Below are positions 1-64,000 of a stretch of 64,000 nucleotides of DNA, in pieces. Within the stretch, counting starts at the first letter, position 1, and each line of letters opens with the position of its first letter. The notes below the pieces were generated by a model. It worked only from the letters and a program-made list of their open reading frames with translations, made no database searches and was not told the origin of the DNA. Location of the stretch: the NCBI RefSeq assembly GCF_000153725.1, contig NZ_DS022279.1, positions 7,501 to 71,500 on the forward strand. The letters run 5' to 3'. This DNA comes from Salipiger bermudensis HTCC2601 (GTDB lineage Bacteria; Pseudomonadota; Alphaproteobacteria; Rhodobacterales; Rhodobacteraceae). The position numbers and the translations under genes are program-made.

Positions 1-35
1 AGCCTGCGCCCTACGGCAGCGTTCTGGGCGACTTC

Positions 36-983
36 ATGCGTGACCATGTCGCGCTGATGCGAAACCGGGGATACCAGTATGAGACGCAGGCTCACTGGTT
101 GCTGCGGTTTGACCGGTTCCTGCAGGCTCATCCGGAACTGGCGGACGAGCCGCTCGAGACGATGCTGTCCCATTGGGCAGCGGCCAAGTCCACCCGCAAT
201 CACGCGGCGGAATGCCAGAAGCTGGGGCGCATCCTGACCAAGGCGCGGCACCGGCTCGATCCGAACATTCCGCCGAAACGCTTCAACCCGCGACCGGAAC
301 GAGAGGTGGCTCGGGAGCACCGGCAACCGCATATCTTCAGCCCGGCTGACATCCGGCACATGCTCGAAGTTGCCCGTTCCTATCCGTCGCCGCATGCCCC
401 GCTGCGGCCGTGGACCCTCTACACCATGATCCTGCTTGCCTATTGCGCCGGGCTTCGACGTAGTGAGATTGCGCGGCTCGATCTGGGCGACGTCGACCTT
501 CAATCCGGCACGATCACGGTCCGGGAAACGAAGTTCTACAAGACCAGGATCCTGCCTCAGTCGGACAGCGTCATGACCGAACTACGTGCCTATCTCGATG
601 CGAGGCGGCGCGCAGGTGCTCCACAAGACAAGCAATCGGGGTTGTTTTGGCAGGGCCACTTCAAGGGCCACCATACTCCGGAGACGGTCACCACGATGAT
701 CACCAACGTCATGCGCCGCGCCGGATTCAAGCCACCCTCCGGACGGACGGGGCCACGTGTGCATGACCTGCGGCATTCGATGGTCGTGAACCGGATCCTT
801 CAATGGTACCGGATCGGCATCAACCCGCAGGACCGCCTGCACTTCCTCTCGACCTATCTGGGTCACCGGGACATCAACTCGACGCTGGTCTACATCACCG
901 TCACGCAGGATCTTCTGCAGGAAGCCAGCGAGCGGTTCCGCGCCGTCGGCGCCCCCTGTCTCAACGGGGAGGCGCTGTCATGA
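36..983 (+). CDS. Tyrosine recombinase/integrase (first of a tandem pair)
   Basis: Phage-integrase-family site-specific recombinase, which would cut and rejoin DNA through a tyrosine. The C-terminal catalytic domain shows the whole set: Arg in GLRRSEI, Lys in the beta-hairpin KFYKTRI, HDLRH, LGHRD and the nucleophile Tyr in TLVYITV. A SAM-like N-terminal DNA-binding domain precedes it. The stop overlaps the next recombinase start (ATGA at 980-983), so the two are translationally coupled, as in elements that carry two or three recombinases in series (Tn554-like or recombinase-in-trio). The frame stays open upstream to position 3, and the residues there look like a plausible N terminus, so the true start may lie before the window. 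Family is secure; the mobile element it belongs to is inferred. Confidence 0.85.
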   Translation: MRDHVALMRNRGYQYETQAHWLLRFDRFLQAHPELADEPLETMLSHWAAAKSTRNHAAECQKLGRILTKARHRLDPNIPPKRFNPRPEREVAREHRQPHIFSPADIRHMLEVARSYPSPHAPLRPWTLYTMILLAYCAGLRRSEIARLDLGDVDLQSGTITVRETKFYKTRILPQSDSVMTELRAYLDARRRAGAPQDKQSGLFWQGHFKGHHTPETVTTMITNVMRRAGFKPPSGRTGPRVHDLRHSMVVNRILQWYRIGINPQDRLHFLSTYLGHRDINSTLVYITVTQDLLQEASERFRAVGAPCLNGEALS

Positions 984-1983
984 AAGCCACAAATCCCTTC
1001 CCCGAACTGTTGCGGGCCTTCTTCCAGGAATGGCTGGCGGAACAGCGTAGCGCCTCGATCCATACCATCAAGTCCTATCGGGACACCTGGCGGATGTTGC
1101 TCCGGTTCGTCGCGGAGCGAAACGGCGGCGGTGTCGCACGGATCACGCTGGCCGACGTCTCCGCCAGCGAGGTGCGCGCGTTCCTTACCCATGCCGAGCA
1201 TGGTCGCAAGGGCACGATCGGCACGCGCAATTGTCGGCTTGCCGCGATCCGCAGCTTCTTCAGCTTCGTGGCGGACAAGGACCCTGAATATATCGCCCAA
1301 TGCGCCGAGGTCCTCACGATCCCGCTCAAGCGAAACCTACCGCCGCGCCCTGCTACCTTGAGCCAGGGGAGGTCGAGGCCATTCTCGCGCAGCCCGACCG
1401 GTCGACCATTGAAGGGATGCGAGACCATGTGCTGCTGTCGCTGCTCTATAATAGCGGTGCGCGCATCCAGGAGGCGCTCGATCTGTGTCCCGGCGCGATC
1501 CGTTTTGAAGCACCGTATTATGTGCGTCTTTACGGCAAGGGGCGAAAGGAACGCATCTGCCCGCTCTGGCCGGAAACCGTGGCTTTGATGAAGAAGCTGC
1601 TGGAGCGGCAGCCACGCGCGCCGGATGAGCGCATCTTCGTCAATCGCTACGGCGAGCCACTGGGAGCTTCGGGCGTGCGGTTCAAGCTGGCGGCCTACGT
1701 CGCGGCCGCGGCGAAAACGACGCCCTCGCTGCGTTTGAAACATGTGACGCCGCACAGCTTCCGGCACGCGACGGCCGTCCACCTCGTCGCGGCGGGCGTC
1801 GACATCACCGTCATCCGCAGCTGGCTGGGGCATGTCAGCCTCGACACGACCAACCACTACGCTCAGGCCAATCTCGAAACCAAGCGAAAGGCGCTCGAAC
1901 AGGTCGGCGTTCCGGCAGAAGGAAATCGACCCGCGCGATGGAAACGTGACGCGGACCTGCTCGCCTGGCTCGATACCCTCTGA
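980..1983 (+). pseudogene. Tyrosine recombinase, frameshifted
   Basis: Second tandem recombinase. The frame starting at 980 encodes a good N-terminal SAM-like domain up to about position 1335 (ending near IPLKR). The homology then continues in the frame covering about 1345-1983, beginning around YLEPGEVEAIL. That part carries all catalytic residues: GARIQEAL, KGRKERI, HSFRH, GHVSLDTTNHY. The change is consistent with loss of one base (or gain of two) near 1330-1345. As written the DNA-binding and catalytic halves are not in one frame, so the protein is probably inactive unless ribosomes slip or this is a sequencing error. Its start overlaps the stop of the upstream recombinase by 4 bases. Confidence 0.8.
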
Positions 1984-2576
1984 CCCCAACCGAAGGAGAA
2001 ATAATGTGAAGGACGCAGCCCCGATATCCCCGAAAAATAGCGATGGTGCCGCGTTCCTTCGCATTATCGCGTCCTCGCGATTAGCGATCTTATGCGCAGC
2101 TGCGCATAATGTCCGGAAGCCGTACAAACAGTGAAGCTGACACTCTATCATCGAGCCGAAACCCTAAGAGCGCGATATACAGACGTTTGATCCATCGAAT
2201 GAACCAAGGTCGCCCACATATCTCTTCAGATATTAGCGATGTCAAACAGCGTGAGAGACAAAACCAGACCAGTGCGCCCTAACTTCCGGCGCGCCGCCCG
2301 TCATACCTCTCGAAGTTCTCGTTCCCGGCGTCACATGAGCGCCGCCGAGGTGGGCTATTTAGATCCGGGTCGTCGGAGGCGCAAGAGGTTTTTTGCGAGT
2401 TTGCCGATTTTTTTCATCTTGGCCCGCCGTGAGGTCCTGCCGACGGGCCAGCCCGCTGCTGGCGTGGCGGGCATCGGCCGCGGGAGGCGCGTCTGATGGG
2501 CGTCAAGGTTCCGGGTCCTGATCTTGGGCAAGACCGTTTGCAGAGCCGTGCCGGGCTGGATGCCCGGTCACGTGTC
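1984..2576. other. Intergenic region after the recombinases
   Basis: No convincing gene. It holds the 20-bp palindrome listed separately and AT-richer stretches than its surroundings. A short frame at 2239-2496 is Arg-rich and resembles nothing I recognise. It may be the remaining end of a mobile element. Confidence 0.5.
2090..2109. repeat. Perfect 20-bp palindrome, candidate recombinase site
   Basis: TTATGCGCAGCTGCGCATAA is a perfect inverted repeat without a loop, 107 bp after the frameshifted recombinase. It lacks the loop and T-run expected of a terminator. Position suggests a binding or crossover site for the tandem recombinases or an element end; this is inference. Confidence 0.55.
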
Positions 2577-3590
2577 TCACCTGTTCGCCCTGTAGAGATC
2601 GCCCGAAACCCGTCCGCGAAACGCGGGAAGAAGACCGGCCGGCTCGAACCGTCTGCGCAGGAAGGCCCACAGCAGCGCCATGACGCCGACGGACACATAC
2701 CCATCCGCTGCGTAGTGATAGCCGCTCCAGATCGACAGAAGAAGGATCGCACCGCAGAGGAGCGCCGCAGGGACCGCGAGCAGGGCCGAACGCTCGCCAC
2801 AATAGAGCGCCACGACCGTCGCGACCGAGACATGCACCGAGGCAAACGCGGAGATCCCGGTCCCAAAGCTCTCGCGGCCTGCCGAGGACATCTGCCAGAG
2901 ATACTCCTGCAGCGCGCCCAGCGTCGTGCTTTCCACGCCGGCAAATCGATGTGTCAACGTCATCAGCCCGAAGCGGCTGCTGTCATAGAAACGATCGAAG
3001 AAGACCGGCCCGACCGACATGCCACCCAGGGCGAGCACATTGCCGATGACGACCCAGCTCGCGCAGTAGAGCAGGAAATAGCGCTTTATCCGCGCCTCGT
3101 CGTCGTCGCAGGCGACGAGGATCACCGGAAACAGGAAGGCGGCGATCAGCCAGGGTCCGTGGTAAAGTGGCGCAAGGCCCAGCATGGTTTCCGGACCTAC
3201 GACCCTGTTGATCACGGCCCAGGGGTCTGAATTGGCGTGCAGCCAGGCATCGAACGCCGCCAGGTACGGATCGGCGTAGTAAGGGACGATCGCGGGCATG
3301 GTGGTCTTGAACAACGTGAATCCCAGATGCAGGGCGAGGATGGCCGCGACCACCAGCGCGACATTTCCGATCGCGCGGCGAACATCCTTGCCCCGCCGCA
3401 ACTCCGCCCAGACGGCCCAGACCGGCACCAGCACCACGCTGACCGCGACATACCACAGCGTGGCAACCGGCCCCGATGTCGTTGTGCTCAACATGTCAGC
3501 CAGGACCTCGTCGCGAAACACCACCGCGATGACGAAGGAGAACAGCGCATAGCCGAGCCCGAAAGCAAAAAACGCCAGTGAAGCAACCAT
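2577..3590 (-). CDS. PAP2-superfamily membrane phosphatase / inositolphosphotransferase-like protein
   Basis: Integral inner-membrane protein of 337 residues with several hydrophobic segments. The C-terminal third carries the PAP2 signature in the order seen in Aur1-like members: GTGISAFASVHVSVAT (the SxHV motif) followed by SGYHYAADGY, which supply the catalytic His and Asp. Members dephosphorylate lipid phosphates or move a phospho-head-group between lipids. The missing classical KxxxxxxRP motif is normal for the Aur1-like branch. It stands alone on the minus strand between the recombinase remnant and the large catabolic operon, so context does not reveal a substrate. Family is fairly secure; the reaction is not. 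Confidence 0.75.
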   Translation of the reverse strand: MVASLAFFAFGLGYALFSFVIAVVFRDEVLADMLSTTTSGPVATLWYVAVSVVLVPVWAVWAELRRGKDVRRAIGNVALVVAAILALHLGFTLFKTTMPAIVPYYADPYLAAFDAWLHANSDPWAVINRVVGPETMLGLAPLYHGPWLIAAFLFPVILVACDDDEARIKRYFLLYCASWVVIGNVLALGGMSVGPVFFDRFYDSSRFGLMTLTHRFAGVESTTLGALQEYLWQMSSAGRESFGTGISAFASVHVSVATVVALYCGERSALLAVPAALLCGAILLLSIWSGYHYAADGYVSVGVMALLWAFLRRRFEPAGLLPAFRGRVSGDLYRANR

Positions 3591-4256
3591 GTTTTCGATC
3601 CTTGGGCGAAGCCCGGAAAAGGGTCAGCAGGCAACCGGGTGACCTCTGAACGTCGTAAGGCGCTTGGGCGGCAGCCCTGCGGGCGGACACGGACGGCACG
3701 GCCACGGGCGCTGCACCGGCTCAGGCCTTGAGGCAAACGTCACGCTTGCCCTTTCGGTTGCCCTCCCCGCGACAAGGACAAGGTCGCGACGAGGTCGCTG
3801 GCCGAGGAGAGCACGCTGGCCCGCGCGTAGAATCATAACGTCACCCTGCCCCGATCCGGAAACACTTTTGGCCAAGCCGACCCTTCGCCAGTCGCAGAAC
3901 GCCCCCCGATGCCATTCGAGATAGAGCTGCGTGTCACCGGGTCACGGGACGCCCCCGTGGTCGGCGACACCGCGCCGACAGGTCCGAGGGCCGCGGTGAG
4001 GCAGACCCTGCCCGCGCGCGCGTGAGTTTCCCGGCCCGGATTACCCCTTCTCCCGGCGCCACTGTTTTCCACGCACTGTCGGAAAGGGGCGACCGGCGTG
4101 CGGGCGGCCGCCGCGCCCGTCAGCTCACGCAGCCCCCCTGCGCGCGCCATCATCGCGGGCGGTTCCGATCTAGAAACAAATGGTTAGGTGATGGTGCGAG
4201 CCTGCCATGGGCGCGGCACGGACGATCTGCCAGTGCTGACAGTGCCCAGCGTCACG
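3591..4256. other. Intergenic region, nothing recognised
   Basis: About 665 bp of GC-rich sequence between the PAP2 gene and the end of the GMC operon. Short frames on both strands (for example 3833-4153 minus) have no recognisable domain, signal peptide or ribosome-binding site. I see no RNA gene or clear hairpin. It could hold the promoter of the PAP2 gene. Confidence 0.4.
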
Positions 4257-5858
4257 TCACTGTCCTGACCCGAGGATGAAATCCGCACCGCGCTCCGCCA
4301 GCATGAAGACCGCGGCCTGGGAATTGCCCGAGACCTGTGTCGGCATCACCGAGGCGTCGATCACGCGCAGCCCTTCGACGCCGCGCAGACGCAACTGCGG
4401 ATCGACCACCGCCCCGGCATCGCGTCCCATCCGGCAGGTGCCCGCAGCGTGGTAGATCGTCTGGCCGTTCTGCCGTGCAAAGGCCAGCCAGTCCTCGCGC
4501 GAGGTGCAGCCCGGGCCCGGCGACATCTCGTGATCGCGCCAGTCTCCCATCGGCGCAGCCTCGATGATCCGGCGCCCCTCGATCATGCCGTCGATCATCA
4601 CCCGCCGATCCTCGTCGGTGGCAAGGAAGTTCGGCCGGATCTCGGGCTGGTCCTCGATGCTGGGAGAGCCGGCATGGATCGAGCCCCGGCTTTCCGGGCG
4701 CAGCTGCGTCACCCCGAGCGTCATTCCCGGCGCGCGCTCGAGCTTGCGCTCGGCGGCATTGGCGTAGCTGGCGTGCATGAAGAAGAACTGCACATCCGGC
4801 CCTGCCAGCCCCTCGCGGGTGCGGATGAACCCGTGCGCAAGGCCGGTCCCGTAAGTCAGGATGCCGCGCCGGAACAGCAGGTAGCGCAGAACTTCGCGGA
4901 CAAGCTTCGGGCCGCGACTGAGCTGGTTGAGGGTTTCGGGGTGGCGCACCCGCCAGTTCATCCTCGTGCAGAAATGGTCCGAGTAATTCTCGCCGACCTG
5001 TGGCGCCGCCACCCGTGTCTCGATCCCCAGCCGCGAGAGCCGCTCAGGGTCGCCGATGCCCGAAAGCTCGAGCAGATGCGGGCTCTGTACCGCGCCGGCG
5101 CTAAGGATCACTTCGCGACGCGCCTTGAGGGCGCTCTCGCCACCGGCGCCCTGCACCCGGACACCGTTGGCACGGCCATCCTCGATCTCGATCTTCGTCA
5201 CCCGCTGCCCGGTGCGGATTTCGAGGTTCGGGCGGTTGCGCGCCGGGGCGAGATAGGCGGCATAGGCGCTGACCCTCCGGCCGTCCCTCTGGTTCACCTG
5301 ATACCAGCCCACCCCGTCCTGCCGGCGGCCGTTGTAATCCGGGTTGCGGACATGCCCCGCAGTCTCTGCGGCGGCAAGAAACGCTTCACCGATGGCCGGC
5401 CGCTCCTGCACCTCGCAGAGGTCGAGCGGCCCGTCGCGTCCACGGGCGCCGTCTGGATCGGGACCGGCATAGCGCTCGAGACGCCGAAACACCGGCTCGA
5501 CCGCATCCCAGCCCCAGCCGGTGCAGCCGGACTGCGCCCAGCCGTCGTAATCCTGCGGCTGGCCGCGGACGTAGATCATGCCATTGATCAGGGTGGAGCC
5601 GCCAAGCCCCTTGCCGCGCGGTATGGCGATCTCGCGATTCCCGGTGGCGGGTTCCGGGGTCGACTGGAACCGCCAGTTGAACCTGGGGTTGGTGAGCAGC
5701 TTGTAGAAGCCTGCCGGGATCGGGATCCACGGGCTGAGCGGGCGCGGCCCGGCCTCGATCAGCAGCACGCGGTTGCGCGGATCCTCCGACAGCCGGTTCG
5801 CCAGCACGCAGCCGGCGGTGCCGCCGCCGATGATGATGAAGTCGAACGCCTCGCTCAT
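4257..5858 (-). CDS. GMC-family FAD-dependent oxidoreductase (choline dehydrogenase-like)
   Basis: 533-residue flavoprotein that would oxidise an alcohol to an aldehyde or ketone. The N terminus has the Rossmann FAD motif IIIGGGTAGCVLANRL; RGKGLGGSTLINGMIYVRG matches the first GMC signature and GAVQSPHLLELSGIG the second. The C-terminal catalytic region includes YHAAGTCRMG with the conserved His. I chose the ATG at 5858 because it overlaps the stop of the upstream gene (ATGA, 5855-5858); the open frame extends further but reads antisense-like residues there. It is the last gene of the long minus-strand operon. Alcohol or polyol oxidation is inferred; choline itself is not implied by the neighbours. 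Confidence 0.9.
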   Translation of the reverse strand: MSEAFDFIIIGGGTAGCVLANRLSEDPRNRVLLIEAGPRPLSPWIPIPAGFYKLLTNPRFNWRFQSTPEPATGNREIAIPRGKGLGGSTLINGMIYVRGQPQDYDGWAQSGCTGWGWDAVEPVFRRLERYAGPDPDGARGRDGPLDLCEVQERPAIGEAFLAAAETAGHVRNPDYNGRRQDGVGWYQVNQRDGRRVSAYAAYLAPARNRPNLEIRTGQRVTKIEIEDGRANGVRVQGAGGESALKARREVILSAGAVQSPHLLELSGIGDPERLSRLGIETRVAAPQVGENYSDHFCTRMNWRVRHPETLNQLSRGPKLVREVLRYLLFRRGILTYGTGLAHGFIRTREGLAGPDVQFFFMHASYANAAERKLERAPGMTLGVTQLRPESRGSIHAGSPSIEDQPEIRPNFLATDEDRRVMIDGMIEGRRIIEAAPMGDWRDHEMSPGPGCTSREDWLAFARQNGQTIYHAAGTCRMGRDAGAVVDPQLRLRGVEGLRVIDASVMPTQVSGNSQAAVFMLAERGADFILGSGQ

Positions 5859-6700
5859 TGGGCCGACCCGGCCGCGGCGGTGCCGGTCAGCGCCTCGCCC
5901 GGAATCGCACCCATGTGCCGGGCCATCAGCTCGATCTGGCAGTGCAGCATCGGCAGGCCGGGATGGCAGCGCGCCCCGCGCGCGGCGGCCTCGGCCAAGA
6001 GAGGTGTCACCTCGGGCTCCATGATCGCCTCGGCGACGATCTGGCCCGCGTGCAGCCCCTCGGGCGAGAGCGGCAGCGGATCGCCCGCGCGCAGCCCGAG
6101 CGAGGTGGCGTTGGCGACGATGTCGTAGCTGGCAAGATCGGCGACCACGCTGCACCCCTCGGCGCGGCAGGCCGGGTAGGCCTCCGAGACCCGCTCCGCG
6201 AGGTCCTCGGCCTTCGAGGCCGTGCGATTGAGGATCGTCAGCTCCGCGACGCCCGCCTCTGCCAGTGCAAAGGCGATGGCCGAGGCCGCGCCCCCTGCCC
6301 CGGCGAGCAGGACCCGAGTGCCGCCCGGATCGATCCCGGCCTGACGCACCCCCTCGACAAACCCGATCCCGTCGAGCATCGCGCCGATCAGGCGCCCGTC
6401 ATCCTCCCGGCGCACGCAGTTCACCGCGCCGATGCGGGCGGCGTCGCCCTCGATGGCGTCGCACAGCCCCAGCATCGCGGCCTTGTGCGGCATCGTCGCA
6501 ATGAAGCCGCCGAAGTTGCGCATCGCTCTCAGCCCGTCGAGCGCCTGCGGCAGCTGATCGGGCGTCACATGCATCGGCACAAGCACGCCGTCGACACCGT
6601 GGCGGGCAAAGACCTCGGCCATGACCTGCGGGGTTTTCACATGGGCGATCGGGTCGGCGAGGATGCCGAAAACGCGGGTATGTCCGGTGATCTGGGTCAT
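5855..6700 (-). CDS. Shikimate dehydrogenase family protein
   Basis: 281 residues, the usual AroE length. NADP would bind at LLAGAGGAASAIA, followed by LNRTASKA, the NRT pattern of NADP-preferring members. The catalytic Lys is in IATMPHK and the Asp in LDGIGF; the flanking residues differ from the biosynthetic consensus (NVTxPxK, NTDxxG), suggesting a paralogue working on quinate, a shikimate relative or another hydroxy acid. It overlaps the GMC gene by 4 bases and the deleted aldehyde dehydrogenase by 4 bases, so it belongs to the operon. A catabolic role fits better than amino acid biosynthesis. Confidence 0.85.
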   Translation of the reverse strand: MTQITGHTRVFGILADPIAHVKTPQVMAEVFARHGVDGVLVPMHVTPDQLPQALDGLRAMRNFGGFIATMPHKAAMLGLCDAIEGDAARIGAVNCVRREDDGRLIGAMLDGIGFVEGVRQAGIDPGGTRVLLAGAGGAASAIAFALAEAGVAELTILNRTASKAEDLAERVSEAYPACRAEGCSVVADLASYDIVANATSLGLRAGDPLPLSPEGLHAGQIVAEAIMEPEVTPLLAEAAARGARCHPGLPMLHCQIELMARHMGAIPGEALTGTAAAGSAQ

Positions 6701-7191
6701 GGCAGCATGTAGGATGTCTTGACGGTGGTATAGAACTCGCGGGCATAGGCGCCCTGCTCGCGCGCGCCGTAGCTCGAGCCTTTGCGCCCTCCGAACGGCA
6801 CGTGGTAATCGACCCCGGCTGTCGGCCGGTTGACCATTACCATGCCTGCCTCGGCGTTGGCGCGGAAATGCGACGCGTGCTTCAGCGAAGTGGTGCAGAT
6901 GCCCGCAGACAGGCCGAACTCGGTGTCGTTGGCGGCGCTCAAAGCCTCCTCGTCGTCGCGCACGCGGATGACGCAGGCCACGGGGCCGAAGATCTCTTCG
7001 CGCGCGATTGTCATGTCGTTTCCGGCCTCGGCGAACAGCGCCGGCTCGAGGTAGAACCCCGGCTGCGCCAGTTCGAGCCGCCGTCCGCAGGCAAAGGCCC
7101 CGACGATGTCACCGGTGTCGGACGGGTTGATGTTCTCGCGGCTCTCGGACGCGCCGGCCGGCGCGCCGCAGATAACGTTCATGAAGGTCAT
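6697..7191 (-). pseudogene. Aldehyde dehydrogenase with large internal deletion
   Basis: 164 residues in one open frame. The first 35 or so match the N terminus of ketoglutaric-semialdehyde-type aldehyde dehydrogenases (ENINPSDTGDIVG). From LELAQPGFYLEPALF onward the sequence is the C-terminal part, with the conserved EEIFGPV and PFGGRKGSSYG. About 300 residues between them are absent, including the NAD-binding domain and the catalytic Cys and Glu, so it cannot be an active dehydrogenase. The junction, near FACGRR, keeps the reading frame. It retains operon position, 10 bp after the SDR gene and overlapping the shikimate dehydrogenase homologue. Confidence 0.85.
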
Positions 7192-7201
7192 GCCGGTCCT
7201 T

Positions 7202-8005
7202 TCAGGTCATGGAAAGGCCACCGGCGACGTCGATCGTCTGGCCGGTGACAAAGCTCGATTCCGAGGAAGTCAGCCAGAGCGCCGTGTCGGCCACCTCAGC
7301 GGGCTCGCCAAGTCGGCCGAGCGGCGTGCGGCGCACCTCGGCCTCGTTCAGTTCGGCCGCCACCCCCGCCACCATCGGCGTCGCGATCCGCCCCGGTGCC
7401 AGCGCGTTCACGCGGATGCCGTGCGGGCCAAGCTCGCCCGCGAGGTGCTTGGTGAAGCCGATGATCGCCGATTTCGTCGCGGCGTAGTGGCAGGCGACGA
7501 TGGGAAAGTAGGTCTTGCCCGCCACCGAGGAGGTGTTGACGATCCACCCCCGCCCGGCCTCGACCATGGCGGGCGTCAGCGCCCGGATGCAGTTGAACGA
7601 GCCGGTCAGGTTCACGTCCACCACGCGGGCCCATTCGTCGGGGTCCATCTCCCAGACCTTGTGGGCCACGCCCGCGTGCTTGGGCGAGATCCCGGCATTG
7701 TTGATCAGCGTGTCGAAGGCGCCGCCCATCTCTGCCTCGGCCTGCGCGATGGCCCGCGTTAGGCTGACGTAATCGCTCACGTCGCCGGTCATCGCGACGC
7801 TGGCCCCGGGCAGGCCGGAAACGGCCGCCGCGACCTCGCCCGCGTCGATGTCGAGCACGCCCACGGTGGCGCCGCGCCGGGCGAAGGCCTCGGCCATGGC
7901 GAGCCCGATGCCCTTGGCCGCCCCGGTGACCAGCACCCGCCGCCCGGCATGGCTGTCCCGCGTCTCGTGTTGCGCGAGGGTCGTCTCTCGTACAGTCATC
8001 GTCAT
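7202..8005 (-). CDS. SDR-family NAD(P)-dependent oxidoreductase
   Basis: Classical short-chain dehydrogenase of 267 residues, oxidising or reducing an alcohol/ketone pair in the cytoplasm. TGAAKGIG forms the cofactor-binding turn, NNAG is present, the catalytic triad is Ser in NTSSVAG and Tyr/Lys in HYAATK, and the C terminus has the tetramer-forming VAGG. The start ATG overlaps the stop of livF (ATGA), and the deleted aldehyde dehydrogenase follows after 10 bp. In this operon it probably acts on the imported compound or a later intermediate. Confidence 0.92.
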   Translation of the reverse strand: MTMTVRETTLAQHETRDSHAGRRVLVTGAAKGIGLAMAEAFARRGATVGVLDIDAGEVAAAVSGLPGASVAMTGDVSDYVSLTRAIAQAEAEMGGAFDTLINNAGISPKHAGVAHKVWEMDPDEWARVVDVNLTGSFNCIRALTPAMVEAGRGWIVNTSSVAGKTYFPIVACHYAATKSAIIGFTKHLAGELGPHGIRVNALAPGRIATPMVAGVAAELNEAEVRRTPLGRLGEPAEVADTALWLTSSESSFVTGQTIDVAGGLSMT

Positions 8006-8706
8006 ATTCCCAGATAGGCTTGCCGGACGTGGTCGTTCTGCAGCAGCGCATCGGCGTCGTCGCTCAGCACCATGCGCCCGTTCTCGAGCACATAGCCCCG
8101 GTCCGCGGCCTTGAGCGTGTGGAACACGTTCTGCTCGACGATCAGCACCGTGGTGCCGGTCGCCGCCACCTGCGCGATGACCTCGAAGACCTGAGACACG
8201 ATGATCGGCGCCAGCCCCAGCGAGGGCTCGTCGAACATCAGGATCTTGGGACGCGCCATCATGCCCCGCGCGATCGCCACCATCTGCTGCTCGCCGCCCG
8301 ACAGCGAAGAGGCGTGCTGGTCGAGCCGCTCACGCAGACGCGGGAACAGCTCGAGCACCTCGTGCAGCGTGTCGTCCTGGTAGTCGCGCGCGTGGCGGCA
8401 ATAGGCCCCCATCAACAGGTTGTCGCGCACCGTCATGTCCGGGAAGAGCTGCCGGCCCTCGGGGATCAGGGTGATGCCCCGATCCACCGTGTCATGCGCC
8501 TCGAGCTTGGTGATGTCCTTGCCCTCGAAGGTAATCGCGCCGGTGCGCGGCTTCACCAGCCCCGAGATGGTGCGCAGAAGCGTGGTCTTGCCGGCACCGT
8601 TGGCGCCCACGATGGTGACCACCTCGCCCGGCTCCACGTGCAGCGAGATATCCTGCAGGATCACCGTCGAGCCGTAGCCCGCATCGACGTTCTTGACCTC
8701 AAGCAT
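8002..8706 (-). CDS. livF: Branched-chain amino acid-type ABC transporter ATPase (LivF-like)
   Basis: One of the two ATPases that drive a HAAT/Liv-family importer. 234 residues: Walker A GANGAGKTT at about 34-42, signature LSGGEQQ, Walker B ILMFDEP, and the LivF-typical start MLEVKNVDAGYG. It overlaps the preceding livM-livG fusion by 8 bases. The transported molecule need not be an amino acid; this family also imports urea, amides, aromatic acids and other small carboxylates. With dehydrogenases and a ThDP enzyme in the same operon, an organic acid or polyol-derived substrate is likely. Confidence 0.95.
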   Translation of the reverse strand: MLEVKNVDAGYGSTVILQDISLHVEPGEVVTIVGANGAGKTTLLRTISGLVKPRTGAITFEGKDITKLEAHDTVDRGITLIPEGRQLFPDMTVRDNLLMGAYCRHARDYQDDTLHEVLELFPRLRERLDQHASSLSGGEQQMVAIARGMMARPKILMFDEPSLGLAPIIVSQVFEVIAQVAATGTTVLIVEQNVFHTLKAADRGYVLENGRMVLSDDADALLQNDHVRQAYLGI

Positions 8707-10498
8707 GGGTGAACTCCTTCCCGAGATAGGCCTCGATCACGTGCTCGTCGCGCACCACCTCCTGGGGGTCGCCCTGGGCGATGATCTGGCCCGAGTTGAT
8801 GACGATGACCCGGTCCGACAGCGACATCACCGCCTGCATCACGTGCTCGATGGCGATGATGCTGACGCCGGTGTCGCGGATCGAGAGCATCAGGTCGACG
8901 GCGCGGCGCACGTCGGTCTGGTTGATGCCCGCCATGACCTCGTCGAGCAGCAGGATGCGCGGCTCCATCGCCATGACGCGCGCCACCTCGAGCCGTTTCA
9001 GCCCGCCGATGGTCAGGCTCGCGGCTTCGGCGTTGAGATACGGACCAAGGCCCATCCGGTGCGCCGTCTCGCGCGCCGCCTCGCGGGCGTCGCCCACGTG
9101 CGGGTGGCGGTGGAAGGCGCCGACCATGATGTTCTCTTCCACGGTCATCGCCGCGAAGGGCTGCACGATCTGGAAGGTCCGCCCGACCCCGAGCGTGGCG
9201 AAATCCGCCGGCGTCGCAGGCTCCTGCCACTCGCCCGAGGGCGACAGCACCGACACCCGGCCCTCATCGGGCTTGAGGAAGCCCGAGAGCATGTTGAACA
9301 CCGTGGTCTTGCCGGCCCCGTTCGGCCCGATCACCCCGAGGATCTCGCCCTCGCGCAGGGTGAAGCCCACGTCATTGGTCACGTGCAGGCCGCCGAAGTG
9401 CTTTTGCAGCCCCTCGACGCGCATCACCTCGCGGCCCGCCTCGTGCGGCACCGCCGAGCGCGGCGCGGCGGCGACCGGCGCGGCCTGCTCGCCCTCGGTC
9501 TTCTCCGAGCCGGAGGTGAAGCGATGCACCACGCCCATGATGCCGTTGGGCAGAAACAGCACCACCAGCATCAGCACCACGCCGTAGACGAAGCCGTGCA
9601 GGCCGATGGCCTCGGAGCCAAGCGCGCCACGCGCGAACTCGGTGATCGGCACCAGCAGGACCGCGCCCAACAGCGGCCCCCAGACGGTGCCGATGCCGCC
9701 GATCAGCGCGAACATGGCGATCTGGATCGAGAACTGCAGCGAGAACATCGACTCCGGCTCGATGAAGGTCAGGTACATGGCGTGGAACGTGCCCACCATG
9801 GCCGACAGCGCCGCCGAGATGCTCACCGCCATCAGCCGCACCTTGACGGTGCCGACCCCCGCCGCCTTGGCCGCGCTCTCGCGCTCGCGGGTGGCCACGA
9901 GATAGAAGCCAAGCCGGTGCGAGCGGATCGCCCAGGCCACGGCGAGGCAGACCAGCAGCATGCCGAAGGCGATCAGCAGCGCCGGCAGGCGCTCGCGGAA
10001 GACCATCCACTCCCAGCCGATATTGAGCTGGATCATCAGGCCCGTGGCGCCGCCGGTCAGCTCGCGGAAATGCAGCGCGAGCACGCGGAACACCTCGAGA
10101 AAGGCGATGGTGGCAAGGGCAAAGAACGGCCCGTGCAGGCGGAAGCAGGGCCATGACACCACGATGGCGGCGACCACAGCAACGGCGGCGCCTGCGAACA
10201 TGCCGAACCACGGCGAGATGCCGAGATTGACGAGGATCACCCCGGCGTAGCCGCCGATGCCGTAGAAGATCGCGTGACCGAGCGACAACTGCCCGGCATA
10301 GCCGCCGACGATGTTCCACGCGGTCGACAGCGCCGCGAAGAGGCAGATGGTGATGAAGATGTGGTAGACGAACTCGTCGCCCACCGCGACGGGCACCGCG
10401 ATCAGTCCGGCAAGCAGCACGGCCACCGCGATCAGGCCCAGTTTCTGGGCGGAGAGGCCTCCGCCGGAGGCTTGGGTCATGGAGGTCGTGTCGGTCAT
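8699..10498 (-). CDS. Fused LivM permease and LivG ATPase
   Basis: Single 599-residue protein. Residues 1-330 are a LivM-type permease with about nine hydrophobic helices and the conserved stretch YAGQLSLGHAIFYGIGGY near 67-84. After a short linker (about 331-356), residues 357-599 form a LivG-type ATPase: Walker A GPNGAGKTT near 391-399, Walker B RILLLDE near 514-520. Its ABC signature reads LTIGG (about 495-499) rather than LSGGQ, a weak match. No stop or start separates the halves. I chose the ATG at 10498 because it overlaps the stop of livH by 4 bases. Such fusions are known in this transporter family. Confidence 0.92.
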   Translation of the reverse strand: MTDTTSMTQASGGGLSAQKLGLIAVAVLLAGLIAVPVAVGDEFVYHIFITICLFAALSTAWNIVGGYAGQLSLGHAIFYGIGGYAGVILVNLGISPWFGMFAGAAVAVVAAIVVSWPCFRLHGPFFALATIAFLEVFRVLALHFRELTGGATGLMIQLNIGWEWMVFRERLPALLIAFGMLLVCLAVAWAIRSHRLGFYLVATRERESAAKAAGVGTVKVRLMAVSISAALSAMVGTFHAMYLTFIEPESMFSLQFSIQIAMFALIGGIGTVWGPLLGAVLLVPITEFARGALGSEAIGLHGFVYGVVLMLVVLFLPNGIMGVVHRFTSGSEKTEGEQAAPVAAAPRSAVPHEAGREVMRVEGLQKHFGGLHVTNDVGFTLREGEILGVIGPNGAGKTTVFNMLSGFLKPDEGRVSVLSPSGEWQEPATPADFATLGVGRTFQIVQPFAAMTVEENIMVGAFHRHPHVGDAREAARETAHRMGLGPYLNAEAASLTIGGLKRLEVARVMAMEPRILLLDEVMAGINQTDVRRAVDLMLSIRDTGVSIIAIEHVMQAVMSLSDRVIVINSGQIIAQGDPQEVVRDEHVIEAYLGKEFTHA

Positions 10499-11382
10499 GG
10501 CGATACGTGGCTCAGGTTCATGCGGGTCCCGAACAGGCCCGACGGTTTCAGGATGAGGATCAGCAGGAAGATCGTGAACACCACCGCCTCGCGCAGGTCG
10601 GAGCCGATGTAGAAGCCCGACAGCGCATCCACGAGGCCGATCACCAGCGCGCCGAAGAAGGCGCCCGGGATCGAGCCCAGCCCGCCCAGCACCACGCAGA
10701 CGAAGGCGATCAGCACGAAATAGGTGCCGATGGTCGGCGAGGTCGGGTAGAGCGGGGCGATCAGCGACGATCCGAGACCCACGCAGGCGGCGCCCAGACC
10801 AAAGGTCAGGATGTAGATGAACTTGTCGTTGATCCCCATGAGACGGGCGGCGGCGCGGTTCTGCGCCGTGGCGCGGATGGCGCGACCGGTGCGGGTCTTC
10901 TTCATGAAGAGCTGCAGTCCGATGACCAGCAGGATCGCCGCGCCGAACACCCAGAGCTGCCCGGTCAGGATGCGCACCTCGCCCAGCATCACCTGAGAGC
11001 GCACCCCATGCGCCGGGGTATTGGCGATGTCGGCGCCAAAGACCAGCAACGCGAGGTTCATCAGCGCCGTCGACAGACCCACCGTGGCAAAGATCTGCAC
11101 GTGCTCGTCGCGCGCCGACATCAGCGGCTGGATCAGCAGGCGCTGGGTCAGCGCCCCCAGCACGAAGAGCGCCGGGGCCACCGCCGCGGCGGTCAGGTAG
11201 GGATGCACGTCCATGCCCGTGCTCAGCAGGAAGGTCAGGTACATCCCGACCATGAGGAACTCGCCGTGGGCGAAGTTGATCACCTTGACGATGCCGAAGA
11301 TCAGGGTGAGCCCAACCGCCACGATGGCGAAGAGCCCGCCGAGCATCAGCCCGTTGGCGACAATCTGAAGAAAGGTGTCCAT
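10495..11382 (-). CDS. livH: Branched-chain amino acid-type ABC transporter permease (LivH-like)
   Basis: 295-residue inner-membrane permease, pairing with the LivM half of the fusion. It has about eight hydrophobic segments and the family stretch INFAHGEFLMVGMY near residues 35-48, plus VVLGGLGSIPGAFFGA toward the C terminus. It follows the binding-protein gene after a 68-bp spacer that contains a stem-loop, and overlaps the fusion gene by 4 bases. Length is normal. Confidence 0.95.
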   Translation of the reverse strand: MDTFLQIVANGLMLGGLFAIVAVGLTLIFGIVKVINFAHGEFLMVGMYLTFLLSTGMDVHPYLTAAAVAPALFVLGALTQRLLIQPLMSARDEHVQIFATVGLSTALMNLALLVFGADIANTPAHGVRSQVMLGEVRILTGQLWVFGAAILLVIGLQLFMKKTRTGRAIRATAQNRAAARLMGINDKFIYILTFGLGAACVGLGSSLIAPLYPTSPTIGTYFVLIAFVCVVLGGLGSIPGAFFGALVIGLVDALSGFYIGSDLREAVVFTIFLLILILKPSGLFGTRMNLSHVSP

Positions 11383-11410
11383 GTCTCGCGCGTCTCCGGA
11401 GGAAGGTCAC

Positions 11411-11441
11411 GCCGGGCCACGACGCTCATGCGCGGCCCGGC
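11411..11441 (-). promoter_or_regulatory. Intercistronic stem-loop between livK and livH
   Basis: GCCGGGCC and GGCCCGGC form a perfect 8-bp stem with a 15-base loop. There is no T-run, so it is more likely an mRNA-stabilising or partial-attenuation structure than a full terminator. It would allow more binding protein than permease. Confidence 0.5.
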
Positions 11442-11450
11442 CCGGTGGCG

Positions 11451-12647
11451 TCAGTCGCCGATCTGGAACTCGGCCACCGCGGCATCACGCGGATAGACGG
11501 TGACGAGCTTGCCGCCCTGCCACTGCATACCCATCATCATCGCGCGGTCGTTCTGGTTCTGGTCGCCGAAGTGCACGCCGTAGCCTGCCGCGGTCTCGCC
11601 CGCCGGGATGTCGATGGCCTTCACCGCCGCGACGATCTGGTCGGGCTCGAAGCCCTCGCCGGCGCCAATGCCCTCGAGCACCGCCATTGCGCCCACGTAG
11701 TTGTTCAGCGAATGACCCGAGCGCGGCTCCTCGCCGTACTTGTTCTGGTAGGCGACGAGGAAATCCTCGAGCCCCGGCGTGAACTCGGTGTTCACGGCAT
11801 ACTGGGTGAAATCGACATCCAGCACGCCCTCCATCAGCGCGCCCACGGCCTCTTCGGTCGCGGTCAGCGAGTAGCCGCCGCCACCACCGATGATGGCGTC
11901 GGGCTCGAACCCGGCCTCGGCCGACTGGTTCAGGAACAGCACGGAGTCGTTCTGGTACGAGGTCTGCAGCACGATGTTCACGCTGCGATCCTTGAGGTCG
12001 AGCACCAGCGAGGACATGTCCACGGTCGAGCTCGGGTAGCCCTGCACGGTGACGATGTTGAGCCCCTTCTCGGCACCGTACTCCTCCTGGTGGCCCGCCA
12101 CCGAGGTGCCATAGGCGCTGTCCTCGTGGATCACGCCGATCACCAGATCCGAGGCTTCGACACCGAGCCCCGGCGCGATCTCGTCGAGGATCATGTCGAT
12201 GGTCATGATGCCCATGGTCTCGGCGGTCGGGTTGGTGCGGAAGAGGTATTGCAGATCGCGGCCCGTGACCTCGTCGGCCACCGCGCCAAGCTCGAAATAC
12301 GGGATCCCCGAAAGCTCGGCGACCTGGCTCGCCGCGATCGAGCGGGACGAGGAATAGGTGCCAAGGATCGCCTTCACATCTTCGCGGCTGATCAGGCGGC
12401 GGGCCTCGCCGATGGCCTGGTTGTTGTCGACCGCGTCGCCCCGCACCAGCTCGATCTGCTCGCCCTGGATGCCGCCTGCGGCGTTGATCTCATCGACCGC
12501 CAGCTCGACGCCCCGAAAGCTCTCTTCGCCAAGCAGGGCAAGGCCCCCCGAGAACGGGTAGAGCGCGCCGAATTTCACTTCGGCCTGCGCCGCGCCGGCG
12601 ACCAGTGCCGAAACCGCGGTCGCGGTGAGCAATGTCTTCAGTGTCAT
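11451..12647 (-). CDS. livK: ABC transporter substrate-binding protein (LivK family)
   Basis: Periplasmic receptor of the Liv-type importer, 398 residues. The N terminus is a Sec signal peptide (MTLKTLLTATAVSALVAGAAQA, written here only as the h-region ATAVSALVAG) with cleavage expected after AQA. The mature part begins VKFGALYPFSGGLALLGEE, typical of periplasmic-binding fold type I receptors. The ATG at 12647 has a strong ribosome-binding site (GGAGGAAGACTT); the frame extends 15 codons upstream without support. It is about 45 bp downstream of the ThDP enzyme gene in the same operon. The ligand is unknown. Confidence 0.92.
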   Translation of the reverse strand: MTLKTLLTATAVSALVAGAAQAEVKFGALYPFSGGLALLGEESFRGVELAVDEINAAGGIQGEQIELVRGDAVDNNQAIGEARRLISREDVKAILGTYSSSRSIAASQVAELSGIPYFELGAVADEVTGRDLQYLFRTNPTAETMGIMTIDMILDEIAPGLGVEASDLVIGVIHEDSAYGTSVAGHQEEYGAEKGLNIVTVQGYPSSTVDMSSLVLDLKDRSVNIVLQTSYQNDSVLFLNQSAEAGFEPDAIIGGGGGYSLTATEEAVGALMEGVLDVDFTQYAVNTEFTPGLEDFLVAYQNKYGEEPRSGHSLNNYVGAMAVLEGIGAGEGFEPDQIVAAVKAIDIPAGETAAGYGVHFGDQNQNDRAMMMGMQWQGGKLVTVYPRDAAVAEFQIGD

Positions 12648-12692
12648 AAGTCTTCCTCCCTGATGTCGGGCCCTCCAGCCCGGTTCAGACAC

Positions 12693-14423
12693 TCAGTAGT
12701 CGAGCGCCTCCTTGCCTTGAAAAACGGTGATTGGCGGGTGCGCCTTCTCGTCGGTGACCACGTCGATCACGGTGACCTCCGCCTTGCCGAGCGCCTCCTC
12801 CAGCGCCGGCAGGAACTGCTCGGGCGTCTCCACCCGGATGCCTTCGCAGCCCACGGCACGCGCGATCGCGGCGTGATCCACGGCGGTGAAATGCACCACA
12901 TCGGTGTAATCGCCGAAGAGGCTGAGCTCGGCATGTTTCTGGTAGCCGAGGATCTGGTTGTTGAGCACGATGACCACCACCGGCAGCTTCATCCGCCGCG
13001 CGGTCTCGAGCTCGCCCCAGACGTGACCGAAGCCGCCGTCGCCGGTCAGGCACACCACCGGCGCCTCGGGCCGCGCCGCCTTGGCGCCGAGCGCGAAGGG
13101 CAGCCCCCAGCCCAGCCCCGCCAGACCGCGCGGGGTCAGAAAGCGCTGGCCGGCACGGCGCGCGGTGAGCCCGTTGGCGATCCAGATCGAGGAATAGCTC
13201 GCATCGGCCACGGTCACCGCGTCCTCTGGCAGCACCGTGTCGAGATCGCGCATCAGGCGCTCGGGCCGGATCGGCGCCGCGTCCCAGTCGATCAGGCCCT
13301 CGATCTCGCGCTCATGCGCGGCGCGGCCCTCCCCGATGCGTGTCTCGAGGGCCGGGCGGCGGGTGTGGATCGCCGAGAGGTCCTGCGCCTCGAGCGCCTC
13401 GCAGAGCTGGCTCAGCACCAGCCGCGCGTCGCCCTTGAGCCGCAGCGCCTCGTAGTTGCGCCCGATCTCGCCACCGTCGATGTCGATATGGATGTAGCGC
13501 GCGCCCTCGGGATAGAGCGACCAGCTGTCGGTGCCGTTCTGGTTGGTGCGATTGCCGATCAGCAGCACCACGTCCGCTTCCGCGATCAGCTCGCGCTGAT
13601 GCGCGGCGCGCGCGCCCGGAGCCATGAAATAGCCCACCACGCCCACAGACAGCGGGTGCGTCTCGGCCACCGCGCCCTTGCCCATCACCGTGGTCGCCAC
13701 GGGCAGACCCAGTTCCTGCAGGCGCCCAAGTGCGTCGATCGCCTGCGACCCATGCACCCCACCGCCGGCAACCACCACCGGGCGTTCGGCCCCGGCAAGC
13801 AGTTTTGCCGCCTCGCTCACGCGGTCCGGGTCGGCCCCCATCCGGTCGAGCGGCCAATGGCCCAGATCCGCCTGCCGGCGCGGCGCGTCGGGCGTCAGCT
13901 CCGGGCGCTCGTCGAGCACGTCGAGCGGCACCAGCAGCACCGCCGGGCCCGGACGCCCGGAGGCGGCGGCGGTGAAGGCCATGTCGATATAGTCGTCGAT
14001 GCGCTCCACATCCGCGACCCGGCGCACCCATTTCGAGACCCCGCCGAACAGCGCGACATGGTCCATCTCCTGGAAGGCGTTCTTGTCGGTGAACTTGCGG
14101 TGCACGTCCTGCACGATCGCGACGACCGGCACCGAAGCCTTGAGCGCCTCCGCCAGCCCCGGCACCAGCAGCGTTGCCGCCGGGCCGTTCTGCGCCGTCA
14201 CCACAGGCACCCGGCCCGACACCCGCGCATAGGCATCGGCCATCGCGGCGCCACCGTTCTCGGTACGATAACCCACCTGACGGATGCCGTAATGCGGCGC
14301 GGCAAGGATCAGCGCCGAGGGCAGCGACTGCCCGAAGATCTCGGTCACGCCGTGCCGCGCGAGGGCAGCGGCCATGACATGGGCGCCAGTGGTGTTGGCA
14401 GTGGGATGGTCCATGACGGTCAT
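12693..14423 (-). CDS. Thiamine diphosphate-dependent enzyme, acetolactate synthase-like
   Basis: 576 residues with the three-domain layout of ThDP enzymes: N-terminal pyrimidine-binding domain (catalytic Glu in YRTENGGAAMADAYAR near 53-68), a central domain around 200-330, and the C-terminal diphosphate domain with GDGGFG ... VLNN near 460-490. These enzymes join or cleave carbon-carbon bonds next to a ketone, or decarboxylate 2-oxo acids. No small regulatory subunit gene follows, and the enzyme sits between oxidoreductases and a transporter, so a catabolic lyase or decarboxylase is more likely than valine biosynthesis. Its start lies 3 bp after the quinone oxidoreductase stop. Confidence 0.88.
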   Translation of the reverse strand: MTVMDHPTANTTGAHVMAAALARHGVTEIFGQSLPSALILAAPHYGIRQVGYRTENGGAAMADAYARVSGRVPVVTAQNGPAATLLVPGLAEALKASVPVVAIVQDVHRKFTDKNAFQEMDHVALFGGVSKWVRRVADVERIDDYIDMAFTAAASGRPGPAVLLVPLDVLDERPELTPDAPRRQADLGHWPLDRMGADPDRVSEAAKLLAGAERPVVVAGGGVHGSQAIDALGRLQELGLPVATTVMGKGAVAETHPLSVGVVGYFMAPGARAAHQRELIAEADVVLLIGNRTNQNGTDSWSLYPEGARYIHIDIDGGEIGRNYEALRLKGDARLVLSQLCEALEAQDLSAIHTRRPALETRIGEGRAAHEREIEGLIDWDAAPIRPERLMRDLDTVLPEDAVTVADASYSSIWIANGLTARRAGQRFLTPRGLAGLGWGLPFALGAKAARPEAPVVCLTGDGGFGHVWGELETARRMKLPVVVIVLNNQILGYQKHAELSLFGDYTDVVHFTAVDHAAIARAVGCEGIRVETPEQFLPALEEALGKAEVTVIDVVTDEKAHPPITVFQGKEALDY

Positions 14424-14426
14424 GGC

Positions 14427-15428
14427 TCAGGCCTCCGGTTTCATGAGAAGAACGATCTTTCCGACATGCGCGCTGCTATCCATGCGGGCATGGGCCTTGG
14501 CGACATCGGCGAGGGGAAAGGTGGAATCGACCGGCGGGCGAACCGCACCACTGGCCAGAAGCGGCACCACGTGCTCGGTCAGCGCACGGGCAAGGCGCGC
14601 CTTCATCTCGACCGGCCGGGCGCGCAGCGTCGAGGCGGTGATGGTGCCGCGCTTCATCAGGAGCGGCAGCAGGTCGAGCTCGGCCTTGCTGCCTTGCTGA
14701 AAGGCGATCTGGGCAATCCGCCCGTCCGCGGCGAGCAGCTCGATATTGCGCTGCATGTAGGACCCGCCCACCATGTCGAGGATCACGTCGGGCCCCCGGC
14801 CATCGGTCAGTGCCCGCCCCTCGGCAACGAAATCCTGCGTCCGGTAGTTGATGGCGTGATCGGCGCCGAGCGCCCGCGCGGCGGCGCATTTCTCGTCGCT
14901 GCCGGCGGTCACGATGACGGTGGAGCCGAGCGCCTTGGCCAGCAGGATCGCCGTGGTGCCGATGCCCGAGGTGCCGCCGTGGATCAGCAGCGTCTCGCCG
15001 GGTTGCAGCGCCGCGCGCTCGAAGACGTTGGACCAGACCGTGAAGAAGGTCTCGGGCACGGCGCCGGCCTCGGCCATGCTCATGCCCTCGGGCACCGGGA
15101 TGGCGATCGGCGCGTCGAGCAGCGCCCAGTCGGCATAGGCACCGGAATGCACCAGCCCCATCACTCGGTCGCCGATGGCAAAGCCCTCGACGCCTTCGCC
15201 GAGTGCCGCAACGGCGCCGGCAAGCTCGAGCCCGAAGACATCCGTCGCCCCCGGCGGCGGCGGGTAGTTGCCCTGCCGCTGCATCACGTCGGGCCGGTTG
15301 ATGCCAGCGGCGTGGACCTCGATCAGAAGCTGGCCGGGGCCGGGCTCGGGGCGCGGGATCTCGGTCACCCGCAGCACCTCCGGGCCCCCTGCCCCATCCG
15401 CGATCACGGCGCGCGTCGTTTCGGTCAT
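14427..15428 (-). CDS. Quinone oxidoreductase family protein (zeta-crystallin/PIG3 type)
   Basis: 333-residue member of the medium-chain dehydrogenase superfamily without zinc-binding cysteines. The N-terminal GroES-like domain includes AAGINRPDVMQRQGNYPPP; the nucleotide-binding turn is GGTSGIGTTAILLAKALG. Members reduce quinones or enoyl/keto groups with NADPH. Overlaps the Zn-dehydrogenase gene by 4 bases and precedes the ThDP enzyme by 3 bp. Confidence 0.9.
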   Translation of the reverse strand: MTETTRAVIADGAGGPEVLRVTEIPRPEPGPGQLLIEVHAAGINRPDVMQRQGNYPPPPGATDVFGLELAGAVAALGEGVEGFAIGDRVMGLVHSGAYADWALLDAPIAIPVPEGMSMAEAGAVPETFFTVWSNVFERAALQPGETLLIHGGTSGIGTTAILLAKALGSTVIVTAGSDEKCAAARALGADHAINYRTQDFVAEGRALTDGRGPDVILDMVGGSYMQRNIELLAADGRIAQIAFQQGSKAELDLLPLLMKRGTITASTLRARPVEMKARLARALTEHVVPLLASGAVRPPVDSTFPLADVAKAHARMDSSAHVGKIVLLMKPEA

Positions 15429-16480
15429 GTCGTCTGTCCTCCCAAGGGTTCCGGGTGCAGCAGCACCTTCATTGCCGCGCCGTCCCGGGCGAGGGCGAAG
15501 GCCTCTTCGCCCCGGCTGAGCGGAAGGGTGTGGGTGATGAGATGCGCCAGCGCGTCACCGCGCCGCTCGAGCAGCGAGATCGCCTCGGCAAAGGCGGCGG
15601 GCGTGGTGTCGTGGGCACCGCGCAGCTGCTTTTTCTCCCGCACCAAGCGCGACAGGTCGAGGTCGCAGGGCGCCGCATGGATCCCGGCCGCCACGAAGAT
15701 CCCTTCCGGGCGCAGCGCCTGAAGCCCCTGCCCGACCGAGGCCGCGACACCGGTGGCCTCGATCACCCGGTCGCAGCGACCGCCGAAACTGGTCTGAAGC
15801 GCGGCATCGAGCGGCCTTTCGGCCAGGTCCACCACGGCCTCGATGCCCATCTCCCGCGCGATCCGCAGCCGCGCCGCATCACGCAGCCCCGCCAGAAGCA
15901 CCTTGGCGCCACGCTCCTGAGCCACGAAGGCACAGGCCAGCCCGATCGGCCCCGGTCCGAGCACGAGCACGCGATCCCCTGCCGCGACCTCGGCCACGTT
16001 GACCGCGTTCACCGCGATGGACAGTGGCTCAGCCAGCGCCGCGCGCTCGAAGCCGATGGCGGCGGGCAACCGATGCAGCACGCTTTCGGGCACCCGCACA
16101 CGCTCGGCAAAGCCGCCGTCTCGGTGTAACCCGACGATCTGCCGCGCCTCGCAGGCCGAGGGGCGCCCTTGCCGGCAGCCCTCGCACCGGCCGCAGGTCA
16201 GCGTCGGCGAACACACCACACGGTCTCCGGTCACGACCCGGCTCACGCCCTCTCCGGTCGCGGTGACGGTGCCGGCGAACTCGTGGCCGAGGGTCAGCGG
16301 AAGCAGTGGCTCCATGAAGCCGTAGCTGGGATCCCAGGCGACCGCGTGAAGGTCGCTGCCGCAGATCCCCGCGGCCTGCACCGCCACCTCGACCTCGCCC
16401 CGGCCCGGACCCGGGCCGCAAAAGCTGGTCGAGACGAGGCTCACACCTGTCCCGGCACGTGTCTTGCGCAACGCAAGCAT
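15425..16480 (-). CDS. Zinc-dependent alcohol dehydrogenase (sorbitol/threonine dehydrogenase-like)
   Basis: 351-residue medium-chain dehydrogenase. Catalytic zinc ligands are visible in AGICGSDLHA and GHEFAGTV; the structural zinc lobe is CGRCEGCRQGRPSAC. NAD binding is at VLGPGPIGLACAFVA. Such enzymes oxidise polyols, sugars or hydroxy amino acids to ketones. It is the first gene of the long minus-strand operon (16480 to 4257) and is transcribed away from the GntR regulator, so it probably performs an early oxidation of the imported substrate and is the most likely directly regulated target. Confidence 0.9.
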   Translation of the reverse strand: MLALRKTRAGTGVSLVSTSFCGPGPGRGEVEVAVQAAGICGSDLHAVAWDPSYGFMEPLLPLTLGHEFAGTVTATGEGVSRVVTGDRVVCSPTLTCGRCEGCRQGRPSACEARQIVGLHRDGGFAERVRVPESVLHRLPAAIGFERAALAEPLSIAVNAVNVAEVAAGDRVLVLGPGPIGLACAFVAQERGAKVLLAGLRDAARLRIAREMGIEAVVDLAERPLDAALQTSFGGRCDRVIEATGVAASVGQGLQALRPEGIFVAAGIHAAPCDLDLSRLVREKKQLRGAHDTTPAAFAEAISLLERRGDALAHLITHTLPLSRGEEAFALARDGAAMKVLLHPEPLGGQTT

Positions 16481-16503
16481 CGATTATGAACTCCTCCAGA
16501 TGT

Positions 16504-16524
16504 CCCGTATTCTCCCGATACGGG
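16504..16524. promoter_or_regulatory. Inverted repeat in divergent promoter region
   Basis: CCCGTAT-N7-ATACGGG, a perfect 7-bp inverted repeat 24 bp before the Zn-dehydrogenase start. It lies between the divergent operon and the GntR gene and is a candidate operator. The binding protein is inferred. Confidence 0.5.
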
Positions 16525-16555
16525 TGGCCGGAAACTAGGTCTGGCCAATGAGTCG

Positions 16556-16577
16556 GTTATATTTTATTTGTTATAAC
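16556..16577. promoter_or_regulatory. AT-rich inverted repeat upstream of GntR gene
   Basis: GTTATA-N10-TATAAC in an AT-rich stretch 55 bp before the GntR start. It could be an operator or overlap the regulator's promoter. Confidence 0.45.
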
Positions 16578-16631
16578 AGTAAAGCCGAAAAATCTAATCG
16601 GCTTGGGGACGGCGCAGGTGGAGGGCAGAAT

Positions 16632-17312
16632 ATGTCAGACTTATCAAAGGATTGGGCAAAACCGATCGAACGCGAGAACCTCAGCGACCGCGCCTACACG
16701 ACGATTCGAAACGCGCTCATGCGTGGTCAGCTCGCGCCCGGTGAACGGCTTCGACTGCGCCCCTTGTCGCAGCGGTTCGGGATCTCGCTCACACCGATGC
16801 GCGAGGCGCTCCTGCGGCTGGTCTTCGAACGTGTCATGGCCTTTGACGAGCGTGGCACCGTCTACGTTCCGTCGCTGAGCCTCGAGCAGCTGCTCGAGAT
16901 CCGCAGCATCCGCATGGATCTCGAAGGCAAGACGGCAGCCGCCGCCGCCAAGCGCATCACGCCTGCGGAGCTGCAGGATCTGGAGGACATTCAGTCCGGC
17001 ATTTCCGATTGCCACGCGCGCAAGTCCTATGCCGATGCAGTTCACCTCAACACCGAGTTCCACCTGGCGCTCTGCCGCGCCGGACGCCTGCCGATCACCT
17101 ACGATCTGGTCGAGAACCTGTGGGTTCGCTGCGGCCCGATCCTGTCGCACCTCTATGATGCGGGCGTGCCCTCGGACTGGCAGCCGCATCCGCATGAACG
17201 CATCATCGAGGCGCTGAAGACAGGCGACGCCGACGCCGCCGAGGCGGGCATCCGATTCGACATCGAGATGGGGGGACAAGGGCTGTTGGAGCATGTCTCC
17301 AAGAACGACTGA
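16632..17312 (+). CDS. GntR-family transcriptional regulator (FCD domain)
   Basis: 226 residues. N-terminal winged helix (about 20-85: AYTTIRNALMRGQLAPGERL, then the recognition helix in RFGISLTPMREALLRL) followed by an all-helical FCD effector domain with metal-binding His/Asp positions (FHLALCRA, HPHERIIEAL). I chose the ATG at 16632 because GGAGGG lies about 8 bp upstream; the frame continues 28 codons upstream through the AT-rich promoter region. It is divergent from the Zn-dehydrogenase/Liv operon and probably represses it until a pathway intermediate binds. It could also influence the ugp-like operon downstream. Confidence 0.9.
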   Translation: MSDLSKDWAKPIERENLSDRAYTTIRNALMRGQLAPGERLRLRPLSQRFGISLTPMREALLRLVFERVMAFDERGTVYVPSLSLEQLLEIRSIRMDLEGKTAAAAAKRITPAELQDLEDIQSGISDCHARKSYADAVHLNTEFHLALCRAGRLPITYDLVENLWVRCGPILSHLYDAGVPSDWQPHPHERIIEALKTGDADAAEAGIRFDIEMGGQGLLEHVSKND

Positions 17313-17545
17313 ACGCTCCCGCCCGATGTTGTTTGCCGCGAAGTCCACGGTCCGAGACGTTACGACGACCCGTGATGCACCGGCGCCTTTCGCGTGGCCG
17401 AACCCCCACCGCAGGCCGGGTCCGCACAACCTGCGACTTAGCCTCACGCGAAAGAACTCGCTTGCCATATCGTTTTTCAAGAATAGGGTATGGTCGGTCG
17501 GAGGAGTTGCTCGGAGGAAAGCAACCCTCTGATCTGGAGGAGAAA

Positions 17546-17567
17546 AGAGCGCCCGAACGGGGGCTCT
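17546..17567 (+). promoter_or_regulatory. Leader hairpin before ugpB
   Basis: AGAGCGCCC-gaac-GGGGGCTCT, a stem with one mismatch, ends 12 bp before the ATG and just before the GGAGGAAA ribosome-binding site. It may tune translation of the binding protein. Weak evidence. Confidence 0.3.
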
Positions 17568-17579
17568 AGGGAGGAAAGC

Positions 17580-18893
17580 ATGAAAAAATCCGCTCTCGGC
17601 ATCCTTGCCGCGGGAACTGCTCTGCTGACGCCGCTCGCGGCCAGCGCGCAGACCGAAATCCAGTTCTGGCACGCCTTCACCGGACGGCTCGGAGAGCTCG
17701 TCGCGGCGCAGGTCGAGGACTTCAACGCCAGCCAGGACACCTACACCGTCACCGCCACCCACAAGGGCAACTACTCCGAGACGCTGAACGCCGGCATTGC
17801 GGCCTTCCGCGCCGGCGAGCAGCCGCATGTGCTGATGGTCTTCGAGGTCGGCACCGCCACCATGATGGCCGCCGGGGGCGCCGTGCGCCCGGTCTATCAG
17901 GTGATGGAGGACAGCGGCGCCGCCTTCGATCCCGACGCCTATATCGGCGCGGTGAAGGGCTATTACACCACCACCGACGGCCAGATGCTGTCGCTGCCCT
18001 TCAACTCGTCCACCCCGGTGCTCTGGGTCAACCGCGACCGGCTCGAGGGGGCGGGCATCGATCCCGATGTCGATCTGACCACCTGGAACCAGGTCGAAGA
18101 GGTCCTCGACCAGCTCGCCGAGGCCGGCGAGGAGTGCCCGCTGGTCACCGCATGGCAGAGCTGGATCCATCTCGAGAACCTGTCGGCCTACCACGACGTG
18201 CCCTTCGCCTCGCAGGAGAACGGCTTTGCCGGCACCGACACCGAGCTGATGCTCAACGGCGAGGTGCAGGTCGCGCATATCTCGAAGATGGGTGAATGGG
18301 CCGACGAGGGCAAATTCATCTACACCGGCCGTCGCAACGAGGGCGGCGCCAACTTCCGCTCCGGCGAGTGCGCGCTCTTCACCGAGAGCTCGGCAGGCTA
18401 TGCCGGGATCAAGGCCGAGGCCGAGTTCGATTTCGACGTCCGTCCCCTGCCCTACTGGGAGGGCGCCGGCAACGCACCGCAGAACACCATCATCGGCGGC
18501 GCGTCGCTCTGGGTCATGGAAGGCCACGAGGCCGAGGACTACGCCGGCGTGGGCGAGTTCCTGAGCTATCTCTCCTCGACCCCGGTGCAGGCCCAGTGGC
18601 ATCAGGACACCGGCTATCTCCCGATCACCGCCGCCGCCGGCGAGGCGACGCGCGAGGCGGGCTTCTACGACGAGAACCCCGGCACCGACGTGGCGGTGAC
18701 ACAGATGACCCGGAACGAGCCGACGGCCAACTCCAAGGGCATCCGTCTCGGCTCCTTCGACCAGATCCGCGGCATCATCGACGAGGAGCTCGAGGGCGTC
18801 TGGGCCGGCGACAAGAGCGCACAGGAGGCGCTCGACAGCGCCAAGGAGCGCGGCGACCAGCTGCTGCGCCGCTTCGAGCGCGCGGCGAACTGA
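17580..18893 (+). CDS. ugpB: ABC transporter substrate-binding protein (UgpB-like)
   Basis: 437-residue periplasmic receptor of a carbohydrate-family (CUT1) importer. Signal peptide at residues 1-22 or so (MKKSALGILAAGTALL, cleavage near ASA-QT). The mature protein starts with TEIQFWHAFTGRLGELV and contains the UgpB-like segments LMVFEVGTATMMAAGGAVRPVYQVM and LPFNSSTPVLWVNRD. The ATG at 17580 has GGAGGAAA upstream; the longer frame is unsupported. It heads an operon with two permeases and an ATPase. Glycerol-3-phosphate or glycerophosphodiesters are the known ligands of close relatives; no phosphodiesterase gene is nearby. Confidence 0.9.
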   Translation: MKKSALGILAAGTALLTPLAASAQTEIQFWHAFTGRLGELVAAQVEDFNASQDTYTVTATHKGNYSETLNAGIAAFRAGEQPHVLMVFEVGTATMMAAGGAVRPVYQVMEDSGAAFDPDAYIGAVKGYYTTTDGQMLSLPFNSSTPVLWVNRDRLEGAGIDPDVDLTTWNQVEEVLDQLAEAGEECPLVTAWQSWIHLENLSAYHDVPFASQENGFAGTDTELMLNGEVQVAHISKMGEWADEGKFIYTGRRNEGGANFRSGECALFTESSAGYAGIKAEAEFDFDVRPLPYWEGAGNAPQNTIIGGASLWVMEGHEAEDYAGVGEFLSYLSSTPVQAQWHQDTGYLPITAAAGEATREAGFYDENPGTDVAVTQMTRNEPTANSKGIRLGSFDQIRGIIDEELEGVWAGDKSAQEALDSAKERGDQLLRRFERAAN

Positions 18894-18905
18894 TCCCGCA
18901 ACGGC

Positions 18906-18931
18906 GATGCGCGCCCCGAGCGGCGCGCATC
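18906..18931 (+). promoter_or_regulatory. Intercistronic stem-loop between ugpB and ugpA
   Basis: GATGCGCGCC-ccgagc-GGCGCGCATC, a perfect 10-bp stem with a 6-base loop, 13 bp after the ugpB stop. No T-run follows. Probably protects the ugpB mRNA or partly stops transcription so that binding protein exceeds permease. Confidence 0.6.
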
Positions 18932-19049
18932 TTCACCTGACCGGGCGAGAGGCGCTGACGGCAGCAAAGCCGCCGGCCCCGGAGGCGCCGGGCGCCCGCA
19001 CCATGCGCCTCGTGCAGCGCGCGCCGGAGGGTTCACGGCGAAGGACGAG

Positions 19050-19931
19050 ATGGAAAAGAGAGTCACATTCAAGGGCTGGGTCCTGCCGCTTCTGCTGATC
19101 GCACCGCAGGCGATCATCTCGGCGGTGTTCTTCTTCTACCCCGCCGGGCAGGCGGTCTGGCAGTCGCTGTTCATCCCCGATCCGTTCGGCCTGTCGAAGC
19201 AATTCGTCGGGCTGGAAAACTTCCAGTACCTGCTGAGCGATCCCTATTACCGCGCCTCCTTCGTCACCACGGCGATTTTTTCGGGCCTCGTGACGCTGTG
19301 CTCGATGGTGCCGGCGCTGTTTCTCGCGGTGCTGGCGGACCGGCTGATCAAGGGCGCGGGCACCTACCGCACCCTGCTGATCTGGCCCTATGCGGTCGCC
19401 CCCGCCGTCGCGGGCGTGCTCTGGCTCTTCATGTTCAACACCCGCGTCGGCGTGGTGTCGTGGTATCTCGGCCAGCTTGGCTACGACTGGAACCACGTGC
19501 TCAACGACGGCGAGGCGATGGGGCTGGTGGTGATCGCCTCGTCCTGGGGCCGGATCAGTTACAACTTCCTGTTCTTCTTCGCCGCGCTTCAGGCGGTGCC
19601 GAAATCCATCATCGAGGCGGCCGCCATCGACGGCGCGCATTTCTGGCGCCGCTTCTTCACCATCGTGCTGCCGCTGCTTTCGCCCACCACCTTCTTCCTG
19701 CTCGTGGTTAACGTGGTCTACTCGTTCTTCGAGACCTTCGGCGTGATCCACACCATCACCGGGGGTGGCCCGCAGCAGGCGACCACGATCCTGGTCTACA
19801 AGGTCTTCTCCGACGGCTTCGTCGGGCAGGACCTCGGCTCGTCCTCGGCACAGTCGGTGATCCTGCTGCTGGTGGTGGGCGCGCTCACCGTGCTGCAATT
19901 CAAGGTCCTCGAGAAACGGGTGCATTACTGA
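19050..19931 (+). CDS. ugpA: ABC transporter permease (UgpA-like)
   Basis: 293-residue CUT1-family inner-membrane permease with six predicted helices. The cytoplasmic coupling loop reads [22 protein letters not shown] near 190-211, the EAA motif that docks the ATPase. The ATG follows AAGGACGAG, a usable ribosome-binding site. A 156-bp spacer with a stem-loop separates it from ugpB, and its stop overlaps the ugpE start by one base. Confidence 0.93.
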
Positions 19932-20788
19932 TGGCGCGCGAAGTGCACGGCATGGTCGAGAAGCGCGGCGCGGGGCTCTGGCTGACCCACCTGATCATGA
20001 TCGCCGGGGTGCTGGTGATCTTCTTCCCGATCTGGCTCGCCTTCGTCGCCTCGACGGTGACCCAGGCCGAGATCATCCGCCCGCCGATGCCGGTCTGGCC
20101 CGGCGACCAGTTCCTGACCAACTACCGCAACGCGCTGGTCTCGGGGGTGAACGTGCCGGTGGCCACCATGCTGCTCAACAGCCTGATCATGGCGGTGGGC
20201 ATCGCGGTCGGCAAGATCGTCATCTCGCTGCTCTCTGCCTTTGCCATCGTCTATTTCCGCTTCCCGGCCCGCACCCTGTTCTTCTGGCTGATCTTCATCA
20301 CCCTGATGCTGCCGGTCGAGGTGCGCATCGTGCCGACCTACGAGGTGGTGGCGGGCTTCGGCATGCTGAACTCCTATTCCGGCCTGATCCTGCCGCTGAT
20401 CGCCTCGGCCACGGCGACCTTCTTGTTCCGGCAGTTCTTCCTCACCATCCCGGACGAGCTGGCCGAGGCCGCCCGCGTCGACGGTGCCGGTCCGATGCGG
20501 TTCTTCTGGGACATCGTGGTGCCGATGAGCCGGACCAACGTCGCGGCGCTGTTCGTGATCCTATTCATCTACGGCTGGAACCAGTATCTCTGGCCGCTGC
20601 TGATCACCACCGACCCGGAGATGAACACCATCGTCATGGGCATCAAGCAGATGTTCCCCAGCGGCGACGATTTCGCCCACTGGCCCACCATCATGGCGAC
20701 CTCGATCCTGGCGATGATCCCGCCGGTGATCGTGGTGGTCTCGATGCAGAAGCTCTTCGTCCGCGGCCTTGTAGATAGCGAGAAATAA
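19931..20788 (+). CDS. ugpE: ABC transporter permease (UgpE-like)
   Basis: 285-residue partner permease. Six predicted helices; EAA loop [21 protein letters not shown] near 178-198. TGATG coupling to ugpA (overlap of one base) shows translational linkage. An internal Met eight codons in (MVEKRGAG) is an alternative start. Together with UgpA it forms the channel. Confidence 0.93.
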
Positions 20789-20790
20789 GC

Positions 20791-21843
<1,053 letters not shown>

Positions 21844-21846
21844 GCC

Positions 21847-21880
21847 CCGCACCCTTCGCGTCCCCACCCAGAGGGTGCGG
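21847..21880. terminator. Possible bidirectional terminator hairpin
   Basis: CCGCACCCT and AGGGTGCGG form a 9-bp stem with a 16-base loop between the convergent ugpC and glxA-like genes. There is no clear T-run, so termination strength is uncertain. Confidence 0.4.
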
Positions 21881-21885
21881 CTGCG

Positions 21886-22830
21886 CTAAGCCGTGCCAGC
21901 CTCGCGTCGCGCCGCCGCCGGTGGCTTGCCGAAACGCTGCGCGAAGCAGCGGCTGAAATGCGGCACCGTGGAGAACCCCGACAGCTGGGCGATCTCGTCC
22001 ATCGGCAGCGCCGAGTGGCGCAGGAACTCGTGCGCCTTGTCGAGCCGCAGGTTGCGGTAGAACGCCATCGTCGACAGGCCGAAGCGCTGGACGAAATGCC
22101 GCTGCAATTGACGCGCGCTGCACCCCGACAGGGCCGCCAGCTGCGCGGCGCTCAGCGGGTCGGCGATATGGGTGGTCATCAGCCGCACCGCCAGCTCGAG
22201 CGCTGGGACGCTCAGGTTGTAACGCCGCGCCGGATCAAGGTGCTGCGGCTCGCCGGCGGGCCGCATCCGGCTGTGAATGAACCAGTTGCTGACCTCGGCG
22301 GCGAAATCCGCGCCCTCGCGCGCCGCCACCATCGCGCACATCATGTCGAACGAGGCGACGCCCCCGGCGCAGGAATAGCGGTCGCGGTCGATGACGTAGA
22401 GCGCCCGTTCTATGAGCAAGCCGGGCTGTTGCTCCTGCAATTGCTCGAGATGCAGCCAGTGCAGGGTGAAGCGCCGCCCCTCCATCAGCCCGGCCCGCGC
22501 CAGCACGGCGGCACCTCCCGAGATCCCGCCCAGCATCACCCCGCGCCGGTCGAGCCGGCGCAACGCGCTGGCAACCTTGGGATCGTCCTCGGCGATCGGG
22601 TCGCCACCTGCGACCACGAAAAGCAGGTCGAGATCCGGCTGCGCCTCGCTCAGCGCCGTGCAGTGGAACCCGCCGCCCGAAGAGGAGGCCACGAAGCCCG
22701 GCGCGGCGGCGTGATAGTCCAACCGGTAGAGCGCCTTTCCCGCCAAGTGATTGGCTGCCCGCAACGGCTCGATGGCCGAAGACAGCGACATCAGCGCGAA
22801 GCCCGGCACGAGGAAGAACCCGATATTCAT
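21886..22830 (-). CDS. GlxA-family regulator (DJ-1/PfpI plus AraC HTH)
   Basis: 314 residues. The N-terminal 170 or so form a class I glutamine-amidotransferase-like domain (start MNIGFFLVPGFALMSLSSAIEPLRAAN). The C-terminal part has the two AraC helix-turn-helix motifs (SAAQLAALSGCSARQLQRHF and the second around PMDEIAQLSGFSTVPHFSRCF). Relatives include GbdR and SouR, activators of glycine betaine and sarcosine catabolism in Pseudomonas. It is divergent from soxB with a 120-bp gap, so it probably activates the sarcosine oxidase operon in response to a betaine-pathway metabolite. Confidence 0.9.
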   Translation of the reverse strand: MNIGFFLVPGFALMSLSSAIEPLRAANHLAGKALYRLDYHAAAPGFVASSSGGGFHCTALSEAQPDLDLLFVVAGGDPIAEDDPKVASALRRLDRRGVMLGGISGGAAVLARAGLMEGRRFTLHWLHLEQLQEQQPGLLIERALYVIDRDRYSCAGGVASFDMMCAMVAAREGADFAAEVSNWFIHSRMRPAGEPQHLDPARRYNLSVPALELAVRLMTTHIADPLSAAQLAALSGCSARQLQRHFVQRFGLSTMAFYRNLRLDKAHEFLRHSALPMDEIAQLSGFSTVPHFSRCFAQRFGKPPAAARREAGTA

Positions 22831-22950
22831 GATGCGCCGCCACTCTGCCCCGGATCAGACTGATTTCGGCAAGGATATGTCCGATATGGGAAAATTACCA
22901 GCGCGCCTGCGCCCGTAGCATCGGGCAACAGACATCGAATGAGGCAAACC

Positions 22951-24201
22951 GTGCGATTCTCCGGCCTGCGAGTCATCAAGGAAGCCCTCACCGGCCACAG
23001 GGGCTGGAAGCCGCTCTGGCGCAACCCCGAGCCGAAGCCCGAGTACGATTTCATCATCGTCGGAGGCGGCGGGCACGGGCTCGCCACCGCCTATTACCTC
23101 GCCAGCACCTTCGGGCAGGCCCGCATCGCGGTGCTCGAGAAGGGCTGGCTGGGCTCGGGCAATATCGGGCGCAACACCACGATCATCCGCTCGAACTACC
23201 TGCTGCCCGGCAACGAGCCGTTCTACGAATTCTCGATGAAGCTCTGGGAGGGGCTGGAGCAGGAATTCAACTTCAACGCCATGGTCAGCCAGCGCGGCAT
23301 CCTCAACCTGTGCCACAGTGACGGCCAGCGCGATGCCTTCCGACGCCGCGGCAACGCCATGCTGCTGGCGGGCGCCGATGCGGAACTGCTCGACCAAGAT
23401 GGCGTGCGGGCGATGTACCCGTTCCTCAATTTCGACAACGCCCGCTTCCCGATCAAAGGCGGCCTGCTGCAGCGCCGCGCCGGCACCGCGCGCCATGACG
23501 GCGTCGCGTGGGGCTATGCCCGCGGCGCCGACCTCAGGGGCGTCGACCTGATCCAGAACTGCGAGGTCACCGGCTTCCGCATCGAGGGCGGCGCAATCCG
23601 CGGCGTCGAAACCACGCGCGGCTATATCGGCGCGAAGAAGGTCGGCGTCGCCGTGGCCGGCTCGTCCGGTCGGGTGATGCAGAAGGCCGGAATGCGCCTG
23701 CCGATCGAGAGCCACGTCCTGCAGGCCTTCGTCTCGGAGGGGCTCAAGCCCTGCATCGACGGCGTCATCACCTTCGGCGCGGGCCATTTCTACGTCAGCC
23801 AGTCCGACAAGGGCGGGCTGGTCTTCGGCGGCGATATCGACGGCTACAACTCCTACGCCCAACGCGGCAACCTGCCGGTGGTCGAGGACGTGATCGAGGG
23901 CGGCATGGCCTTGATGCCGATGATCGGCCGGGCGCGCCTGCTGCGCAGCTGGGGCGGCATCATGGACATGTCGATGGACGGCTCGCCGATCATCGACGCG
24001 ACCGATGTGGACGGGCTCTATCTCAACGCCGGCTGGTGCTACGGCGGCTTCAAGGCCACGCCGGCGAGCGGCTACGCCTTCGCGCATCTGCTGGCCACCG
24101 GCCGCCCGCACGACACCGCCACCGCCTTCCGGCTCGACCGCTTCCGGCGCGGCGCGCTGATCGACGAAAAGGGCGTTGGCGCCCAACCCAACCTGCACTG
24201 A
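22951..24201 (+). CDS. soxB: Sarcosine oxidase beta subunit
   Basis: Catalytic subunit of heterotetrameric sarcosine oxidase, which demethylates sarcosine to glycine and passes the one-carbon unit to tetrahydrofolate. FAD binds at IIVGGGGHGLATAYYL; the His of TARHDGVAWGYARG matches the covalent FMN attachment site. I prefer the GTG at 22951 (MRFSGLRVIKEAL) because it gives the family N terminus and has GAGG six bases upstream; an in-frame ATG at 22939 is the alternative. The C-terminal GWCYGGFKATPASG is typical. First gene of soxBDAG. Confidence 0.93.
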   Translation: MRFSGLRVIKEALTGHRGWKPLWRNPEPKPEYDFIIVGGGGHGLATAYYLASTFGQARIAVLEKGWLGSGNIGRNTTIIRSNYLLPGNEPFYEFSMKLWEGLEQEFNFNAMVSQRGILNLCHSDGQRDAFRRRGNAMLLAGADAELLDQDGVRAMYPFLNFDNARFPIKGGLLQRRAGTARHDGVAWGYARGADLRGVDLIQNCEVTGFRIEGGAIRGVETTRGYIGAKKVGVAVAGSSGRVMQKAGMRLPIESHVLQAFVSEGLKPCIDGVITFGAGHFYVSQSDKGGLVFGGDIDGYNSYAQRGNLPVVEDVIEGGMALMPMIGRARLLRSWGGIMDMSMDGSPIIDATDVDGLYLNAGWCYGGFKATPASGYAFAHLLATGRPHDTATAFRLDRFRRGALIDEKGVGAQPNLH

Positions 24202-24216
24202 GCACCGAGGCGCGAC

Positions 24217-24498
24217 ATGCTGATCCCGCACCCCCTTCTTGGCCCCCGCGACGCGCAGGAGTTCACCTATCTCGGCGATGCCGCGCTGCTCGACCGGCCC
24301 GATGGCATGGCCGAAGGCGCCGAGGCGGCGTTTTTTGACTACACCTACCTGCGCGACAACCCCGCCGGGCTGCACCGCGAACTCTGGTTCCACGAGCAGG
24401 GCGACCGCTCGTGGCTGGTGGTCACCCGCGACACCGTCACCCACGAGATCGTCTCGGCCGAGCTCGCCTCGGACATCAAGCGGAGGGGCGGCGCATGA
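24217..24498 (+). CDS. soxD: Sarcosine oxidase delta subunit, lacking zinc cysteines
   Basis: 93 residues, the usual SoxD size, with recognisable family segments GPRDAQEFTYLGDA and WLVVTRDTVTHEI. In characterised enzymes this subunit binds zinc through three Cys and one His (CxxC near the N terminus and a HxxxC pair near residue 60). Here the N terminus reads PHPLLGPRD and the later site HEQGDRSW, and the protein has no cysteine at all, so the zinc site is lost. It lies 15 bp after soxB and overlaps soxA by 4 bases. Confidence 0.92.
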   Translation: MLIPHPLLGPRDAQEFTYLGDAALLDRPDGMAEGAEAAFFDYTYLRDNPAGLHRELWFHEQGDRSWLVVTRDTVTHEIVSAELASDIKRRGGA

Positions 24499-27437
24499 CC
24501 CGGCTCACAGGCGGCCTGATCGACCGCAGCAAGACGCTCTCCTTCACCTTCGACGGCAAGACCTGTCACGGCCATCCCGGCGATACGCTCGCCTCGGCGC
24601 TCATGGCCAACGGCGTGCGGCTGGTCGGGCGCAGCTTCAAGTATCACCGCCCGCGCGGCATCTTCAGCGCCGGCTCCGAGGAACCCAACGCGCTCGTCAC
24701 CCTGCGCAGCGGCGCGCGGGCCGAGCCCAACACCCGCGCCACCTGCGTGGAGCTCTACGACGGGCTCGAGGCCAGCAGCCAGAACCGCTGGCCGTCGCTC
24801 GGCTTTGACGCGCTGGCGGTCAACGACGCGCTGTCGCCGTTCTTCGCCGCCGGGTTCTACTACAAGACCTTCATGCAGCCCGCGGCCTTCTGGGAGAAGA
24901 TCTACGAGCCGATGATCCGCCGCGCCGCAGGGCTGGGCCGGCTTGCCTCCGAGCCCGACCCCGACGCCTATGACCACGGCTTCCTGCATTGCGACCTGCT
25001 GGTGATCGGCGGCGGCGCAGCAGGGCTTGCGGCGGCGCTCACCGCCGGCCGCGCCGGGGCCAGCGTGATCCTCGCCGACGAGGATTTCCGCCTCGGCGGG
25101 CGGCTGCTCTCGGAGCGCCACGCGCTCGACGACGCCCCCGCGTCCGATTGGGTGGCCGAGGCCGAGGCCGAGCTCGAGAGCCTGCCCAGCGTGCGCATCC
25201 TGCGTCGGACCACGATCTTCGGCGCCTATGACCACGGCATCTTCGGCGCTGTCGAGCGGGTGGGCGACCACCTTCCGGTGCCGCAGACCGTGCGCCAGAC
25301 GCTCTGGCGCATCACCGCGAAACGCAGCCTGCTCGCCGCCGGCGCCACAGAACGCCACATCCCCTTCGCCGGCAACGACCGCCCCGGCATCCTGCTTGGC
25401 GGCGCGCTGCGCGCCTATGCCAACCGTTGGGCGGTGACGCCGCAGGCCAAGCCCTCGGACCGCGTGGCGATCTTCACCAGCACCGATGACGGCCACCGCA
25501 CCGCGTGCGACCTGCTGGCCCACGGCGTGCCGGTGCTCGCCGTCATCGACCCACGCCAGGACGCCGCGCGGCTTGGCGAATACCAGCTCTATTCCGGGGC
25601 ACAGGTCACCGGCACGCAGGGGCGTCTGGGGCTGTCGTCGATCCAGGTCAGCCAGAACGGCCGCTCCGAGTGGCTCGAATGCGCCGTGCTCGGCGTCTCG
25701 GGCGGCTGGAACCCCAACCTGCACCTCGCCTCGCATCACCGCGGCCGTCCGCAATGGAGCGACGACCATCTCGCCTTCCTGCCCCCCGCCGAGATGCCCC
25801 CGGGCATGGGCGTCGCAGGCGCGGCGGCAGGCCACGGCAGCACCCATGCCACGCTCAGCTCGGGCGCGTCGACCGCGCAGGCGCTGCTCTCGGATCTGGG
25901 CCTGAGCGCCGCGCTGCCCGCCCTGCCCCGCGCCGAGGATACGCAGATGGCGCAAGGTGCGTTCTGGCACGTGCCGGGCAAGGGCCGCGCGTGGGTCGAT
26001 TTCCAGAACGACGTGACCGTCAAGGACATCGCGCTGGCGCACAAGGAGAACATGCGCCCGGTCGAGCATCTCAAGCGCTGGACCACGCTCGGCATGGCCA
26101 CCGATCAGGGCAAGACCGCCAACGTCACCGCGCTGGCCGTCATGGCCGAGCTTACCGGCAAGTCGATCCCGCAGACCGGCACCACGATCTTCCGCCCGCC
26201 CTACACGCCCGTCGCGCTCAGCGTGCTGGGCGGCGGCGACACCGGCAGCCATTTCCGCCCGCGCCGTCTCACGCCCACGCATCCCTTCGCGGAACAGCGA
26301 GGTGCGGAATTCGTCGAGGTTGGGCAATGGATGCGGGCGCAGTACTTCCCGCGAGACGGCGAGACCCACTGGCGCGAGAGCGTCGACCGCGAGGTGCTCG
26401 CGGTGCGCAGCGGCGTCGGGCTCTGCGACGTGACCACGCTCGGCAAGATCGACGTGCAGGGCGCCGATGCGGGCGCATTCCTGCACCGGATCTATGCCAA
26501 CATGATGGGCACGCTGAAGGTCGGCAAGGTGCGCTACGGCCTGATGCTGCGCGAGGACGGCCTGCTCTACGATGACGGCACCTGTGCCCGGCTGGCCGAG
26601 GATCACTACGTGGTCACCACCACCACCGCCAATGCGGGCCTCGTCTATCGCCAGATGGAGTTCGCCCGGCAAGGGCTCTGGCCCGATCTCGACGTGCAGC
26701 TCATTTCGACCACCGACGCCTGGGCGCAGATCGCCGTGGCTGGGCCGAAATCGCGCGCGCTGCTGTCGCGCATCGTCGATGACACGGATCTGTCGAACGA
26801 AGCCTTCCCCTTCATGGCCTGCGCCGAGCTGACGATCTGCGGCGGGCTCAGGGCGCGGCTGTTCCGGATCTCGTTCAGCGGTGAGCTAGCCTACGAGATC
26901 GCGGTGCCGGCGCGCTACGGCAACGCACTGATGGCGCGGCTGATGGAGGCCGGCGCCGACCTTGGCGTCACCCCCTACGGCACCGAAGCGCTGGCGGTGC
27001 TGCGCATCGAGAAGGGCCACGCGGCGGGTGCCGAGCTCAACGGCCAGACCACCGCCGCGATGCTTGGCCTCGGCAAGATGGTGTCGAAGAAGAAGGACAG
27101 CATCGGCGCGGTGATGTCGCGCCGCGCGGCCCACGAGGCCGACACGCGCCGCCTCGTGGGGCTGATGCCGCTCGACCCGCAAGAGAAGATCCCCGCCGGC
27201 GCGCATCTCTTCCGCCCCGGCGACGCGCGCGACACCGCCAGCGATCAGGGCTGGGTCACCTCGGCCTGCTACTCGCCACATCTGCAAAGCCATATCGCGC
27301 TCGGCTACCTCGAAGAGGCAGAGGCGCGCATGGGCGAAGAGATCGTCGTCGCCAACCCGCTCGAGGGCGGGGAGTGCCTGGCCAGGATCGTCTCGCCGCA
27401 TTTCATCGACCCGGAAGGAGAGCGTCTCCGTGCCTGA
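24495..27437 (+). CDS. soxA: Sarcosine oxidase alpha subunit
   Basis: 980-residue largest subunit. N-terminal domain (about 1-110) resembles a ferredoxin-like fold (FDGKTCHGHPGDTLASALMA). A dinucleotide-binding domain starts at LLVIGGGAAGLAAALTAGRAG near 171-191. The C-terminal 380 residues are GcvT-like (tetrahydrofolate-binding, making methylene-THF), e.g. RSGVGLCDVTTLGKIDVQG. The ATG at 24495 overlaps the soxD stop by 4 bases; the longer frame reaches back into soxD. Length matches the family. Confidence 0.95.
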   Translation: MTRLTGGLIDRSKTLSFTFDGKTCHGHPGDTLASALMANGVRLVGRSFKYHRPRGIFSAGSEEPNALVTLRSGARAEPNTRATCVELYDGLEASSQNRWPSLGFDALAVNDALSPFFAAGFYYKTFMQPAAFWEKIYEPMIRRAAGLGRLASEPDPDAYDHGFLHCDLLVIGGGAAGLAAALTAGRAGASVILADEDFRLGGRLLSERHALDDAPASDWVAEAEAELESLPSVRILRRTTIFGAYDHGIFGAVERVGDHLPVPQTVRQTLWRITAKRSLLAAGATERHIPFAGNDRPGILLGGALRAYANRWAVTPQAKPSDRVAIFTSTDDGHRTACDLLAHGVPVLAVIDPRQDAARLGEYQLYSGAQVTGTQGRLGLSSIQVSQNGRSEWLECAVLGVSGGWNPNLHLASHHRGRPQWSDDHLAFLPPAEMPPGMGVAGAAAGHGSTHATLSSGASTAQALLSDLGLSAALPALPRAEDTQMAQGAFWHVPGKGRAWVDFQNDVTVKDIALAHKENMRPVEHLKRWTTLGMATDQGKTANVTALAVMAELTGKSIPQTGTTIFRPPYTPVALSVLGGGDTGSHFRPRRLTPTHPFAEQRGAEFVEVGQWMRAQYFPRDGETHWRESVDREVLAVRSGVGLCDVTTLGKIDVQGADAGAFLHRIYANMMGTLKVGKVRYGLMLREDGLLYDDGTCARLAEDHYVVTTTTANAGLVYRQMEFARQGLWPDLDVQLISTTDAWAQIAVAGPKSRALLSRIVDDTDLSNEAFPFMACAELTICGGLRARLFRISFSGELAYEIAVPARYGNALMARLMEAGADLGVTPYGTEALAVLRIEKGHAAGAELNGQTTAAMLGLGKMVSKKKDSIGAVMSRRAAHEADTRRLVGLMPLDPQEKIPAGAHLFRPGDARDTASDQGWVTSACYSPHLQSHIALGYLEEAEARMGEEIVVANPLEGGECLARIVSPHFIDPEGERLRA

Positions 27438-27990
27438 TCTTGCCCCGCTGACGGCGCTTGGCGCCACCGAGCCGCGCCGCGCCACCCACGGCGCCCTCAC
27501 CCTGGTCGAACGCCCCGACATCGCGCTGGCCTCGCTGGCGCTGCGCCGTGGCAGCCCCGCGCCGCAGCCCTTCGGGCTGGCGCTGCCGGAGGCCGGGTGC
27601 CTCACCGGCACGGACGGCTTCGACGTCTTCTGGACCGGCCCCGGCCAGTGGATGATCGCCGCTCCGGGCCGCGCCGACGAGGATTTCGCCGCGCGCCTCG
27701 CGCCCGTGGCCCCCGGCTGCTCGGTCACCGAGCAGACCGACGCATGGGTGGTCGTCGAGATCAACTCGGGGCGCGGGAGCGCGCCGCTGCTGGCGCTCGC
27801 CGAGAAATTGGTGAACCTGCCGCCCGCGTCGCTTGCCCCCGGCCGCGCCACCCGCACCGGCCTGCATCACATGAGCGTCTTCATCCTGCGCCCAGCCGAG
27901 GACCGGCTGGCGGTGATGGGCATGCGCTCTGCGGGGGCAAGCCTTTGGCACGCGCTCGACGATACCGCGAAACGGCGCGCCGCCGTGTAG
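27430..27990 (+). CDS. soxG: Sarcosine oxidase gamma subunit
   Basis: 186 residues; weakly conserved fourth subunit, recognised by position and by segments such as DVFWTGPGQWMIAAPG and TEQTDAWVVVEINS. It starts at a GTG (27430) that overlaps the soxA stop by 8 bases, preceded by GGAGAG. It is GcvT-like in fold. No folate genes (glyA, folD, purU) follow; the next gene is on the other strand. Confidence 0.9.
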   Translation: MPDLAPLTALGATEPRRATHGALTLVERPDIALASLALRRGSPAPQPFGLALPEAGCLTGTDGFDVFWTGPGQWMIAAPGRADEDFAARLAPVAPGCSVTEQTDAWVVVEINSGRGSAPLLALAEKLVNLPPASLAPGRATRTGLHHMSVFILRPAEDRLAVMGMRSAGASLWHALDDTAKRRAAV

Positions 27991-28185
27991 GCAGCCCGCC
28001 CCACATCGCCGAAGACCCTGCGCCACCGGCAGGCCGGACGAGGTGTCGAACCGTACAGACGCATAGAACCCGGTCCTCATTCAGCAGGCCGAGGATTGCA
28101 GGTCCGTCGTCCCGCGTCTGTCTGGCACGGGCGAAACCTTGCACCTTCCCAACAACACCCGGCGCGCCCGAGCTCAGCTGCTCCC

Positions 28186-30192
28186 TCAGTCACCCGAGGG
28201 AGGAGGCAGCAGGTCCAGCGCCTCGCCGGTCAGTTCGCGGCGCATGATCTGAAGCGTCATGTCGCCCGGGTTGTGCTCCAGCGCCTGCTCAAGCAGCCTG
28301 CGGGCGCCACCTTCGTCGTCCGTCGCCGCCGCGATGCGAACCTGCATGACCCAGGCATCGACAAGCTGCGGATCAAGCCGCGTCACTTCCGCGAAGGCGC
28401 CCGAGGCGGCGGGCATGTTGCGCATCACGAGCGCCATGCCCCCCATCTGCAGATGCGTCTCGGGATAGTCGAGACGGCTGCCCATCGACGCCTGCCATTC
28501 CGCGAAGGCATTGCGCAGCGCCCGCTCGTAGCGCCCGGGCATGCTGGCAATCTGCGCGTCCAGCATGGATTGCGCTGCGGCCATGCGAACCGAGCGCACG
28601 GGATCCGACAGCGACTGCATAATTCGCGGCGCCCGCTCCATCGCAGGTGCAACGCGCTGCAGCTTCACCGCCGCGCTGCGCACCAGCGGATCGGGGTCGT
28701 GCAAGAGCTGTTCCAGCTCTGCCGCATCGGACGGATCACCGGCCTGCTCGAGCAGATAGATCGCCGTGGCGCGCACGATGCCCGCCATGTCGTCATCCAG
28801 CGACAGACCGCGCAGCTCCGGCGCGGCGCGCACCGGATCGCGCCGCCCGTGGGCGAGCACCTCGCCGTAATGCGGGCCGCGATGACGGCTGTCGGGAAAC
28901 CACTCTTCAAGGGTTTCGGCGGCCCACTCCGGGCTCTGATCCTCGTGGCAGGTCGTGCAGGCATCCGGCGCGCCGGTCTCGGCGGCAAGGTCCGGGCGCG
29001 GGATCCGGAAGGAATGGTCGGCGCGCCAGTCATTGCCCATGTAGACGCGCTCGGTCATGTGGCAGGTCTTGCAGAGGGCCCCGGCCGAGCCCTCCGGGTG
29101 ATGGGTGTGCTCGGGCCCGTCGAACACCTGCAACGGCAGCGAGGGAAACTCGGGATTGCCCGCCGGGCTGTGGCACTGGGTGCAGACCGCGTTGCCCTCG
29201 GCGATGAGCTCGGCCTCGTGCGGCAGGTGGCAGTTCGAGCAGCTCACTCCTTCCGCGTACATCTTCGACTGCAGGAACGAGCCGTAGACATAGACCTCGT
29301 CAAGGATCTGCCCGTCCGCCTCGTAGGACCCTTCCCGCAGCAGCGAAAGATTGTAGGTGTCGTGATAGGGCGTTCCGGGCACCGGGTTGCCCTCGAGAAA
29401 CGGCTCGCGGCGGGAATGGCAGCTGGCGCATTGCTCGATCGCCTGCGCGGGCTGCGACATGTCCACGGTAAAACCGTAAGCCGCGGGCGGCGCCTCCTGG
29501 GTCGTCTCGAAGCGCTCGGCCCAGTCCAGATGCGCGCTGCCGGGGCCGTGGCAGGCCTCGCACCCGACCCCGATCTCGACCTGCGTCGAGTCGAAACGAC
29601 GGGTCTGTGCGTCGTAGTTCGCCTCGAAACCGGTCGCGTGGCAGGCGGCGCAGCGGCTGTTCCAGGTCTTGTAGGGCCCGGTCCAGTGCAGCCCGTCATC
29701 CGGAGCATAGTTCTGCTCGGGATAGAGATGAAACCAGTCGCCTGTCTCGGTGTCCCAGACCACATCGAAGCTCTGCAGCCGGCCGGGCTCTGTCTCCAGA
29801 ACGTATTGCTGCAGCGGCTCGACGCCGATCACGGAATGCACCTCGTACTCCGTGGTCACCTGGTCGCGCTCGGTGACGCTGACGAGCGCCTTGCCCTCGG
29901 GCGAGAGGGAAAAGCGCGCATGCATGTCCCCGAGACGGAACTCGGTGCCATCGAAATTCGCCCTGATGTTGTCAGCGGTGGCATCTGTCCAGGCAAGGGC
30001 ATGGTGGGAGTCTTCCCAGGCCTCCCCGGCCTCGGTGTGGCACGCGATGCAGCGTTCGGAACCGAGGTAGTCCTGCGCGACGGCAGGCGCCGCGATGAGG
30101 AAGAGCAGAACAGCAGCGAGGCTGTGCAGGGCGCGGCGGAGGAACTCGGACCGGCCGCTGGCCCCTCTGGGCTTGCAATGAAGGGCTGTCAT
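28186..30192 (-). CDS. Octaheme c-type cytochrome with HEAT and TPR repeats
   Basis: 668-residue exported protein. A signal-anchor or signal peptide (about 17-40, ending APAVAQ) leads into a cytochrome c554-like region with eight CxxCH heme sites, near residues 48, 181, 211, 255, 318, 337, 374 and 412. Residues from about 470 to 590 form HEAT-like repeats (DPSDAAELEQLLHDPDPLVRSAAVKL) and 600-655 TPR-like repeats. It would carry electrons in the periplasm. I chose the ATG at 30192 over a TTG 18 codons upstream. It is the last gene of the nine-gene sulfatase/MoxR/Bat cluster, 99 bp after batD. Its redox partner is unknown. Confidence 0.88.
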   Translation of the reverse strand: MTALHCKPRGASGRSEFLRRALHSLAAVLLFLIAAPAVAQDYLGSERCIACHTEAGEAWEDSHHALAWTDATADNIRANFDGTEFRLGDMHARFSLSPEGKALVSVTERDQVTTEYEVHSVIGVEPLQQYVLETEPGRLQSFDVVWDTETGDWFHLYPEQNYAPDDGLHWTGPYKTWNSRCAACHATGFEANYDAQTRRFDSTQVEIGVGCEACHGPGSAHLDWAERFETTQEAPPAAYGFTVDMSQPAQAIEQCASCHSRREPFLEGNPVPGTPYHDTYNLSLLREGSYEADGQILDEVYVYGSFLQSKMYAEGVSCSNCHLPHEAELIAEGNAVCTQCHSPAGNPEFPSLPLQVFDGPEHTHHPEGSAGALCKTCHMTERVYMGNDWRADHSFRIPRPDLAAETGAPDACTTCHEDQSPEWAAETLEEWFPDSRHRGPHYGEVLAHGRRDPVRAAPELRGLSLDDDMAGIVRATAIYLLEQAGDPSDAAELEQLLHDPDPLVRSAAVKLQRVAPAMERAPRIMQSLSDPVRSVRMAAAQSMLDAQIASMPGRYERALRNAFAEWQASMGSRLDYPETHLQMGGMALVMRNMPAASGAFAEVTRLDPQLVDAWVMQVRIAAATDDEGGARRLLEQALEHNPGDMTLQIMRRELTGEALDLLPPPSGD

Positions 30193-30291
30193 GTCTTGAG
30201 ACGAAGTCCCGAGGCCCCGGGGGCGCGGACGAATGGTCTTTGGCAAAATGTCATTCCAGTAGTATGTTCAACTTGCAGCACAAAAGAAAGG

Positions 30292-31560
30292 CTATGACGC
30301 GCCTCTGGGATTGAGAGGCGGAAGCGTGTCGTACGCGCCAACGCGCCGCCCTTTGGGGCGTGCCTCGTTGAGCGCACCCTGCAAGGCGGTCCAGGCTTCG
30401 CCGTCTGTCGTTGTCGGGCCACCCCCGTAGCGCTGAGCACCAAGCGCCAGCAGCGCCGCCTCGACCCTGGCGGAGCGGCGAGGATCGGGGCCGTCGACCC
30501 GACCCGCCCAGAGATCGAGCGCCGGGCGCAGCGCCGCGTGGTCCCGCCGCGCGATCACCTGGCGCAGCATCCGCCAGGCATGGTCTTCCGAGGCCAGCAC
30601 TTGCGCGCGCCGCCGTGCCCTGTGCCGCGCCAGCGCCGGCAGCAGGCGCCGCACAACGAGTATCACGAGCGTCAGCCCCAGCACCACCGCCGCCGCCAGC
30701 AGCGCGACCCGGCGCGGATCGAGCGGTTCCGCCCGGCCCGGCGCAGGACCGTCGATCTGGAGCTCCAGCCCCGGCACGGTGGCGGTTTTCACCGCGCCCT
30801 CGTCGGTGTCGTACCAGTCGAGGCTGACCGGCGGCAGCGCACCGCCGCCGCCCGCCTCGGCAAGGTAGGTCACGCTCTCAACGCGGCTGCCGCTGGGCAC
30901 GCCCCTGTCGTCCTGCTCGGAGAGCTTCGGCGCATCGGGGTACGCCGCGACACCAGCCAGGTCGACCATGTCCAGAAGCGGGGGCAGGAACATCGGCGAG
31001 GCCCCCTCGACCCGCGCGGTGACCTGCCGCTTCAGGCTGTCGCCGGGCACCATCGCGGCGGGATCGCCCTCGATCTCCTGCTCGAGGCTCAGATCGGCGG
31101 CGGCGATGAAGGGATCGAGCCCCTCCGCCCCTTCGGGCACGACACCGGCAAACGAGATCGCCTCGGTGGTCAGGGTGGTCTGCCGAACGTCACTGGCCTC
31201 GAGATCCTGCCAGGTCACCACGACCTCCTGCGGCGGCAGCGTCATCGGCCCCGGCACCATGGGCGAGATGCGGTAATGGCGCGACACGCCGGACCATGTC
31301 TCGCCGTCGATCCGCTCCGAGACCGGGCTGGTCGAGCGCGACGGCAGGCGCACCAGGAGGTTCGGCGTCTCGAGGCTCGGCCAGACCGGCGGCTCGGGCA
31401 TGAAGGTCGGGACAAGCACGGTCAGGCGCAGGCTGAGCGGCTGACCCGGCACCGCCTCGGTCTCGGGGAAATCGACCGTGAGCCGCGGCTCTGCGGCGGT
31501 GTCCTGCGCCGCCGCCGGCAGCGCCCACGTCACAAGCAGGACCAGCAGCAGCCGGATCAT
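30292..31560 (-). CDS. BatD-like membrane protein
   Basis: 422 residues. Signal peptide at 1-18 (MIRLLLVLLVTWALPAAA), a beta-rich periplasmic part with immunoglobulin-like segments (SLRLTVLVPTFMPEPPVWPSL), and one transmembrane helix near 285-307 (RRVALLAAAVVLGLTLVILVV) before a basic cytoplasmic tail. This is the layout of BatD/BAM-aerotolerance proteins, which work with VWA proteins and a MoxR ATPase at the membrane. The ATG at 31560 overlaps the stop of the VWA-TPR gene by 4 bases; the longer frame is antisense to it. Confidence 0.85.
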   Translation of the reverse strand: MIRLLLVLLVTWALPAAAQDTAAEPRLTVDFPETEAVPGQPLSLRLTVLVPTFMPEPPVWPSLETPNLLVRLPSRSTSPVSERIDGETWSGVSRHYRISPMVPGPMTLPPQEVVVTWQDLEASDVRQTTLTTEAISFAGVVPEGAEGLDPFIAAADLSLEQEIEGDPAAMVPGDSLKRQVTARVEGASPMFLPPLLDMVDLAGVAAYPDAPKLSEQDDRGVPSGSRVESVTYLAEAGGGGALPPVSLDWYDTDEGAVKTATVPGLELQIDGPAPGRAEPLDPRRVALLAAAVVLGLTLVILVVRRLLPALARHRARRRAQVLASEDHAWRMLRQVIARRDHAALRPALDLWAGRVDGPDPRRSARVEAALLALGAQRYGGGPTTTDGEAWTALQGALNEARPKGRRVGAYDTLPPLNPRGAS

Positions 31561-33134
31561 TCGCCCTCCTCCGCGGGCGCGGCATCCGCATCTTCCGCGG
31601 GCGCATCCTCCGCAGGCGCCTCGGGGGGCGGCGCCGCGGCCTCGAGGGCAAAGCGCATGCGCAGGAAATCCCCGGTGCTGGTGTCGACGGTGGTCATCCA
31701 CTGGTCCGCCGTCAGCAGCCCCTCGCCTCCCGCATCGCCCTGCGGCCGCAGGGTCTCTTCGCCCTGCCCGCTTTCGTTGTCATAGACCTCTTCATCGGCC
31801 CCGATGCCGCGATCCTCGCCGGTATCCGAACCTGCCTGTTCGGCCTCGACATAGGCCACGATGCGTTTCGCGGTCTCGAGGTTTTCGGCGGCGCCGGGAT
31901 AGTCCGGATCGCGGGCCAGCGCCGTCTCGAAGGCGCGCACCCCGTCGCGGTAGTGCCTTCCCTTGATCTGCGCCATGCCCTGGATCGACGCCGCCTGCGC
32001 GGTCTCGACCCGGTCCAGCACCAGCACGGCATCGTCATACTGTCCGTCGCGGTAGAGGGCATAGCCGCGCCACAGCGGGTCGACGAAGAGATCGGCCGCT
32101 CGCTCGTAATCCTTGCGGTCAAAGGCGATGCGGCCCTGCTGGTCGGGCGTCAGGAACCAGTCGGCGATGCCATCGGCGCGCGCGCCCTGCGGCATCAGCA
32201 GCGCCAGCGTGGCGAGCGCCGCCCACCGCATCGTCCAGCCACGGCGGAACCACAGCAGCAGGATCAGCGCGGCAGGCCAGGCCAGCCAGTGGGCGCGATC
32301 CTCCCAGGGCTGCGCGACATCGTCGAGCTGCGCGCGGCGATAGGCGGCGTTGAGCAGCCCGTCGATCCTGCGGATGTCGGAATCGTCGGGCGTCACCGCG
32401 ACCACCGGCGCCGAGAGCGAGTCGAGCCCGCGGTCGCGGCTGCCTTCGGGGCGCGTGGCCAGCACCGCCAGCGGCGCCGCGCTGGCGTCGAGCGCCGCCA
32501 CGTCCGCCGGATCGACGCTGTCGGTGACGAAGAGCACGCCGCCCGGAGCGTCCTCATCGGCGAGCATCGCCTGGGCCAGCGCCAGCGCCTCACCGGCAAC
32601 CGCGCCCTCGCGCGGCATCACCTCGGGGCTCAGCCCCTCGAGATAGGGCACCATGACCTGTGGATCCTCGGTCATCGGCAGCACCACGTGGGCACTGCCT
32701 GCATAGGCCACCAGCGCCGTGCGCGCGCCGGCGCGCAGCTCGAGGAAATCGCGGATCTTCTGCTTGCCGCGCTCAAGCCGCGAGGGCGGCAGATCGGTCT
32801 GTTCCATGCCTGGCGTCACCGCAAGCACGATGACCGCAGGCGCCGATTGCGCCGCAAAGGGATCGACCTGCCGCGACCATGTCGGACCGGCCGCACCGAG
32901 CGCCGCGAAGATCAGGATCGCGGCGGTGCTGTCGATCGGGGTCAGCCGCCGGCGCTGCGCGCGCCCCACGGTCAGTGCCTCGCGCAGATGCGGGGCGATG
33001 CCCTCGGCCTGCATCCCGTCGCGCCGCAGCGGCCGGCGCACCCACCACCAGAGCGCAAGCGTCGCCGGCACCATCAAAAGCCAGAGCGGGCGCAGGAAGT
33101 GGAACGCCTCGAGGAACAGCGCGAAATCGGTCAT
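31557..33134 (-). CDS. VWA-TPR fusion protein (BatB/BatC-like) with degenerate MIDAS
   Basis: 525 residues. Two N-terminal helices (about 15-32 and 68-83) precede a von Willebrand A domain (100-270), a helix near 285-315, and TPR-like repeats at about 325-430, ending in an acidic Pro/Ala-rich tail. This combines BatB and BatC in one chain. The metal-binding MIDAS motif, normally DxSxS, reads AVTPG at 105-109 (in VIVLAVTPGMEQTD), so metal binding is probably lost. It overlaps both neighbours by 4 bases. It probably acts as a scaffold in the MoxR/Bat complex. Confidence 0.88.
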   Translation of the reverse strand: MTDFALFLEAFHFLRPLWLLMVPATLALWWWVRRPLRRDGMQAEGIAPHLREALTVGRAQRRRLTPIDSTAAILIFAALGAAGPTWSRQVDPFAAQSAPAVIVLAVTPGMEQTDLPPSRLERGKQKIRDFLELRAGARTALVAYAGSAHVVLPMTEDPQVMVPYLEGLSPEVMPREGAVAGEALALAQAMLADEDAPGGVLFVTDSVDPADVAALDASAAPLAVLATRPEGSRDRGLDSLSAPVVAVTPDDSDIRRIDGLLNAAYRRAQLDDVAQPWEDRAHWLAWPAALILLLWFRRGWTMRWAALATLALLMPQGARADGIADWFLTPDQQGRIAFDRKDYERAADLFVDPLWRGYALYRDGQYDDAVLVLDRVETAQAASIQGMAQIKGRHYRDGVRAFETALARDPDYPGAAENLETAKRIVAYVEAEQAGSDTGEDRGIGADEEVYDNESGQGEETLRPQGDAGGEGLLTADQWMTTVDTSTGDFLRMRFALEAAAPPPEAPAEDAPAEDADAAPAEEGE

Positions 33135-34138
33135 GCGGGCTCCTCCGACAGGCGCGCGGCGCGGTGCCGCCGCCGGCTGCGCAGCTGCAGATACAGGACC
33201 GTGAGCCCGCCCAGCAGCGCCGCCAGCCCCATCGGGATCCAGGCCAGCGGCTGGCGCGGTCGGAACGACAGCGTCTCGGTTTCGCGCGGCGCCAGTTCGT
33301 CGATACGGTCATAGACCGCTTCCAGAGAGGCCGCGTCCTCGGCAAAGAAATACTGCCCGCCGGTGCGCTGCGCGACCTCCTTCAGGGTGGTCAGGTCGAC
33401 GCGGTTCTCGCCGGTCGCATCCGGGTCTCCGACGCCGATGGTGTAGATCTCGACGCCCCGGTCGGCGGCGATCTCGGCGGCGTTGACCGGGCTCATGCGG
33501 CTGGCGGTGTCCGAACCATCCGACAGCAGGATCAGCAGCCGCTGGTCGATCTCGCTGGTCTCGAAGGTACGGATCGAAAGCCCGATGGCATCGCCAAGCG
33601 CCGTGTGCGGCCCCGCCATACCAACCTCGGTGCGGTCGAGCAGCGCGATGATGGTCTCGAGATCGTCGGTCAGCGGCGCCTGCAGATAGGCGGAGGTGCC
33701 GAAAACGATCAGCGCCATGCGGTCGCCCTCGCGGCCAGAGACGAAGGCGCGCACCACCTCGCGCACCCCGGACAGCCGCTGGATACGCTCTCCCTCCGGC
33801 GTGGCGAAATCGCGCGCGTCCATCGAACCCGAGATGTCGATCGCCATCACCACGTCACGGGCGGCGTTCTCGATGGTGATCGGTGCGCCCACGCGCTCGG
33901 GCCGCGCCAGCGCTAGGACCAGCAGCCCCCAGCACAGCACGGCCGAAATCCCCGAGAGCTTCGGACGCGACAGCACCAGCGCCCCGGCGCGTGGCGCGGC
34001 CCCCGCGGCGGCGGCGGTGCGGCGGAAGAACGGAAAGCGCAGCGCGCTTTCGCGCTCGCGATGCGGCGGCGCGAGACGCCAGACCAGCAGCGGAAGCGGG
34101 AGCAGCAGCAGCAGCCAGGGCGCGGCGAGCGAGATCAT
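33131..34138 (-). CDS. VWA domain membrane protein (BatA-like)
   Basis: 335 residues with a helix near 3-20, another near 62-80, the VWA domain from about 95, and a C-terminal helix near 305-322 (WIPMGLAALLGGLTVLYL). The MIDAS motif is intact: DISGSM at 101-106, so this chain can bind metal, unlike its neighbour. The ATG at 34138 overlaps the DUF4381 stop; the frame extends far upstream only as antisense-like sequence. Confidence 0.9.
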   Translation of the reverse strand: MISLAAPWLLLLLPLPLLVWRLAPPHRERESALRFPFFRRTAAAAGAAPRAGALVLSRPKLSGISAVLCWGLLVLALARPERVGAPITIENAARDVVMAIDISGSMDARDFATPEGERIQRLSGVREVVRAFVSGREGDRMALIVFGTSAYLQAPLTDDLETIIALLDRTEVGMAGPHTALGDAIGLSIRTFETSEIDQRLLILLSDGSDTASRMSPVNAAEIAADRGVEIYTIGVGDPDATGENRVDLTTLKEVAQRTGGQYFFAEDAASLEAVYDRIDELAPRETETLSFRPRQPLAWIPMGLAALLGGLTVLYLQLRSRRRHRAARLSEEPA

Positions 34139-34635
34139 GCGGTGCCCTCCCCCGCCGCGCCGGGGCGATGGGTCCTGATCCAATGCGCTGCCGCCTGGCG
34201 CAGCTCGGCGGAGGGCGCCGCATCTGGGCTGCGGTAAGGGGCGCGCCGCAGCTCCTCGCCCGCGGCATCGGGAAAGTCGCCCTTGCCGCTTCGCGACAGA
34301 AAGGCGGTCCAGTCGCGGCCGGTGAGCGAGGCCACCTCGGCGCGCGGATAGGCCGCCAGCGCTGCCCGGCGCAGGATCGCCGCGAGCTCGGCGGCGGTTG
34401 CCGCCTGCGCCAGTGCCGCGAGCGCCGTGCGGCGATAGGCGTTGGCGATCCGGTGCCGATGCCAGCGCCAGAGCCCGGCCACCAGCAGCGCCAGCAGCAG
34501 CGCCGCAAGAGCCGCCCAGCCCCATGTCTGCGGCACCATCGGCACCGGCAGAGGCTGCGGCGGCTCGATCAGCTGGCCGATCAGCGAGACCAGACTTTCG
34601 GGCGCCTCGCCCTGCGGGATCTCATCCTCGTTCAT
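34135..34635 (-). CDS. DUF4381 domain membrane protein
   Basis: 166 residues with one transmembrane helix near 38-60 (WGWAALAALLLALLVAGLW) and a small cytoplasmic C-terminal domain (YRRTALAALAQA, LTGRDWTAFLSRSGKG). DUF4381 proteins accompany MoxR, DUF58 and VWA genes; their biochemical role is not established. Overlaps both neighbours by 4 bases. Confidence 0.88.
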   Translation of the reverse strand: MNEDEIPQGEAPESLVSLIGQLIEPPQPLPVPMVPQTWGWAALAALLLALLVAGLWRWHRHRIANAYRRTALAALAQAATAAELAAILRRAALAAYPRAEVASLTGRDWTAFLSRSGKGDFPDAAGEELRRAPYRSPDAAPSAELRQAAAHWIRTHRPGAAGEGTA

Positions 34636-35609
34636 CGCGGTCCGAGCCCCAGCAGGCGCCGCATCTGCGGCAGCGTCTCCTCGCCCGCCGAGAGCGGCAG
34701 GATCGGCATCCCGAAGCGGCGTTGCCAGTCGAACACCTCGGCCAGCCGTCCCGTCGACATCTCGACAAGCGCCCGGCGCGTGGCCGAGGCACTGGTGTCG
34801 ATCTCGGCCTGCAGTTCCCCATCGGTGACGACAAGGCGCATCCCGGCGGGCAGCTCTCCGGCGCTGGGGTCGGTGACCGGCACGAGGATCAGGTCGTTGT
34901 GCCGCGCCAGCGCCGAGACAATGCGGTCGGTCTCGGCGTCGAGGCCGTCGAAATCGCTCAGCACGATGATCAGGTGGTTGCGGCTGGCGATGCGGGCCAC
35001 CGCGCGAAGCACCTGCGTAAGCCCGATGGGCGCCGTGTTCGGCGCCTCTGCATGAAGCAGCCCGTTGGCCTCCGACAGCGCGGTGAGAAAGCGGTTGAGC
35101 GCGCCGCGGCTGCGCTGCGGTCGGATCTCGGCAATCACTTCGTCGCCGAACACGATGCCCCCCACCCTGTCGCCCTGATCGAGGATGCGGAACGCCGCCA
35201 TCGCGGCGGCCTCGGCGGCGGTGACCGATTTCATCGCGCGGCGGGTGCCGAAGAACATCGACATGCGCTGGTCGACGACGATCAGCGCCGGGCGGTCGCG
35301 CTCTTCCGTCATCACCCGGACGTGGGGGCGCCCGGTGCGGGCGGTGACCTTCCAGTCGATGCTGCGGATGTCATCGCCGGGCAGGTAGTCGCGCAGTTCC
35401 TCGAAGTTCAGCCCGCGCCCGCGCAGGCGCGAGGCATGCCGTCCGTTGAGCACCGATTGCGCCGGCTGGCGCGGCAGAAAGCTGAGGCCGCGCGCCGGAC
35501 CCTCAAGGCTGCGCAGATAGGCCAGATCGGTGTGGATGCGCGGATCTGCCGAGACCTGCGGGGCCTTCGGCAGGGTGCCGGTGCGGATGCGGGCGGCGCG
35601 GTCCTTCAT
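34632..35609 (-). CDS. DUF58 domain protein
   Basis: 325 residues. The family core is plain: GRGLNFEELRDYLPGDDIR followed by IDWKVTARTGRPHVRVMTEERD near 66-107, after which a VWA-like fold continues. DUF58 proteins are regular partners of MoxR ATPases. The ATG at 35609 has GGGAGGATCG upstream and begins 10 bp after the MoxR gene; the longer frame is antisense to MoxR. Confidence 0.92.
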   Translation of the reverse strand: MKDRAARIRTGTLPKAPQVSADPRIHTDLAYLRSLEGPARGLSFLPRQPAQSVLNGRHASRLRGRGLNFEELRDYLPGDDIRSIDWKVTARTGRPHVRVMTEERDRPALIVVDQRMSMFFGTRRAMKSVTAAEAAAMAAFRILDQGDRVGGIVFGDEVIAEIRPQRSRGALNRFLTALSEANGLLHAEAPNTAPIGLTQVLRAVARIASRNHLIIVLSDFDGLDAETDRIVSALARHNDLILVPVTDPSAGELPAGMRLVVTDGELQAEIDTSASATRRALVEMSTGRLAEVFDWQRRFGMPILPLSAGEETLPQMRRLLGLGPR

Positions 35610-35619
35610 CGATCCTCCC

Positions 35620-36624
<1,005 letters not shown>

Positions 36625-36646
36625 ACCGTCTCTACCTTTCCGAGCG

Positions 36647-37618
36647 TCAGTCCGACGGGAACACCTTACCCCAATCCTGGGCCATGTCGACGATGGTCCA
36701 GCCGCGCTCCGGCCCCTCGTCGAGCCCGCGGTTCAGCTGGCCCACATGGCTGTCGCGGTCATAGGCGAACTCGCGCTCGGCATCGGTGTGATGCACCAGC
36801 ATCCCGAAGCGCGCACCCTCGCCGCTCGTGGTGTATTCAAGCATGGCGAAATCGCCGTCGGAATTGCCGGCGGAGAAGATCGGGCGCTGGCCGATATGGC
36901 GGATGATGCCCACCGGCTTGCCCTCCTTGTCGTCGACGAAGCTGATGCCGCCTTCCTTGCTAAGCTGCGGCACGCCGTCGACCACCTCGTAGCTGGTGTT
37001 GCCCTCGGTGCCGACCACCTGCCACGGCGGGATGCCATAGGCCTCGTCGGCATAGGCGCGGATGAAGTCGATGCCGCCGCCCGAGACGATGTAGGTGGTG
37101 AAGCCCTCGTCGCGCAGGTAGCCCAGCAACTCGAGCATCGGCTGGTAGACCATCTCGGCATAGGGCAGCCCGGTCGCGGGATGGGTCGCGGTGGTCAGCC
37201 AGTCATAGGCATCGGCCTGGAAGGCGTCGACGGTCGTGTTCGCATGCGAGACGTTGATGACCTCGAGAAGCCCCTCGACCCCGCCGGCCATGACGGTGTC
37301 CATGTCGCCCTCGGCGGCGGCGGTGAGGATGTCCGAACTCAGGATCGAGGGATCCTCGGCGGCCTTTTCCTTCAGCACGTCGATGGCGTAGAGCGCCTGG
37401 AAATAGGCCGGCTGCTCGCTCCAGAGGCAGCCATCGTTGTCGAAGGTCGCGATGCGGTCCTGCACCGGCACGAAACTGTCTGAGTCCGGGTCGGTCACGG
37501 TCTCGACGAACTCGATGATGCTGGCCTTCGTGTCGGTGTCGTTCCACGACGGCAGCGGATCGGCATGGGCAGTGGCGGCGATCAGCGCCAGACAGCTGGA
37601 GGCGGCAAGCAAACGCAT
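36647..37618 (-). CDS. Exported HAD-family phosphatase
   Basis: 323 residues. Signal peptide at 1-19 (MRLLAASSCLALIAATAHA). The HAD nucleophile motif is ATFDNDGCLW (DxD form), motif II lies in YIVSGGGIDF, and the last acidic motif in IFSAGNSDGDFAML. It would hydrolyse a phosphate ester in the periplasm. The ATG at 37618 gives the signal peptide; an upstream in-frame Met adds 19 unlikely residues. It lies between the sulfatase and MoxR in the same operon, 98 bp after the sulfatase stop. Confidence 0.85.
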   Translation of the reverse strand: MRLLAASSCLALIAATAHADPLPSWNDTDTKASIIEFVETVTDPDSDSFVPVQDRIATFDNDGCLWSEQPAYFQALYAIDVLKEKAAEDPSILSSDILTAAAEGDMDTVMAGGVEGLLEVINVSHANTTVDAFQADAYDWLTTATHPATGLPYAEMVYQPMLELLGYLRDEGFTTYIVSGGGIDFIRAYADEAYGIPPWQVVGTEGNTSYEVVDGVPQLSKEGGISFVDDKEGKPVGIIRHIGQRPIFSAGNSDGDFAMLEYTTSGEGARFGMLVHHTDAEREFAYDRDSHVGQLNRGLDEGPERGWTIVDMAQDWGKVFPSD

Positions 37619-37716
37619 GGCAAAAGACCTTTCGAAGACAATCCAGGTGGTCGATGTCGGGCCGGCCCGGCGCATGTCACGCCGGGCTGGCCGCCTTTGT
37701 CGTCACGCTCTGGCGA

Positions 37717-39339
37717 TCACGGCGCGCCGGCCGGTTCCGAGAGCGTCTCCATCACCTTCTCGAGGCTGAAGGACGCGGCTTCCTGACGCGGCGGGTACTC
37801 CTCGAAGCTCTCGAGGAAGTTGGCCACGTATTGCTGAGCCGGCACGTACATGTAGGCGTGGTCGAGCATCCAGTCGTAGAAGGTGTTCGACGTCCGGTAG
37901 GCACGCTCGTAGGGATCGCGGCGCAGGTTGAAGATCAGCGGCGTGCGCAGCTCGGTCAGCGGCTCGATCCAGGCGCGGAACGTTGCCCAGGCCTTCTGCT
38001 CGAGGAAGGTGATCTTCCAGTCTGCATAGCGCAGCGCCATCAGGTCGCCGTCATCGGAGAAATAGAAGATCTCGTTGCGCGGGCTCTCCTCGGTTTCGCC
38101 GGTCAGCATCGGGAGGATGTTGTAGCCATCGAGATGGACCCGGTAGTCGCGGCCTTCGCCGACTTCGGCCACGGTGATGCCTTCGAGCAGGTCTTCCTTG
38201 ACGGTTTCGTTGCCGGCAGCGGCGAGGAAGGTCGGCAGCCAGTCCATGTGGTGGACGATCTCGTTGCTGACAGTGTCCTCGGGGATCTGGCCCGGCCAGC
38301 GGACCATTGCGGGCACGCGCCACGCGCCTTCCCAGTTGGTGTTCTTCTCACCCCAGAACGGCGTCATGGCGGCATCCGGCCAGGTGTTCATGTGCGGGCC
38401 GTTGTCGGTCGAGTAGAACACGATGGTGTTGTCGGCGATGCCCAGCTCGTCGATCTTGTCGAGGAAGACGCCGATATCGGCATCGTGCTCGATCATGCCG
38501 GCGGTGTATTCGTCGACCTGCTTGCCGGCGGCTTCGTTGGCCAGTTCGCGGTTCTCGTCGCTGACATGGGTGCGGAAGTGCATGCGCGTGCCGCTCCACC
38601 ACACGAACCAGGGCGTGCCCTGCTCGTTGGCGCGTTCGATGAAGTCGATCGCGGCGGCGCTGGTCTCGTCATCGACGGTTTCCATGCGCTGTTGCGTCAG
38701 CGGGCCGGTATCCTCGATCTCGCCATCGGCGTAGGAGTGGATCACGCCGCGGGGCCCATAGGCTTCGCGGAAGGTCTGGCCGTCGCCGACCATCATGTCG
38801 CCCGGGTAATCCTCGTTCTCGGGCTCTTCCTCGGCGTTGAGGTGGTAGAGGTTGCCGAAGAACTCGTCGAAGCCGTGGTTGGTCGGCAGGTGCTCGTCGC
38901 GGTCACCGAGGTGGTTCTTGCCGAACTGGCCGGTGGCGTAGCCCTCGGCCTTGAGCAGACCCGCGATGGTCGGATCCTCTTCCTGCATGCCTTCCTGCGC
39001 GCCCGGCAGGCCCACCTTCGAGAGGCCTGTCCGGAACACCGACTGACCCATGATGAAGGACGACCGGCCGGCGGTGCAGGATTGTTCACCGTAGTAGTCG
39101 GTGAACATCATGCCCTCATCCGCGATCCGGTCGATGTTGGGGGTCTCGTAGCCCATCATCCCGCGCGTATAGGCCGAAATGTTGGACTGACCGACATCGT
39201 CGCCCCAGATCACCAGGATGTTGGGCTTCTGGGCACCGCCCTCCTGATCCTGCTGGTCCTGCGCGAAGGCCGGCAGGCCCGGAACCGCAAGCGTCACGGC
39301 CGCTACAATCGTTGCTCTTAGTCGAAAATTCGGTGACAT
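37717..39339 (-). CDS. Exported arylsulfatase-type sulfatase
   Basis: 540 residues. Signal peptide about 1-27 (AAVTLAVPGLPAFAQ). Metal-binding Asp pair in ILVIWGDDVGQ near 48-49, and the active-site motif CTAGR at 88-92 within EQSCTAGRSSF, where the Cys would be oxidised to formylglycine. FYSTDNGPH is the second metal-binding segment. It would remove sulfate from organic sulfate esters in the periplasm. CTAGR differs from the textbook CxPSR but keeps Cys and Arg. First gene of the nine-gene cluster. No formylglycine-generating enzyme or sulfatase-maturase gene is in the window. Confidence 0.92.
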   Translation of the reverse strand: MSPNFRLRATIVAAVTLAVPGLPAFAQDQQDQEGGAQKPNILVIWGDDVGQSNISAYTRGMMGYETPNIDRIADEGMMFTDYYGEQSCTAGRSSFIMGQSVFRTGLSKVGLPGAQEGMQEEDPTIAGLLKAEGYATGQFGKNHLGDRDEHLPTNHGFDEFFGNLYHLNAEEEPENEDYPGDMMVGDGQTFREAYGPRGVIHSYADGEIEDTGPLTQQRMETVDDETSAAAIDFIERANEQGTPWFVWWSGTRMHFRTHVSDENRELANEAAGKQVDEYTAGMIEHDADIGVFLDKIDELGIADNTIVFYSTDNGPHMNTWPDAAMTPFWGEKNTNWEGAWRVPAMVRWPGQIPEDTVSNEIVHHMDWLPTFLAAAGNETVKEDLLEGITVAEVGEGRDYRVHLDGYNILPMLTGETEESPRNEIFYFSDDGDLMALRYADWKITFLEQKAWATFRAWIEPLTELRTPLIFNLRRDPYERAYRTSNTFYDWMLDHAYMYVPAQQYVANFLESFEEYPPRQEAASFSLEKVMETLSEPAGAP

Positions 39340-39475
39340 GAATGTCTCCCTGTCAGGGTCGTTGGTCGGATGCGGCGCACAGCCAGAGACCCCTTGAACT
39401 GGAATGGGGTGATCTCCTGATCTCACATCTCTCCTCAAGATTGATCGCGTAAATGGCGAGTGGATAGATGGACCA

Positions 39476-39486
39476 AGTACCTACAT
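39476..39486. repeat. Direct repeat copy 1 flanking the receiver gene
   Basis: AGTACCTACAT overlaps the stop codon of the receiver gene. An identical copy is at 39909-39919. Confidence 0.45.
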
Positions 39487-39864
39487 ACGCTCCGGAGCGG
39501 CCGTCCCGGCCCCGAGGGCCAGCTCGAGATCGGCTCGAGAAATCGGCTTGGTGACATACAGCTCGGCGCCGGCAGCCAGGCAGGCGTCCCGGGCGCCACC
39601 GATATCGCGGCCCGTCATCACGATGATGCGCAAATCCGGGAAATGCTGCCTAAGCACTGAGATCAGCTCCGCACCGCTCAATCCGGGCAGGTGAAGATCG
39701 AGCAGGAGTGCGGCCGAACCCGCGGAGACCGGGCTCCGGAGCAGTTCCTCGCCTGTCCCGAACGTCGCGACATCAAACCCCAATGACCGGACCGCGCGTG
39801 CCAGCGCGCGGCTCACGCTCATGTCGTCTTCGACAACGAGGACTTTTCCAAGGGACACGGTCAT
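39481..39864 (-). CDS. Single-domain response regulator (FixJ-like receiver)
   Basis: 127 residues, a receiver domain only. VLVVEDD supplies the acidic pocket, the phospho-accepting Asp is in LLLDLHLPGLSG, MTGRD and VTKPIS provide the conserved Thr and Lys. The sequence resembles FixJ-type receivers, but no LuxR output domain follows. It may act by binding a partner or competing for a kinase; no histidine kinase is adjacent. I chose the ATG at 39864; a Met nine codons upstream is possible. Two identical 11-bp repeats flank the gene. Confidence 0.88.
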   Translation of the reverse strand: MTVSLGKVLVVEDDMSVSRALARAVRSLGFDVATFGTGEELLRSPVSAGSAALLLDLHLPGLSGAELISVLRQHFPDLRIIVMTGRDIGGARDACLAAGAELYVTKPISRADLELALGAGTAAPERM

Positions 39865-39908
39865 GAAGCCAGTCTGCGCGATCGGCAGCAACCGTCATAG
39901 TTGTCCTG

Positions 39909-39919
39909 AGTACCTACAT
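39909..39919. repeat. Direct repeat copy 2 flanking the receiver gene
   Basis: AGTACCTACAT, 45 bp upstream of the receiver start; identical to 39476-39486. Could be a regulator-binding site. Confidence 0.45.
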
Positions 39920-40044
39920 CGGGAGACGTCGATCTGACCGGATGCAAATGTGGCGGAGGGAGCAGTCGAAGCTCTGCGATCCCGGTCCGGAAGCGTGCGT
40001 CGCCCGAGCCGCAGCATCCAGACCAGCCGGCTGTCGCAACCCGC

Positions 40045-40728
40045 TCAAGTCTCGATCACCACCTCGTCGACGCTGGCATCGACTGACTGGCAGGCGCTGA
40101 GCAGATGCCCTGAGAGATGGGTCGCCACGTAGGTCGCATGAAACCGCGAGGGCGCCCGGAGGTGCAGCCGCCCCCCTGCCCTGCGTCCGCGTTCCAGCGC
40201 CGCGATCCACGACCCGTAAAGCCCGGCATCCTCGGCGTGCAGCAACGCCTTGGCCAGCGTCCACTCGCTGCCATCGCTGAGGTCCGGCGCCTCGACCCGG
40301 CCCTTCACCGGCAGCGGCACCACCTTCTCGGGCATCGTCTCATCGCCCGACAGTCGATGCTCGAGATCCGGCCCCACATCGGCCCAGCGGTCGCGGCTGT
40401 CCTCAAGGATGCGCTCGATGCCGAGGGCGTATTCGCTGACCCTGCCCCGCGCCCCCTGACGCTTGACCACCAGCCAGCCCATCGCCCGCAGCTTCGCCAT
40501 CTCGCGCTTGACCGTCCGCTCGTCCACCTGCCAGAGCCGCGCGATCTCGCGCTGGCCCACCGCCAGCTCGTCGCGCGCCCAGTTGTAGCGCGCGGTCACC
40601 AGCGTGATCAGTCGCAGAACAAGCCGCTGCCGTCCCTTCTCCTGGGCGAGGCCGAACGCTCCCATCACGGTGAGCAAATCGTACTTGAAGGCCGCAGCGT
40701 TGCGCCCGACCGTTTTCTTGGCAAGCAT
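40045..40728 (-). CDS. DnaA-like plasmid replication initiator
   Basis: 227 residues. The N-terminal part has a winged helix near 45-95 (LAVGQREIARLWQVDERTVKREM, then LRAMGWLVVKR). The C-terminal 75 residues resemble DnaA domain I, ending SRFHATYVATHLSGHLL. There is no AAA+ ATPase domain, as expected for the DnaA-like replicon type described in Rhodobacterales. The ATG follows GCAGGAG. It is divergent from parAB across a repeat-bearing gap that should hold the origin. This gene is the main evidence that the window is on a plasmid or chromid. Confidence 0.88.
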   Translation of the reverse strand: MLAKKTVGRNAAAFKYDLLTVMGAFGLAQEKGRQRLVLRLITLVTARYNWARDELAVGQREIARLWQVDERTVKREMAKLRAMGWLVVKRQGARGRVSEYALGIERILEDSRDRWADVGPDLEHRLSGDETMPEKVVPLPVKGRVEAPDLSDGSEWTLAKALLHAEDAGLYGSWIAALERGRRAGGRLHLRAPSRFHATYVATHLSGHLLSACQSVDASVDEVVIET

Positions 40729-40973
40729 CTCCTGCCCTCGTGTCTCGCCCTGTGCTACGGGCCTGCCTCGTCCGGGCTCGTGTTGTGGCCCGTGAAGGTA
40801 AAGTCGCTGTTATTCGTCGGCCGTCTTTCCGGCCAACTCAGCGTTCTTTCCTGATCTTCACCCATTTGCGTCCGGAGATCCGATTCTGTCAAGGCTCGCC
40901 GCAATTGCGGTCGGTCCCCTCTCCCTTTTTCGATAGAAAAAATCGGTATTCTGGTATTGGGTGACAGGCAGCG

Positions 40974-40986
40974 TGTCCCCTATTGG
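40974..40986 (+). repeat. Variant origin repeat TGTCCCCTATTGG
   Basis: Shares TGTCCCC with the two TGTCCCCCAATAT repeats downstream; its TATTGG is inverted relative to their CCAATA, giving a TATTGG/CCAATA inverted repeat with the next copy. Confidence 0.4.
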
Positions 40987-40994
40987 AGCGAAAA

Positions 40995-41007
40995 TGTCCC
41001 CCAATAT
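40995..41007 (+). repeat. Origin direct repeat TGTCCCCCAATAT, copy 1
   Basis: Identical 13-bp unit occurs again at 41027-41039, a spacing of 32 bp (three helical turns). Candidate iteron for the DnaA-like initiator. Confidence 0.55.
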
Positions 41008-41026
41008 GTGGCCTCGGCGATCCCCG

Positions 41027-41039
41027 TGTCCCCCAATAT
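41027..41039 (+). repeat. Origin direct repeat TGTCCCCCAATAT, copy 2
   Basis: Second copy of the 13-bp unit, same orientation; followed by another T. Confidence 0.55.
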
Positions 41040-41228
41040 TTTTGCCCTGAGCGCAGGCACTTGGCGAATCGCTGGACTTGGCCGATCGGCGGCTGCAGGT
41101 GAGCGTTCATTGGGGTTTGGCAGAACCGCCACTATTCCGATTTCCACGATAATAGATTTTGTCAAAAGCCGCAAACCAGCGTAAATACCGAAGCAGAGCA
41201 GATTTACGTTCCCTCGCTTTCGGTCTCT

Positions 41229-41244
41229 TGTCCCCATGGGGACA
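41229..41244. repeat. parS-like palindrome 1 (centre AT)
   Basis: TGTCCCCATGGGGACA, perfect 16-bp palindrome, 60 bp upstream of parA. Candidate ParB-binding site. Confidence 0.65.
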
Positions 41245-41258
41245 GTCCCCGGGCGCAG

Positions 41259-41276
41259 CTGTCCCCGCGGGGACAG
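41259..41276. repeat. parS-like palindrome 2
   Basis: CTGTCCCCGCGGGGACAG, perfect 18 bp, just upstream of the parA ribosome-binding site; could let ParB autoregulate the operon. Confidence 0.7.
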
Positions 41277-41304
41277 AAAAGAGGGACCCCAGACAGGAGA
41301 GACC

Positions 41305-42609
41305 ATGTTCACCCATGACGACCTCGCGCAGATGCAGGCGCAATCCCTCAAGATGCAGAGCTGGATCCGGCAGCAGACCTTCTCGCCCGAGCTCGAGAAG
41401 CGGCTCAGACGGTTTTCAAGCTGGGAGGTGGCCGAGCTGATCCTGCAGGTCAACCAGTCGACCCTGCGGGGCCGCCTCGCCGCCGACCCCTCCCTGCCCC
41501 AGGGCCTCGTCGAAGAGGACGGCCGCCAGCGCTGGTACGCGCTGGAAGAGATCAACGAGATCCGCCGCAAGCTCAAGGTCAACCGCAAGAGCCTGATGCC
41601 GCCGCGCCCGGCAAACAAGCGCGCCTTCCGCGTGGCGATCTCGAACTTCAAGGGCGGCGCCGGCAAGTCGACCGTGGCGCTGCACTTCGCCCATGCGGCG
41701 GCGCTCGATGGCTATCGCGTGCTCTGCGTCGACTTCGACCCGCAGGCGACGCTGTCGCACTCCATGGGGCTCAGCGACGTCACCGAGGAGTTCACCGTCT
41801 GGGGCATCATGGCCCGCGACCTGATCCGCGAGACCGATCGCATGAACGCGGCGATGCACGGCGCCGAGAGCGGCTCCGCCCTGCCCCAGCGCAAGCTGCC
41901 CGAGGCGATCACCGGCATGGGGCTGCGCGACCTGCGGGTGACCGACTTCATCAAGCCCACCAGCTGGCCCACCATCGACGTCATCCCCTCCTGTGCCAAC
42001 GCCGCCTTCGTCGAGTTCGCCTCGGCGCAGTACCGTCACCTCAATCCCGAATGGTCGTTCTTCGCCGCGGTGTCGCGCTATCTCGATGCCCTGCCCCCGG
42101 ATGCCTACGACCTCGTCATCTTCGACTGCCCCCCGGCGATCGGCTACCAGAGCATGAACGCCGTCTTCGCCGCCGACATGCTCTATATCCCCTCCGGTCC
42201 CGGCTACTGGGAATATGACAGCACCACCTCCTTCATCGGCCAGCTCTCCGAAGCGCTCGCCGATCTCAGCGGCTTCGAGGGGGTTGTCCCCGCGGGGACA
42301 CTGCAATTGCCCAAGGTCTTTCAGGACGTGCGCTTCCTGCTCACCCGCTACGAGCCGGGCAACGAATTGCACCGCGCGATGCGTTCAGCCTTCCAGAAGG
42401 TCTGGGAGGACAGAGTGACCGACAACGCCATCGAGATGACCCGCGCGGTCGAACAGTCGGGTCGCTTCCTGAGCTCGATCTACGAGATCGACTATCGCGA
42501 GATGACCCGCGAGACATGGCGACGGGCGCGCACCTCTTTCGATCGCGCCTACGAGGAATTCCGCGGCCATGTGCTGACCGCGTGGGACCAGCTGGAGGAT
42601 GAGGCATGA
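41305..42609 (+). CDS. parA: Plasmid partition ATPase ParA
   Basis: 434 residues. An N-terminal extension with a helix-turn-helix (about 40-60, WEVAELILQVNQSTLRGRL) is typical of ParA/RepA of large alphaproteobacterial plasmids and suggests operator binding. The deviant Walker A is FKGGAGKST at 115-123; DFDPQATLSHSMG and VIFDCPPAIGYQ follow. It positions plasmid copies on the nucleoid together with ParB. The ATG at 41305 has AGACAGGAGAG upstream; an in-frame Met 23 codons earlier overlaps a palindrome. A parS-like palindrome inside the gene (42285-42300) encodes VPAGT near residue 328. Overlaps parB by 4 bases. Confidence 0.93.
   Translation: MFTHDDLAQMQAQSLKMQSWIRQQTFSPELEKRLRRFSSWEVAELILQVNQSTLRGRLAADPSLPQGLVEEDGRQRWYALEEINEIRRKLKVNRKSLMPPRPANKRAFRVAISNFKGGAGKSTVALHFAHAAALDGYRVLCVDFDPQATLSHSMGLSDVTEEFTVWGIMARDLIRETDRMNAAMHGAESGSALPQRKLPEAITGMGLRDLRVTDFIKPTSWPTIDVIPSCANAAFVEFASAQYRHLNPEWSFFAAVSRYLDALPPDAYDLVIFDCPPAIGYQSMNAVFAADMLYIPSGPGYWEYDSTTSFIGQLSEALADLSGFEGVVPAGTLQLPKVFQDVRFLLTRYEPGNELHRAMRSAFQKVWEDRVTDNAIEMTRAVEQSGRFLSSIYEIDYREMTRETWRRARTSFDRAYEEFRGHVLTAWDQLEDEA
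42285..42300. repeat. parS-like palindrome 3, inside parA
   Basis: TGTCCCCGCGGGGACA within the parA coding sequence, read as VPAGT. Confidence 0.7.
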
Positions 42610-43703
42610 GCAAGCGACGCGGTTTCGACATCGACTTTCCCGGCAATGCCGACGGGGTCTACACCGGCGCCAAACGCAAGGAAACGCCCGAGCCCGCCGC
42701 GCGCCCCGAGGGGCGCCGCGGCCCGATGGCGGCGGCGATCTCCGAGAACGCCGACGCGCTGCGCCAGCGCGCCGAGGCCGAGCGCGCCATCCGGGAAGAG
42801 AACGACCGGCTGGCGCATGAACACGTGCGGCTCAAGCGCGCCGGGCTGATCACCGACCTGATCCCGCTCGACGCCATCCGCATCGAGAAGCTGACGCGCG
42901 ACCGCGGCCCCGGACCCGACCCGGATATCGGCGAGCTGAAAGACTCTATTCGGGCGATTGGTCTCTCGAACCCGATCCAGGTCGAACCCTCCGGCGACGG
43001 CTACGAGCTGGTGCAGGGCTTCCGCCGCCTGCGCGCCTATCGCGAGCTTTACGCCGAGACCGGCGATGAGGCGTTTGCGAAGATCCCCGCCGGGTTGATT
43101 GCCACTGGGGCCGAGCTCGAGCAGCTCTATCGCCGCATGGTCGACGAGAACCTCGTGCGCCGCGACATCTCCTTCGCCGAGATGGCGGTGCTGGCGCTGC
43201 GTTATGCCGAGGATCCCGGCACATCGGCGGAGGATCTGGGCTCGGCGATCGACGTGCTGTTCGCGTCGGCGGGGCGGCAGAAGCGCAGCTACATCCGGCA
43301 TTTTGGATCGCTGATCGAACAGGTGGGCGACGCGCTGCAGCACCCGCAGGCGATCTCGCGCAATCTTGGGCTCGACCTGAACAAGCGGCTGGCTTCGGAG
43401 GACGGCTTCGAAGGGCGTCTGCGCGAGGCGATGGACGGGCAGGGCGAGGTCTCGCCCGACTACGAGGTGGCGGTGCTTCAGGACCTGCTGAAGTCGGCTC
43501 CAAAAGCGCCGAAGCCCCGCGCCGGCACGACGCGCAATGCCGCCGCCAAGACCACGCTGCGTTGCACTGTCCCCGCGGGGACAGTCCGATGCGCGGCGCG
43601 CGACGGCAAGGTCGAGCTGCAGATGGAGCGCGACTTTTCCAGCATCGACCGGCACCGGCTCGAGGCCGCTGTCGCGGCGTTCATGTCGGCGCTCGACGAC
43701 TAG
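42606..43703 (+). CDS. parB: Plasmid partition protein ParB
   Basis: 365 residues. The ParB N-terminal CTPase fold is recognisable: IPLDAIRIEKLTRDRG, then IGELKDSIRAIGLSNPIQVEP and the box ELVQGFRRLRAYREL, followed by ENLVRRDISFAEMAVLAL and a helix-turn-helix region. It binds centromere sites and spreads on DNA. It overlaps parA by 4 bases (ATGA). A parS-like palindrome lies near the 3' end (43567-43584), encoding TVPAGT about residue 321, in a linker-like stretch between the DNA-binding and C-terminal dimerisation parts. Confidence 0.93.
   Translation: MSKRRGFDIDFPGNADGVYTGAKRKETPEPAARPEGRRGPMAAAISENADALRQRAEAERAIREENDRLAHEHVRLKRAGLITDLIPLDAIRIEKLTRDRGPGPDPDIGELKDSIRAIGLSNPIQVEPSGDGYELVQGFRRLRAYRELYAETGDEAFAKIPAGLIATGAELEQLYRRMVDENLVRRDISFAEMAVLALRYAEDPGTSAEDLGSAIDVLFASAGRQKRSYIRHFGSLIEQVGDALQHPQAISRNLGLDLNKRLASEDGFEGRLREAMDGQGEVSPDYEVAVLQDLLKSAPKAPKPRAGTTRNAAAKTTLRCTVPAGTVRCAARDGKVELQMERDFSSIDRHRLEAAVAAFMSALDD
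43567..43584. repeat. parS-like palindrome 4, inside parB
   Basis: CTGTCCCCGCGGGGACAG, perfect 18 bp, inside the parB coding sequence and read as VPAGT, as in parA. Confidence 0.7.
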
Positions 43704-43812
43704 GTTGGGCTGACTGCGAGCCTGTTGCAGGGCGGCGTCACGGGGAACCGGGCGCCGCCCTTTGTCTTTGCCGGGCCGGGATTGAGGTCGGTGTCGTGGC
43801 GGTCGTCTGGGT

Positions 43813-43832
43813 GCTGTCCCCGCGGGGACAGC
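43813..43832. repeat. parS-like palindrome 5
   Basis: GCTGTCCCCGCGGGGACAGC, perfect over 20 bp; the longest copy, 110 bp after parB. Confidence 0.7.
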
Positions 43833-43880
43833 GCCGAGCAACGGGCATCATCATGGGATGACCCCTCCTCACGCGCGATC

Positions 43881-43896
43881 TGTCCCCGCGGGGACA
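43881..43896. repeat. parS-like palindrome 6
   Basis: TGTCCCCGCGGGGACA, perfect 16 bp. Confidence 0.7.
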
Positions 43897-43969
43897 AGAG
43901 CCTAAATCACGTCTCCGGCAGACCCTCCCGGCAGGACCAAATGCTCTCAAACAGGCATGCCCGGACCGC

Positions 43970-43985
43970 TGTCCCCGCGGGGACA
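43970..43985. repeat. parS-like palindrome 7
   Basis: TGTCCCCGCGGGGACA, perfect 16 bp. Confidence 0.7.
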
Positions 43986-44047
43986 TGTGACCGTAGGCGC
44001 GGCCTGGCGTCGTCAGGCTGGCTGTCGAAACGGCGCCGAAAAGAGGA

Positions 44048-44063
44048 TGTCCCCGTGGGGACA
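44048..44063. repeat. parS-like palindrome 8 (imperfect centre)
   Basis: TGTCCCCGTGGGGACA; both 7-bp arms match, only the two central bases break the symmetry. Confidence 0.6.
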
Positions 44064-44220
44064 CGCACTCAGGAGCCGAGGCCGAGGTCTCGGAGTCCTC
44101 CGCGTGACGCCGCCGGGCGCGCTGCCACGACGCCCCGAAGGATCACCTATACATTCAATATAAAGAATATTAATGTACCCCAAACCACTGCGGCCCGGCA
44201 GGGCAGGGGGGGGGCGCAGC

Positions 44221-45525
44221 TCAGACGCGGATGCCGTAGCGGCTGACCTTGTCGTTGAGTGTGCGCCGCGCCATGCCGAGCGCCTTGGCGGCGCGTTCGG
44301 TGTTGCCGCGGCAGCGCTCGAGCGCGAGGCGGATCTCGCGCGCCTCAAAGGCAGCCACCCGCGCGGCAAGGCTCTCGGGCTCGGCGCTGGGGGCGGCGGA
44401 CCCCTCGGGCAGGTCGAGCCCAAGCGCGAAGCGCTCTGCCAGCGCCTTCAGTTCGCGGACATTGCCCGGCCAGGCCCGGCGCTGCAGCCGCTGGCGCAGC
44501 GTGTAGTCGACCTTGGGCGTCTCGCGCCCGTAGCGCGCCGCGGCGAGCGCGGCGTAATGGCTGAACAGCAGCGCGATGTCGTCGCCGAGAACGCGCAGCG
44601 GTTCGACCGCGATCTCTGCGCCGGCGAGACGGTAGAACAGGTCGGCCCGGAAACTGCCATCGAGCGTCAGCGGCCTGAGGTCGGTCTTCGAAGTGGCGAT
44701 GATCCGCAGGTCGAGCGGGCGAAGCCGGTTCTCGCCCAGCCGTTCGACGCTGCGTTCCTGCAAGGCGCGCAAGAGCTTGGGCTGGATCGCGGCGGGCATG
44801 GCCTCGACCTCGTCGAGCATCAATGTGCCGCCCGAGGCCGCCTCGAGCTTGCCGGGCTTGTCCTGCGCGCCGGGAAAGGCGCCGGCGACATGGCCGAAGA
44901 TCTCGATCTCGAACAGGCTCTCGGGCAGGGCGGCGCAGTTGACCGCCACGAAGGGGCCACCGGCACGCGGGCCGGCGGCGTGCAGGGCGCGGGCGACAAG
45001 CTCCTTGCCGGTGCCGGTCTCGCCGGTCACCACCACGTCGAGATCGGTGGGGCCGATGGCGTTGATGCGGGCGCGCAGCGTGGCCATCGCGGCAGACTGG
45101 CCCAGCAGACCGCCCTCGTCGCGGCGGGTGATGCGCTCCTGCAGGCGGCCGATCTCGGCGCGGGCGGCACGGTTGCGCAGGCCCCGCTCGATCACCGTCA
45201 GCAGGTGCATCCCGTCATAGGGCTTCTCGAGAAAATCCTCGGCACCGGCGCGCATCGCCTGCACCGCCTGCGCCAGATCGCCATGCCCCGAGATCAGCAC
45301 GACGGGGCAGTCGGGGTCGCGGTCGCGGGCGGCTTCGAGCAGTTGCTGGCCGTCGATGCCGGGCATCCTGAGATCGGTCAGGATCAGGTCGGGGCGGCTG
45401 GTCGCAGCAAGGGCGGCGGCACCGTCGGGGAAGGCCTCGGCGCGGTGGCCGGCGGCCTCGATCAGGTCGCAGAGCGCCACGCGATGGTCGCGGTCGTCTT
45501 CCACGACGTGGATCAGCGGGCTCAT
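44221..45525 (-). CDS. DctD-like sigma54-type response regulator
   Basis: 434 residues: receiver domain 1-120 (phospho-Asp in LILTDLRMPGIDG, VLISGHGD, EKPYD), AAA+ domain about 140-370 (Walker A GETGTGKE, Walker B TLMLDEVEAMP, RRAWPGNVREL), and a C-terminal FIS-type helix-turn-helix (NTERAAKALGMARRTLNDKV). The loop that contacts sigma54, normally GAFTGA, reads GAFPGA. The ATG at 45525 overlaps the kinase stop by 4 bases. With the kinase it should control the TAXI-TRAP transporter of the same operon. Confidence 0.92.
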   Translation of the reverse strand: MSPLIHVVEDDRDHRVALCDLIEAAGHRAEAFPDGAAALAATSRPDLILTDLRMPGIDGQQLLEAARDRDPDCPVVLISGHGDLAQAVQAMRAGAEDFLEKPYDGMHLLTVIERGLRNRAARAEIGRLQERITRRDEGGLLGQSAAMATLRARINAIGPTDLDVVVTGETGTGKELVARALHAAGPRAGGPFVAVNCAALPESLFEIEIFGHVAGAFPGAQDKPGKLEAASGGTLMLDEVEAMPAAIQPKLLRALQERSVERLGENRLRPLDLRIIATSKTDLRPLTLDGSFRADLFYRLAGAEIAVEPLRVLGDDIALLFSHYAALAAARYGRETPKVDYTLRQRLQRRAWPGNVRELKALAERFALGLDLPEGSAAPSAEPESLAARVAAFEAREIRLALERCRGNTERAAKALGMARRTLNDKVSRYGIRV

Positions 45526-47315
45526 TCGGCGGCCTCCTGCGTGTCGTCCCGTGCCAGCAGCGGCAGGATCACCGCCACCTCGGTGCCCGCGCCGGGGGCC
45601 GAGCGGATGTCGAGCCGTCCGCCGAATTGCTGAACCACCTCGAAGCAGATCGCAAGCCCGAGGCCGAGCCCCTCGCCGCCGACCTTGGTGGAGAAGAACG
45701 GCTCGGCGATGCGCGGCAGCACGTCGGGCGCGATGCCGGGACCGTTGTCGCCGACCCGCAGGGTGACCTCCTGCGCGGTGCACTGGATCGAGAGTGTGAC
45801 CTCGCCCTCTCCGGGCACCACCGCCTCGATGGCGTTGTGCAGCAGGTTGACCAGAACCTGTTCGAGCCGGGCGTGGCCGGCCTCGACCCGCGGCGCGCTG
45901 TCCGCGGGCGCAAAGCGCAGCGCGACCCCCGCCGCGTCGGCGCGGGGCTGCGCCAGCGCCAAGGCCGAGCGCGCCACGTCGGTCACCTCGACCGGCGAGA
46001 GTGGCGCCACCTCGCGGCGGGAAAAGTTCTTCAGATGCTTGGTCATGCGTTGCATCCGGCGGATCAGACCGCGCGCCGAATGCAACCGCGCGGCGGTCTG
46101 CTCAGGGGCCCGCGACAGGCCGAACTCGGCGGCGGTGAGCGTCGCCTCCATGGCGGCAAGGGGCTGGCTGACCTCGTGCACGATGGCGGCGGACATGCGC
46201 CCGAGCGCGGCCATCTTCTCGGACTGCACCAGCGTCGCCTGCATGGCGCGCAGATCCGCCTCGACCTGCCGCCGGGCCTCGATCTCGCGCGCCAGCTCGG
46301 CGGTGCGCTGGCGCACCTTGCGCTCCATCACCTCGGTCTGGCGCAGCCGCAGCGCGATCAGTCGCCGCCGGTGCCGCCGCATGTCGGCGAGCCCGAGACC
46401 CAGCAACCCGGCCAGCAGTGCCAGCGCGGCGGTGGCAAGGCCGGCGGCGCGGGCGGGCCAGACCGGCGTGGCGGCAAGCAGGCGCCAGCCGTTTTCGAAC
46501 GGCGTGCCGCGCAGGGTCGTGGCGCGGCCCTTGCCGTTGAGCGACAGCTCGGAGCCTTTGGGCAGCAGCGGTGTGGCGCCGGGCAGGTCGGTGCGGGCGT
46601 AGAGCCGCGAGTCCGCGAGCCGGGCGAGGGTGGGCGCGGGCAGGGCGGTGAGCGGGCGGTAGCGCCAGCCATCCACCGAGGTCAGGAACACCACCTCGTC
46701 GCGGTCGGTGACGGCGATGTGCTGGCCGGTCTCGGCCCAGGCCCGTTCGAGCGGGCGCAGGTCGATCTTGACGACGACGACGCCCTGCACGTCGCGGTCG
46801 GGGTCGTCGATGCGGGTGGCGATGAAGTAGCCGGGCTCGCCGGTGGTCACGCCGACGGCATAGACCGCGCCGGTGCCGGTGTCGCGCGCCTCGGTGAAAT
46901 AGGGGCGGAAGCTGTAATCGTGGCCCACGAAACTGCCGGGCGCGGCCCAGTTCGAGGAGGCGAGGGTGAGGCCGGCCTCGCTCAGCAGGTAGAGCTGGCC
47001 CGAGCCGGTCTGGCTGGCGATCTTCTGCAGGTAGCGGTTGGCCGCATCGATGGCGGCGGCATCGTCCGGCGTGGCGAGGGCGGCCCGGATGCGGGCATCC
47101 TCGCCGGCCACGCGGGGCAGGGCGCGGAAGCGGTCGATCTCGGTCTGCAGGGCGCGGTGGCTGACCAGCAGGCCCTGCTCGAGCCCCTGCCGCAACTCGG
47201 CCAGCACCAGCTGCCAGGCCAGCGCACCGCAGAGCAGCGCCCCGAGCGTCACCAGCACCAGCCGCAGGCGCCAGACCGAGCGCAGCCGCGGCAGCAGGGA
47301 GGCGCGGCGCGGCAT
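45522..47315 (-). CDS. DctB-like sensor histidine kinase
   Basis: 597 residues. Transmembrane helix near 18-38 (LVLVTLGALLCGALAWQLVL), a periplasmic double-PAS sensor (about 40-290, with YSFRPYFTEARDTGTGAVYAVGVTTGEPGYF), a second helix near 300-325, a coiled segment, then HisKA with the phospho-His in AAIVHEVSQPL and HATPase motifs LLHNAIEAV, VGDNGPGI, GLGLAICFEVV. This is the DctB layout for sensing small carboxylates outside the cell. The ATG at 47315 overlaps the DUF1850 stop by one base. Confidence 0.92.
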   Translation of the reverse strand: MPRRASLLPRLRSVWRLRLVLVTLGALLCGALAWQLVLAELRQGLEQGLLVSHRALQTEIDRFRALPRVAGEDARIRAALATPDDAAAIDAANRYLQKIASQTGSGQLYLLSEAGLTLASSNWAAPGSFVGHDYSFRPYFTEARDTGTGAVYAVGVTTGEPGYFIATRIDDPDRDVQGVVVVKIDLRPLERAWAETGQHIAVTDRDEVVFLTSVDGWRYRPLTALPAPTLARLADSRLYARTDLPGATPLLPKGSELSLNGKGRATTLRGTPFENGWRLLAATPVWPARAAGLATAALALLAGLLGLGLADMRRHRRRLIALRLRQTEVMERKVRQRTAELAREIEARRQVEADLRAMQATLVQSEKMAALGRMSAAIVHEVSQPLAAMEATLTAAEFGLSRAPEQTAARLHSARGLIRRMQRMTKHLKNFSRREVAPLSPVEVTDVARSALALAQPRADAAGVALRFAPADSAPRVEAGHARLEQVLVNLLHNAIEAVVPGEGEVTLSIQCTAQEVTLRVGDNGPGIAPDVLPRIAEPFFSTKVGGEGLGLGLAICFEVVQQFGGRLDIRSAPGAGTEVAVILPLLARDDTQEAAE

Positions 47316-47686
47316 CAGCCGGCGTCGGGGCAGGGGGAGAGGCGCACCGGCAGCCCGGCGCTGGCGCCGAGCCGGGTGCACTCGGCGCCGCACAGGGTCC
47401 AGGCCGAGGGGGTCTTGCCCGAGGCGGCGAGGACGAGTGCGGGCACCGGCGGCAGATCCGGGGCCCAGACCCACCAGTCGTTCTCGAAGCGCCCGCCGGG
47501 GCCGGGCTCCATGCCGGCGCCCGAGCCCTTCACCGCGGCCTGGGTCAGGTGCAGGCGGTTGTCTTGGGTGACCTCCCATGTCTCGCGCCAGTCCTGACGC
47601 TCGACCGAGTGGGTCCATTGCAGGGTGAAGCTGCCGCTATCGGCGAGGGCGAGCATCAGCGCCCCCGCCAGAATGCAGCCGCTCAC
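47315..47686 (-). CDS. DUF1850 domain protein
   Basis: 123 residues, starting at a GTG (47686) that overlaps the stop of the TRAP permease (GTGA). A short hydrophobic N terminus (MSGCILAGALMLALA) is a signal peptide or anchor; the family core is FTLQWTHSVERQDWRETWEV. DUF1850 genes regularly follow fused TAXI-TRAP permeases, so it is probably an accessory protein of the transporter. Function is not established. Confidence 0.85.
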   Translation of the reverse strand: MSGCILAGALMLALADSGSFTLQWTHSVERQDWRETWEVTQDNRLHLTQAAVKGSGAGMEPGPGGRFENDWWVWAPDLPPVPALVLAASGKTPSAWTLCGAECTRLGASAGLPVRLSPCPDAG

Positions 47687-49779
47687 GCCGACACCGTCGT
47701 CCGGCCCCGCCACATCAGCACCGCGAAGACCGCGGTGAGCGCGAAGCCGATCTCGTCGGTGATCGGCAGTGCCGCGACGAGGGTGAAGGCGGCGGCGACG
47801 GCGATCACGCGCTCCCACATGGCCAGCGGGCGGCCCAGCCAGCCGATCACGCAGGCGCCCCAAAGGGCGAGCGCGATCAATGCCTTGAGCACGATGTAGG
47901 CGACCGCGGGCCAGTAGCCGACCGCGCCCGCCAGCGCGCCGCCATCCTGCAGCATCAGCGCCGGGGTGTAGACCGCCATGAACGGCACCACGAAGCCCGC
48001 GGCGGCCACCTTGATCGCCTCGAAGCTGATCTTCAGGCCGCTTTCCTTTGCGATCGGCGCGGCGGCGAAGCAGGCCAGAGCGACCGGCGGCGTCAGGTCC
48101 GCGAGGATGCCGAAATAGAACACGAACATGTGGCTGACGATCAGCGGCACGCCGAGGTCGAGCAGCGCGGGCCCGGCGATCGACGAGGTGATGATGTAGT
48201 TGGGGATGGTCGGAATGCCCATGCCGAGGATGATACAGGTAATCATCGTCAGCACCAAGGACAGGAACAGGCTGTCCTGCCCGACCGAGACGATGAACTG
48301 GCCAAAGGTGTTGGCCGCGCCGGTGAGGGTCATCACGCCAATGATCACGCCCACGAGCGCGCAGGCGATGCCCACGGGCAGGGCAGTCTTGGCGCCGTCG
48401 GCAAGGCTGTCGCGGCAGATCGCCAGTGTCTCGCGCCCGCCGCGGAAGGCGGCGCAGGTGACGATGAGCACGCCCAGCACCAGAAGCAGCGCGTGGATGC
48501 CGAACTTGAAGAAGGCCGAGGCGCAGAGCCCGAGCACGATCCAGAAGATCACCCGCACCGCGGTCGAGGGCATCCCCATGGCGATGGCGGTGCCGAGGAT
48601 CAGCATCCCGGTCAGCGCCAGCCCGATGGTCCCGGCAAACAGCGGGGTGTAGCCCGAGAACAGCAGCCAGACCAGCACCGCAAGCGGCAGGATCAGGTAC
48701 CAGCCCTCGCGCAGGGCCTTGCGCGCCGAGGGCATCTCTTCGGCGGACAGGCCGCGCAGGCCGCGCTTTCCGGCCTCGAGATGGACCATCCAGAAGGCGC
48801 CGGCGAAGTAGAGGATGGCGGGCACCAGCGCCGCCTTGACCACTTCGATATATTGCACGCCGAGGGTCTCGGCCATGATGAAGGCCACCGCGCCCATCAC
48901 CGGCGGCATGATCTGCCCGCCCATCGAGGAGGTCGCCTCGACGCCGCCGGCAAAGGCCGGGCGGTAGCCGAAGCGCTTCATCAGCGGGATGGTGAACTGG
49001 CCGGTGGTGACGACGTTGGCGACGCCCGAGCCCGAGATCGTGCCCATCAGCCCCGAGGACAGCACCGAGACCTTGGCGGCGCCGCCGGTGCGGTGGCCGA
49101 CGAGGCCGAGCGAGACATCGGTGAACAGGCGGATCATCCCGGCCTTCTCGAGGAAGCTGCCGAACAGGATGAAGAGGAAGATGTAGGTCGCCGACACATA
49201 GGTCGGGATGCCGTAGATGCCCTCGGTGCCATAGGCGATCTGCTCGACCACCTGCTCGAAGGCGTAGCCGCGGTGATCGAAGGGCGGCGGCAGGTGCTGG
49301 CCGAAGAGCGCGTAGGCGAGGAAGAGCCCGCAGATGATCGGCAGGGCAGGGCCCATCAGCATCCACGCGGCGACGAAGACCGTGACCACGGCGACGCAGC
49401 CGAACACGAGGTCGGGCAGGTTGGGGTCGCCCGCGCGGAACAGCAGCGGCGTGTACTCGATCCACTGGTAGGCGGCGACGGCGACGCCGGCGGCGGCGAA
49501 CAACCAGCACAGCGCCCGTAGCGGCGTGCCGAAGCCGCGCCCGAGCGCCAGCAGCGGGTAGCCGAGCGCCAGCAGGAAGCCCACATGCACCGCGCGCATC
49601 ACCTGGCTGGGCAGGTCGATGACATGGGCTGCGATGGCGATCTGGTAGAGCGAGAAGACCACCGCCAGCCAGAAAAGGAAGCGCCCGGTCAGGCTCGGCG
49701 GAAAGCTCGAAGCCAGCGGGTCATGCAGTTCGGCCAGTTCCTCGGCCCGGCCGGTCTCGGCCGCGTGTTGTCCGGTCAT
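47683..49779 (-). CDS. TRAP transporter fused 4TM/12TM permease (TAXI type)
   Basis: 698-residue inner-membrane protein joining the small (DctQ) and large (DctM) TRAP subunits. The N-terminal 170 residues hold about four to five helices; the large part shows family segments FGSFLEKAGMIRLFTDVS, GLMGTISGSGVANVVTTGQFTIPLMK and GGQIMPPVMGAVAFIMAE. It imports a small acid by an ion gradient using the periplasmic receptor encoded upstream. A 57-bp spacer with a hairpin separates it from the receptor gene. Confidence 0.95.
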   Translation of the reverse strand: MTGQHAAETGRAEELAELHDPLASSFPPSLTGRFLFWLAVVFSLYQIAIAAHVIDLPSQVMRAVHVGFLLALGYPLLALGRGFGTPLRALCWLFAAAGVAVAAYQWIEYTPLLFRAGDPNLPDLVFGCVAVVTVFVAAWMLMGPALPIICGLFLAYALFGQHLPPPFDHRGYAFEQVVEQIAYGTEGIYGIPTYVSATYIFLFILFGSFLEKAGMIRLFTDVSLGLVGHRTGGAAKVSVLSSGLMGTISGSGVANVVTTGQFTIPLMKRFGYRPAFAGGVEATSSMGGQIMPPVMGAVAFIMAETLGVQYIEVVKAALVPAILYFAGAFWMVHLEAGKRGLRGLSAEEMPSARKALREGWYLILPLAVLVWLLFSGYTPLFAGTIGLALTGMLILGTAIAMGMPSTAVRVIFWIVLGLCASAFFKFGIHALLLVLGVLIVTCAAFRGGRETLAICRDSLADGAKTALPVGIACALVGVIIGVMTLTGAANTFGQFIVSVGQDSLFLSLVLTMITCIILGMGIPTIPNYIITSSIAGPALLDLGVPLIVSHMFVFYFGILADLTPPVALACFAAAPIAKESGLKISFEAIKVAAAGFVVPFMAVYTPALMLQDGGALAGAVGYWPAVAYIVLKALIALALWGACVIGWLGRPLAMWERVIAVAAAFTLVAALPITDEIGFALTAVFAVLMWRGRTTVSA

Positions 49780-49802
49780 GTGATCCTCCCGTCATGCCGT
49801 CA

Positions 49803-49820
49803 GCCCGGCCAAGGCCGGGC
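49803..49820 (-). promoter_or_regulatory. Intercistronic hairpin between TAXI receptor and permease
   Basis: GCCCGGCC-aa-GGCCGGGC, a perfect inverted repeat (loop about 4-6 bases once folded). Third receptor/permease junction in the window with a strong hairpin. Confidence 0.5.
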
Positions 49821-49836
49821 CGACGTTTGGGGCTGC

Positions 49837-50784
49837 TCAGAGCAGGCCCTGTTCCTTGTAGAACCGCTCGGCGCCCGGGTGCAGTGGGATCGGCGCGTTC
49901 TTGATGGCGTTCTCGAGGTCGATGTCGCCCGCCGCGGCATGCGCCGCCTTGAGCTGGTCGAGGTTCTCGAACAGCAGCTTGGTCATCTGGTAGGCGAGCT
50001 CGTCCGAGACGTCGGAGCTGGTCACGAGCACGTTGGTGATCGCCAGCGTGGGCACGTCCGCGTCCTGGCCCGGGTAGGTGCCGGCGGGGATGACGCCGGC
50101 GGCGTAGGGCGCGCCGAGCGTTTCCGCCACCTCGGCGGGGATCGACACGTAGGTCACATCCTGGGTCGAGGACAGGTCCTTGAGCGCCGCCGAGCCGAGG
50201 CCCGAGCTCTGCAGCGTGGCGTCGAGCTGGCGGTTCTTCATCAGCTCGACCGATTCCGCGAAGGGCAGGTACTCGACCTTGCCGAGATCGTCGTAGCTCA
50301 TGTCGAGCGCGCCGAGGATCTTGCGGGCGTTGACCTCGGTGCCGGACTTGGCGGCCCCGACCGAGACCGACTTGCCGGCAAGCTCGGTCGCGGTGGTCAC
50401 GCCGGCCTCGGCGGAGGCGGCGATCTGGATGAAGTTGGGATAGATGGCGGCGATGGCGCGGAGCTTGTCGAGCGGCTTCGAGAAGCCGACCTCCTCGTTG
50501 CCCTCGTAGGCGTCCTTGACCGAGTCGCCGAGCGCGAAGCCGATCTCGCCACGGCCCTGCTGCAGCAGGTTCAGGTTCTCGACCGAGGCCTTGGTCGACT
50601 GCACCTGCGTGCGGGCATCGGGGATGTTCTTGGCGTAGATGTCGGCCATGGCAACGCCGAGCGGGTAGTAGACGCCCGAAGTGCCGCCGGTGAGCACGTT
50701 GATGAACTCCGCGGCCGAGGCGGCGGGGGCGGAAAGGGCGAGGCTGCCGGCGATCAGTGCGCCGAGCCCGAAGGTCTTGATCAT
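49837..50784 (-). CDS. TAXI-family TRAP transporter solute receptor
   Basis: 315 residues with a Sec signal peptide (MIKTFGLGALIAGSLALSA, cleavage near ASAAE). The mature start FINVLTGGTSGVYYPLG is the TAXI hallmark, and LQQGRGEIGFALGDS and SVSVGAAKSGTEVNA follow the family pattern. It binds the solute in the periplasm and delivers it to the fused permease. First gene of a five-gene unit: receptor, permease, DUF1850, DctB-like, DctD-like. The ligand is unknown; glutamate and other carboxylates are known for relatives. Confidence 0.94.
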   Translation of the reverse strand: MIKTFGLGALIAGSLALSAPAASAAEFINVLTGGTSGVYYPLGVAMADIYAKNIPDARTQVQSTKASVENLNLLQQGRGEIGFALGDSVKDAYEGNEEVGFSKPLDKLRAIAAIYPNFIQIAASAEAGVTTATELAGKSVSVGAAKSGTEVNARKILGALDMSYDDLGKVEYLPFAESVELMKNRQLDATLQSSGLGSAALKDLSSTQDVTYVSIPAEVAETLGAPYAAGVIPAGTYPGQDADVPTLAITNVLVTSSDVSDELAYQMTKLLFENLDQLKAAHAAAGDIDLENAIKNAPIPLHPGAERFYKEQGLL

Positions 50785-51023
50785 GGTGGTCCTCCCAGAC
50801 TCTCGATCCGCGACACCGGCCCGTCAGGCCCTGTCGCGAGGTGTGGGAACCATGTTCAGGCGGCCGGTTCCGGGCAAGCTGCGACGGGGGCGGGGCCGAT
50901 GTTTCGTCGCAGGATCCCGCCCCGCCCCTGGCAGATTTCTGCCCCGGCTCAGACAGGCTTGATCCTCGGGCGCTTCGGCGCCTGCGCCGTGCGCTCGGCG
51001 GTTGGGAGCGCCCTTGCTATTTC

Positions 51024-51037
51024 TATTTTATAAAATA
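51024..51037. promoter_or_regulatory. AT-rich palindrome upstream of kinase gene
   Basis: TATTTTATAAAATA, a perfect 14-bp palindrome in an otherwise GC-rich divergent gap, 30 bp before the kinase start. Candidate operator, perhaps for the GntR protein at 53523, or a promoter element. Confidence 0.4.
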
Positions 51038-51067
51038 TAAGTCGAGCTGCCCAAACCGGTGAAGATC

Positions 51068-52207
51068 ATGACATCCAGCGCTCCCATCGCCCTTACCAAG
51101 GCCACTCCCGACGCCGATTCCCGGCCCGGTTGGCCCGCCTTCAAGGATCCGTTGCTCTCCGAGGCCGCGGGCGGTTTCCTCGCGCCGCGCCCCGACTTCG
51201 GTGTCGAGCGGCTGGCAGAGGTGTTGCGGGAGGGGTGGGGCCTCTCGGGCAGGCTCACCGATCTCGGCGGCGAACGGGACTGCAACACCGGCGTGGCGCT
51301 GGAGGACGGCCGACGGCTGGTGCTTAAGATTTTCAGCCCCGACGACAGCGACCGGGTCCGCCAGTTCCAGCATCAGGTGATGGTGCATCTCGAGGGGCGG
51401 GGCCTCGGGCTGACGCCGAAGATCTACAGGACCCGCGACGGCGCCCTCGAGACGGTGGTCACGGACGGGGAGGGGGCGCGGTTCCACGCGGTGCTGATCG
51501 ACCTGATGCCGGGACAGCCGCCGCAGCCCGATGGCAGCGCCGCGCAGCAGCGCATGATCGGGCGCGGCATCGCCGAGCTGCACGGCGCGCTGCGGGACCT
51601 CGACTGCCCCGCCGCCAACCGGGTGCTGCTCTGGGACCAGATGAACGCGCCGCGCCTGCGCGAGGCGGCGGAGATGGTCGAGGACCGCGCCCTGCGCCGC
51701 CGCATCCTCGGCGGCATGGACCATGTCGAGCAGCGGTTGCCGGCGCTCGCGGCGCTGCCGGCGCAGCTGATCCACAACGATCTGAGCCAGAGCAACATGC
51801 TGGTGCGCGACGACGACCCGCTGGCGCTTAGCGGCATCTTCGATTTCGGCGACATGGTGATCGCGCCGCGGATCAACGACATCGCCATCGCCGCCACCTA
51901 TTTCACCCTGCCGGACCGCCCGCTCGCGCCGCAGCTGGCCCGCATTGTGGCGGGCTACGAGGAGGTCATCGCGCTTGGCGATGACGAGCTTGCCGCGCTG
52001 CCCGACGCGATGCTGGCGCGGATGCTGCTGCGCATGGTCATCCCGCTCTGGCGCAGTGCGCTGTTCCCCGCCAACCGCGCCTACCTGCTGCGCCATTTCG
52101 ATACCGGGCGCGCGCTGGCCGAACACGTGCTGCCGCCCGAGGGCGGGCCGGGCCGGGCGCCCTTCGCCTTCAACAGATCCCATCTGGACACGCTTTGCCA
52201 TGACTGA
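51068..52207 (+). CDS. APH-family phosphotransferase (hydroxylysine kinase-like)
   Basis: 379 residues with the aminoglycoside-phosphotransferase/choline-kinase fold. The nucleotide-binding Lys is in RLVLKIFS; the catalytic loop is LIHNDLSQSNML and the metal-binding Asp is in GIFDFGDM. Such kinases phosphorylate a hydroxyl on a small amine or amino acid. The ATG at 51068 has GGTGAAG upstream; a GTG at 51059 is possible. It overlaps the class III aminotransferase gene by 8 bases. In animals and some bacteria the same pair is hydroxylysine kinase plus phosphohydroxylysine (or ethanolamine-phosphate) phospho-lyase, the most attractive model here. Antibiotic resistance is unlikely from context. 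Confidence 0.82.
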   Translation: MTSSAPIALTKATPDADSRPGWPAFKDPLLSEAAGGFLAPRPDFGVERLAEVLREGWGLSGRLTDLGGERDCNTGVALEDGRRLVLKIFSPDDSDRVRQFQHQVMVHLEGRGLGLTPKIYRTRDGALETVVTDGEGARFHAVLIDLMPGQPPQPDGSAAQQRMIGRGIAELHGALRDLDCPAANRVLLWDQMNAPRLREAAEMVEDRALRRRILGGMDHVEQRLPALAALPAQLIHNDLSQSNMLVRDDDPLALSGIFDFGDMVIAPRINDIAIAATYFTLPDRPLAPQLARIVAGYEEVIALGDDELAALPDAMLARMLLRMVIPLWRSALFPANRAYLLRHFDTGRALAEHVLPPEGGPGRAPFAFNRSHLDTLCHD

Positions 52208-53483
52208 CCAATCCTCCCACGCCACGCTGATGGCGCGCCGCAGCCGCACTCTCGGGCCGGCCTACCGGCATTTCTACGACGCCCCGCTGCATCCGGTGCG
52301 CGGGCAGGGGGTGCGGCTTTACGATGCCGAGGGGCGGGCCTATCTCGATGCCTACAACAACGTGCCCTCGGTCGGGCATTGCCACCCGCGCGTGGTCGAG
52401 GCGCTGGCCGCGCAGGCGGCCGAGCTCAACACCCACACGCGCTACATCCATCCCAAGATCGTCGAGTATGGCGAGCGGCTGACGGCGCTGTTCGATCCCG
52501 CGCTGTCGCAGGTCATGTTCACCTGCACCGGCAGCGAGGCCAACGATCTGGCGCTGCGGGTGGTGCGCGCGGTCACCGGCGGCACCGGCATCATCGTGAC
52601 CTCGAACGCCTATCACGGGGTGACCGCCGATCTGGCCGAACTGTCGCCCTCGCTGGGCGCGGCCAACCCGCTCGGCGCGCATGTGCGCACCGTGGCCCCG
52701 CCTTCGGGCGTGGATGGCGGCGCCAGCTTCGCCGCCGAGGTCCGCACGGCCATCGCCTCGCTGCAGGCGGCGGGGCTGCGCCCGGCGGCGCTTTTGTTCG
52801 ACACGGTGTTTGCCAGCGACGGGGTCTATCTTGATCCGCCGGGCTGCGTCGCGGGCGCGGTCGCCGCGATCCGCGAGGCCGGTGGCCTGTTCATTGCCGA
52901 CGAGGTGCAGGCGGGGTTGGCGCGGGTGGGCTCGCATATGTGGGCCTATGAGCGCCACGGCGTGGTGCCCGACATCGTGACGCTGGGCAAGCCGCTGGGG
53001 GCGGGGCACCCGTTGGCCGCGATGGTGATCCGGCCCGATCTGCTCGCCGAGTTCGGCGCCAAGACCCGCTATTTCAACACCTTCGGCGGCAACCCGGTGT
53101 CGGCGGCGGTGGGGCTCGCGGTGCTCGACGTGATCCGCGACGAGGGGCTTCAGGAGAACGCTGACAGCGTCGGCCGGGCGCTGCAGGACGGGCTCGCCAC
53201 GCTGGCGCAGCGCCATCCCGAGGTCGTCGCGGAGGTGCGCGGCACCGGGCTCTACGCAGCGGTTGAGCTGCGCGGCGCGCCCGGGACCGCCGGGCAGGGG
53301 ATCAGCTGGCTGCTCAACGACATGCGGCGGCGCGGCGTTCTTCTGGGCAGCTGCGGCTCGCACGGGCAGGCGCTGAAAATCCGCCCGCCGCTGCCGTTCG
53401 GCGAGGACGACCTCGCGGAGCTGCTCACGGCGCTGGATGAGGGCTTGTCGCAGGACGGGCTTTGTCACATCCTCGGTGCTTGA
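52200..53483 (+). CDS. Class III PLP-dependent aminotransferase / phospho-lyase-like protein
   Basis: 427 residues. PLP-binding features: TCTGSEANDLALR near the phosphate pocket, FIADEVQAGLARVG with the ring-pairing Asp, and the Schiff-base Lys in TLGKPLGAGHPLAAM. Members transaminate omega-amino groups, or remove phosphate and ammonia from phosphorylated amino alcohols (AGXT2L-type). The ATG at 52200 gives the family N terminus; the frame runs upstream only as out-of-frame kinase sequence. Overlap with the kinase gene suggests the kinase product is its substrate. Confidence 0.88.
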   Translation: MTDQSSHATLMARRSRTLGPAYRHFYDAPLHPVRGQGVRLYDAEGRAYLDAYNNVPSVGHCHPRVVEALAAQAAELNTHTRYIHPKIVEYGERLTALFDPALSQVMFTCTGSEANDLALRVVRAVTGGTGIIVTSNAYHGVTADLAELSPSLGAANPLGAHVRTVAPPSGVDGGASFAAEVRTAIASLQAAGLRPAALLFDTVFASDGVYLDPPGCVAGAVAAIREAGGLFIADEVQAGLARVGSHMWAYERHGVVPDIVTLGKPLGAGHPLAAMVIRPDLLAEFGAKTRYFNTFGGNPVSAAVGLAVLDVIRDEGLQENADSVGRALQDGLATLAQRHPEVVAEVRGTGLYAAVELRGAPGTAGQGISWLLNDMRRRGVLLGSCGSHGQALKIRPPLPFGEDDLAELLTALDEGLSQDGLCHILGA

Positions 53484-53522
53484 TCCGAGACGGCGCGCCG
53501 CCGCGGGCGTGAGAGGAGAGCC

Positions 53523-54230
53523 ATGCCAGACCCTGCCAAGCCGAGCGTGTCGCGCACCGGCAACCTCAAGCCCATCGCTTCGGGGAGCCTGTCGGCGCGG
53601 GCCTACGAGGCGATGCGGCGGGGGCTGATCGAGGGCGAGTTCGCGCCGGGGCAGCGGCTCGTGCTGCAGGATCTGGCCAACCATTTCGGCACCTCGATCA
53701 CCCCGGCGCGCGAGGCGGCGATGCGGCTGGCCAGCGAGGGCGGGCTCGAACTGCGCTCGGGCCGGTTTTTGTTCGTGCCCGAGATGGACCGCGACCGCTA
53801 TCTCGAGGTGCGCGCCATGCGGATCGAGCTCGAGGGGCTGGCGGCCCGGGTCGCCGCCACGCGCTGCACGCCCGAAGAGCTCCAGCCGCTGCGCGAGATC
53901 CAGCGCGCCTATGTCGCCTCGGATGCGCCCGAACAGGCCGAGACGGCAACGCGCCTGAACCGGCAGTTCCATGCCGGGGTCTACCGGCTTTCGGGGATGG
54001 CGCTGCTGATCAGCCATATCGAGCAGCTCTGGGTCGCCATGGGCCCGATGCTGACGGTGTTCTTTGCACCCGACGGCCAGCGCTATTTCGGCGCCGAGGT
54101 GCATGACGCGATCCTCGATGCGCTCGAGGCCGGCGACGGGGCAGAGGCGGAGCGGCAGATCCAGACCGACATCGTCAACGGCACGGCGCGGTTCCTCGCC
54201 TATTTCGACCGGCAGGAGGCGGCGCGCTGA
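53523..54230 (+). CDS. GntR-family transcriptional regulator (FCD domain)
   Basis: 235 residues. Winged helix about 22-90 (LSARAYEAMRRGLIEGEFAPGQRL, recognition helix HFGTSITPAREAAMRL) and helical FCD domain (VRAMRIELEGLAARVAA, RQFHAGVYRL). It begins 39 bp after the aminotransferase with GAGAGGAG upstream, so it is the third gene of that operon and probably its own regulator. Its stop is 3 bp from the end of the convergent permease gene. Confidence 0.9.
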   Translation: MPDPAKPSVSRTGNLKPIASGSLSARAYEAMRRGLIEGEFAPGQRLVLQDLANHFGTSITPAREAAMRLASEGGLELRSGRFLFVPEMDRDRYLEVRAMRIELEGLAARVAATRCTPEELQPLREIQRAYVASDAPEQAETATRLNRQFHAGVYRLSGMALLISHIEQLWVAMGPMLTVFFAPDGQRYFGAEVHDAILDALEAGDGAEAERQIQTDIVNGTARFLAYFDRQEAAR

Positions 54231-54233
54231 GCC

Positions 54234-56015
54234 TTAGCCGTAGAGCCACAGGATGCCGCCGCAGGCGGTGACCGCAGCCACGAGGTTCATCGCCAGCCCG
54301 ATCTTGAGAAAATCCGAGAACCGGTAGTTGCCCGCGCCGTAGACCAGCGTGTTGGTCTGGTAGCCGATGGGCGTGGCAAAGCTTGCCGAGGCACCGAACA
54401 TCACCGCCATGGTCAGGGCGCGCGGGTCGAGCCCGGTGCTTTCCGCCAGCCCGATGGCGATGGGGGTGAAGACCACGGCGACGGCGTTGTTGGTGACGGT
54501 CTCGGTCAGCAGCGAGGCCAGAAGGTAGATCGCCAGCAGCGCGAAATAGGGCGGCAGCCCTGCGATGGGGGGCGACAGCCAGCTGACCAGCAGGTCGACC
54601 GCGCCGGTGTTCTGCAGCCCGAGCCCGACCACCAGCATGGCGAAGATCAGCACCAGGATCGCCCCGTCGACCGCGCCCCAGGCCTCGTCGGCGTCGATGC
54701 AGCGCAGCACGAGGATCGCCGCCACCGCGAGGATCGACAGTGTCGCGATGTCGAGCACACCCAGCGCAGCCAGCCCGACCACACCGGCCAGCGCCGCCAG
54801 CACCAGCGGCGCGCGGCCGCGGCGGAAGGCGCGCCCGGTGGGGCGGCTGACCGAAACCAGCTGGGCCTCGTCCTCGAGGCTTTCGAAGGCGTTGGCCGGG
54901 CCTTCGAGCAGGAGTTTGTCCGCCGGGCGCAGCCGCACGCTGCCGAGATCGGGACCGGGGATGTGCTCGTGCCGGTGCGCGCCCAGCACCCGCACGCCGA
55001 AGCGCCGGCCCAGCGACATGCTGCGCAGGGTGCGCCCGAGGCTGGGTTTGCGCGGCGAGACGATGACCTCGACGGTGACCATCTCGACATCAGGCTGCTC
55101 GCCGCGGCGCAGGCCGATCTTCAGAGCCGGATCGTCGTGCAGGGTGAGCAGCTCCGAGGTGGGGGCGCGGAAGATGATGGTGTCGCCGGTCTCGAGAACC
55201 TGCTCGGCCAGAGGGCCGGGCAGGGCGTGGCCCTTGCGGCGCAGGCCGGTGACCCTGACGCTGCCGCGGTTGAACGGCGCCACGTCGGCCAGCGCCTTGC
55301 CGGCGTGGCTGTCATCGGCCAGCACCGCTTCCGACAGGAAGGTGGTCTCGCCCAGCATCTGGTCGGGGTTGCTGGCCTCGCGGTCGGGCAGCAGCCAACG
55401 CCCGAGGATCGCCAGCGTCACGCCGCCGGCCAGCGCCACGAGGATGCCCACAGGTGTGATCTCGAAGATGCGGAACGGCTCGAGCCCCTGACCGCGGGCA
55501 ACGCCGTCGACCAGCAGGTTGGTCGAGGTGCCGATCAGCGTGCAGGTGCCGCCGAGGATCGCGACATAGCTCAGCGGGATCAGCAGCCGTGTGGCGGACT
55601 TCCCGAGCGCGGAGGCGAGCCGGATCACCACCGGGATCAGCACCAGCACCACCGGTGTATTGTTGACGAAGCCCGAGGCCACGAGGGTGACCCCGAGGAT
55701 CACCGACAAAGCCAGCGCCGGGCGCTCCTGCGCCTGCGCGATCACCATGTTCGAGACCGCCTCGAGCACCCCGGTACGCACCAATGCGCCGGAGAGCACG
55801 AACATCGCGCCGATGGTCAGCGGCGCGGGGTTGGAAAACACCGACAGCAGCTCGTTCGGGCCGACATAGCCCATCGCCACGAACAGCGCCGCGAGCCCGG
55901 CGGCGGGCACTTCCGGCGGGTAGAGCTCGAGCATGAAGAGCGCGAACAGCGCCACGATCATGGCCAGCGAGATGAGCGCGTCGTAACGCTCTATGAGGTC
56001 GATGAAATCTGTCAT
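54234..56015 (-). CDS. SLC13-family permease with RCK_C domains
   Basis: 593-residue inner-membrane protein. Hydrophobic helices at both ends (first near 14-30, last near 575-590) enclose two soluble TrkA-C/RCK_C-like domains at about 205-380 (RVTGLRRKGHALPGPLAEQVLETGDTIIFRAPTSE and the repeat with LRPADKLLLEGP). Family segments include TITVASGF-like VASGFVNNTPVVLVLIPV and the C-terminal TETVTNNAVAVVFTPIA. Such proteins carry divalent anions such as sulfate, sulfonates or dicarboxylates with sodium or protons. It is monocistronic; the substrate is unknown. Confidence 0.88.
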   Translation of the reverse strand: MTDFIDLIERYDALISLAMIVALFALFMLELYPPEVPAAGLAALFVAMGYVGPNELLSVFSNPAPLTIGAMFVLSGALVRTGVLEAVSNMVIAQAQERPALALSVILGVTLVASGFVNNTPVVLVLIPVVIRLASALGKSATRLLIPLSYVAILGGTCTLIGTSTNLLVDGVARGQGLEPFRIFEITPVGILVALAGGVTLAILGRWLLPDREASNPDQMLGETTFLSEAVLADDSHAGKALADVAPFNRGSVRVTGLRRKGHALPGPLAEQVLETGDTIIFRAPTSELLTLHDDPALKIGLRRGEQPDVEMVTVEVIVSPRKPSLGRTLRSMSLGRRFGVRVLGAHRHEHIPGPDLGSVRLRPADKLLLEGPANAFESLEDEAQLVSVSRPTGRAFRRGRAPLVLAALAGVVGLAALGVLDIATLSILAVAAILVLRCIDADEAWGAVDGAILVLIFAMLVVGLGLQNTGAVDLLVSWLSPPIAGLPPYFALLAIYLLASLLTETVTNNAVAVVFTPIAIGLAESTGLDPRALTMAVMFGASASFATPIGYQTNTLVYGAGNYRFSDFLKIGLAMNLVAAVTACGGILWLYG

Positions 56016-56176
56016 GCGTGTTCCGCCTGCCCGTCTGACACAACGTCGACCTGTTCAGAAGGTTGCGCAAGAGGGCATGGCGGGATGGTCGCGTCGGCGG
56101 GCGGGCCCGCCGCGAGGCGGTGGCCCTCGGGCGGTTGATCCCCGCCGAGCCGGGGCTCAGCCGCCACCCCCGGCCG

Positions 56177-56201
56177 CTGAGCCCGCTTCGGCCGGGCTCA
56201 G
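56177..56201 (-). terminator. Hairpin at the end of the transketolase operon
   Basis: CTGAGCCCG-cttcggc-CGGGCTCAG, a 9-bp stem that overlaps the last codon of the gene it would terminate. The loop contains CTTCGG. No T-run on the minus strand, so termination is only probable. Confidence 0.5.
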
Positions 56202-57232
56202 AGCCAGCCGCGGATGCGCTCGGCCACGCGCTCGACCGACAGCCCGTACATGTCGTGCAGGGTCGGTAGGGCGCCGGCCTCGAGGAAGGCGTCGGGCAGG
56301 CCAATCATCCGGAAGCCCGGGGTGACGCCCGCCTGCAGCAGCGTCGCCGCCACCGCTTCGCCCAGCCCGCCGTTGACGCTGTGGTTCTCGGCGGTGACCA
56401 CCAGCCGTCCGCCGCGTCCGGCCTCGGCGAGGATGGTCTCGGTGTCGAGCGGCTTGATCGTGGGCGTGTGCAGCACCGCCACGTCGATGCCGTCTTTCGC
56501 CAGGACCTCGGCGGCGTCGAGGGCGCGCATGGTCATGATGCCCGACGAGATCACCAGCACGTCGCGCCCCTCGCGGATCATCTGGGCGCGGCCCAGCTCG
56601 AACCGGTAGTCGGGCTTGTGGCGGGTCAGCACGCTCGGCACCTTGCCGCGCAGCAGGCGGGCGTAGACCGGCCCCGGATGGGCGATCATCGCCGGCACCA
56701 TGCCGGCCACGTCGCAGGCATCGCAGGGGTCGATCAGCACCATGTCGGGCAGGCCCCGGAAGATCGCCAGATCCTCGGTGGCCTGATGGCTCGGGCCGTA
56801 GCCGGTGGTGAGGCCGGGCAGGGCGCAGGCGATCTTGACCGGCAGGTTTTCCTCGGCGATTGCCATGGCGATGAAGTCATAGGCCCGGCGCGCGGCGAAG
56901 ACCGCGTAGGTGGTGGCAAACGGGATGAACCCCTCGCGGGCCAGCCCGGCGGCGGCGGAGAACAGCAGCTGCTCGGCCATGCCCATCTGGTAGAAGCGCT
57001 CGGGCATGGCGTTGGCAAAGACGTGCAGGTCGGTGTATTTCGACAGGTCCGCCGAGAGTCCGACGATGCGCGGGTCGCCCTGCGCCGCCTCGACCAGCGC
57101 GTGGCCGAAGGGGGCCGGGACGGTGTCATAGCCCTCGGCGGCCAGCGAGGCGATCATCGCCGAGGTCGCGACGAGCTTGCCCTCGGGCACCTTGCGGGGC
57201 TCGTACTTGCGCGCTTTCGAGGCGTGGGTCAT
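56198..57232 (-). CDS. Transketolase C-terminal half (pyrimidine-binding and C-terminal domains)
   Basis: 344 residues, forming an active enzyme with the N-terminal half encoded just upstream. The catalytic Glu is in YQMGMAEQLLFSAAAGLA; HQATEDLAIFRGLPDM is the conserved following helix; the C-terminal domain ends with RLVVTAENHSVNGGLGEAV. Split transketolases transfer two-carbon units in sugar catabolism and in isoprenoid-like or apulose-type pathways. The ATG at 57232 overlaps the upstream stop by 4 bases. Last gene of the isomerase/kinase/transketolase operon. Confidence 0.9.
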   Translation of the reverse strand: MTHASKARKYEPRKVPEGKLVATSAMIASLAAEGYDTVPAPFGHALVEAAQGDPRIVGLSADLSKYTDLHVFANAMPERFYQMGMAEQLLFSAAAGLAREGFIPFATTYAVFAARRAYDFIAMAIAEENLPVKIACALPGLTTGYGPSHQATEDLAIFRGLPDMVLIDPCDACDVAGMVPAMIAHPGPVYARLLRGKVPSVLTRHKPDYRFELGRAQMIREGRDVLVISSGIMTMRALDAAEVLAKDGIDVAVLHTPTIKPLDTETILAEAGRGGRLVVTAENHSVNGGLGEAVAATLLQAGVTPGFRMIGLPDAFLEAGALPTLHDMYGLSVERVAERIRGWL

Positions 57233-58077
57233 TGCGGTTTCCCCTCTTCCAGTCGGTCGAGCGCGCGGGCCCATTCGTCGGGCTCGACCCGGACGAAATG
57301 GTTCTGCTCGCGGGCTTCGAGGAAATCGACGCCCTTGCACATGCGGGTGTTGCAGATGATCACACGCGGCTTGGGCTCTGGCAGGGCGCGGGCGGTGTCG
57401 AAGGCTGCGACCAGCGCCGAAAGGTCGTTGCCGTCGACCTCCTGCGCGTGCCAGCCGAAGGCCTCCCACTTGGGCGCCTCGGGCACTTGGGCGAGCGCGT
57501 CACGCGACGGGCCATCGGCCTGCTGGTTGTTGAAGTCGACGAGGCAGATCAGGTTGTCTAGCTTCCACTGCACGGCGGACATCACCGCCTCCCAGGTCGA
57601 GCCCTCGCCAAGCTCGCCGTCGGACATCAGGTTGTAGACCACACGGTCGGAGCGCTTGCGCTTCAGCCCGAGCGCCGCGCCCACGGCGATGCCGAGCCCG
57701 TGGCCGAGCGAGCCGCCGGTGATCTCCATGCCGGGCGTGTAGGAGGCCATGCCCGACATCGGCATCCGGCTGTCATCCATGCCGTAGGTGGCAAGCTCTT
57801 CCTCGGGCAGGATGCCGGCCTCCATGAGGGCGGCATAGAGCGCGATGGCGTAGTGCCCGATCGAGAGGTAGAAGCGGTCGCGCCCCTCCCATTCCGGATC
57901 GTCGGCGCGCCAGTCCATGGCGTGGAAATACGAGGTGGCGAGCACGTCGGCCACCCCGAGCGCCTGCCCGATATAGCCCTGCCCCTGCACCTCGCCCATC
58001 AGGAGCGCCTTGCGGCGGATGTTCCAGGCGCGCCTCTCGAGCGAGACGTTCGAGACCGCTGCGGCGGGACGTGTCAT
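57229..58077 (-). CDS. Transketolase N-terminal half (ThDP-binding domain)
   Basis: 282 residues. ThDP and Mg binding are visible: GSLGHGLGIAVGAALG, then NLMSDGELGEGSTWEA and LVDFNNQQADG. The usual GDGE reads SDGE here, a small change at the diphosphate motif. The ATG at 58077 follows GGGAGGGGAAGG. It is 67 bp after the DAK kinase gene and is translationally coupled to the C-terminal half. Confidence 0.9.
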   Translation of the reverse strand: MTRPAAAVSNVSLERRAWNIRRKALLMGEVQGQGYIGQALGVADVLATSYFHAMDWRADDPEWEGRDRFYLSIGHYAIALYAALMEAGILPEEELATYGMDDSRMPMSGMASYTPGMEITGGSLGHGLGIAVGAALGLKRKRSDRVVYNLMSDGELGEGSTWEAVMSAVQWKLDNLICLVDFNNQQADGPSRDALAQVPEAPKWEAFGWHAQEVDGNDLSALVAAFDTARALPEPKPRVIICNTRMCKGVDFLEAREQNHFVRVEPDEWARALDRLEEGKPQ

Positions 58078-58144
58078 GCCTTCCCCTCCCATGGATCGGC
58101 GATGAATAGGCTGGCCCGGCACAGGCTGTGCGCCGGGCCCGAGA

Positions 58145-59887
58145 TCAGTCGCGCGCAGCGTCGGTCATCGCGACGAGCATCACATGCGCCGAGGCGGCGC
58201 CGGGATCCATGTGCCCCAGCGAGCGCGCGCCGAGCTTGGCCGAACGGCCCCGGCGGCTCTCGATCTCGGCGGTGTAGTCGCGGCCGTTGCGGGCGCCCGC
58301 GCTTGCCGCCTCGAGGCAGGCGATCACGTCGCCGCCCGCGTGCAGCGCCTCCTTGGCCTTGGCCACCGCCGGCACCCAGGCGTCGATCATCGTCTTGTCG
58401 CCGACCTGCGCGCCGCCGCGCGACTGGATGCCGGTGCAGATGCCCTCGATCCACGCCACGGTGGCGGCGGCGTCGAGGTTGAGCCGGTCCGACACCATCG
58501 CGCCCGCCTTGCGGAAGGCCGAGGCATAGAGCGGCCCGGAGGATGCGCCGACCGCGTCGAGAAACGCCTTGGCCATGCGCTCGGAGATCTCGGTGACGGT
58601 CTCGCGGCGCTCCTCGGCCAGCTCCTTGCGCACCGCCGACCAGCCGATATCCATCGTCACGCCGTGGTCGCCGTCGCCGATGACGCCGTCGAGCTCGGAG
58701 AGCCAGTCGCGGTTGTCGTGGATGGCTGCGCCCATCGCCAGCATCATGGTGCGGAAGCGCGCGGGCGTGATCGGGCCGTCCTTGGCCAGCGTGTCGTGAT
58801 CGACCGTCGCACCGGTCCCGGCGCTGGCGTGGTCGCGCCGGGTCAGGCTGCCTGCGGGGGCCAGATCGCCCGCCACGGTGAGCGCCGGGGTGCGGCAGGG
58901 GGTGTCGAGCAGCGCCTTGAGGTCGTCGTCGAGCTTCAGGAGCGTGATCGAGGCGCCGGCCATCTCGAGCGAGGTGCAGTATTCCCCGACCCATGCGAAG
59001 TGGATGTGGATGCCGTGTGCGTCGAGGATCTTGGCGGCGCGGCGGTGCAGCAGGTAGAGCTCCAGAGGCCCGGTGGCGCCCAGCCCGTTGACCAGCACCG
59101 CGACCTCGTCGCCGTGGCCGAGCCCCATGTCGGCGAGGATCGCCTCCATCAGCTCCTCGGCCACCTCGTCGGCGGTCTCGAGCTTGCCGCGGCGCATCCC
59201 CGGCTCGCCGTGGATGCCCATGCCGATTTCCATCTCGTCATGGCCGAGCTCGAAATTGGGCTTGCCGGTCTGCGGCAACGAGCAGGCGCTCAGCGCCACG
59301 CCCATCGAGCGGCAGTTCTCGTTGGCCTTCGTCGCGGCGGCGACCACGCCTGCGAGGTCGCGTCCCTGCTCGGCGGCGGCGCCTGCGATCTTGAAGACGA
59401 AGAAATCGCCCGCGATGCCGCGCCGTTCGCCCTCGCGGCCCTTGGGGGCGGAGGCGACATCGTCGGTGACGGCGAAGGAATGCGCTGGCACGCCCATCGC
59501 CTCGCATTCCTCGGCGGCCATGTCGAAATTCATCACGTCGCCGGTGTAGTTGCCGTAGAGAAACATCACGCCTGCGCCGCCATCGACGGCGCGCGCGGCA
59601 TCCATGATGTGCTCGGGCGAGGGCGAGGCGAAGACGTTGCCCACCGCCGCCGCATCCGCCAGACCGCGCCCGACATAGCCGGCAAAGGCGGGCTCGTGCC
59701 CCGAGCCGCCGCCGATCACGATGCCGACCTTGCCGTCGCGCGGGCCGTCCTTCGCGACGATGGCGCGCCCGGTGGCGCCCTCGACCTTGAGCATGTGCGG
59801 ATGCGCCAGAAGCATCCCCTCGATGGCCTCGGGGATGATGTCTTCCGGCGCGTTGATGAGCTTCTTGGTGCGGATATCGTCGGTCAT
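58145..59887 (-). CDS. Dihydroxyacetone kinase family protein (DhaK-DhaL fusion)
   Basis: 580 residues. The K domain (about 1-330) carries GGGSGHEPAFAGYVG, GNVFASPSP and the substrate-binding His in GIHGEPGMRRG. The L domain (from about 375) carries GVIGDGDHG and GPLYASAFRKAG. A single chain with both domains is the ATP-dependent form. It would phosphorylate a small ketose: dihydroxyacetone, erythrulose or a branched ketose. The ATG at 59887 is 14 bp after the isomerase stop; the frame extends upstream only as antisense-like sequence. Neighbouring isomerase and transketolase favour a ketose longer than dihydroxyacetone. Confidence 0.9.
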   Translation of the reverse strand: MTDDIRTKKLINAPEDIIPEAIEGMLLAHPHMLKVEGATGRAIVAKDGPRDGKVGIVIGGGSGHEPAFAGYVGRGLADAAAVGNVFASPSPEHIMDAARAVDGGAGVMFLYGNYTGDVMNFDMAAEECEAMGVPAHSFAVTDDVASAPKGREGERRGIAGDFFVFKIAGAAAEQGRDLAGVVAAATKANENCRSMGVALSACSLPQTGKPNFELGHDEMEIGMGIHGEPGMRRGKLETADEVAEELMEAILADMGLGHGDEVAVLVNGLGATGPLELYLLHRRAAKILDAHGIHIHFAWVGEYCTSLEMAGASITLLKLDDDLKALLDTPCRTPALTVAGDLAPAGSLTRRDHASAGTGATVDHDTLAKDGPITPARFRTMMLAMGAAIHDNRDWLSELDGVIGDGDHGVTMDIGWSAVRKELAEERRETVTEISERMAKAFLDAVGASSGPLYASAFRKAGAMVSDRLNLDAAATVAWIEGICTGIQSRGGAQVGDKTMIDAWVPAVAKAKEALHAGGDVIACLEAASAGARNGRDYTAEIESRRGRSAKLGARSLGHMDPGAASAHVMLVAMTDAARD

Positions 59888-59901
59888 GTGGTCCTCCCCC
59901 C

Positions 59902-60714
59902 TCATTGGACGAATGTCTTGGCGGCGGCAGTGGTCTGTTCGATCCACGGCTGCTCCTTGGCGATGGCGTCGTCGAGCGTGCCGCCCTCGATCATCAGCCA
60001 GTGCTCGAGGATGACGCTCATGTCCTTCGGGCAATGGGCGAGCTGGTCGAGCGTCCAGCGGATCGGCGCGCGCCCGGTCCCGAGCGGCACGCCGTGGATG
60101 CGGAAGCCGACGCCGTAGGTGTCGGGCGTGATCTCGTAATCCTTGAGATGCAGGTTGATGGTGTAGGGCGCGAGCAGGCCGATGGTCTCTTCCGGCCATT
60201 CGTTCGCGCAGATCGAGTTCGCCACGTCGAGACAGACGCCCAGGTGGTCGTCGTTCACGATGTCCAGCAGCTCGACCATGCGCGGGCTGGGGTAGTTGAA
60301 GTGGTTCTCGATCGCGATCTTCATGCCGGCGGCGCGGGCGGCATCGACGCGCGGGCGCAGCTGTTCGGCCAGCTCGGCGGTCGGGATATGCCCGTCGGCC
60401 TCGTCGAGCGCCACGCGCAGGATCTTTGAATGCAGCCGCTTGCCGATCTCGATGTAGCGGTCGACCTCGTCGGCGTCGAAGCACTGGGTGCCGAGCTCGA
60501 GCGCCAGCCCCTTCTCCTGCGCGATCTCGTAGAGGCGGTGGTGGTCCGCCGCCTCGAGCCGGTCGAGCGGCATGTTGTCGGCGTATTGCACCACGCTCAG
60601 CCCCAGCGCCTCGGCGCGGTCGAGCAGGTCGAAGGCGCTGAGCGGGCGGGCCGGGCGCTGATCCTTGATGCCGATGGACCAGCGATAGGCATAGCTGCCG
60701 AGTCCGAGTTTCAT
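59902..60714 (-). CDS. Sugar (phosphate) isomerase/epimerase, TIM barrel
   Basis: 270 residues of the xylose-isomerase-like family. The metal-site residues are in order: Glu in IAIENHFNY, Asp in VCLDVANSI, His in NLHLKDYEI and Glu in VILEHWLMI. Start MKLGLGSYAYRW is typical. It interconverts aldose and ketose or epimerises a ketose. It is the first gene of the minus-strand operon with the DAK kinase and split transketolase, and is divergent from the SDR/TRAP operon. Confidence 0.88.
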   Translation of the reverse strand: MKLGLGSYAYRWSIGIKDQRPARPLSAFDLLDRAEALGLSVVQYADNMPLDRLEAADHHRLYEIAQEKGLALELGTQCFDADEVDRYIEIGKRLHSKILRVALDEADGHIPTAELAEQLRPRVDAARAAGMKIAIENHFNYPSPRMVELLDIVNDDHLGVCLDVANSICANEWPEETIGLLAPYTINLHLKDYEITPDTYGVGFRIHGVPLGTGRAPIRWTLDQLAHCPKDMSVILEHWLMIEGGTLDDAIAKEQPWIEQTTAAAKTFVQ

Positions 60715-61061
60715 GATGTCCTCCCAAGTTCCGTCGGCGCCGGCGCCGCTTTGCCCGAGGCGAAAGCGCGACCCGCGCGGATGACCAGAAGGGATAACCG
60801 GTTTCGGCCCGCCTAGCTTTGAAGTTCTCCTAATCAGCTTGTTAAGTTTTGTTCATTTATTCGGGGCGGGGGCTTTGTCATGGTCTTTCAAACCGCGGCA
60901 GGGGAGAGCCGCAGGGGAGGATCAGCCGAAAGACATATTCCCCGGGGATGCAGTGCGCGCTGCCTGCCGTTGCCCCTTGCCGCGGAGATCACGGTCCGGT
61001 GCCAGCCGACCGGAGACATGACAGGTGGGGACTGCCCCGCCGAGAGACAGAAAGGATGAAG
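60715..61061. promoter_or_regulatory. Divergent promoter region of the sugar operons
   Basis: 347 bp between the isomerase and SDR genes. An AT-rich stretch at about 60810-60865 (including TTGTTAAGTTTTGTTCATTT) is the likely promoter/operator zone. A 10-bp palindrome TCCCCGGGGA lies at 60939-60948. No gene seen; an upstream in-frame extension of the SDR has no start signal. Confidence 0.45.
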
Positions 61062-61817
61062 ATGGGACTTCTGACTGGTAAAATTGCCGTCGTGACCGGG
61101 GCCGCGAGCCCGCGCGGCCTTGGCAAGGCGACGGCGAAGCTCTTTGCCGAGCATGGCGCGACCGTGGTCATCACCGACCTCGACGCCGCCCAGGCGCAGG
61201 CCGCCGCGGATGATCTTCCGGGCGAAGGCCATATGGGCATGGCCTGCAACGTCACCGACAAGGAGGCCTGCTTTGCCACTGCCGCCGCCGTCATCGAAAA
61301 GCTCGGCGCGGTCGACATCCTGGTCAACAACGCCGGCATCACCCAGCCGCTGAAGATCATGGAGATCGCGCCCGAGAACTATGACGCGGTGACCGACGTG
61401 AACCTGCGCGGCACGCTCTACATGACGCAGGCGCTGATCCCGCACTGGCGCGAGCGGCAGACCGGCTCGGTGGTCAACATGTCCTCGGTCTCGGCGCAGC
61501 GCGGCGGCGGCATCTTCGGCGGCCCGCACTACTCGGCCGCCAAGGCGGGCGTGCTTGGCCTGACCAAGGCGATGGCGCGCGAGCTGGCGCCCGACGGGGT
61601 GCGGGTCAACGCGATCTGCCCGGGCTTCATCGCCACCGACATCACCGCCGGCAAGCTGACCGACGAGATGCGCGCGCAGGTCCTGGCTGGCATTCCGATG
61701 GGCCGCGCCGGCACCGCCGACGACGTGGCGGGCTGCGCCCTGTTCCTGGCCTCGGACCTGTCGAGCTACTGCACCGGCACCGAGGTCGACGTGAATGGTG
61801 GATCGCTGATCCACTGA
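61062..61817 (+). CDS. SDR-family oxidoreductase
   Basis: 251 residues. Cofactor turn TGAASPRGLGKATA (a slightly longer loop than TGxxxGIG), NNAG, catalytic Ser in MSSVSAQRG and Tyr/Lys in HYSAAKAG, and C-terminal VNGGSLIH. It would oxidise the imported polyol or sugar with NAD(P). I chose the ATG at 61062 because AAAGG lies six bases upstream; the Met two codons earlier has no spacing. First gene of the plus-strand unit that continues with dctPQM. Confidence 0.9.
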   Translation: MGLLTGKIAVVTGAASPRGLGKATAKLFAEHGATVVITDLDAAQAQAAADDLPGEGHMGMACNVTDKEACFATAAAVIEKLGAVDILVNNAGITQPLKIMEIAPENYDAVTDVNLRGTLYMTQALIPHWRERQTGSVVNMSSVSAQRGGGIFGGPHYSAAKAGVLGLTKAMARELAPDGVRVNAICPGFIATDITAGKLTDEMRAQVLAGIPMGRAGTADDVAGCALFLASDLSSYCTGTEVDVNGGSLIH

Positions 61818-61828
61818 GGAGGAAAGAC

Positions 61829-61867
61829 CTCCCGCCGCCATTCCGCGGTTCACGCGGGCGGCGGGAG
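61829..61867 (+). promoter_or_regulatory. Stem-loop between SDR and dctP
   Basis: CTCCCGCCGCC and GGCGGCGGGAG form a perfect 11-bp stem with a 17-base loop, 11 bp after the SDR stop. No T-run follows; it may be a partial terminator or mRNA-processing element that separates SDR from transporter expression. Confidence 0.5.
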
Positions 61868-61959
61868 ACCGTATCTCCGGGCGGACACACCGCCCGGGGT
61901 CACGCCGGACATACCGGCGAGGGGCCGAAACGCCCCGGACCAATCAAGGAGGAGACACC

Positions 61960-62928
61960 ATGAAATTCACCCTGACCGGCGCGCTGCTTGCCGCCACCGC
62001 CCTGACCTCGGCCCCGGCCTTTGCCGACGAGGTGATCTTTGCCCACGGCGCGAACCCCGGCAACCCGCGCTATGCGGCCGCCGAGATGTTCGCCGACCTC
62101 GTGCCCGCCTGCACCGGCGGTGAGACCACCGTCAACGTCGCGGCCTCGGCCACCATGGGCAACGATGTCGAGATGCTGACCTCGGTCGCCGGCGGCGTCA
62201 TCCAGATGTCGGCCAACAGCCAGGGCCCGCTGGCGCAGATCGTGCCCGAGGCCGGGATGCTTGGCCTGCCGTTCCTGTTCGAGGACCTGCCGACGGTGTG
62301 GAGCGTGCTCGACGGTGAAGTCGGCGACATGCTCGACGCGAAGGCCCAGAATGCCGGGCTGAAGATCCTCACCTTCTGGGACAACGGCATCCGCCACGTC
62401 TCGCACACGTCGAAGAACGTGCCGACCCCGGCCGATCTCGAGGGCATGCAGATCCGCACCCCGTCGGACGAGACCACCATCGCGGCCTTCGAGGCGCTCG
62501 GCGCGTCGCCGGCGCCGCTGGCCTGGTCCGAGCTGCCGACCGCGCTGCAATCGGGCGTGTTCGAGGGCCAGGAAAACCCGCTGACCAACATCTACTCGGC
62601 CAAGCTGCACGAGATCACCCCCTACATCACCCTGACCGGGCACAAGTACGAATCCACCCCGGTGGTGGCCTCGATGGTGTGGTGGTCGGGCCTCGACGAG
62701 GCGACGCAGGAGTGCATCGAGGGCGCCGCCGAGCAGGCGGGCTGGTATCAGCGTGGCCTGTCGCTGAGCCAGGGCAAGTCGCTGCGCGAGACCATGGAAG
62801 CGGAGGGCGCGACCTTTGCCGAGGTCGAGGACCGTCAGGCCTTCATCGACGCCACGGCCGGTGTCTACGACCAGTACGAGGGCGACTACGGCGACCTGAT
62901 CGGGGCGCTGCGCGAGGCCACCCAGTGA
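61960..62928 (+). CDS. dctP: TRAP transporter solute receptor (DctP family)
   Basis: 322 residues with a signal peptide (MKFTLTGALLAATALTSAP, cleavage near AFA-DE). The mature start VIFAHGANPGNPRYAAAEMF and the ligand-gripping segment GMQIRTPSDETTIAAFEALGASPAPLAWSELPTALQSGV follow the DctP pattern, with the conserved Arg in IRTP. Strong ribosome-binding site AAGGAGGAGA. Sugar-acid and polyol-binding members are common; the enzymes nearby suggest a polyhydroxy compound. Confidence 0.93.
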   Translation: MKFTLTGALLAATALTSAPAFADEVIFAHGANPGNPRYAAAEMFADLVPACTGGETTVNVAASATMGNDVEMLTSVAGGVIQMSANSQGPLAQIVPEAGMLGLPFLFEDLPTVWSVLDGEVGDMLDAKAQNAGLKILTFWDNGIRHVSHTSKNVPTPADLEGMQIRTPSDETTIAAFEALGASPAPLAWSELPTALQSGVFEGQENPLTNIYSAKLHEITPYITLTGHKYESTPVVASMVWWSGLDEATQECIEGAAEQAGWYQRGLSLSQGKSLRETMEAEGATFAEVEDRQAFIDATAGVYDQYEGDYGDLIGALREATQ

Positions 62929-63482
62929 CCGGCGAAAGCCCTTCCAAGGGGAGCGGCCTCGGCCGCTCCCTCCTGCGCCCGCTCCGGATCGTGGAGCGGG
63001 TGATCGAGGGCTCGGGCGCGGCGATCATCTTCGTCACGCTGAGCTTAACCTTCTGCGCGCTGCTGGTGAACGTGGTGCTGCGCTACGCCTTCGGCAGCGG
63101 ACTGGCCTGGGCCTACGAGATCCACGCCATCCTGTTCCCCTGGCTGGTCGCCGGCGGCATCGCCGTGGCCTCGGTGCGCGGCTGGCACATCTCGGTCGAC
63201 GCGCTGATCGGCATCCTGCCCGAGACGCTGCAGCGCGGGGTGGCGATGCTGGTCTCGGTGGCGGTGCTGGTGATCGCGCTGACGGTGATCCGCACCAGCG
63301 GGCCGATCATCCGCGCCTCGCAGTTCCAGCGCCTCTCGGAGATCCCGGTGTCGCAATACTGGGGCTATATCAGCCTCTACTATGCCTTCGGCGCGATGGC
63401 GGCGCAGGCGGTGATCACCCTGCTGCGACAGATCTTCGCGCCGCACTACGATCGCGACCTCCCCCAGCAAAGCTTCAGCTGA
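62925..63482 (+). CDS. dctQ: TRAP transporter small permease (DctQ)
   Basis: 185 residues with four hydrophobic helices (for example IIFVTLSLTFCALLVNVVL and a last one near 150-170). The family motif RYAFGSGLAWAYEIHAILFPWL is present. It starts at a GTG (62925) that overlaps the dctP stop (GTGA); the longer frame is antisense-like dctP sequence. It pairs with DctM. Confidence 0.9.
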   Translation: MTGESPSKGSGLGRSLLRPLRIVERVIEGSGAAIIFVTLSLTFCALLVNVVLRYAFGSGLAWAYEIHAILFPWLVAGGIAVASVRGWHISVDALIGILPETLQRGVAMLVSVAVLVIALTVIRTSGPIIRASQFQRLSEIPVSQYWGYISLYYAFGAMAAQAVITLLRQIFAPHYDRDLPQQSFS

Positions 63483-63495
63483 GAAAGGCCCCGAC

Positions 63496-64000
63496 ATGGT
63501 CAAGCTCCTGATTATCGTGTTCCCGGTGCTGCTGCTGGTCTCGGTGCCCGTGGCCCATGCCATGCTCGGCGCCACGGCCTTCGCGCTCTGGGTCGAGGGC
63601 AAGCCGATGGCGGTGATTGCGCAGCGGCTCTACTCGCCGACGCAGAGCTTCCCGATGCTGGCGATCCCGTTCTTCATCCTTGCCGGCAGCCTGATGATGT
63701 CGGGCCGCTTCGGCGAGCATCTCGTGACCATCGCGAAGCTGCTGGTGGGTCGCTTCAAGGGCGGTCTGGCGCAAGTCTCGATCATCGGCTCGGTGATGTT
63801 CGGCGGCGTCTCGGGCTCGGCGGTGGCGGATGCCTCGGCGCTCGGCAACGCGCTGATCCCGGTGCAGAAGAAAGAGGGCTATCCGGGCGGGTTTGCCGCC
63901 GCGGTCAACGCCTCGTCCTCGACCGTGTCGGTCCTGATCCCGCCGTCGATCCCGCTGATCCTGTACGGGCTGGTGTCCAACACCTCGATCATCGATCTGT
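63496..64000 (+). CDS. dctM: TRAP transporter large permease (DctM), cut by window end
   Basis: 168 residues are visible, running off the end at 64000. The start MVKLLIIVFPVLLLVSVPVAH, then SFPMLAIPFFILAGSLMM, IIGSVMFGGVSGSAVADASALG and VLIPPSIPLILYGL are typical of DctM, usually about 425 residues. It starts 13 bp after dctQ, preceded by GAGAAAGG. Forms the transport channel with DctQ. Confidence 0.93.
   Translation, partial: MVKLLIIVFPVLLLVSVPVAHAMLGATAFALWVEGKPMAVIAQRLYSPTQSFPMLAIPFFILAGSLMMSGRFGEHLVTIAKLLVGRFKGGLAQVSIIGSVMFGGVSGSAVADASALGNALIPVQKKEGYPGGFAAAVNASSSTVSVLIPPSIPLILYGLVSNTSIIDL

Follow-up and report, generated by a model that had tools for sequence, protein, structure and literature searches.

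Eight palindromes crowd one parAB module

In the 64-kb window (the whole stretch of DNA analysed), eight copies of one palindrome span 2.8 kb in and around a parAB pair, which raises the question of whether they form the centromere of the replicon and what their presence inside genes means. An exact search for TGTCCCCNNGGGGACA returned these eight matches and no other in the window (Table 1), as claimed in an earlier note made by reading the sequence, and 100 dinucleotide-preserving shuffles of the window each gave none. Allowing up to three mismatches added a single place, 61872 (three mismatches), and this looser count, nine against 4.16 expected, is weak when taken alone. The core is the same, with GC at its centre, in six of the eight palindromes, the centre being AT at 41229 and GT at 44048; with flanks included, the perfect dyad measures 16 bp at five sites, 18 bp at 41260 and 20 bp at 43568 and 43815. 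Cores and sizes thus agree with the earlier description, as does the placement: two copies upstream of parA, one inside parA (+980), one inside parB (+962) and four after parB. To the proposed check of whether the palindrome is equally common throughout the genome, a scan of the whole genome (5.48 Mb, six contigs) gave a negative answer, since eight of the 13 TGTCCCCNNGGGGACA copies found lie within these 2.8 kb.

Table 1. Coordinates of the features of the module in the window.
Feature	Coordinates	Strand	Remarks
Replicase, DnaA-like plasmid type, 227 aa	40045..40728	-	Similarity to 'DnaA N-terminal domain-containing' plasmid protein
Three direct repeats, each starting TGTCCCC (TGTCCCCTATTGG and TGTCCCCCAATAT)	40974..41039	+	Starts at 40974, 40995 and 41027
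Palindrome 1, putative parS	41229..41244		Centre AT; 76 bp upstream of parA; exact match
Palindrome 2, putative parS	41260..41275		45 bp upstream of parA; exact match
parA, 434 aa, RepA-like Walker ATPase	41305..42609	+	Profile matches
Palindrome 3, putative parS	42285..42300		Within parA, read ..V-P-A-G-T; family codon position, covarying arms, atypical codons
parB, 365 aa, RepB-like	42606..43703	+	R224-Q225 adjoin KRSYI motif; pair goes with TGTCCCC arm
Palindrome 4, putative parS	43568..43583		Within 3' part of parB, read V-P-A-G-T
Palindrome 5, putative parS	43815..43830		Exact match
Palindrome 6, putative parS	43881..43896		Exact match
Palindrome 7, putative parS	43970..43985		Exact match
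Palindrome 8, putative parS	44048..44063		Centre GT; exact match

The palindromes sit in the parAB module of a Rhodobacterales DnaA-like plasmid. parA and parB form one operon with a 4-bp gene overlap, providing the Walker ParA and the ParB of a ParABS system, and the several dyads near parAB that such a system has are likewise present and kept in relatives. ParA exceeds the cut-off of Pfam AAA_31, ParB falls below that of ParB_N (score 24.2 versus 26.3), and both proteins stay below the cut-offs of the NCBIfam RepA and RepB models. A DnaA-like replicase gene adjoins parAB in divergent orientation, the arrangement that marks DnaA-like plasmids of Rhodobacterales; its product had no match in Pfam or NCBIfam at E 0.001 and is 65% identical to a 'DnaA N-terminal domain-containing' protein of Leisingera methylohalidivorans plasmid NC_023136.1 (L026) and 63% identical to the counterpart in Aliiroseovarius sp. 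M344. By its size (285,395 bp) we take the Leisingera plasmid to be pMeth_A285, classed as DnaA-like I in the relevant passage of PMC3910702. No repC-like reading frame was found 3' of parB, so that the locus lacks the order of a repA-repB-repC operon, and the next long gene, at 44221-45783 on the opposite strand, reads as a response regulator.

Palindrome type follows ParB type

We assigned locus types from the palindrome at a fixed site within parA (described below), allowing up to two mismatches, and compared them with the palindromes elsewhere in the same locus: the copies matching the parA-site type numbered 308, 52, 15, 9 and 8 for the five types against three that did not, with 12 untyped loci set aside as 'other'. 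Because the rows are related, these counts are not independent events; on a ParB tree, built by a quick method and with weak forks, the five palindrome types call for five changes, so that only about five switches are required, against a minimum of four and a shuffled mean of 39.4.

Every one of the 102 TGT-type loci encodes a ParB with R at residue 224, whereas R is absent from this position in all 41 loci of the four remaining types; relatives with K224 have GTT or GTA arms. When residues 224-225 were compared with the dominant palindrome of each locus, one arm per residue pair accounted for 140 of 142 loci, K-V being counted with two near-identical arms and the rule having been fitted on the same loci with no prediction made beforehand. 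The two exceptions, L181 and L185 (genomes G177 and G161), have an R-Q ParB with GTTCCCC palindromes; one genome typed later and outside the 142 (G010) combines a Y-S ParB with a CTTCCCC palindrome. Typing by the parA site puts L181 in the TGT group, its remaining palindromes being GTTCCCC. Counted by genome, the CTT palindrome occurs in 20 of 20 genomes with a Y-Q ParB and the TGT palindrome in none of them, while among 35 genomes with an R-Q ParB 32 have TGT and one has CTT. Palindrome type thus tracks ParB type by locus and, largely, by genome, which strongly supports the earlier proposal that the palindromes are parS candidates.

The same comparison bears on whether the palindromes could be additional binding sites of the replicase, serving copy control through titration or handcuffing, as might be thought from the three repeats at 40974, 40995 and 41027, which start with the very same TGTCCCC heptamer. 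These repeats are probable replication iterons and, despite the common heptamer, probably not parS. Half-sites of this kind read TGTCCCC across all five palindrome types and so do not follow ParB: isolated forward upstream TGTCCCC half-sites number 37 in 19 CTT loci, 20 in 10 CTTA loci, 8 in 4 CTTAT loci and 11 in 6 TTT loci, whereas the palindromes change with ParB. Since the half-sites are independent of ParB type, we rejected replicase sites as an explanation and regard it as very improbable; within the TGT clade, the replicase may cross-bind the palindromes.

A fixed and covarying site inside parA

Across relatives, one codon position of parA carries a palindrome with at least six of seven arm pairs in 138 of 154 readable loci, and with all seven in 118. 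Among 1257 parA positions it has the highest mean arm pairing (6.55, the next reaching 5.40 and the overall mean being 1.85). Its arms vary between lineages, both in step, and the same arms recur in the other palindromes of the locus: in the 154 loci, pair 1 is T-A in 89, C-G in 37, G-C in 5 and unpaired in 23; pair 2 is G-C in 106, T-A in 42 and unpaired in 6; and pair 4 is C-G in 128, A-T in 13, G-C in 3 and unpaired in 10. The three runner-up positions mostly show a single pair type per pair. Fewer than six arm pairs were found in 16 of the 154 loci, and five GTTCCCC loci (L166, L168, L173, L178 and L185) have no GTTCCCC at the parA site and use other places. Outside parA, a site within 600 bp upstream of the gene was found in 70 of 86 TGT-type loci, and the site in the C-terminal part of parB in 51 of 102, always in the same reading frame, the other 51 being without it. 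The earlier note called the spread through coding sequences unusual; the spread is real here but is conserved in relatives.

A conserved peptide could in principle leave such palindromes as a by-product, with no role as DNA sites, and VPAGT is indeed encoded at the parA site in 97 of 154 loci. Codon choice in these 97 loci is extreme, however, with ACA for Thr in 82 (10% elsewhere in those parA genes) and GGG for Gly in 95 (22% elsewhere); in other loci the peptide is FPAGK, FPTGK, LPTGK or LSADK and the DNA is still palindromic; and in L022 and L024, where the parB site is gone, the ParB peptide is gone too. On codon use and peptide changes we rejected peptide constraint, to which we give next to no weight.

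The fixed parA site, its covarying arms, their match to the rest of the locus and the fit to ParB residues together indicate that the intragenic embedding is old and co-evolving, and not peculiar to one plasmid. We consider it very probable, from these sequence comparisons, that a DnaA-like plasmid has its centromere here, the eight palindromes forming the parS array of its ParABS system. A ParB dimer of the RepB/ParB family would place a helix-turn-helix on each 16-bp dyad, load onto the plasmid there and then spread, and ParA would move the ParB-plasmid complex. Part of the array is written into the partition genes themselves, one site occupying a set position of parA and others occurring at two positions of parB; the sites dictate a short peptide in the gene products (here V-P-A-G-T). 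On a switch of ParB specificity, the palindromes of the module switch along, the parA copy included. Sites just upstream of parA may serve autoregulation, and palindrome 2 could double as an operator. A centromere set into particular codons of the gene for its own motor would be hard to part from that gene by recombination, and would be a natural record of joint change in ParB and site. Should the two-residue rule hold, the ParB sequence would allow compatibility groups to be predicted for these plasmids and for part of the RepB kind.

Copies outside the module

The five remaining copies in the genome of the window lie at C3:119887 (on the window's contig) and, two each, on C5 and C6; none of 15 other arm combinations of like composition reaches as many. 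G259 holds the TGT word 87 times beyond its parAB stretch, G181 has 18 copies on contigs other than that of parAB, and G174 has at least 13 remote copies, whereas 254 genomes without a matching ParB read hold one copy (G150, no close ParB). Taking the origin region, from canonical chromosomal parS words, to be near C1:2,464,400 in G259 and C1:4,103,559 in G181, we saw no origin-rich crowding among the G259 copies listed, which spread over the 2.5-Mb contig C1 plus C2, C3 and C4, and the 15 C1 copies of G181 seem, by eye only, to lean to the origin half. For G259, G174 and G285, the positions assigned cover a portion of the copies. Two copies, L236 in an Obg-like gene of G181 (VPVGT) and L015 in a cysteine desulfurase-like gene of the window's genome (SPWGH), presumably reflect ordinary conserved peptides and may be coincidence.

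The CTT word tracks its ParB less cleanly. G237 has 58 copies, but the one intact ParB read there is K-Q and adjoins GTTCCCC palindromes, a second ParB match having two internal stops; G286 has 10 copies and no ParB match at E 1e-20. Single copies occur in G040, G062, G211 and G248, and in G162, which has an R-Q ParB. The off-cluster copies of G272 share a longer common palindrome (AAC...GTT) in six of six read and may be another element.

That the palindrome is a dispersed REP- or MITE-type repeat, crowded here by chance, might be suggested by the chromosome-scattered copies of some genomes, but it is most improbable: no shared flank was seen by eye around remote copies at 35 loci (30 of G259 and G181, five of the window's genome), so that the longer common unit of a REP/REPIN or MITE is wanting for the TGT word, and TGT copies accompany an R-Q ParB, the CTT association having two large exceptions (G237 and G286). 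Of 11 site-less glmM orthologues from the G259 genus, 9 align ungapped across the site, which therefore most simply arose by substitution; on flanks and glmM we rejected a REP-like origin for the TGT word.

Tentatively, the scatter could mean that in some hosts the plasmid ParB has turned into a chromosome-wide DNA-binding protein, selection having planted its parS word on the chromosome and other replicons, where ParB might organise, mark or regulate the host chromosome, somewhat as Noc does, or couple plasmid and chromosome segregation. The TGT copy of G150, the CTT copies of G237, G286 and the single-copy genomes, and the longer palindrome of G272 tell against it. The evidence from G237 slightly lowered our estimate of this possibility, which we hold to be rather doubtful. 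The chromosomal copies, if bound, would give a plasmid partition protein a role on the host chromosome.

Comparison with known systems

Conserved palindromes in the DnaA-like plasmid modules of Rhodobacterales, the same kind of replicon as here, were reportedly proposed as centromeric anchors by Petersen et al. in 2011 (Mol Biol Evol). Centromere palindromes in such modules are thus already known, as is parS inside genes of repABC plasmids. In the literature searched, we found no description of a covarying parA site, of the fit to ParB residues or of chromosomal scatter, and a text search found no partition paper giving the letters of the palindrome.

As described in sections of PMC9040568, repABC parS is a 16-bp dyad of layout 3-4-GC-4-3 in several copies, some within ORFs, for which its authors proposed positive selection; layout, multiplicity and coding-sequence copies are as here. 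The repABC consensus GTTNNNNGCNNNNAAC given there differs from the TGT...ACA arms of our palindromes, and the replicase is RepC instead of DnaA-like. The intragenic sites named there belong to ORFs that follow repC or to the 5' end of repB, and a site at a fixed place of the ATPase gene is absent from the descriptions in sections 7 and 8. For RepABC plasmids of Rhodobacteraceae, passages of PMC5613091 state that reciprocal change in both arms of the diagnostic palindrome marks another compatibility group, a two-arm change as here on another replicon type, and those passages make no mention of a palindrome inside repA. The specificity switch between ParB and Noc resembles the two-residue fit seen here in that a small number of HTH residues decides which 16-bp site is bound (PMC7383237, in part). 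Noc, a ParB relative whose sites are scattered round the B. subtilis chromosome, is a membrane-binding protein of Firmicutes according to the relevant part of PMC8429893, whereas the ParB here is that of a plasmid module, with a putative role at the chromosomal copies. In SGI1 parS mimicry, plasmid parS copies likewise occur outside the plasmid, but in the account consulted in PMC10954446 they are two sites on one mobile island, whereas here there are many across the chromosome.

The palindrome array and its partition module

The eight palindromes with a TGTCCCC arm that an earlier note had reported in and around parAB (41229–44063) are all exact and lie where it had placed them, with none in shuffles, and a scan allowing three mismatches found only one further place in the window, at 61872. 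The 5.48-Mb genome holds 13 exact copies, and WGWCCCCNNGGGGWCW, which permits 16 arm combinations of like composition, returned the identical 13 places and none for the other 15 combinations. The closest named ParB within the tree sample was from Salipiger bermudensis (95% identity over 360 columns).

Features of the plasmid module, and palindrome copies elsewhere in the genome (C, contig; gene names at these copies are our own reading)
Feature	Position	Description
Direct repeats TGTCCCC(C)AATAT	40974–41039	Upstream of replicase; probable iterons of a DnaA-like origin
Replicase, 227 aa		Upstream of parAB, divergent; 65% identity to replicase of a 285-kb Leisingera methylohalidivorans plasmid (by its size, the one named DnaA-like I in PMC3910702)
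parA	41305–42609	NCBIfam RepA partition model, below curated cut-off; Pfam AAA_31, above cut-off
parB	42606–43703	NCBIfam RepB partition model, below curated cut-off; Pfam ParB_N, slightly below cut-off
Remote copy	C3:119887	Between TRAP transporter genes
Remote copy	C5:258666	In RND transporter gene; encodes VPAGT
Remote copy	C5:619004	In maltooligosyl-trehalose synthase-like gene
Remote copy	C6:789130	In phosphoesterase gene; encodes VPAGT
Remote copy	C6:4008891	In cysteine desulfurase-like gene

The direct repeats keep similar spacings in relatives (among the 19 loci listed), and the upstream half-sites remain TGTCCCC across loci of all five palindrome types (TGT, CTT, CTTA, CTTAT and TTT, named after the arm); by inference they are most likely replicase sites. 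In the TGT clade, window included, iterons and candidate parS have this heptamer in common, and cross-talk between them would be possible.

A palindrome fixed inside parA

We compared 202 loci, all with parA and parB in our scan: the window (L108), 12 plasmid loci picked among the 60 listed of the 604 plasmid records matched by ParB in tblastn, the best 80 of 404 genome-contig loci, and 109 loci from genomes of the order (29 from a search of 292 genomes, L108 excluded, and 80 stretches hand-picked from its list). The 174 loci with ParB scores of 380 or more formed the core, and 155 of them were left below 95% parA DNA identity; 28 loci were more distant. In 154 core loci (the parA site of L125 was unreadable) the 16-mer ending at codon 332 had the highest mean palindromicity among 1257 parA positions, with seven of seven arm pairs matched in 118 loci, six in 20, five in nine and fewer in seven, while none of the 28 more distant loci had at least six. 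Its sequence varied (TGTCCCCGCGGGGACA in 78 loci, CTTCCCCACGGGGAAG in 13, CTTACCCACGGGTAAG in seven, CTTCCCCGCGGGGAAG in six, TTTCCCCGCGGGGAAA and TGTCCCCGCGGGGACG in five each, CTTATCCGCGGATAAG in three, plus others), and the encoded peptide changed from VPAGT to FPAGK, FPTGK, LPTGK or LSADK. A changing peptide over DNA that stays palindromic is the pattern expected for a DNA site kept so at the protein's cost.

Among 102 TGT-type loci, with at most one mismatch allowed, a site occurred in parA in 91, in N-terminal parB in 50 and in C-terminal parB in 51, all 101 parB sites being read in the V-P-A-G-T frame. Sites also lay within 600 bp before parA (70 of 86 TGT-type loci) and within 1000 bp after parB (71 of 99). 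In 22 loci one starts 25 bp before parA, a position that suggests a possible role in autoregulation.

Palindrome type follows ParB residues 224–225

Palindromes elsewhere in a locus share the type of its parA site, and the types are almost cleanly separated on the ParB tree, built by a quick method with several weak forks and with long branches flagged. Among ParB columns, 224 had the top type score. A dominant palindrome, called independently of the parA type, was obtained for 142 of 175 loci (155 core, 20 RepB-like). By residues 224–225, these were R-Q with TGTCCCC (85) or GTTCCCC (2), Y-Q with CTTCCCC (21), Y-T with CTTACCC (7), P-Q with TTTCCCC (5), K-M with GTAACCC (5), K-T with GTTACCC (5), K-Q with GTTCCCC (4), K-V with GTTACCG (2) or GTTACCC (2), Y-S with CTTATCC (3) and Y-N with CTTCCCC (1). 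The other 33 loci had no single most frequent repeated palindrome; they include a P-V locus whose one TTTACCC agrees with a rule in which residue 224 would set the outer bases and 225 the fourth, and four Y-S loci with a single CTTACCC, both, or neither. Genomes typed later conformed for R-Q (G174, G218; TGTCCCC), Y-Q (G168, G273, G281, G287; CTTCCCC) and K-Q (G237; GTTCCCC); G010, Y-S with CTTCCCC, was contrary to it. The two R-Q/GTTCCCC exceptions (L181 in G177, L185 in G161) have a family-like parA, with a TGT-like but mismatched site, beside a more distant ParB, and we infer that these modules look as they would after parB exchange. In our own reading, which sets the KRSYI motif against the contacts named in PMC7383237 (G170, K171, S172, R173), residues 224–225 would begin the recognition helix.

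The more distant RepB-like kin (L190–L209) carry GTAACCC, GTTACCC or GTTACCG palindromes, mostly directly after parB, which follow residues K-M, K-T and K-V.

Copies away from parAB

Four of the five remote copies in the window's own genome have a counterpart at the orthologous position in a congener, as judged from nine loci of G039 and G066 picked for holding the word; both congeners also have the plasmid cluster. Across the order, the TGT word occurred in 36 and the CTT word in 34 of 292 genomes, with both in one. R-Q ParB was read in 37 genomes (35 in the main typing, then G174 and G218), 34 of which hold TGT; G117, with ParB residues unread, also has TGT and is counted apart, and the remaining 254 have one TGT copy in total, in G150, with a non-palindromic centre. 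The CTT word was found in all 20 Y-Q genomes of the main typing and four Y-Q genomes typed later, in G142 (Y-A), G254 (Y-N), G010 (Y-S) and G162 (R-Q, one copy), and as a single copy in each of four further genomes. G237 has 58 CTTCCCC palindromes and G286 has 10, and an intact CTT-type ParB was found in neither (L299, L337); the K-Q ParB of G237 goes with GTTCCCC sites and its second ParB match has internal stops. These copies may reflect a lost partner or an unrelated element.

Scatter is not universal: in several TGT genomes (G012, G051, G098, G117, G145, G192, G212, G218, G221 and G246) the copies are confined to the vicinity of parAB. G259 has 97 copies, 10 of them within a 10-kb parAB stretch, and the parAB contig of G181 carries 10 of that genome's 28; the six G285 loci picked for holding the word all align with a G181 locus at 92–96%.

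In the plasmid-bearing relatives G259 (L218–L232, L255), G181 (L233–L247) and G174 (L254, L256–L263), exact palindromes are spread over the main chromosome or large contigs, several of them paired 22–34 bp apart. Off-cluster CTT-type palindromes of G272 (L264–L267) are embedded in an extended palindrome, AAC-CTTCCCCGCGGGGAAG-GTT, accompanied in some cases by runs of T; they may be terminators or another repeat.

The flanks of remote copies appear unrelated. In 20 genomes of the G259 genus, glmM has the exact site in seven, one mismatch in two and none in 11, the last encoding VPAGE, VPAGD, VAATD and similar peptides. Because nine of these 11 align across the site gap-free (two with gaps), the glmM word would most simply have arisen by substitution. 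Two genomes without the glmM site, G169 and G230, have no TGT copy genome-wide and no ParB match among the matches listed.

Comparison with known systems

In the literature searched, mostly without subscription papers, we found no report of a covarying site embedded in parA, of a rule for ParB residues 224–225 or of plasmid parS copies across a host chromosome. Palindromes as ParB anchors were reportedly proposed for DnaA-like plasmids by Petersen in 2011. For RepABC plasmids, diagnostic palindromes are established as ParB anchors (PMC5613091), and parS within open reading frames is described for repABC replicons in PMC9040568.
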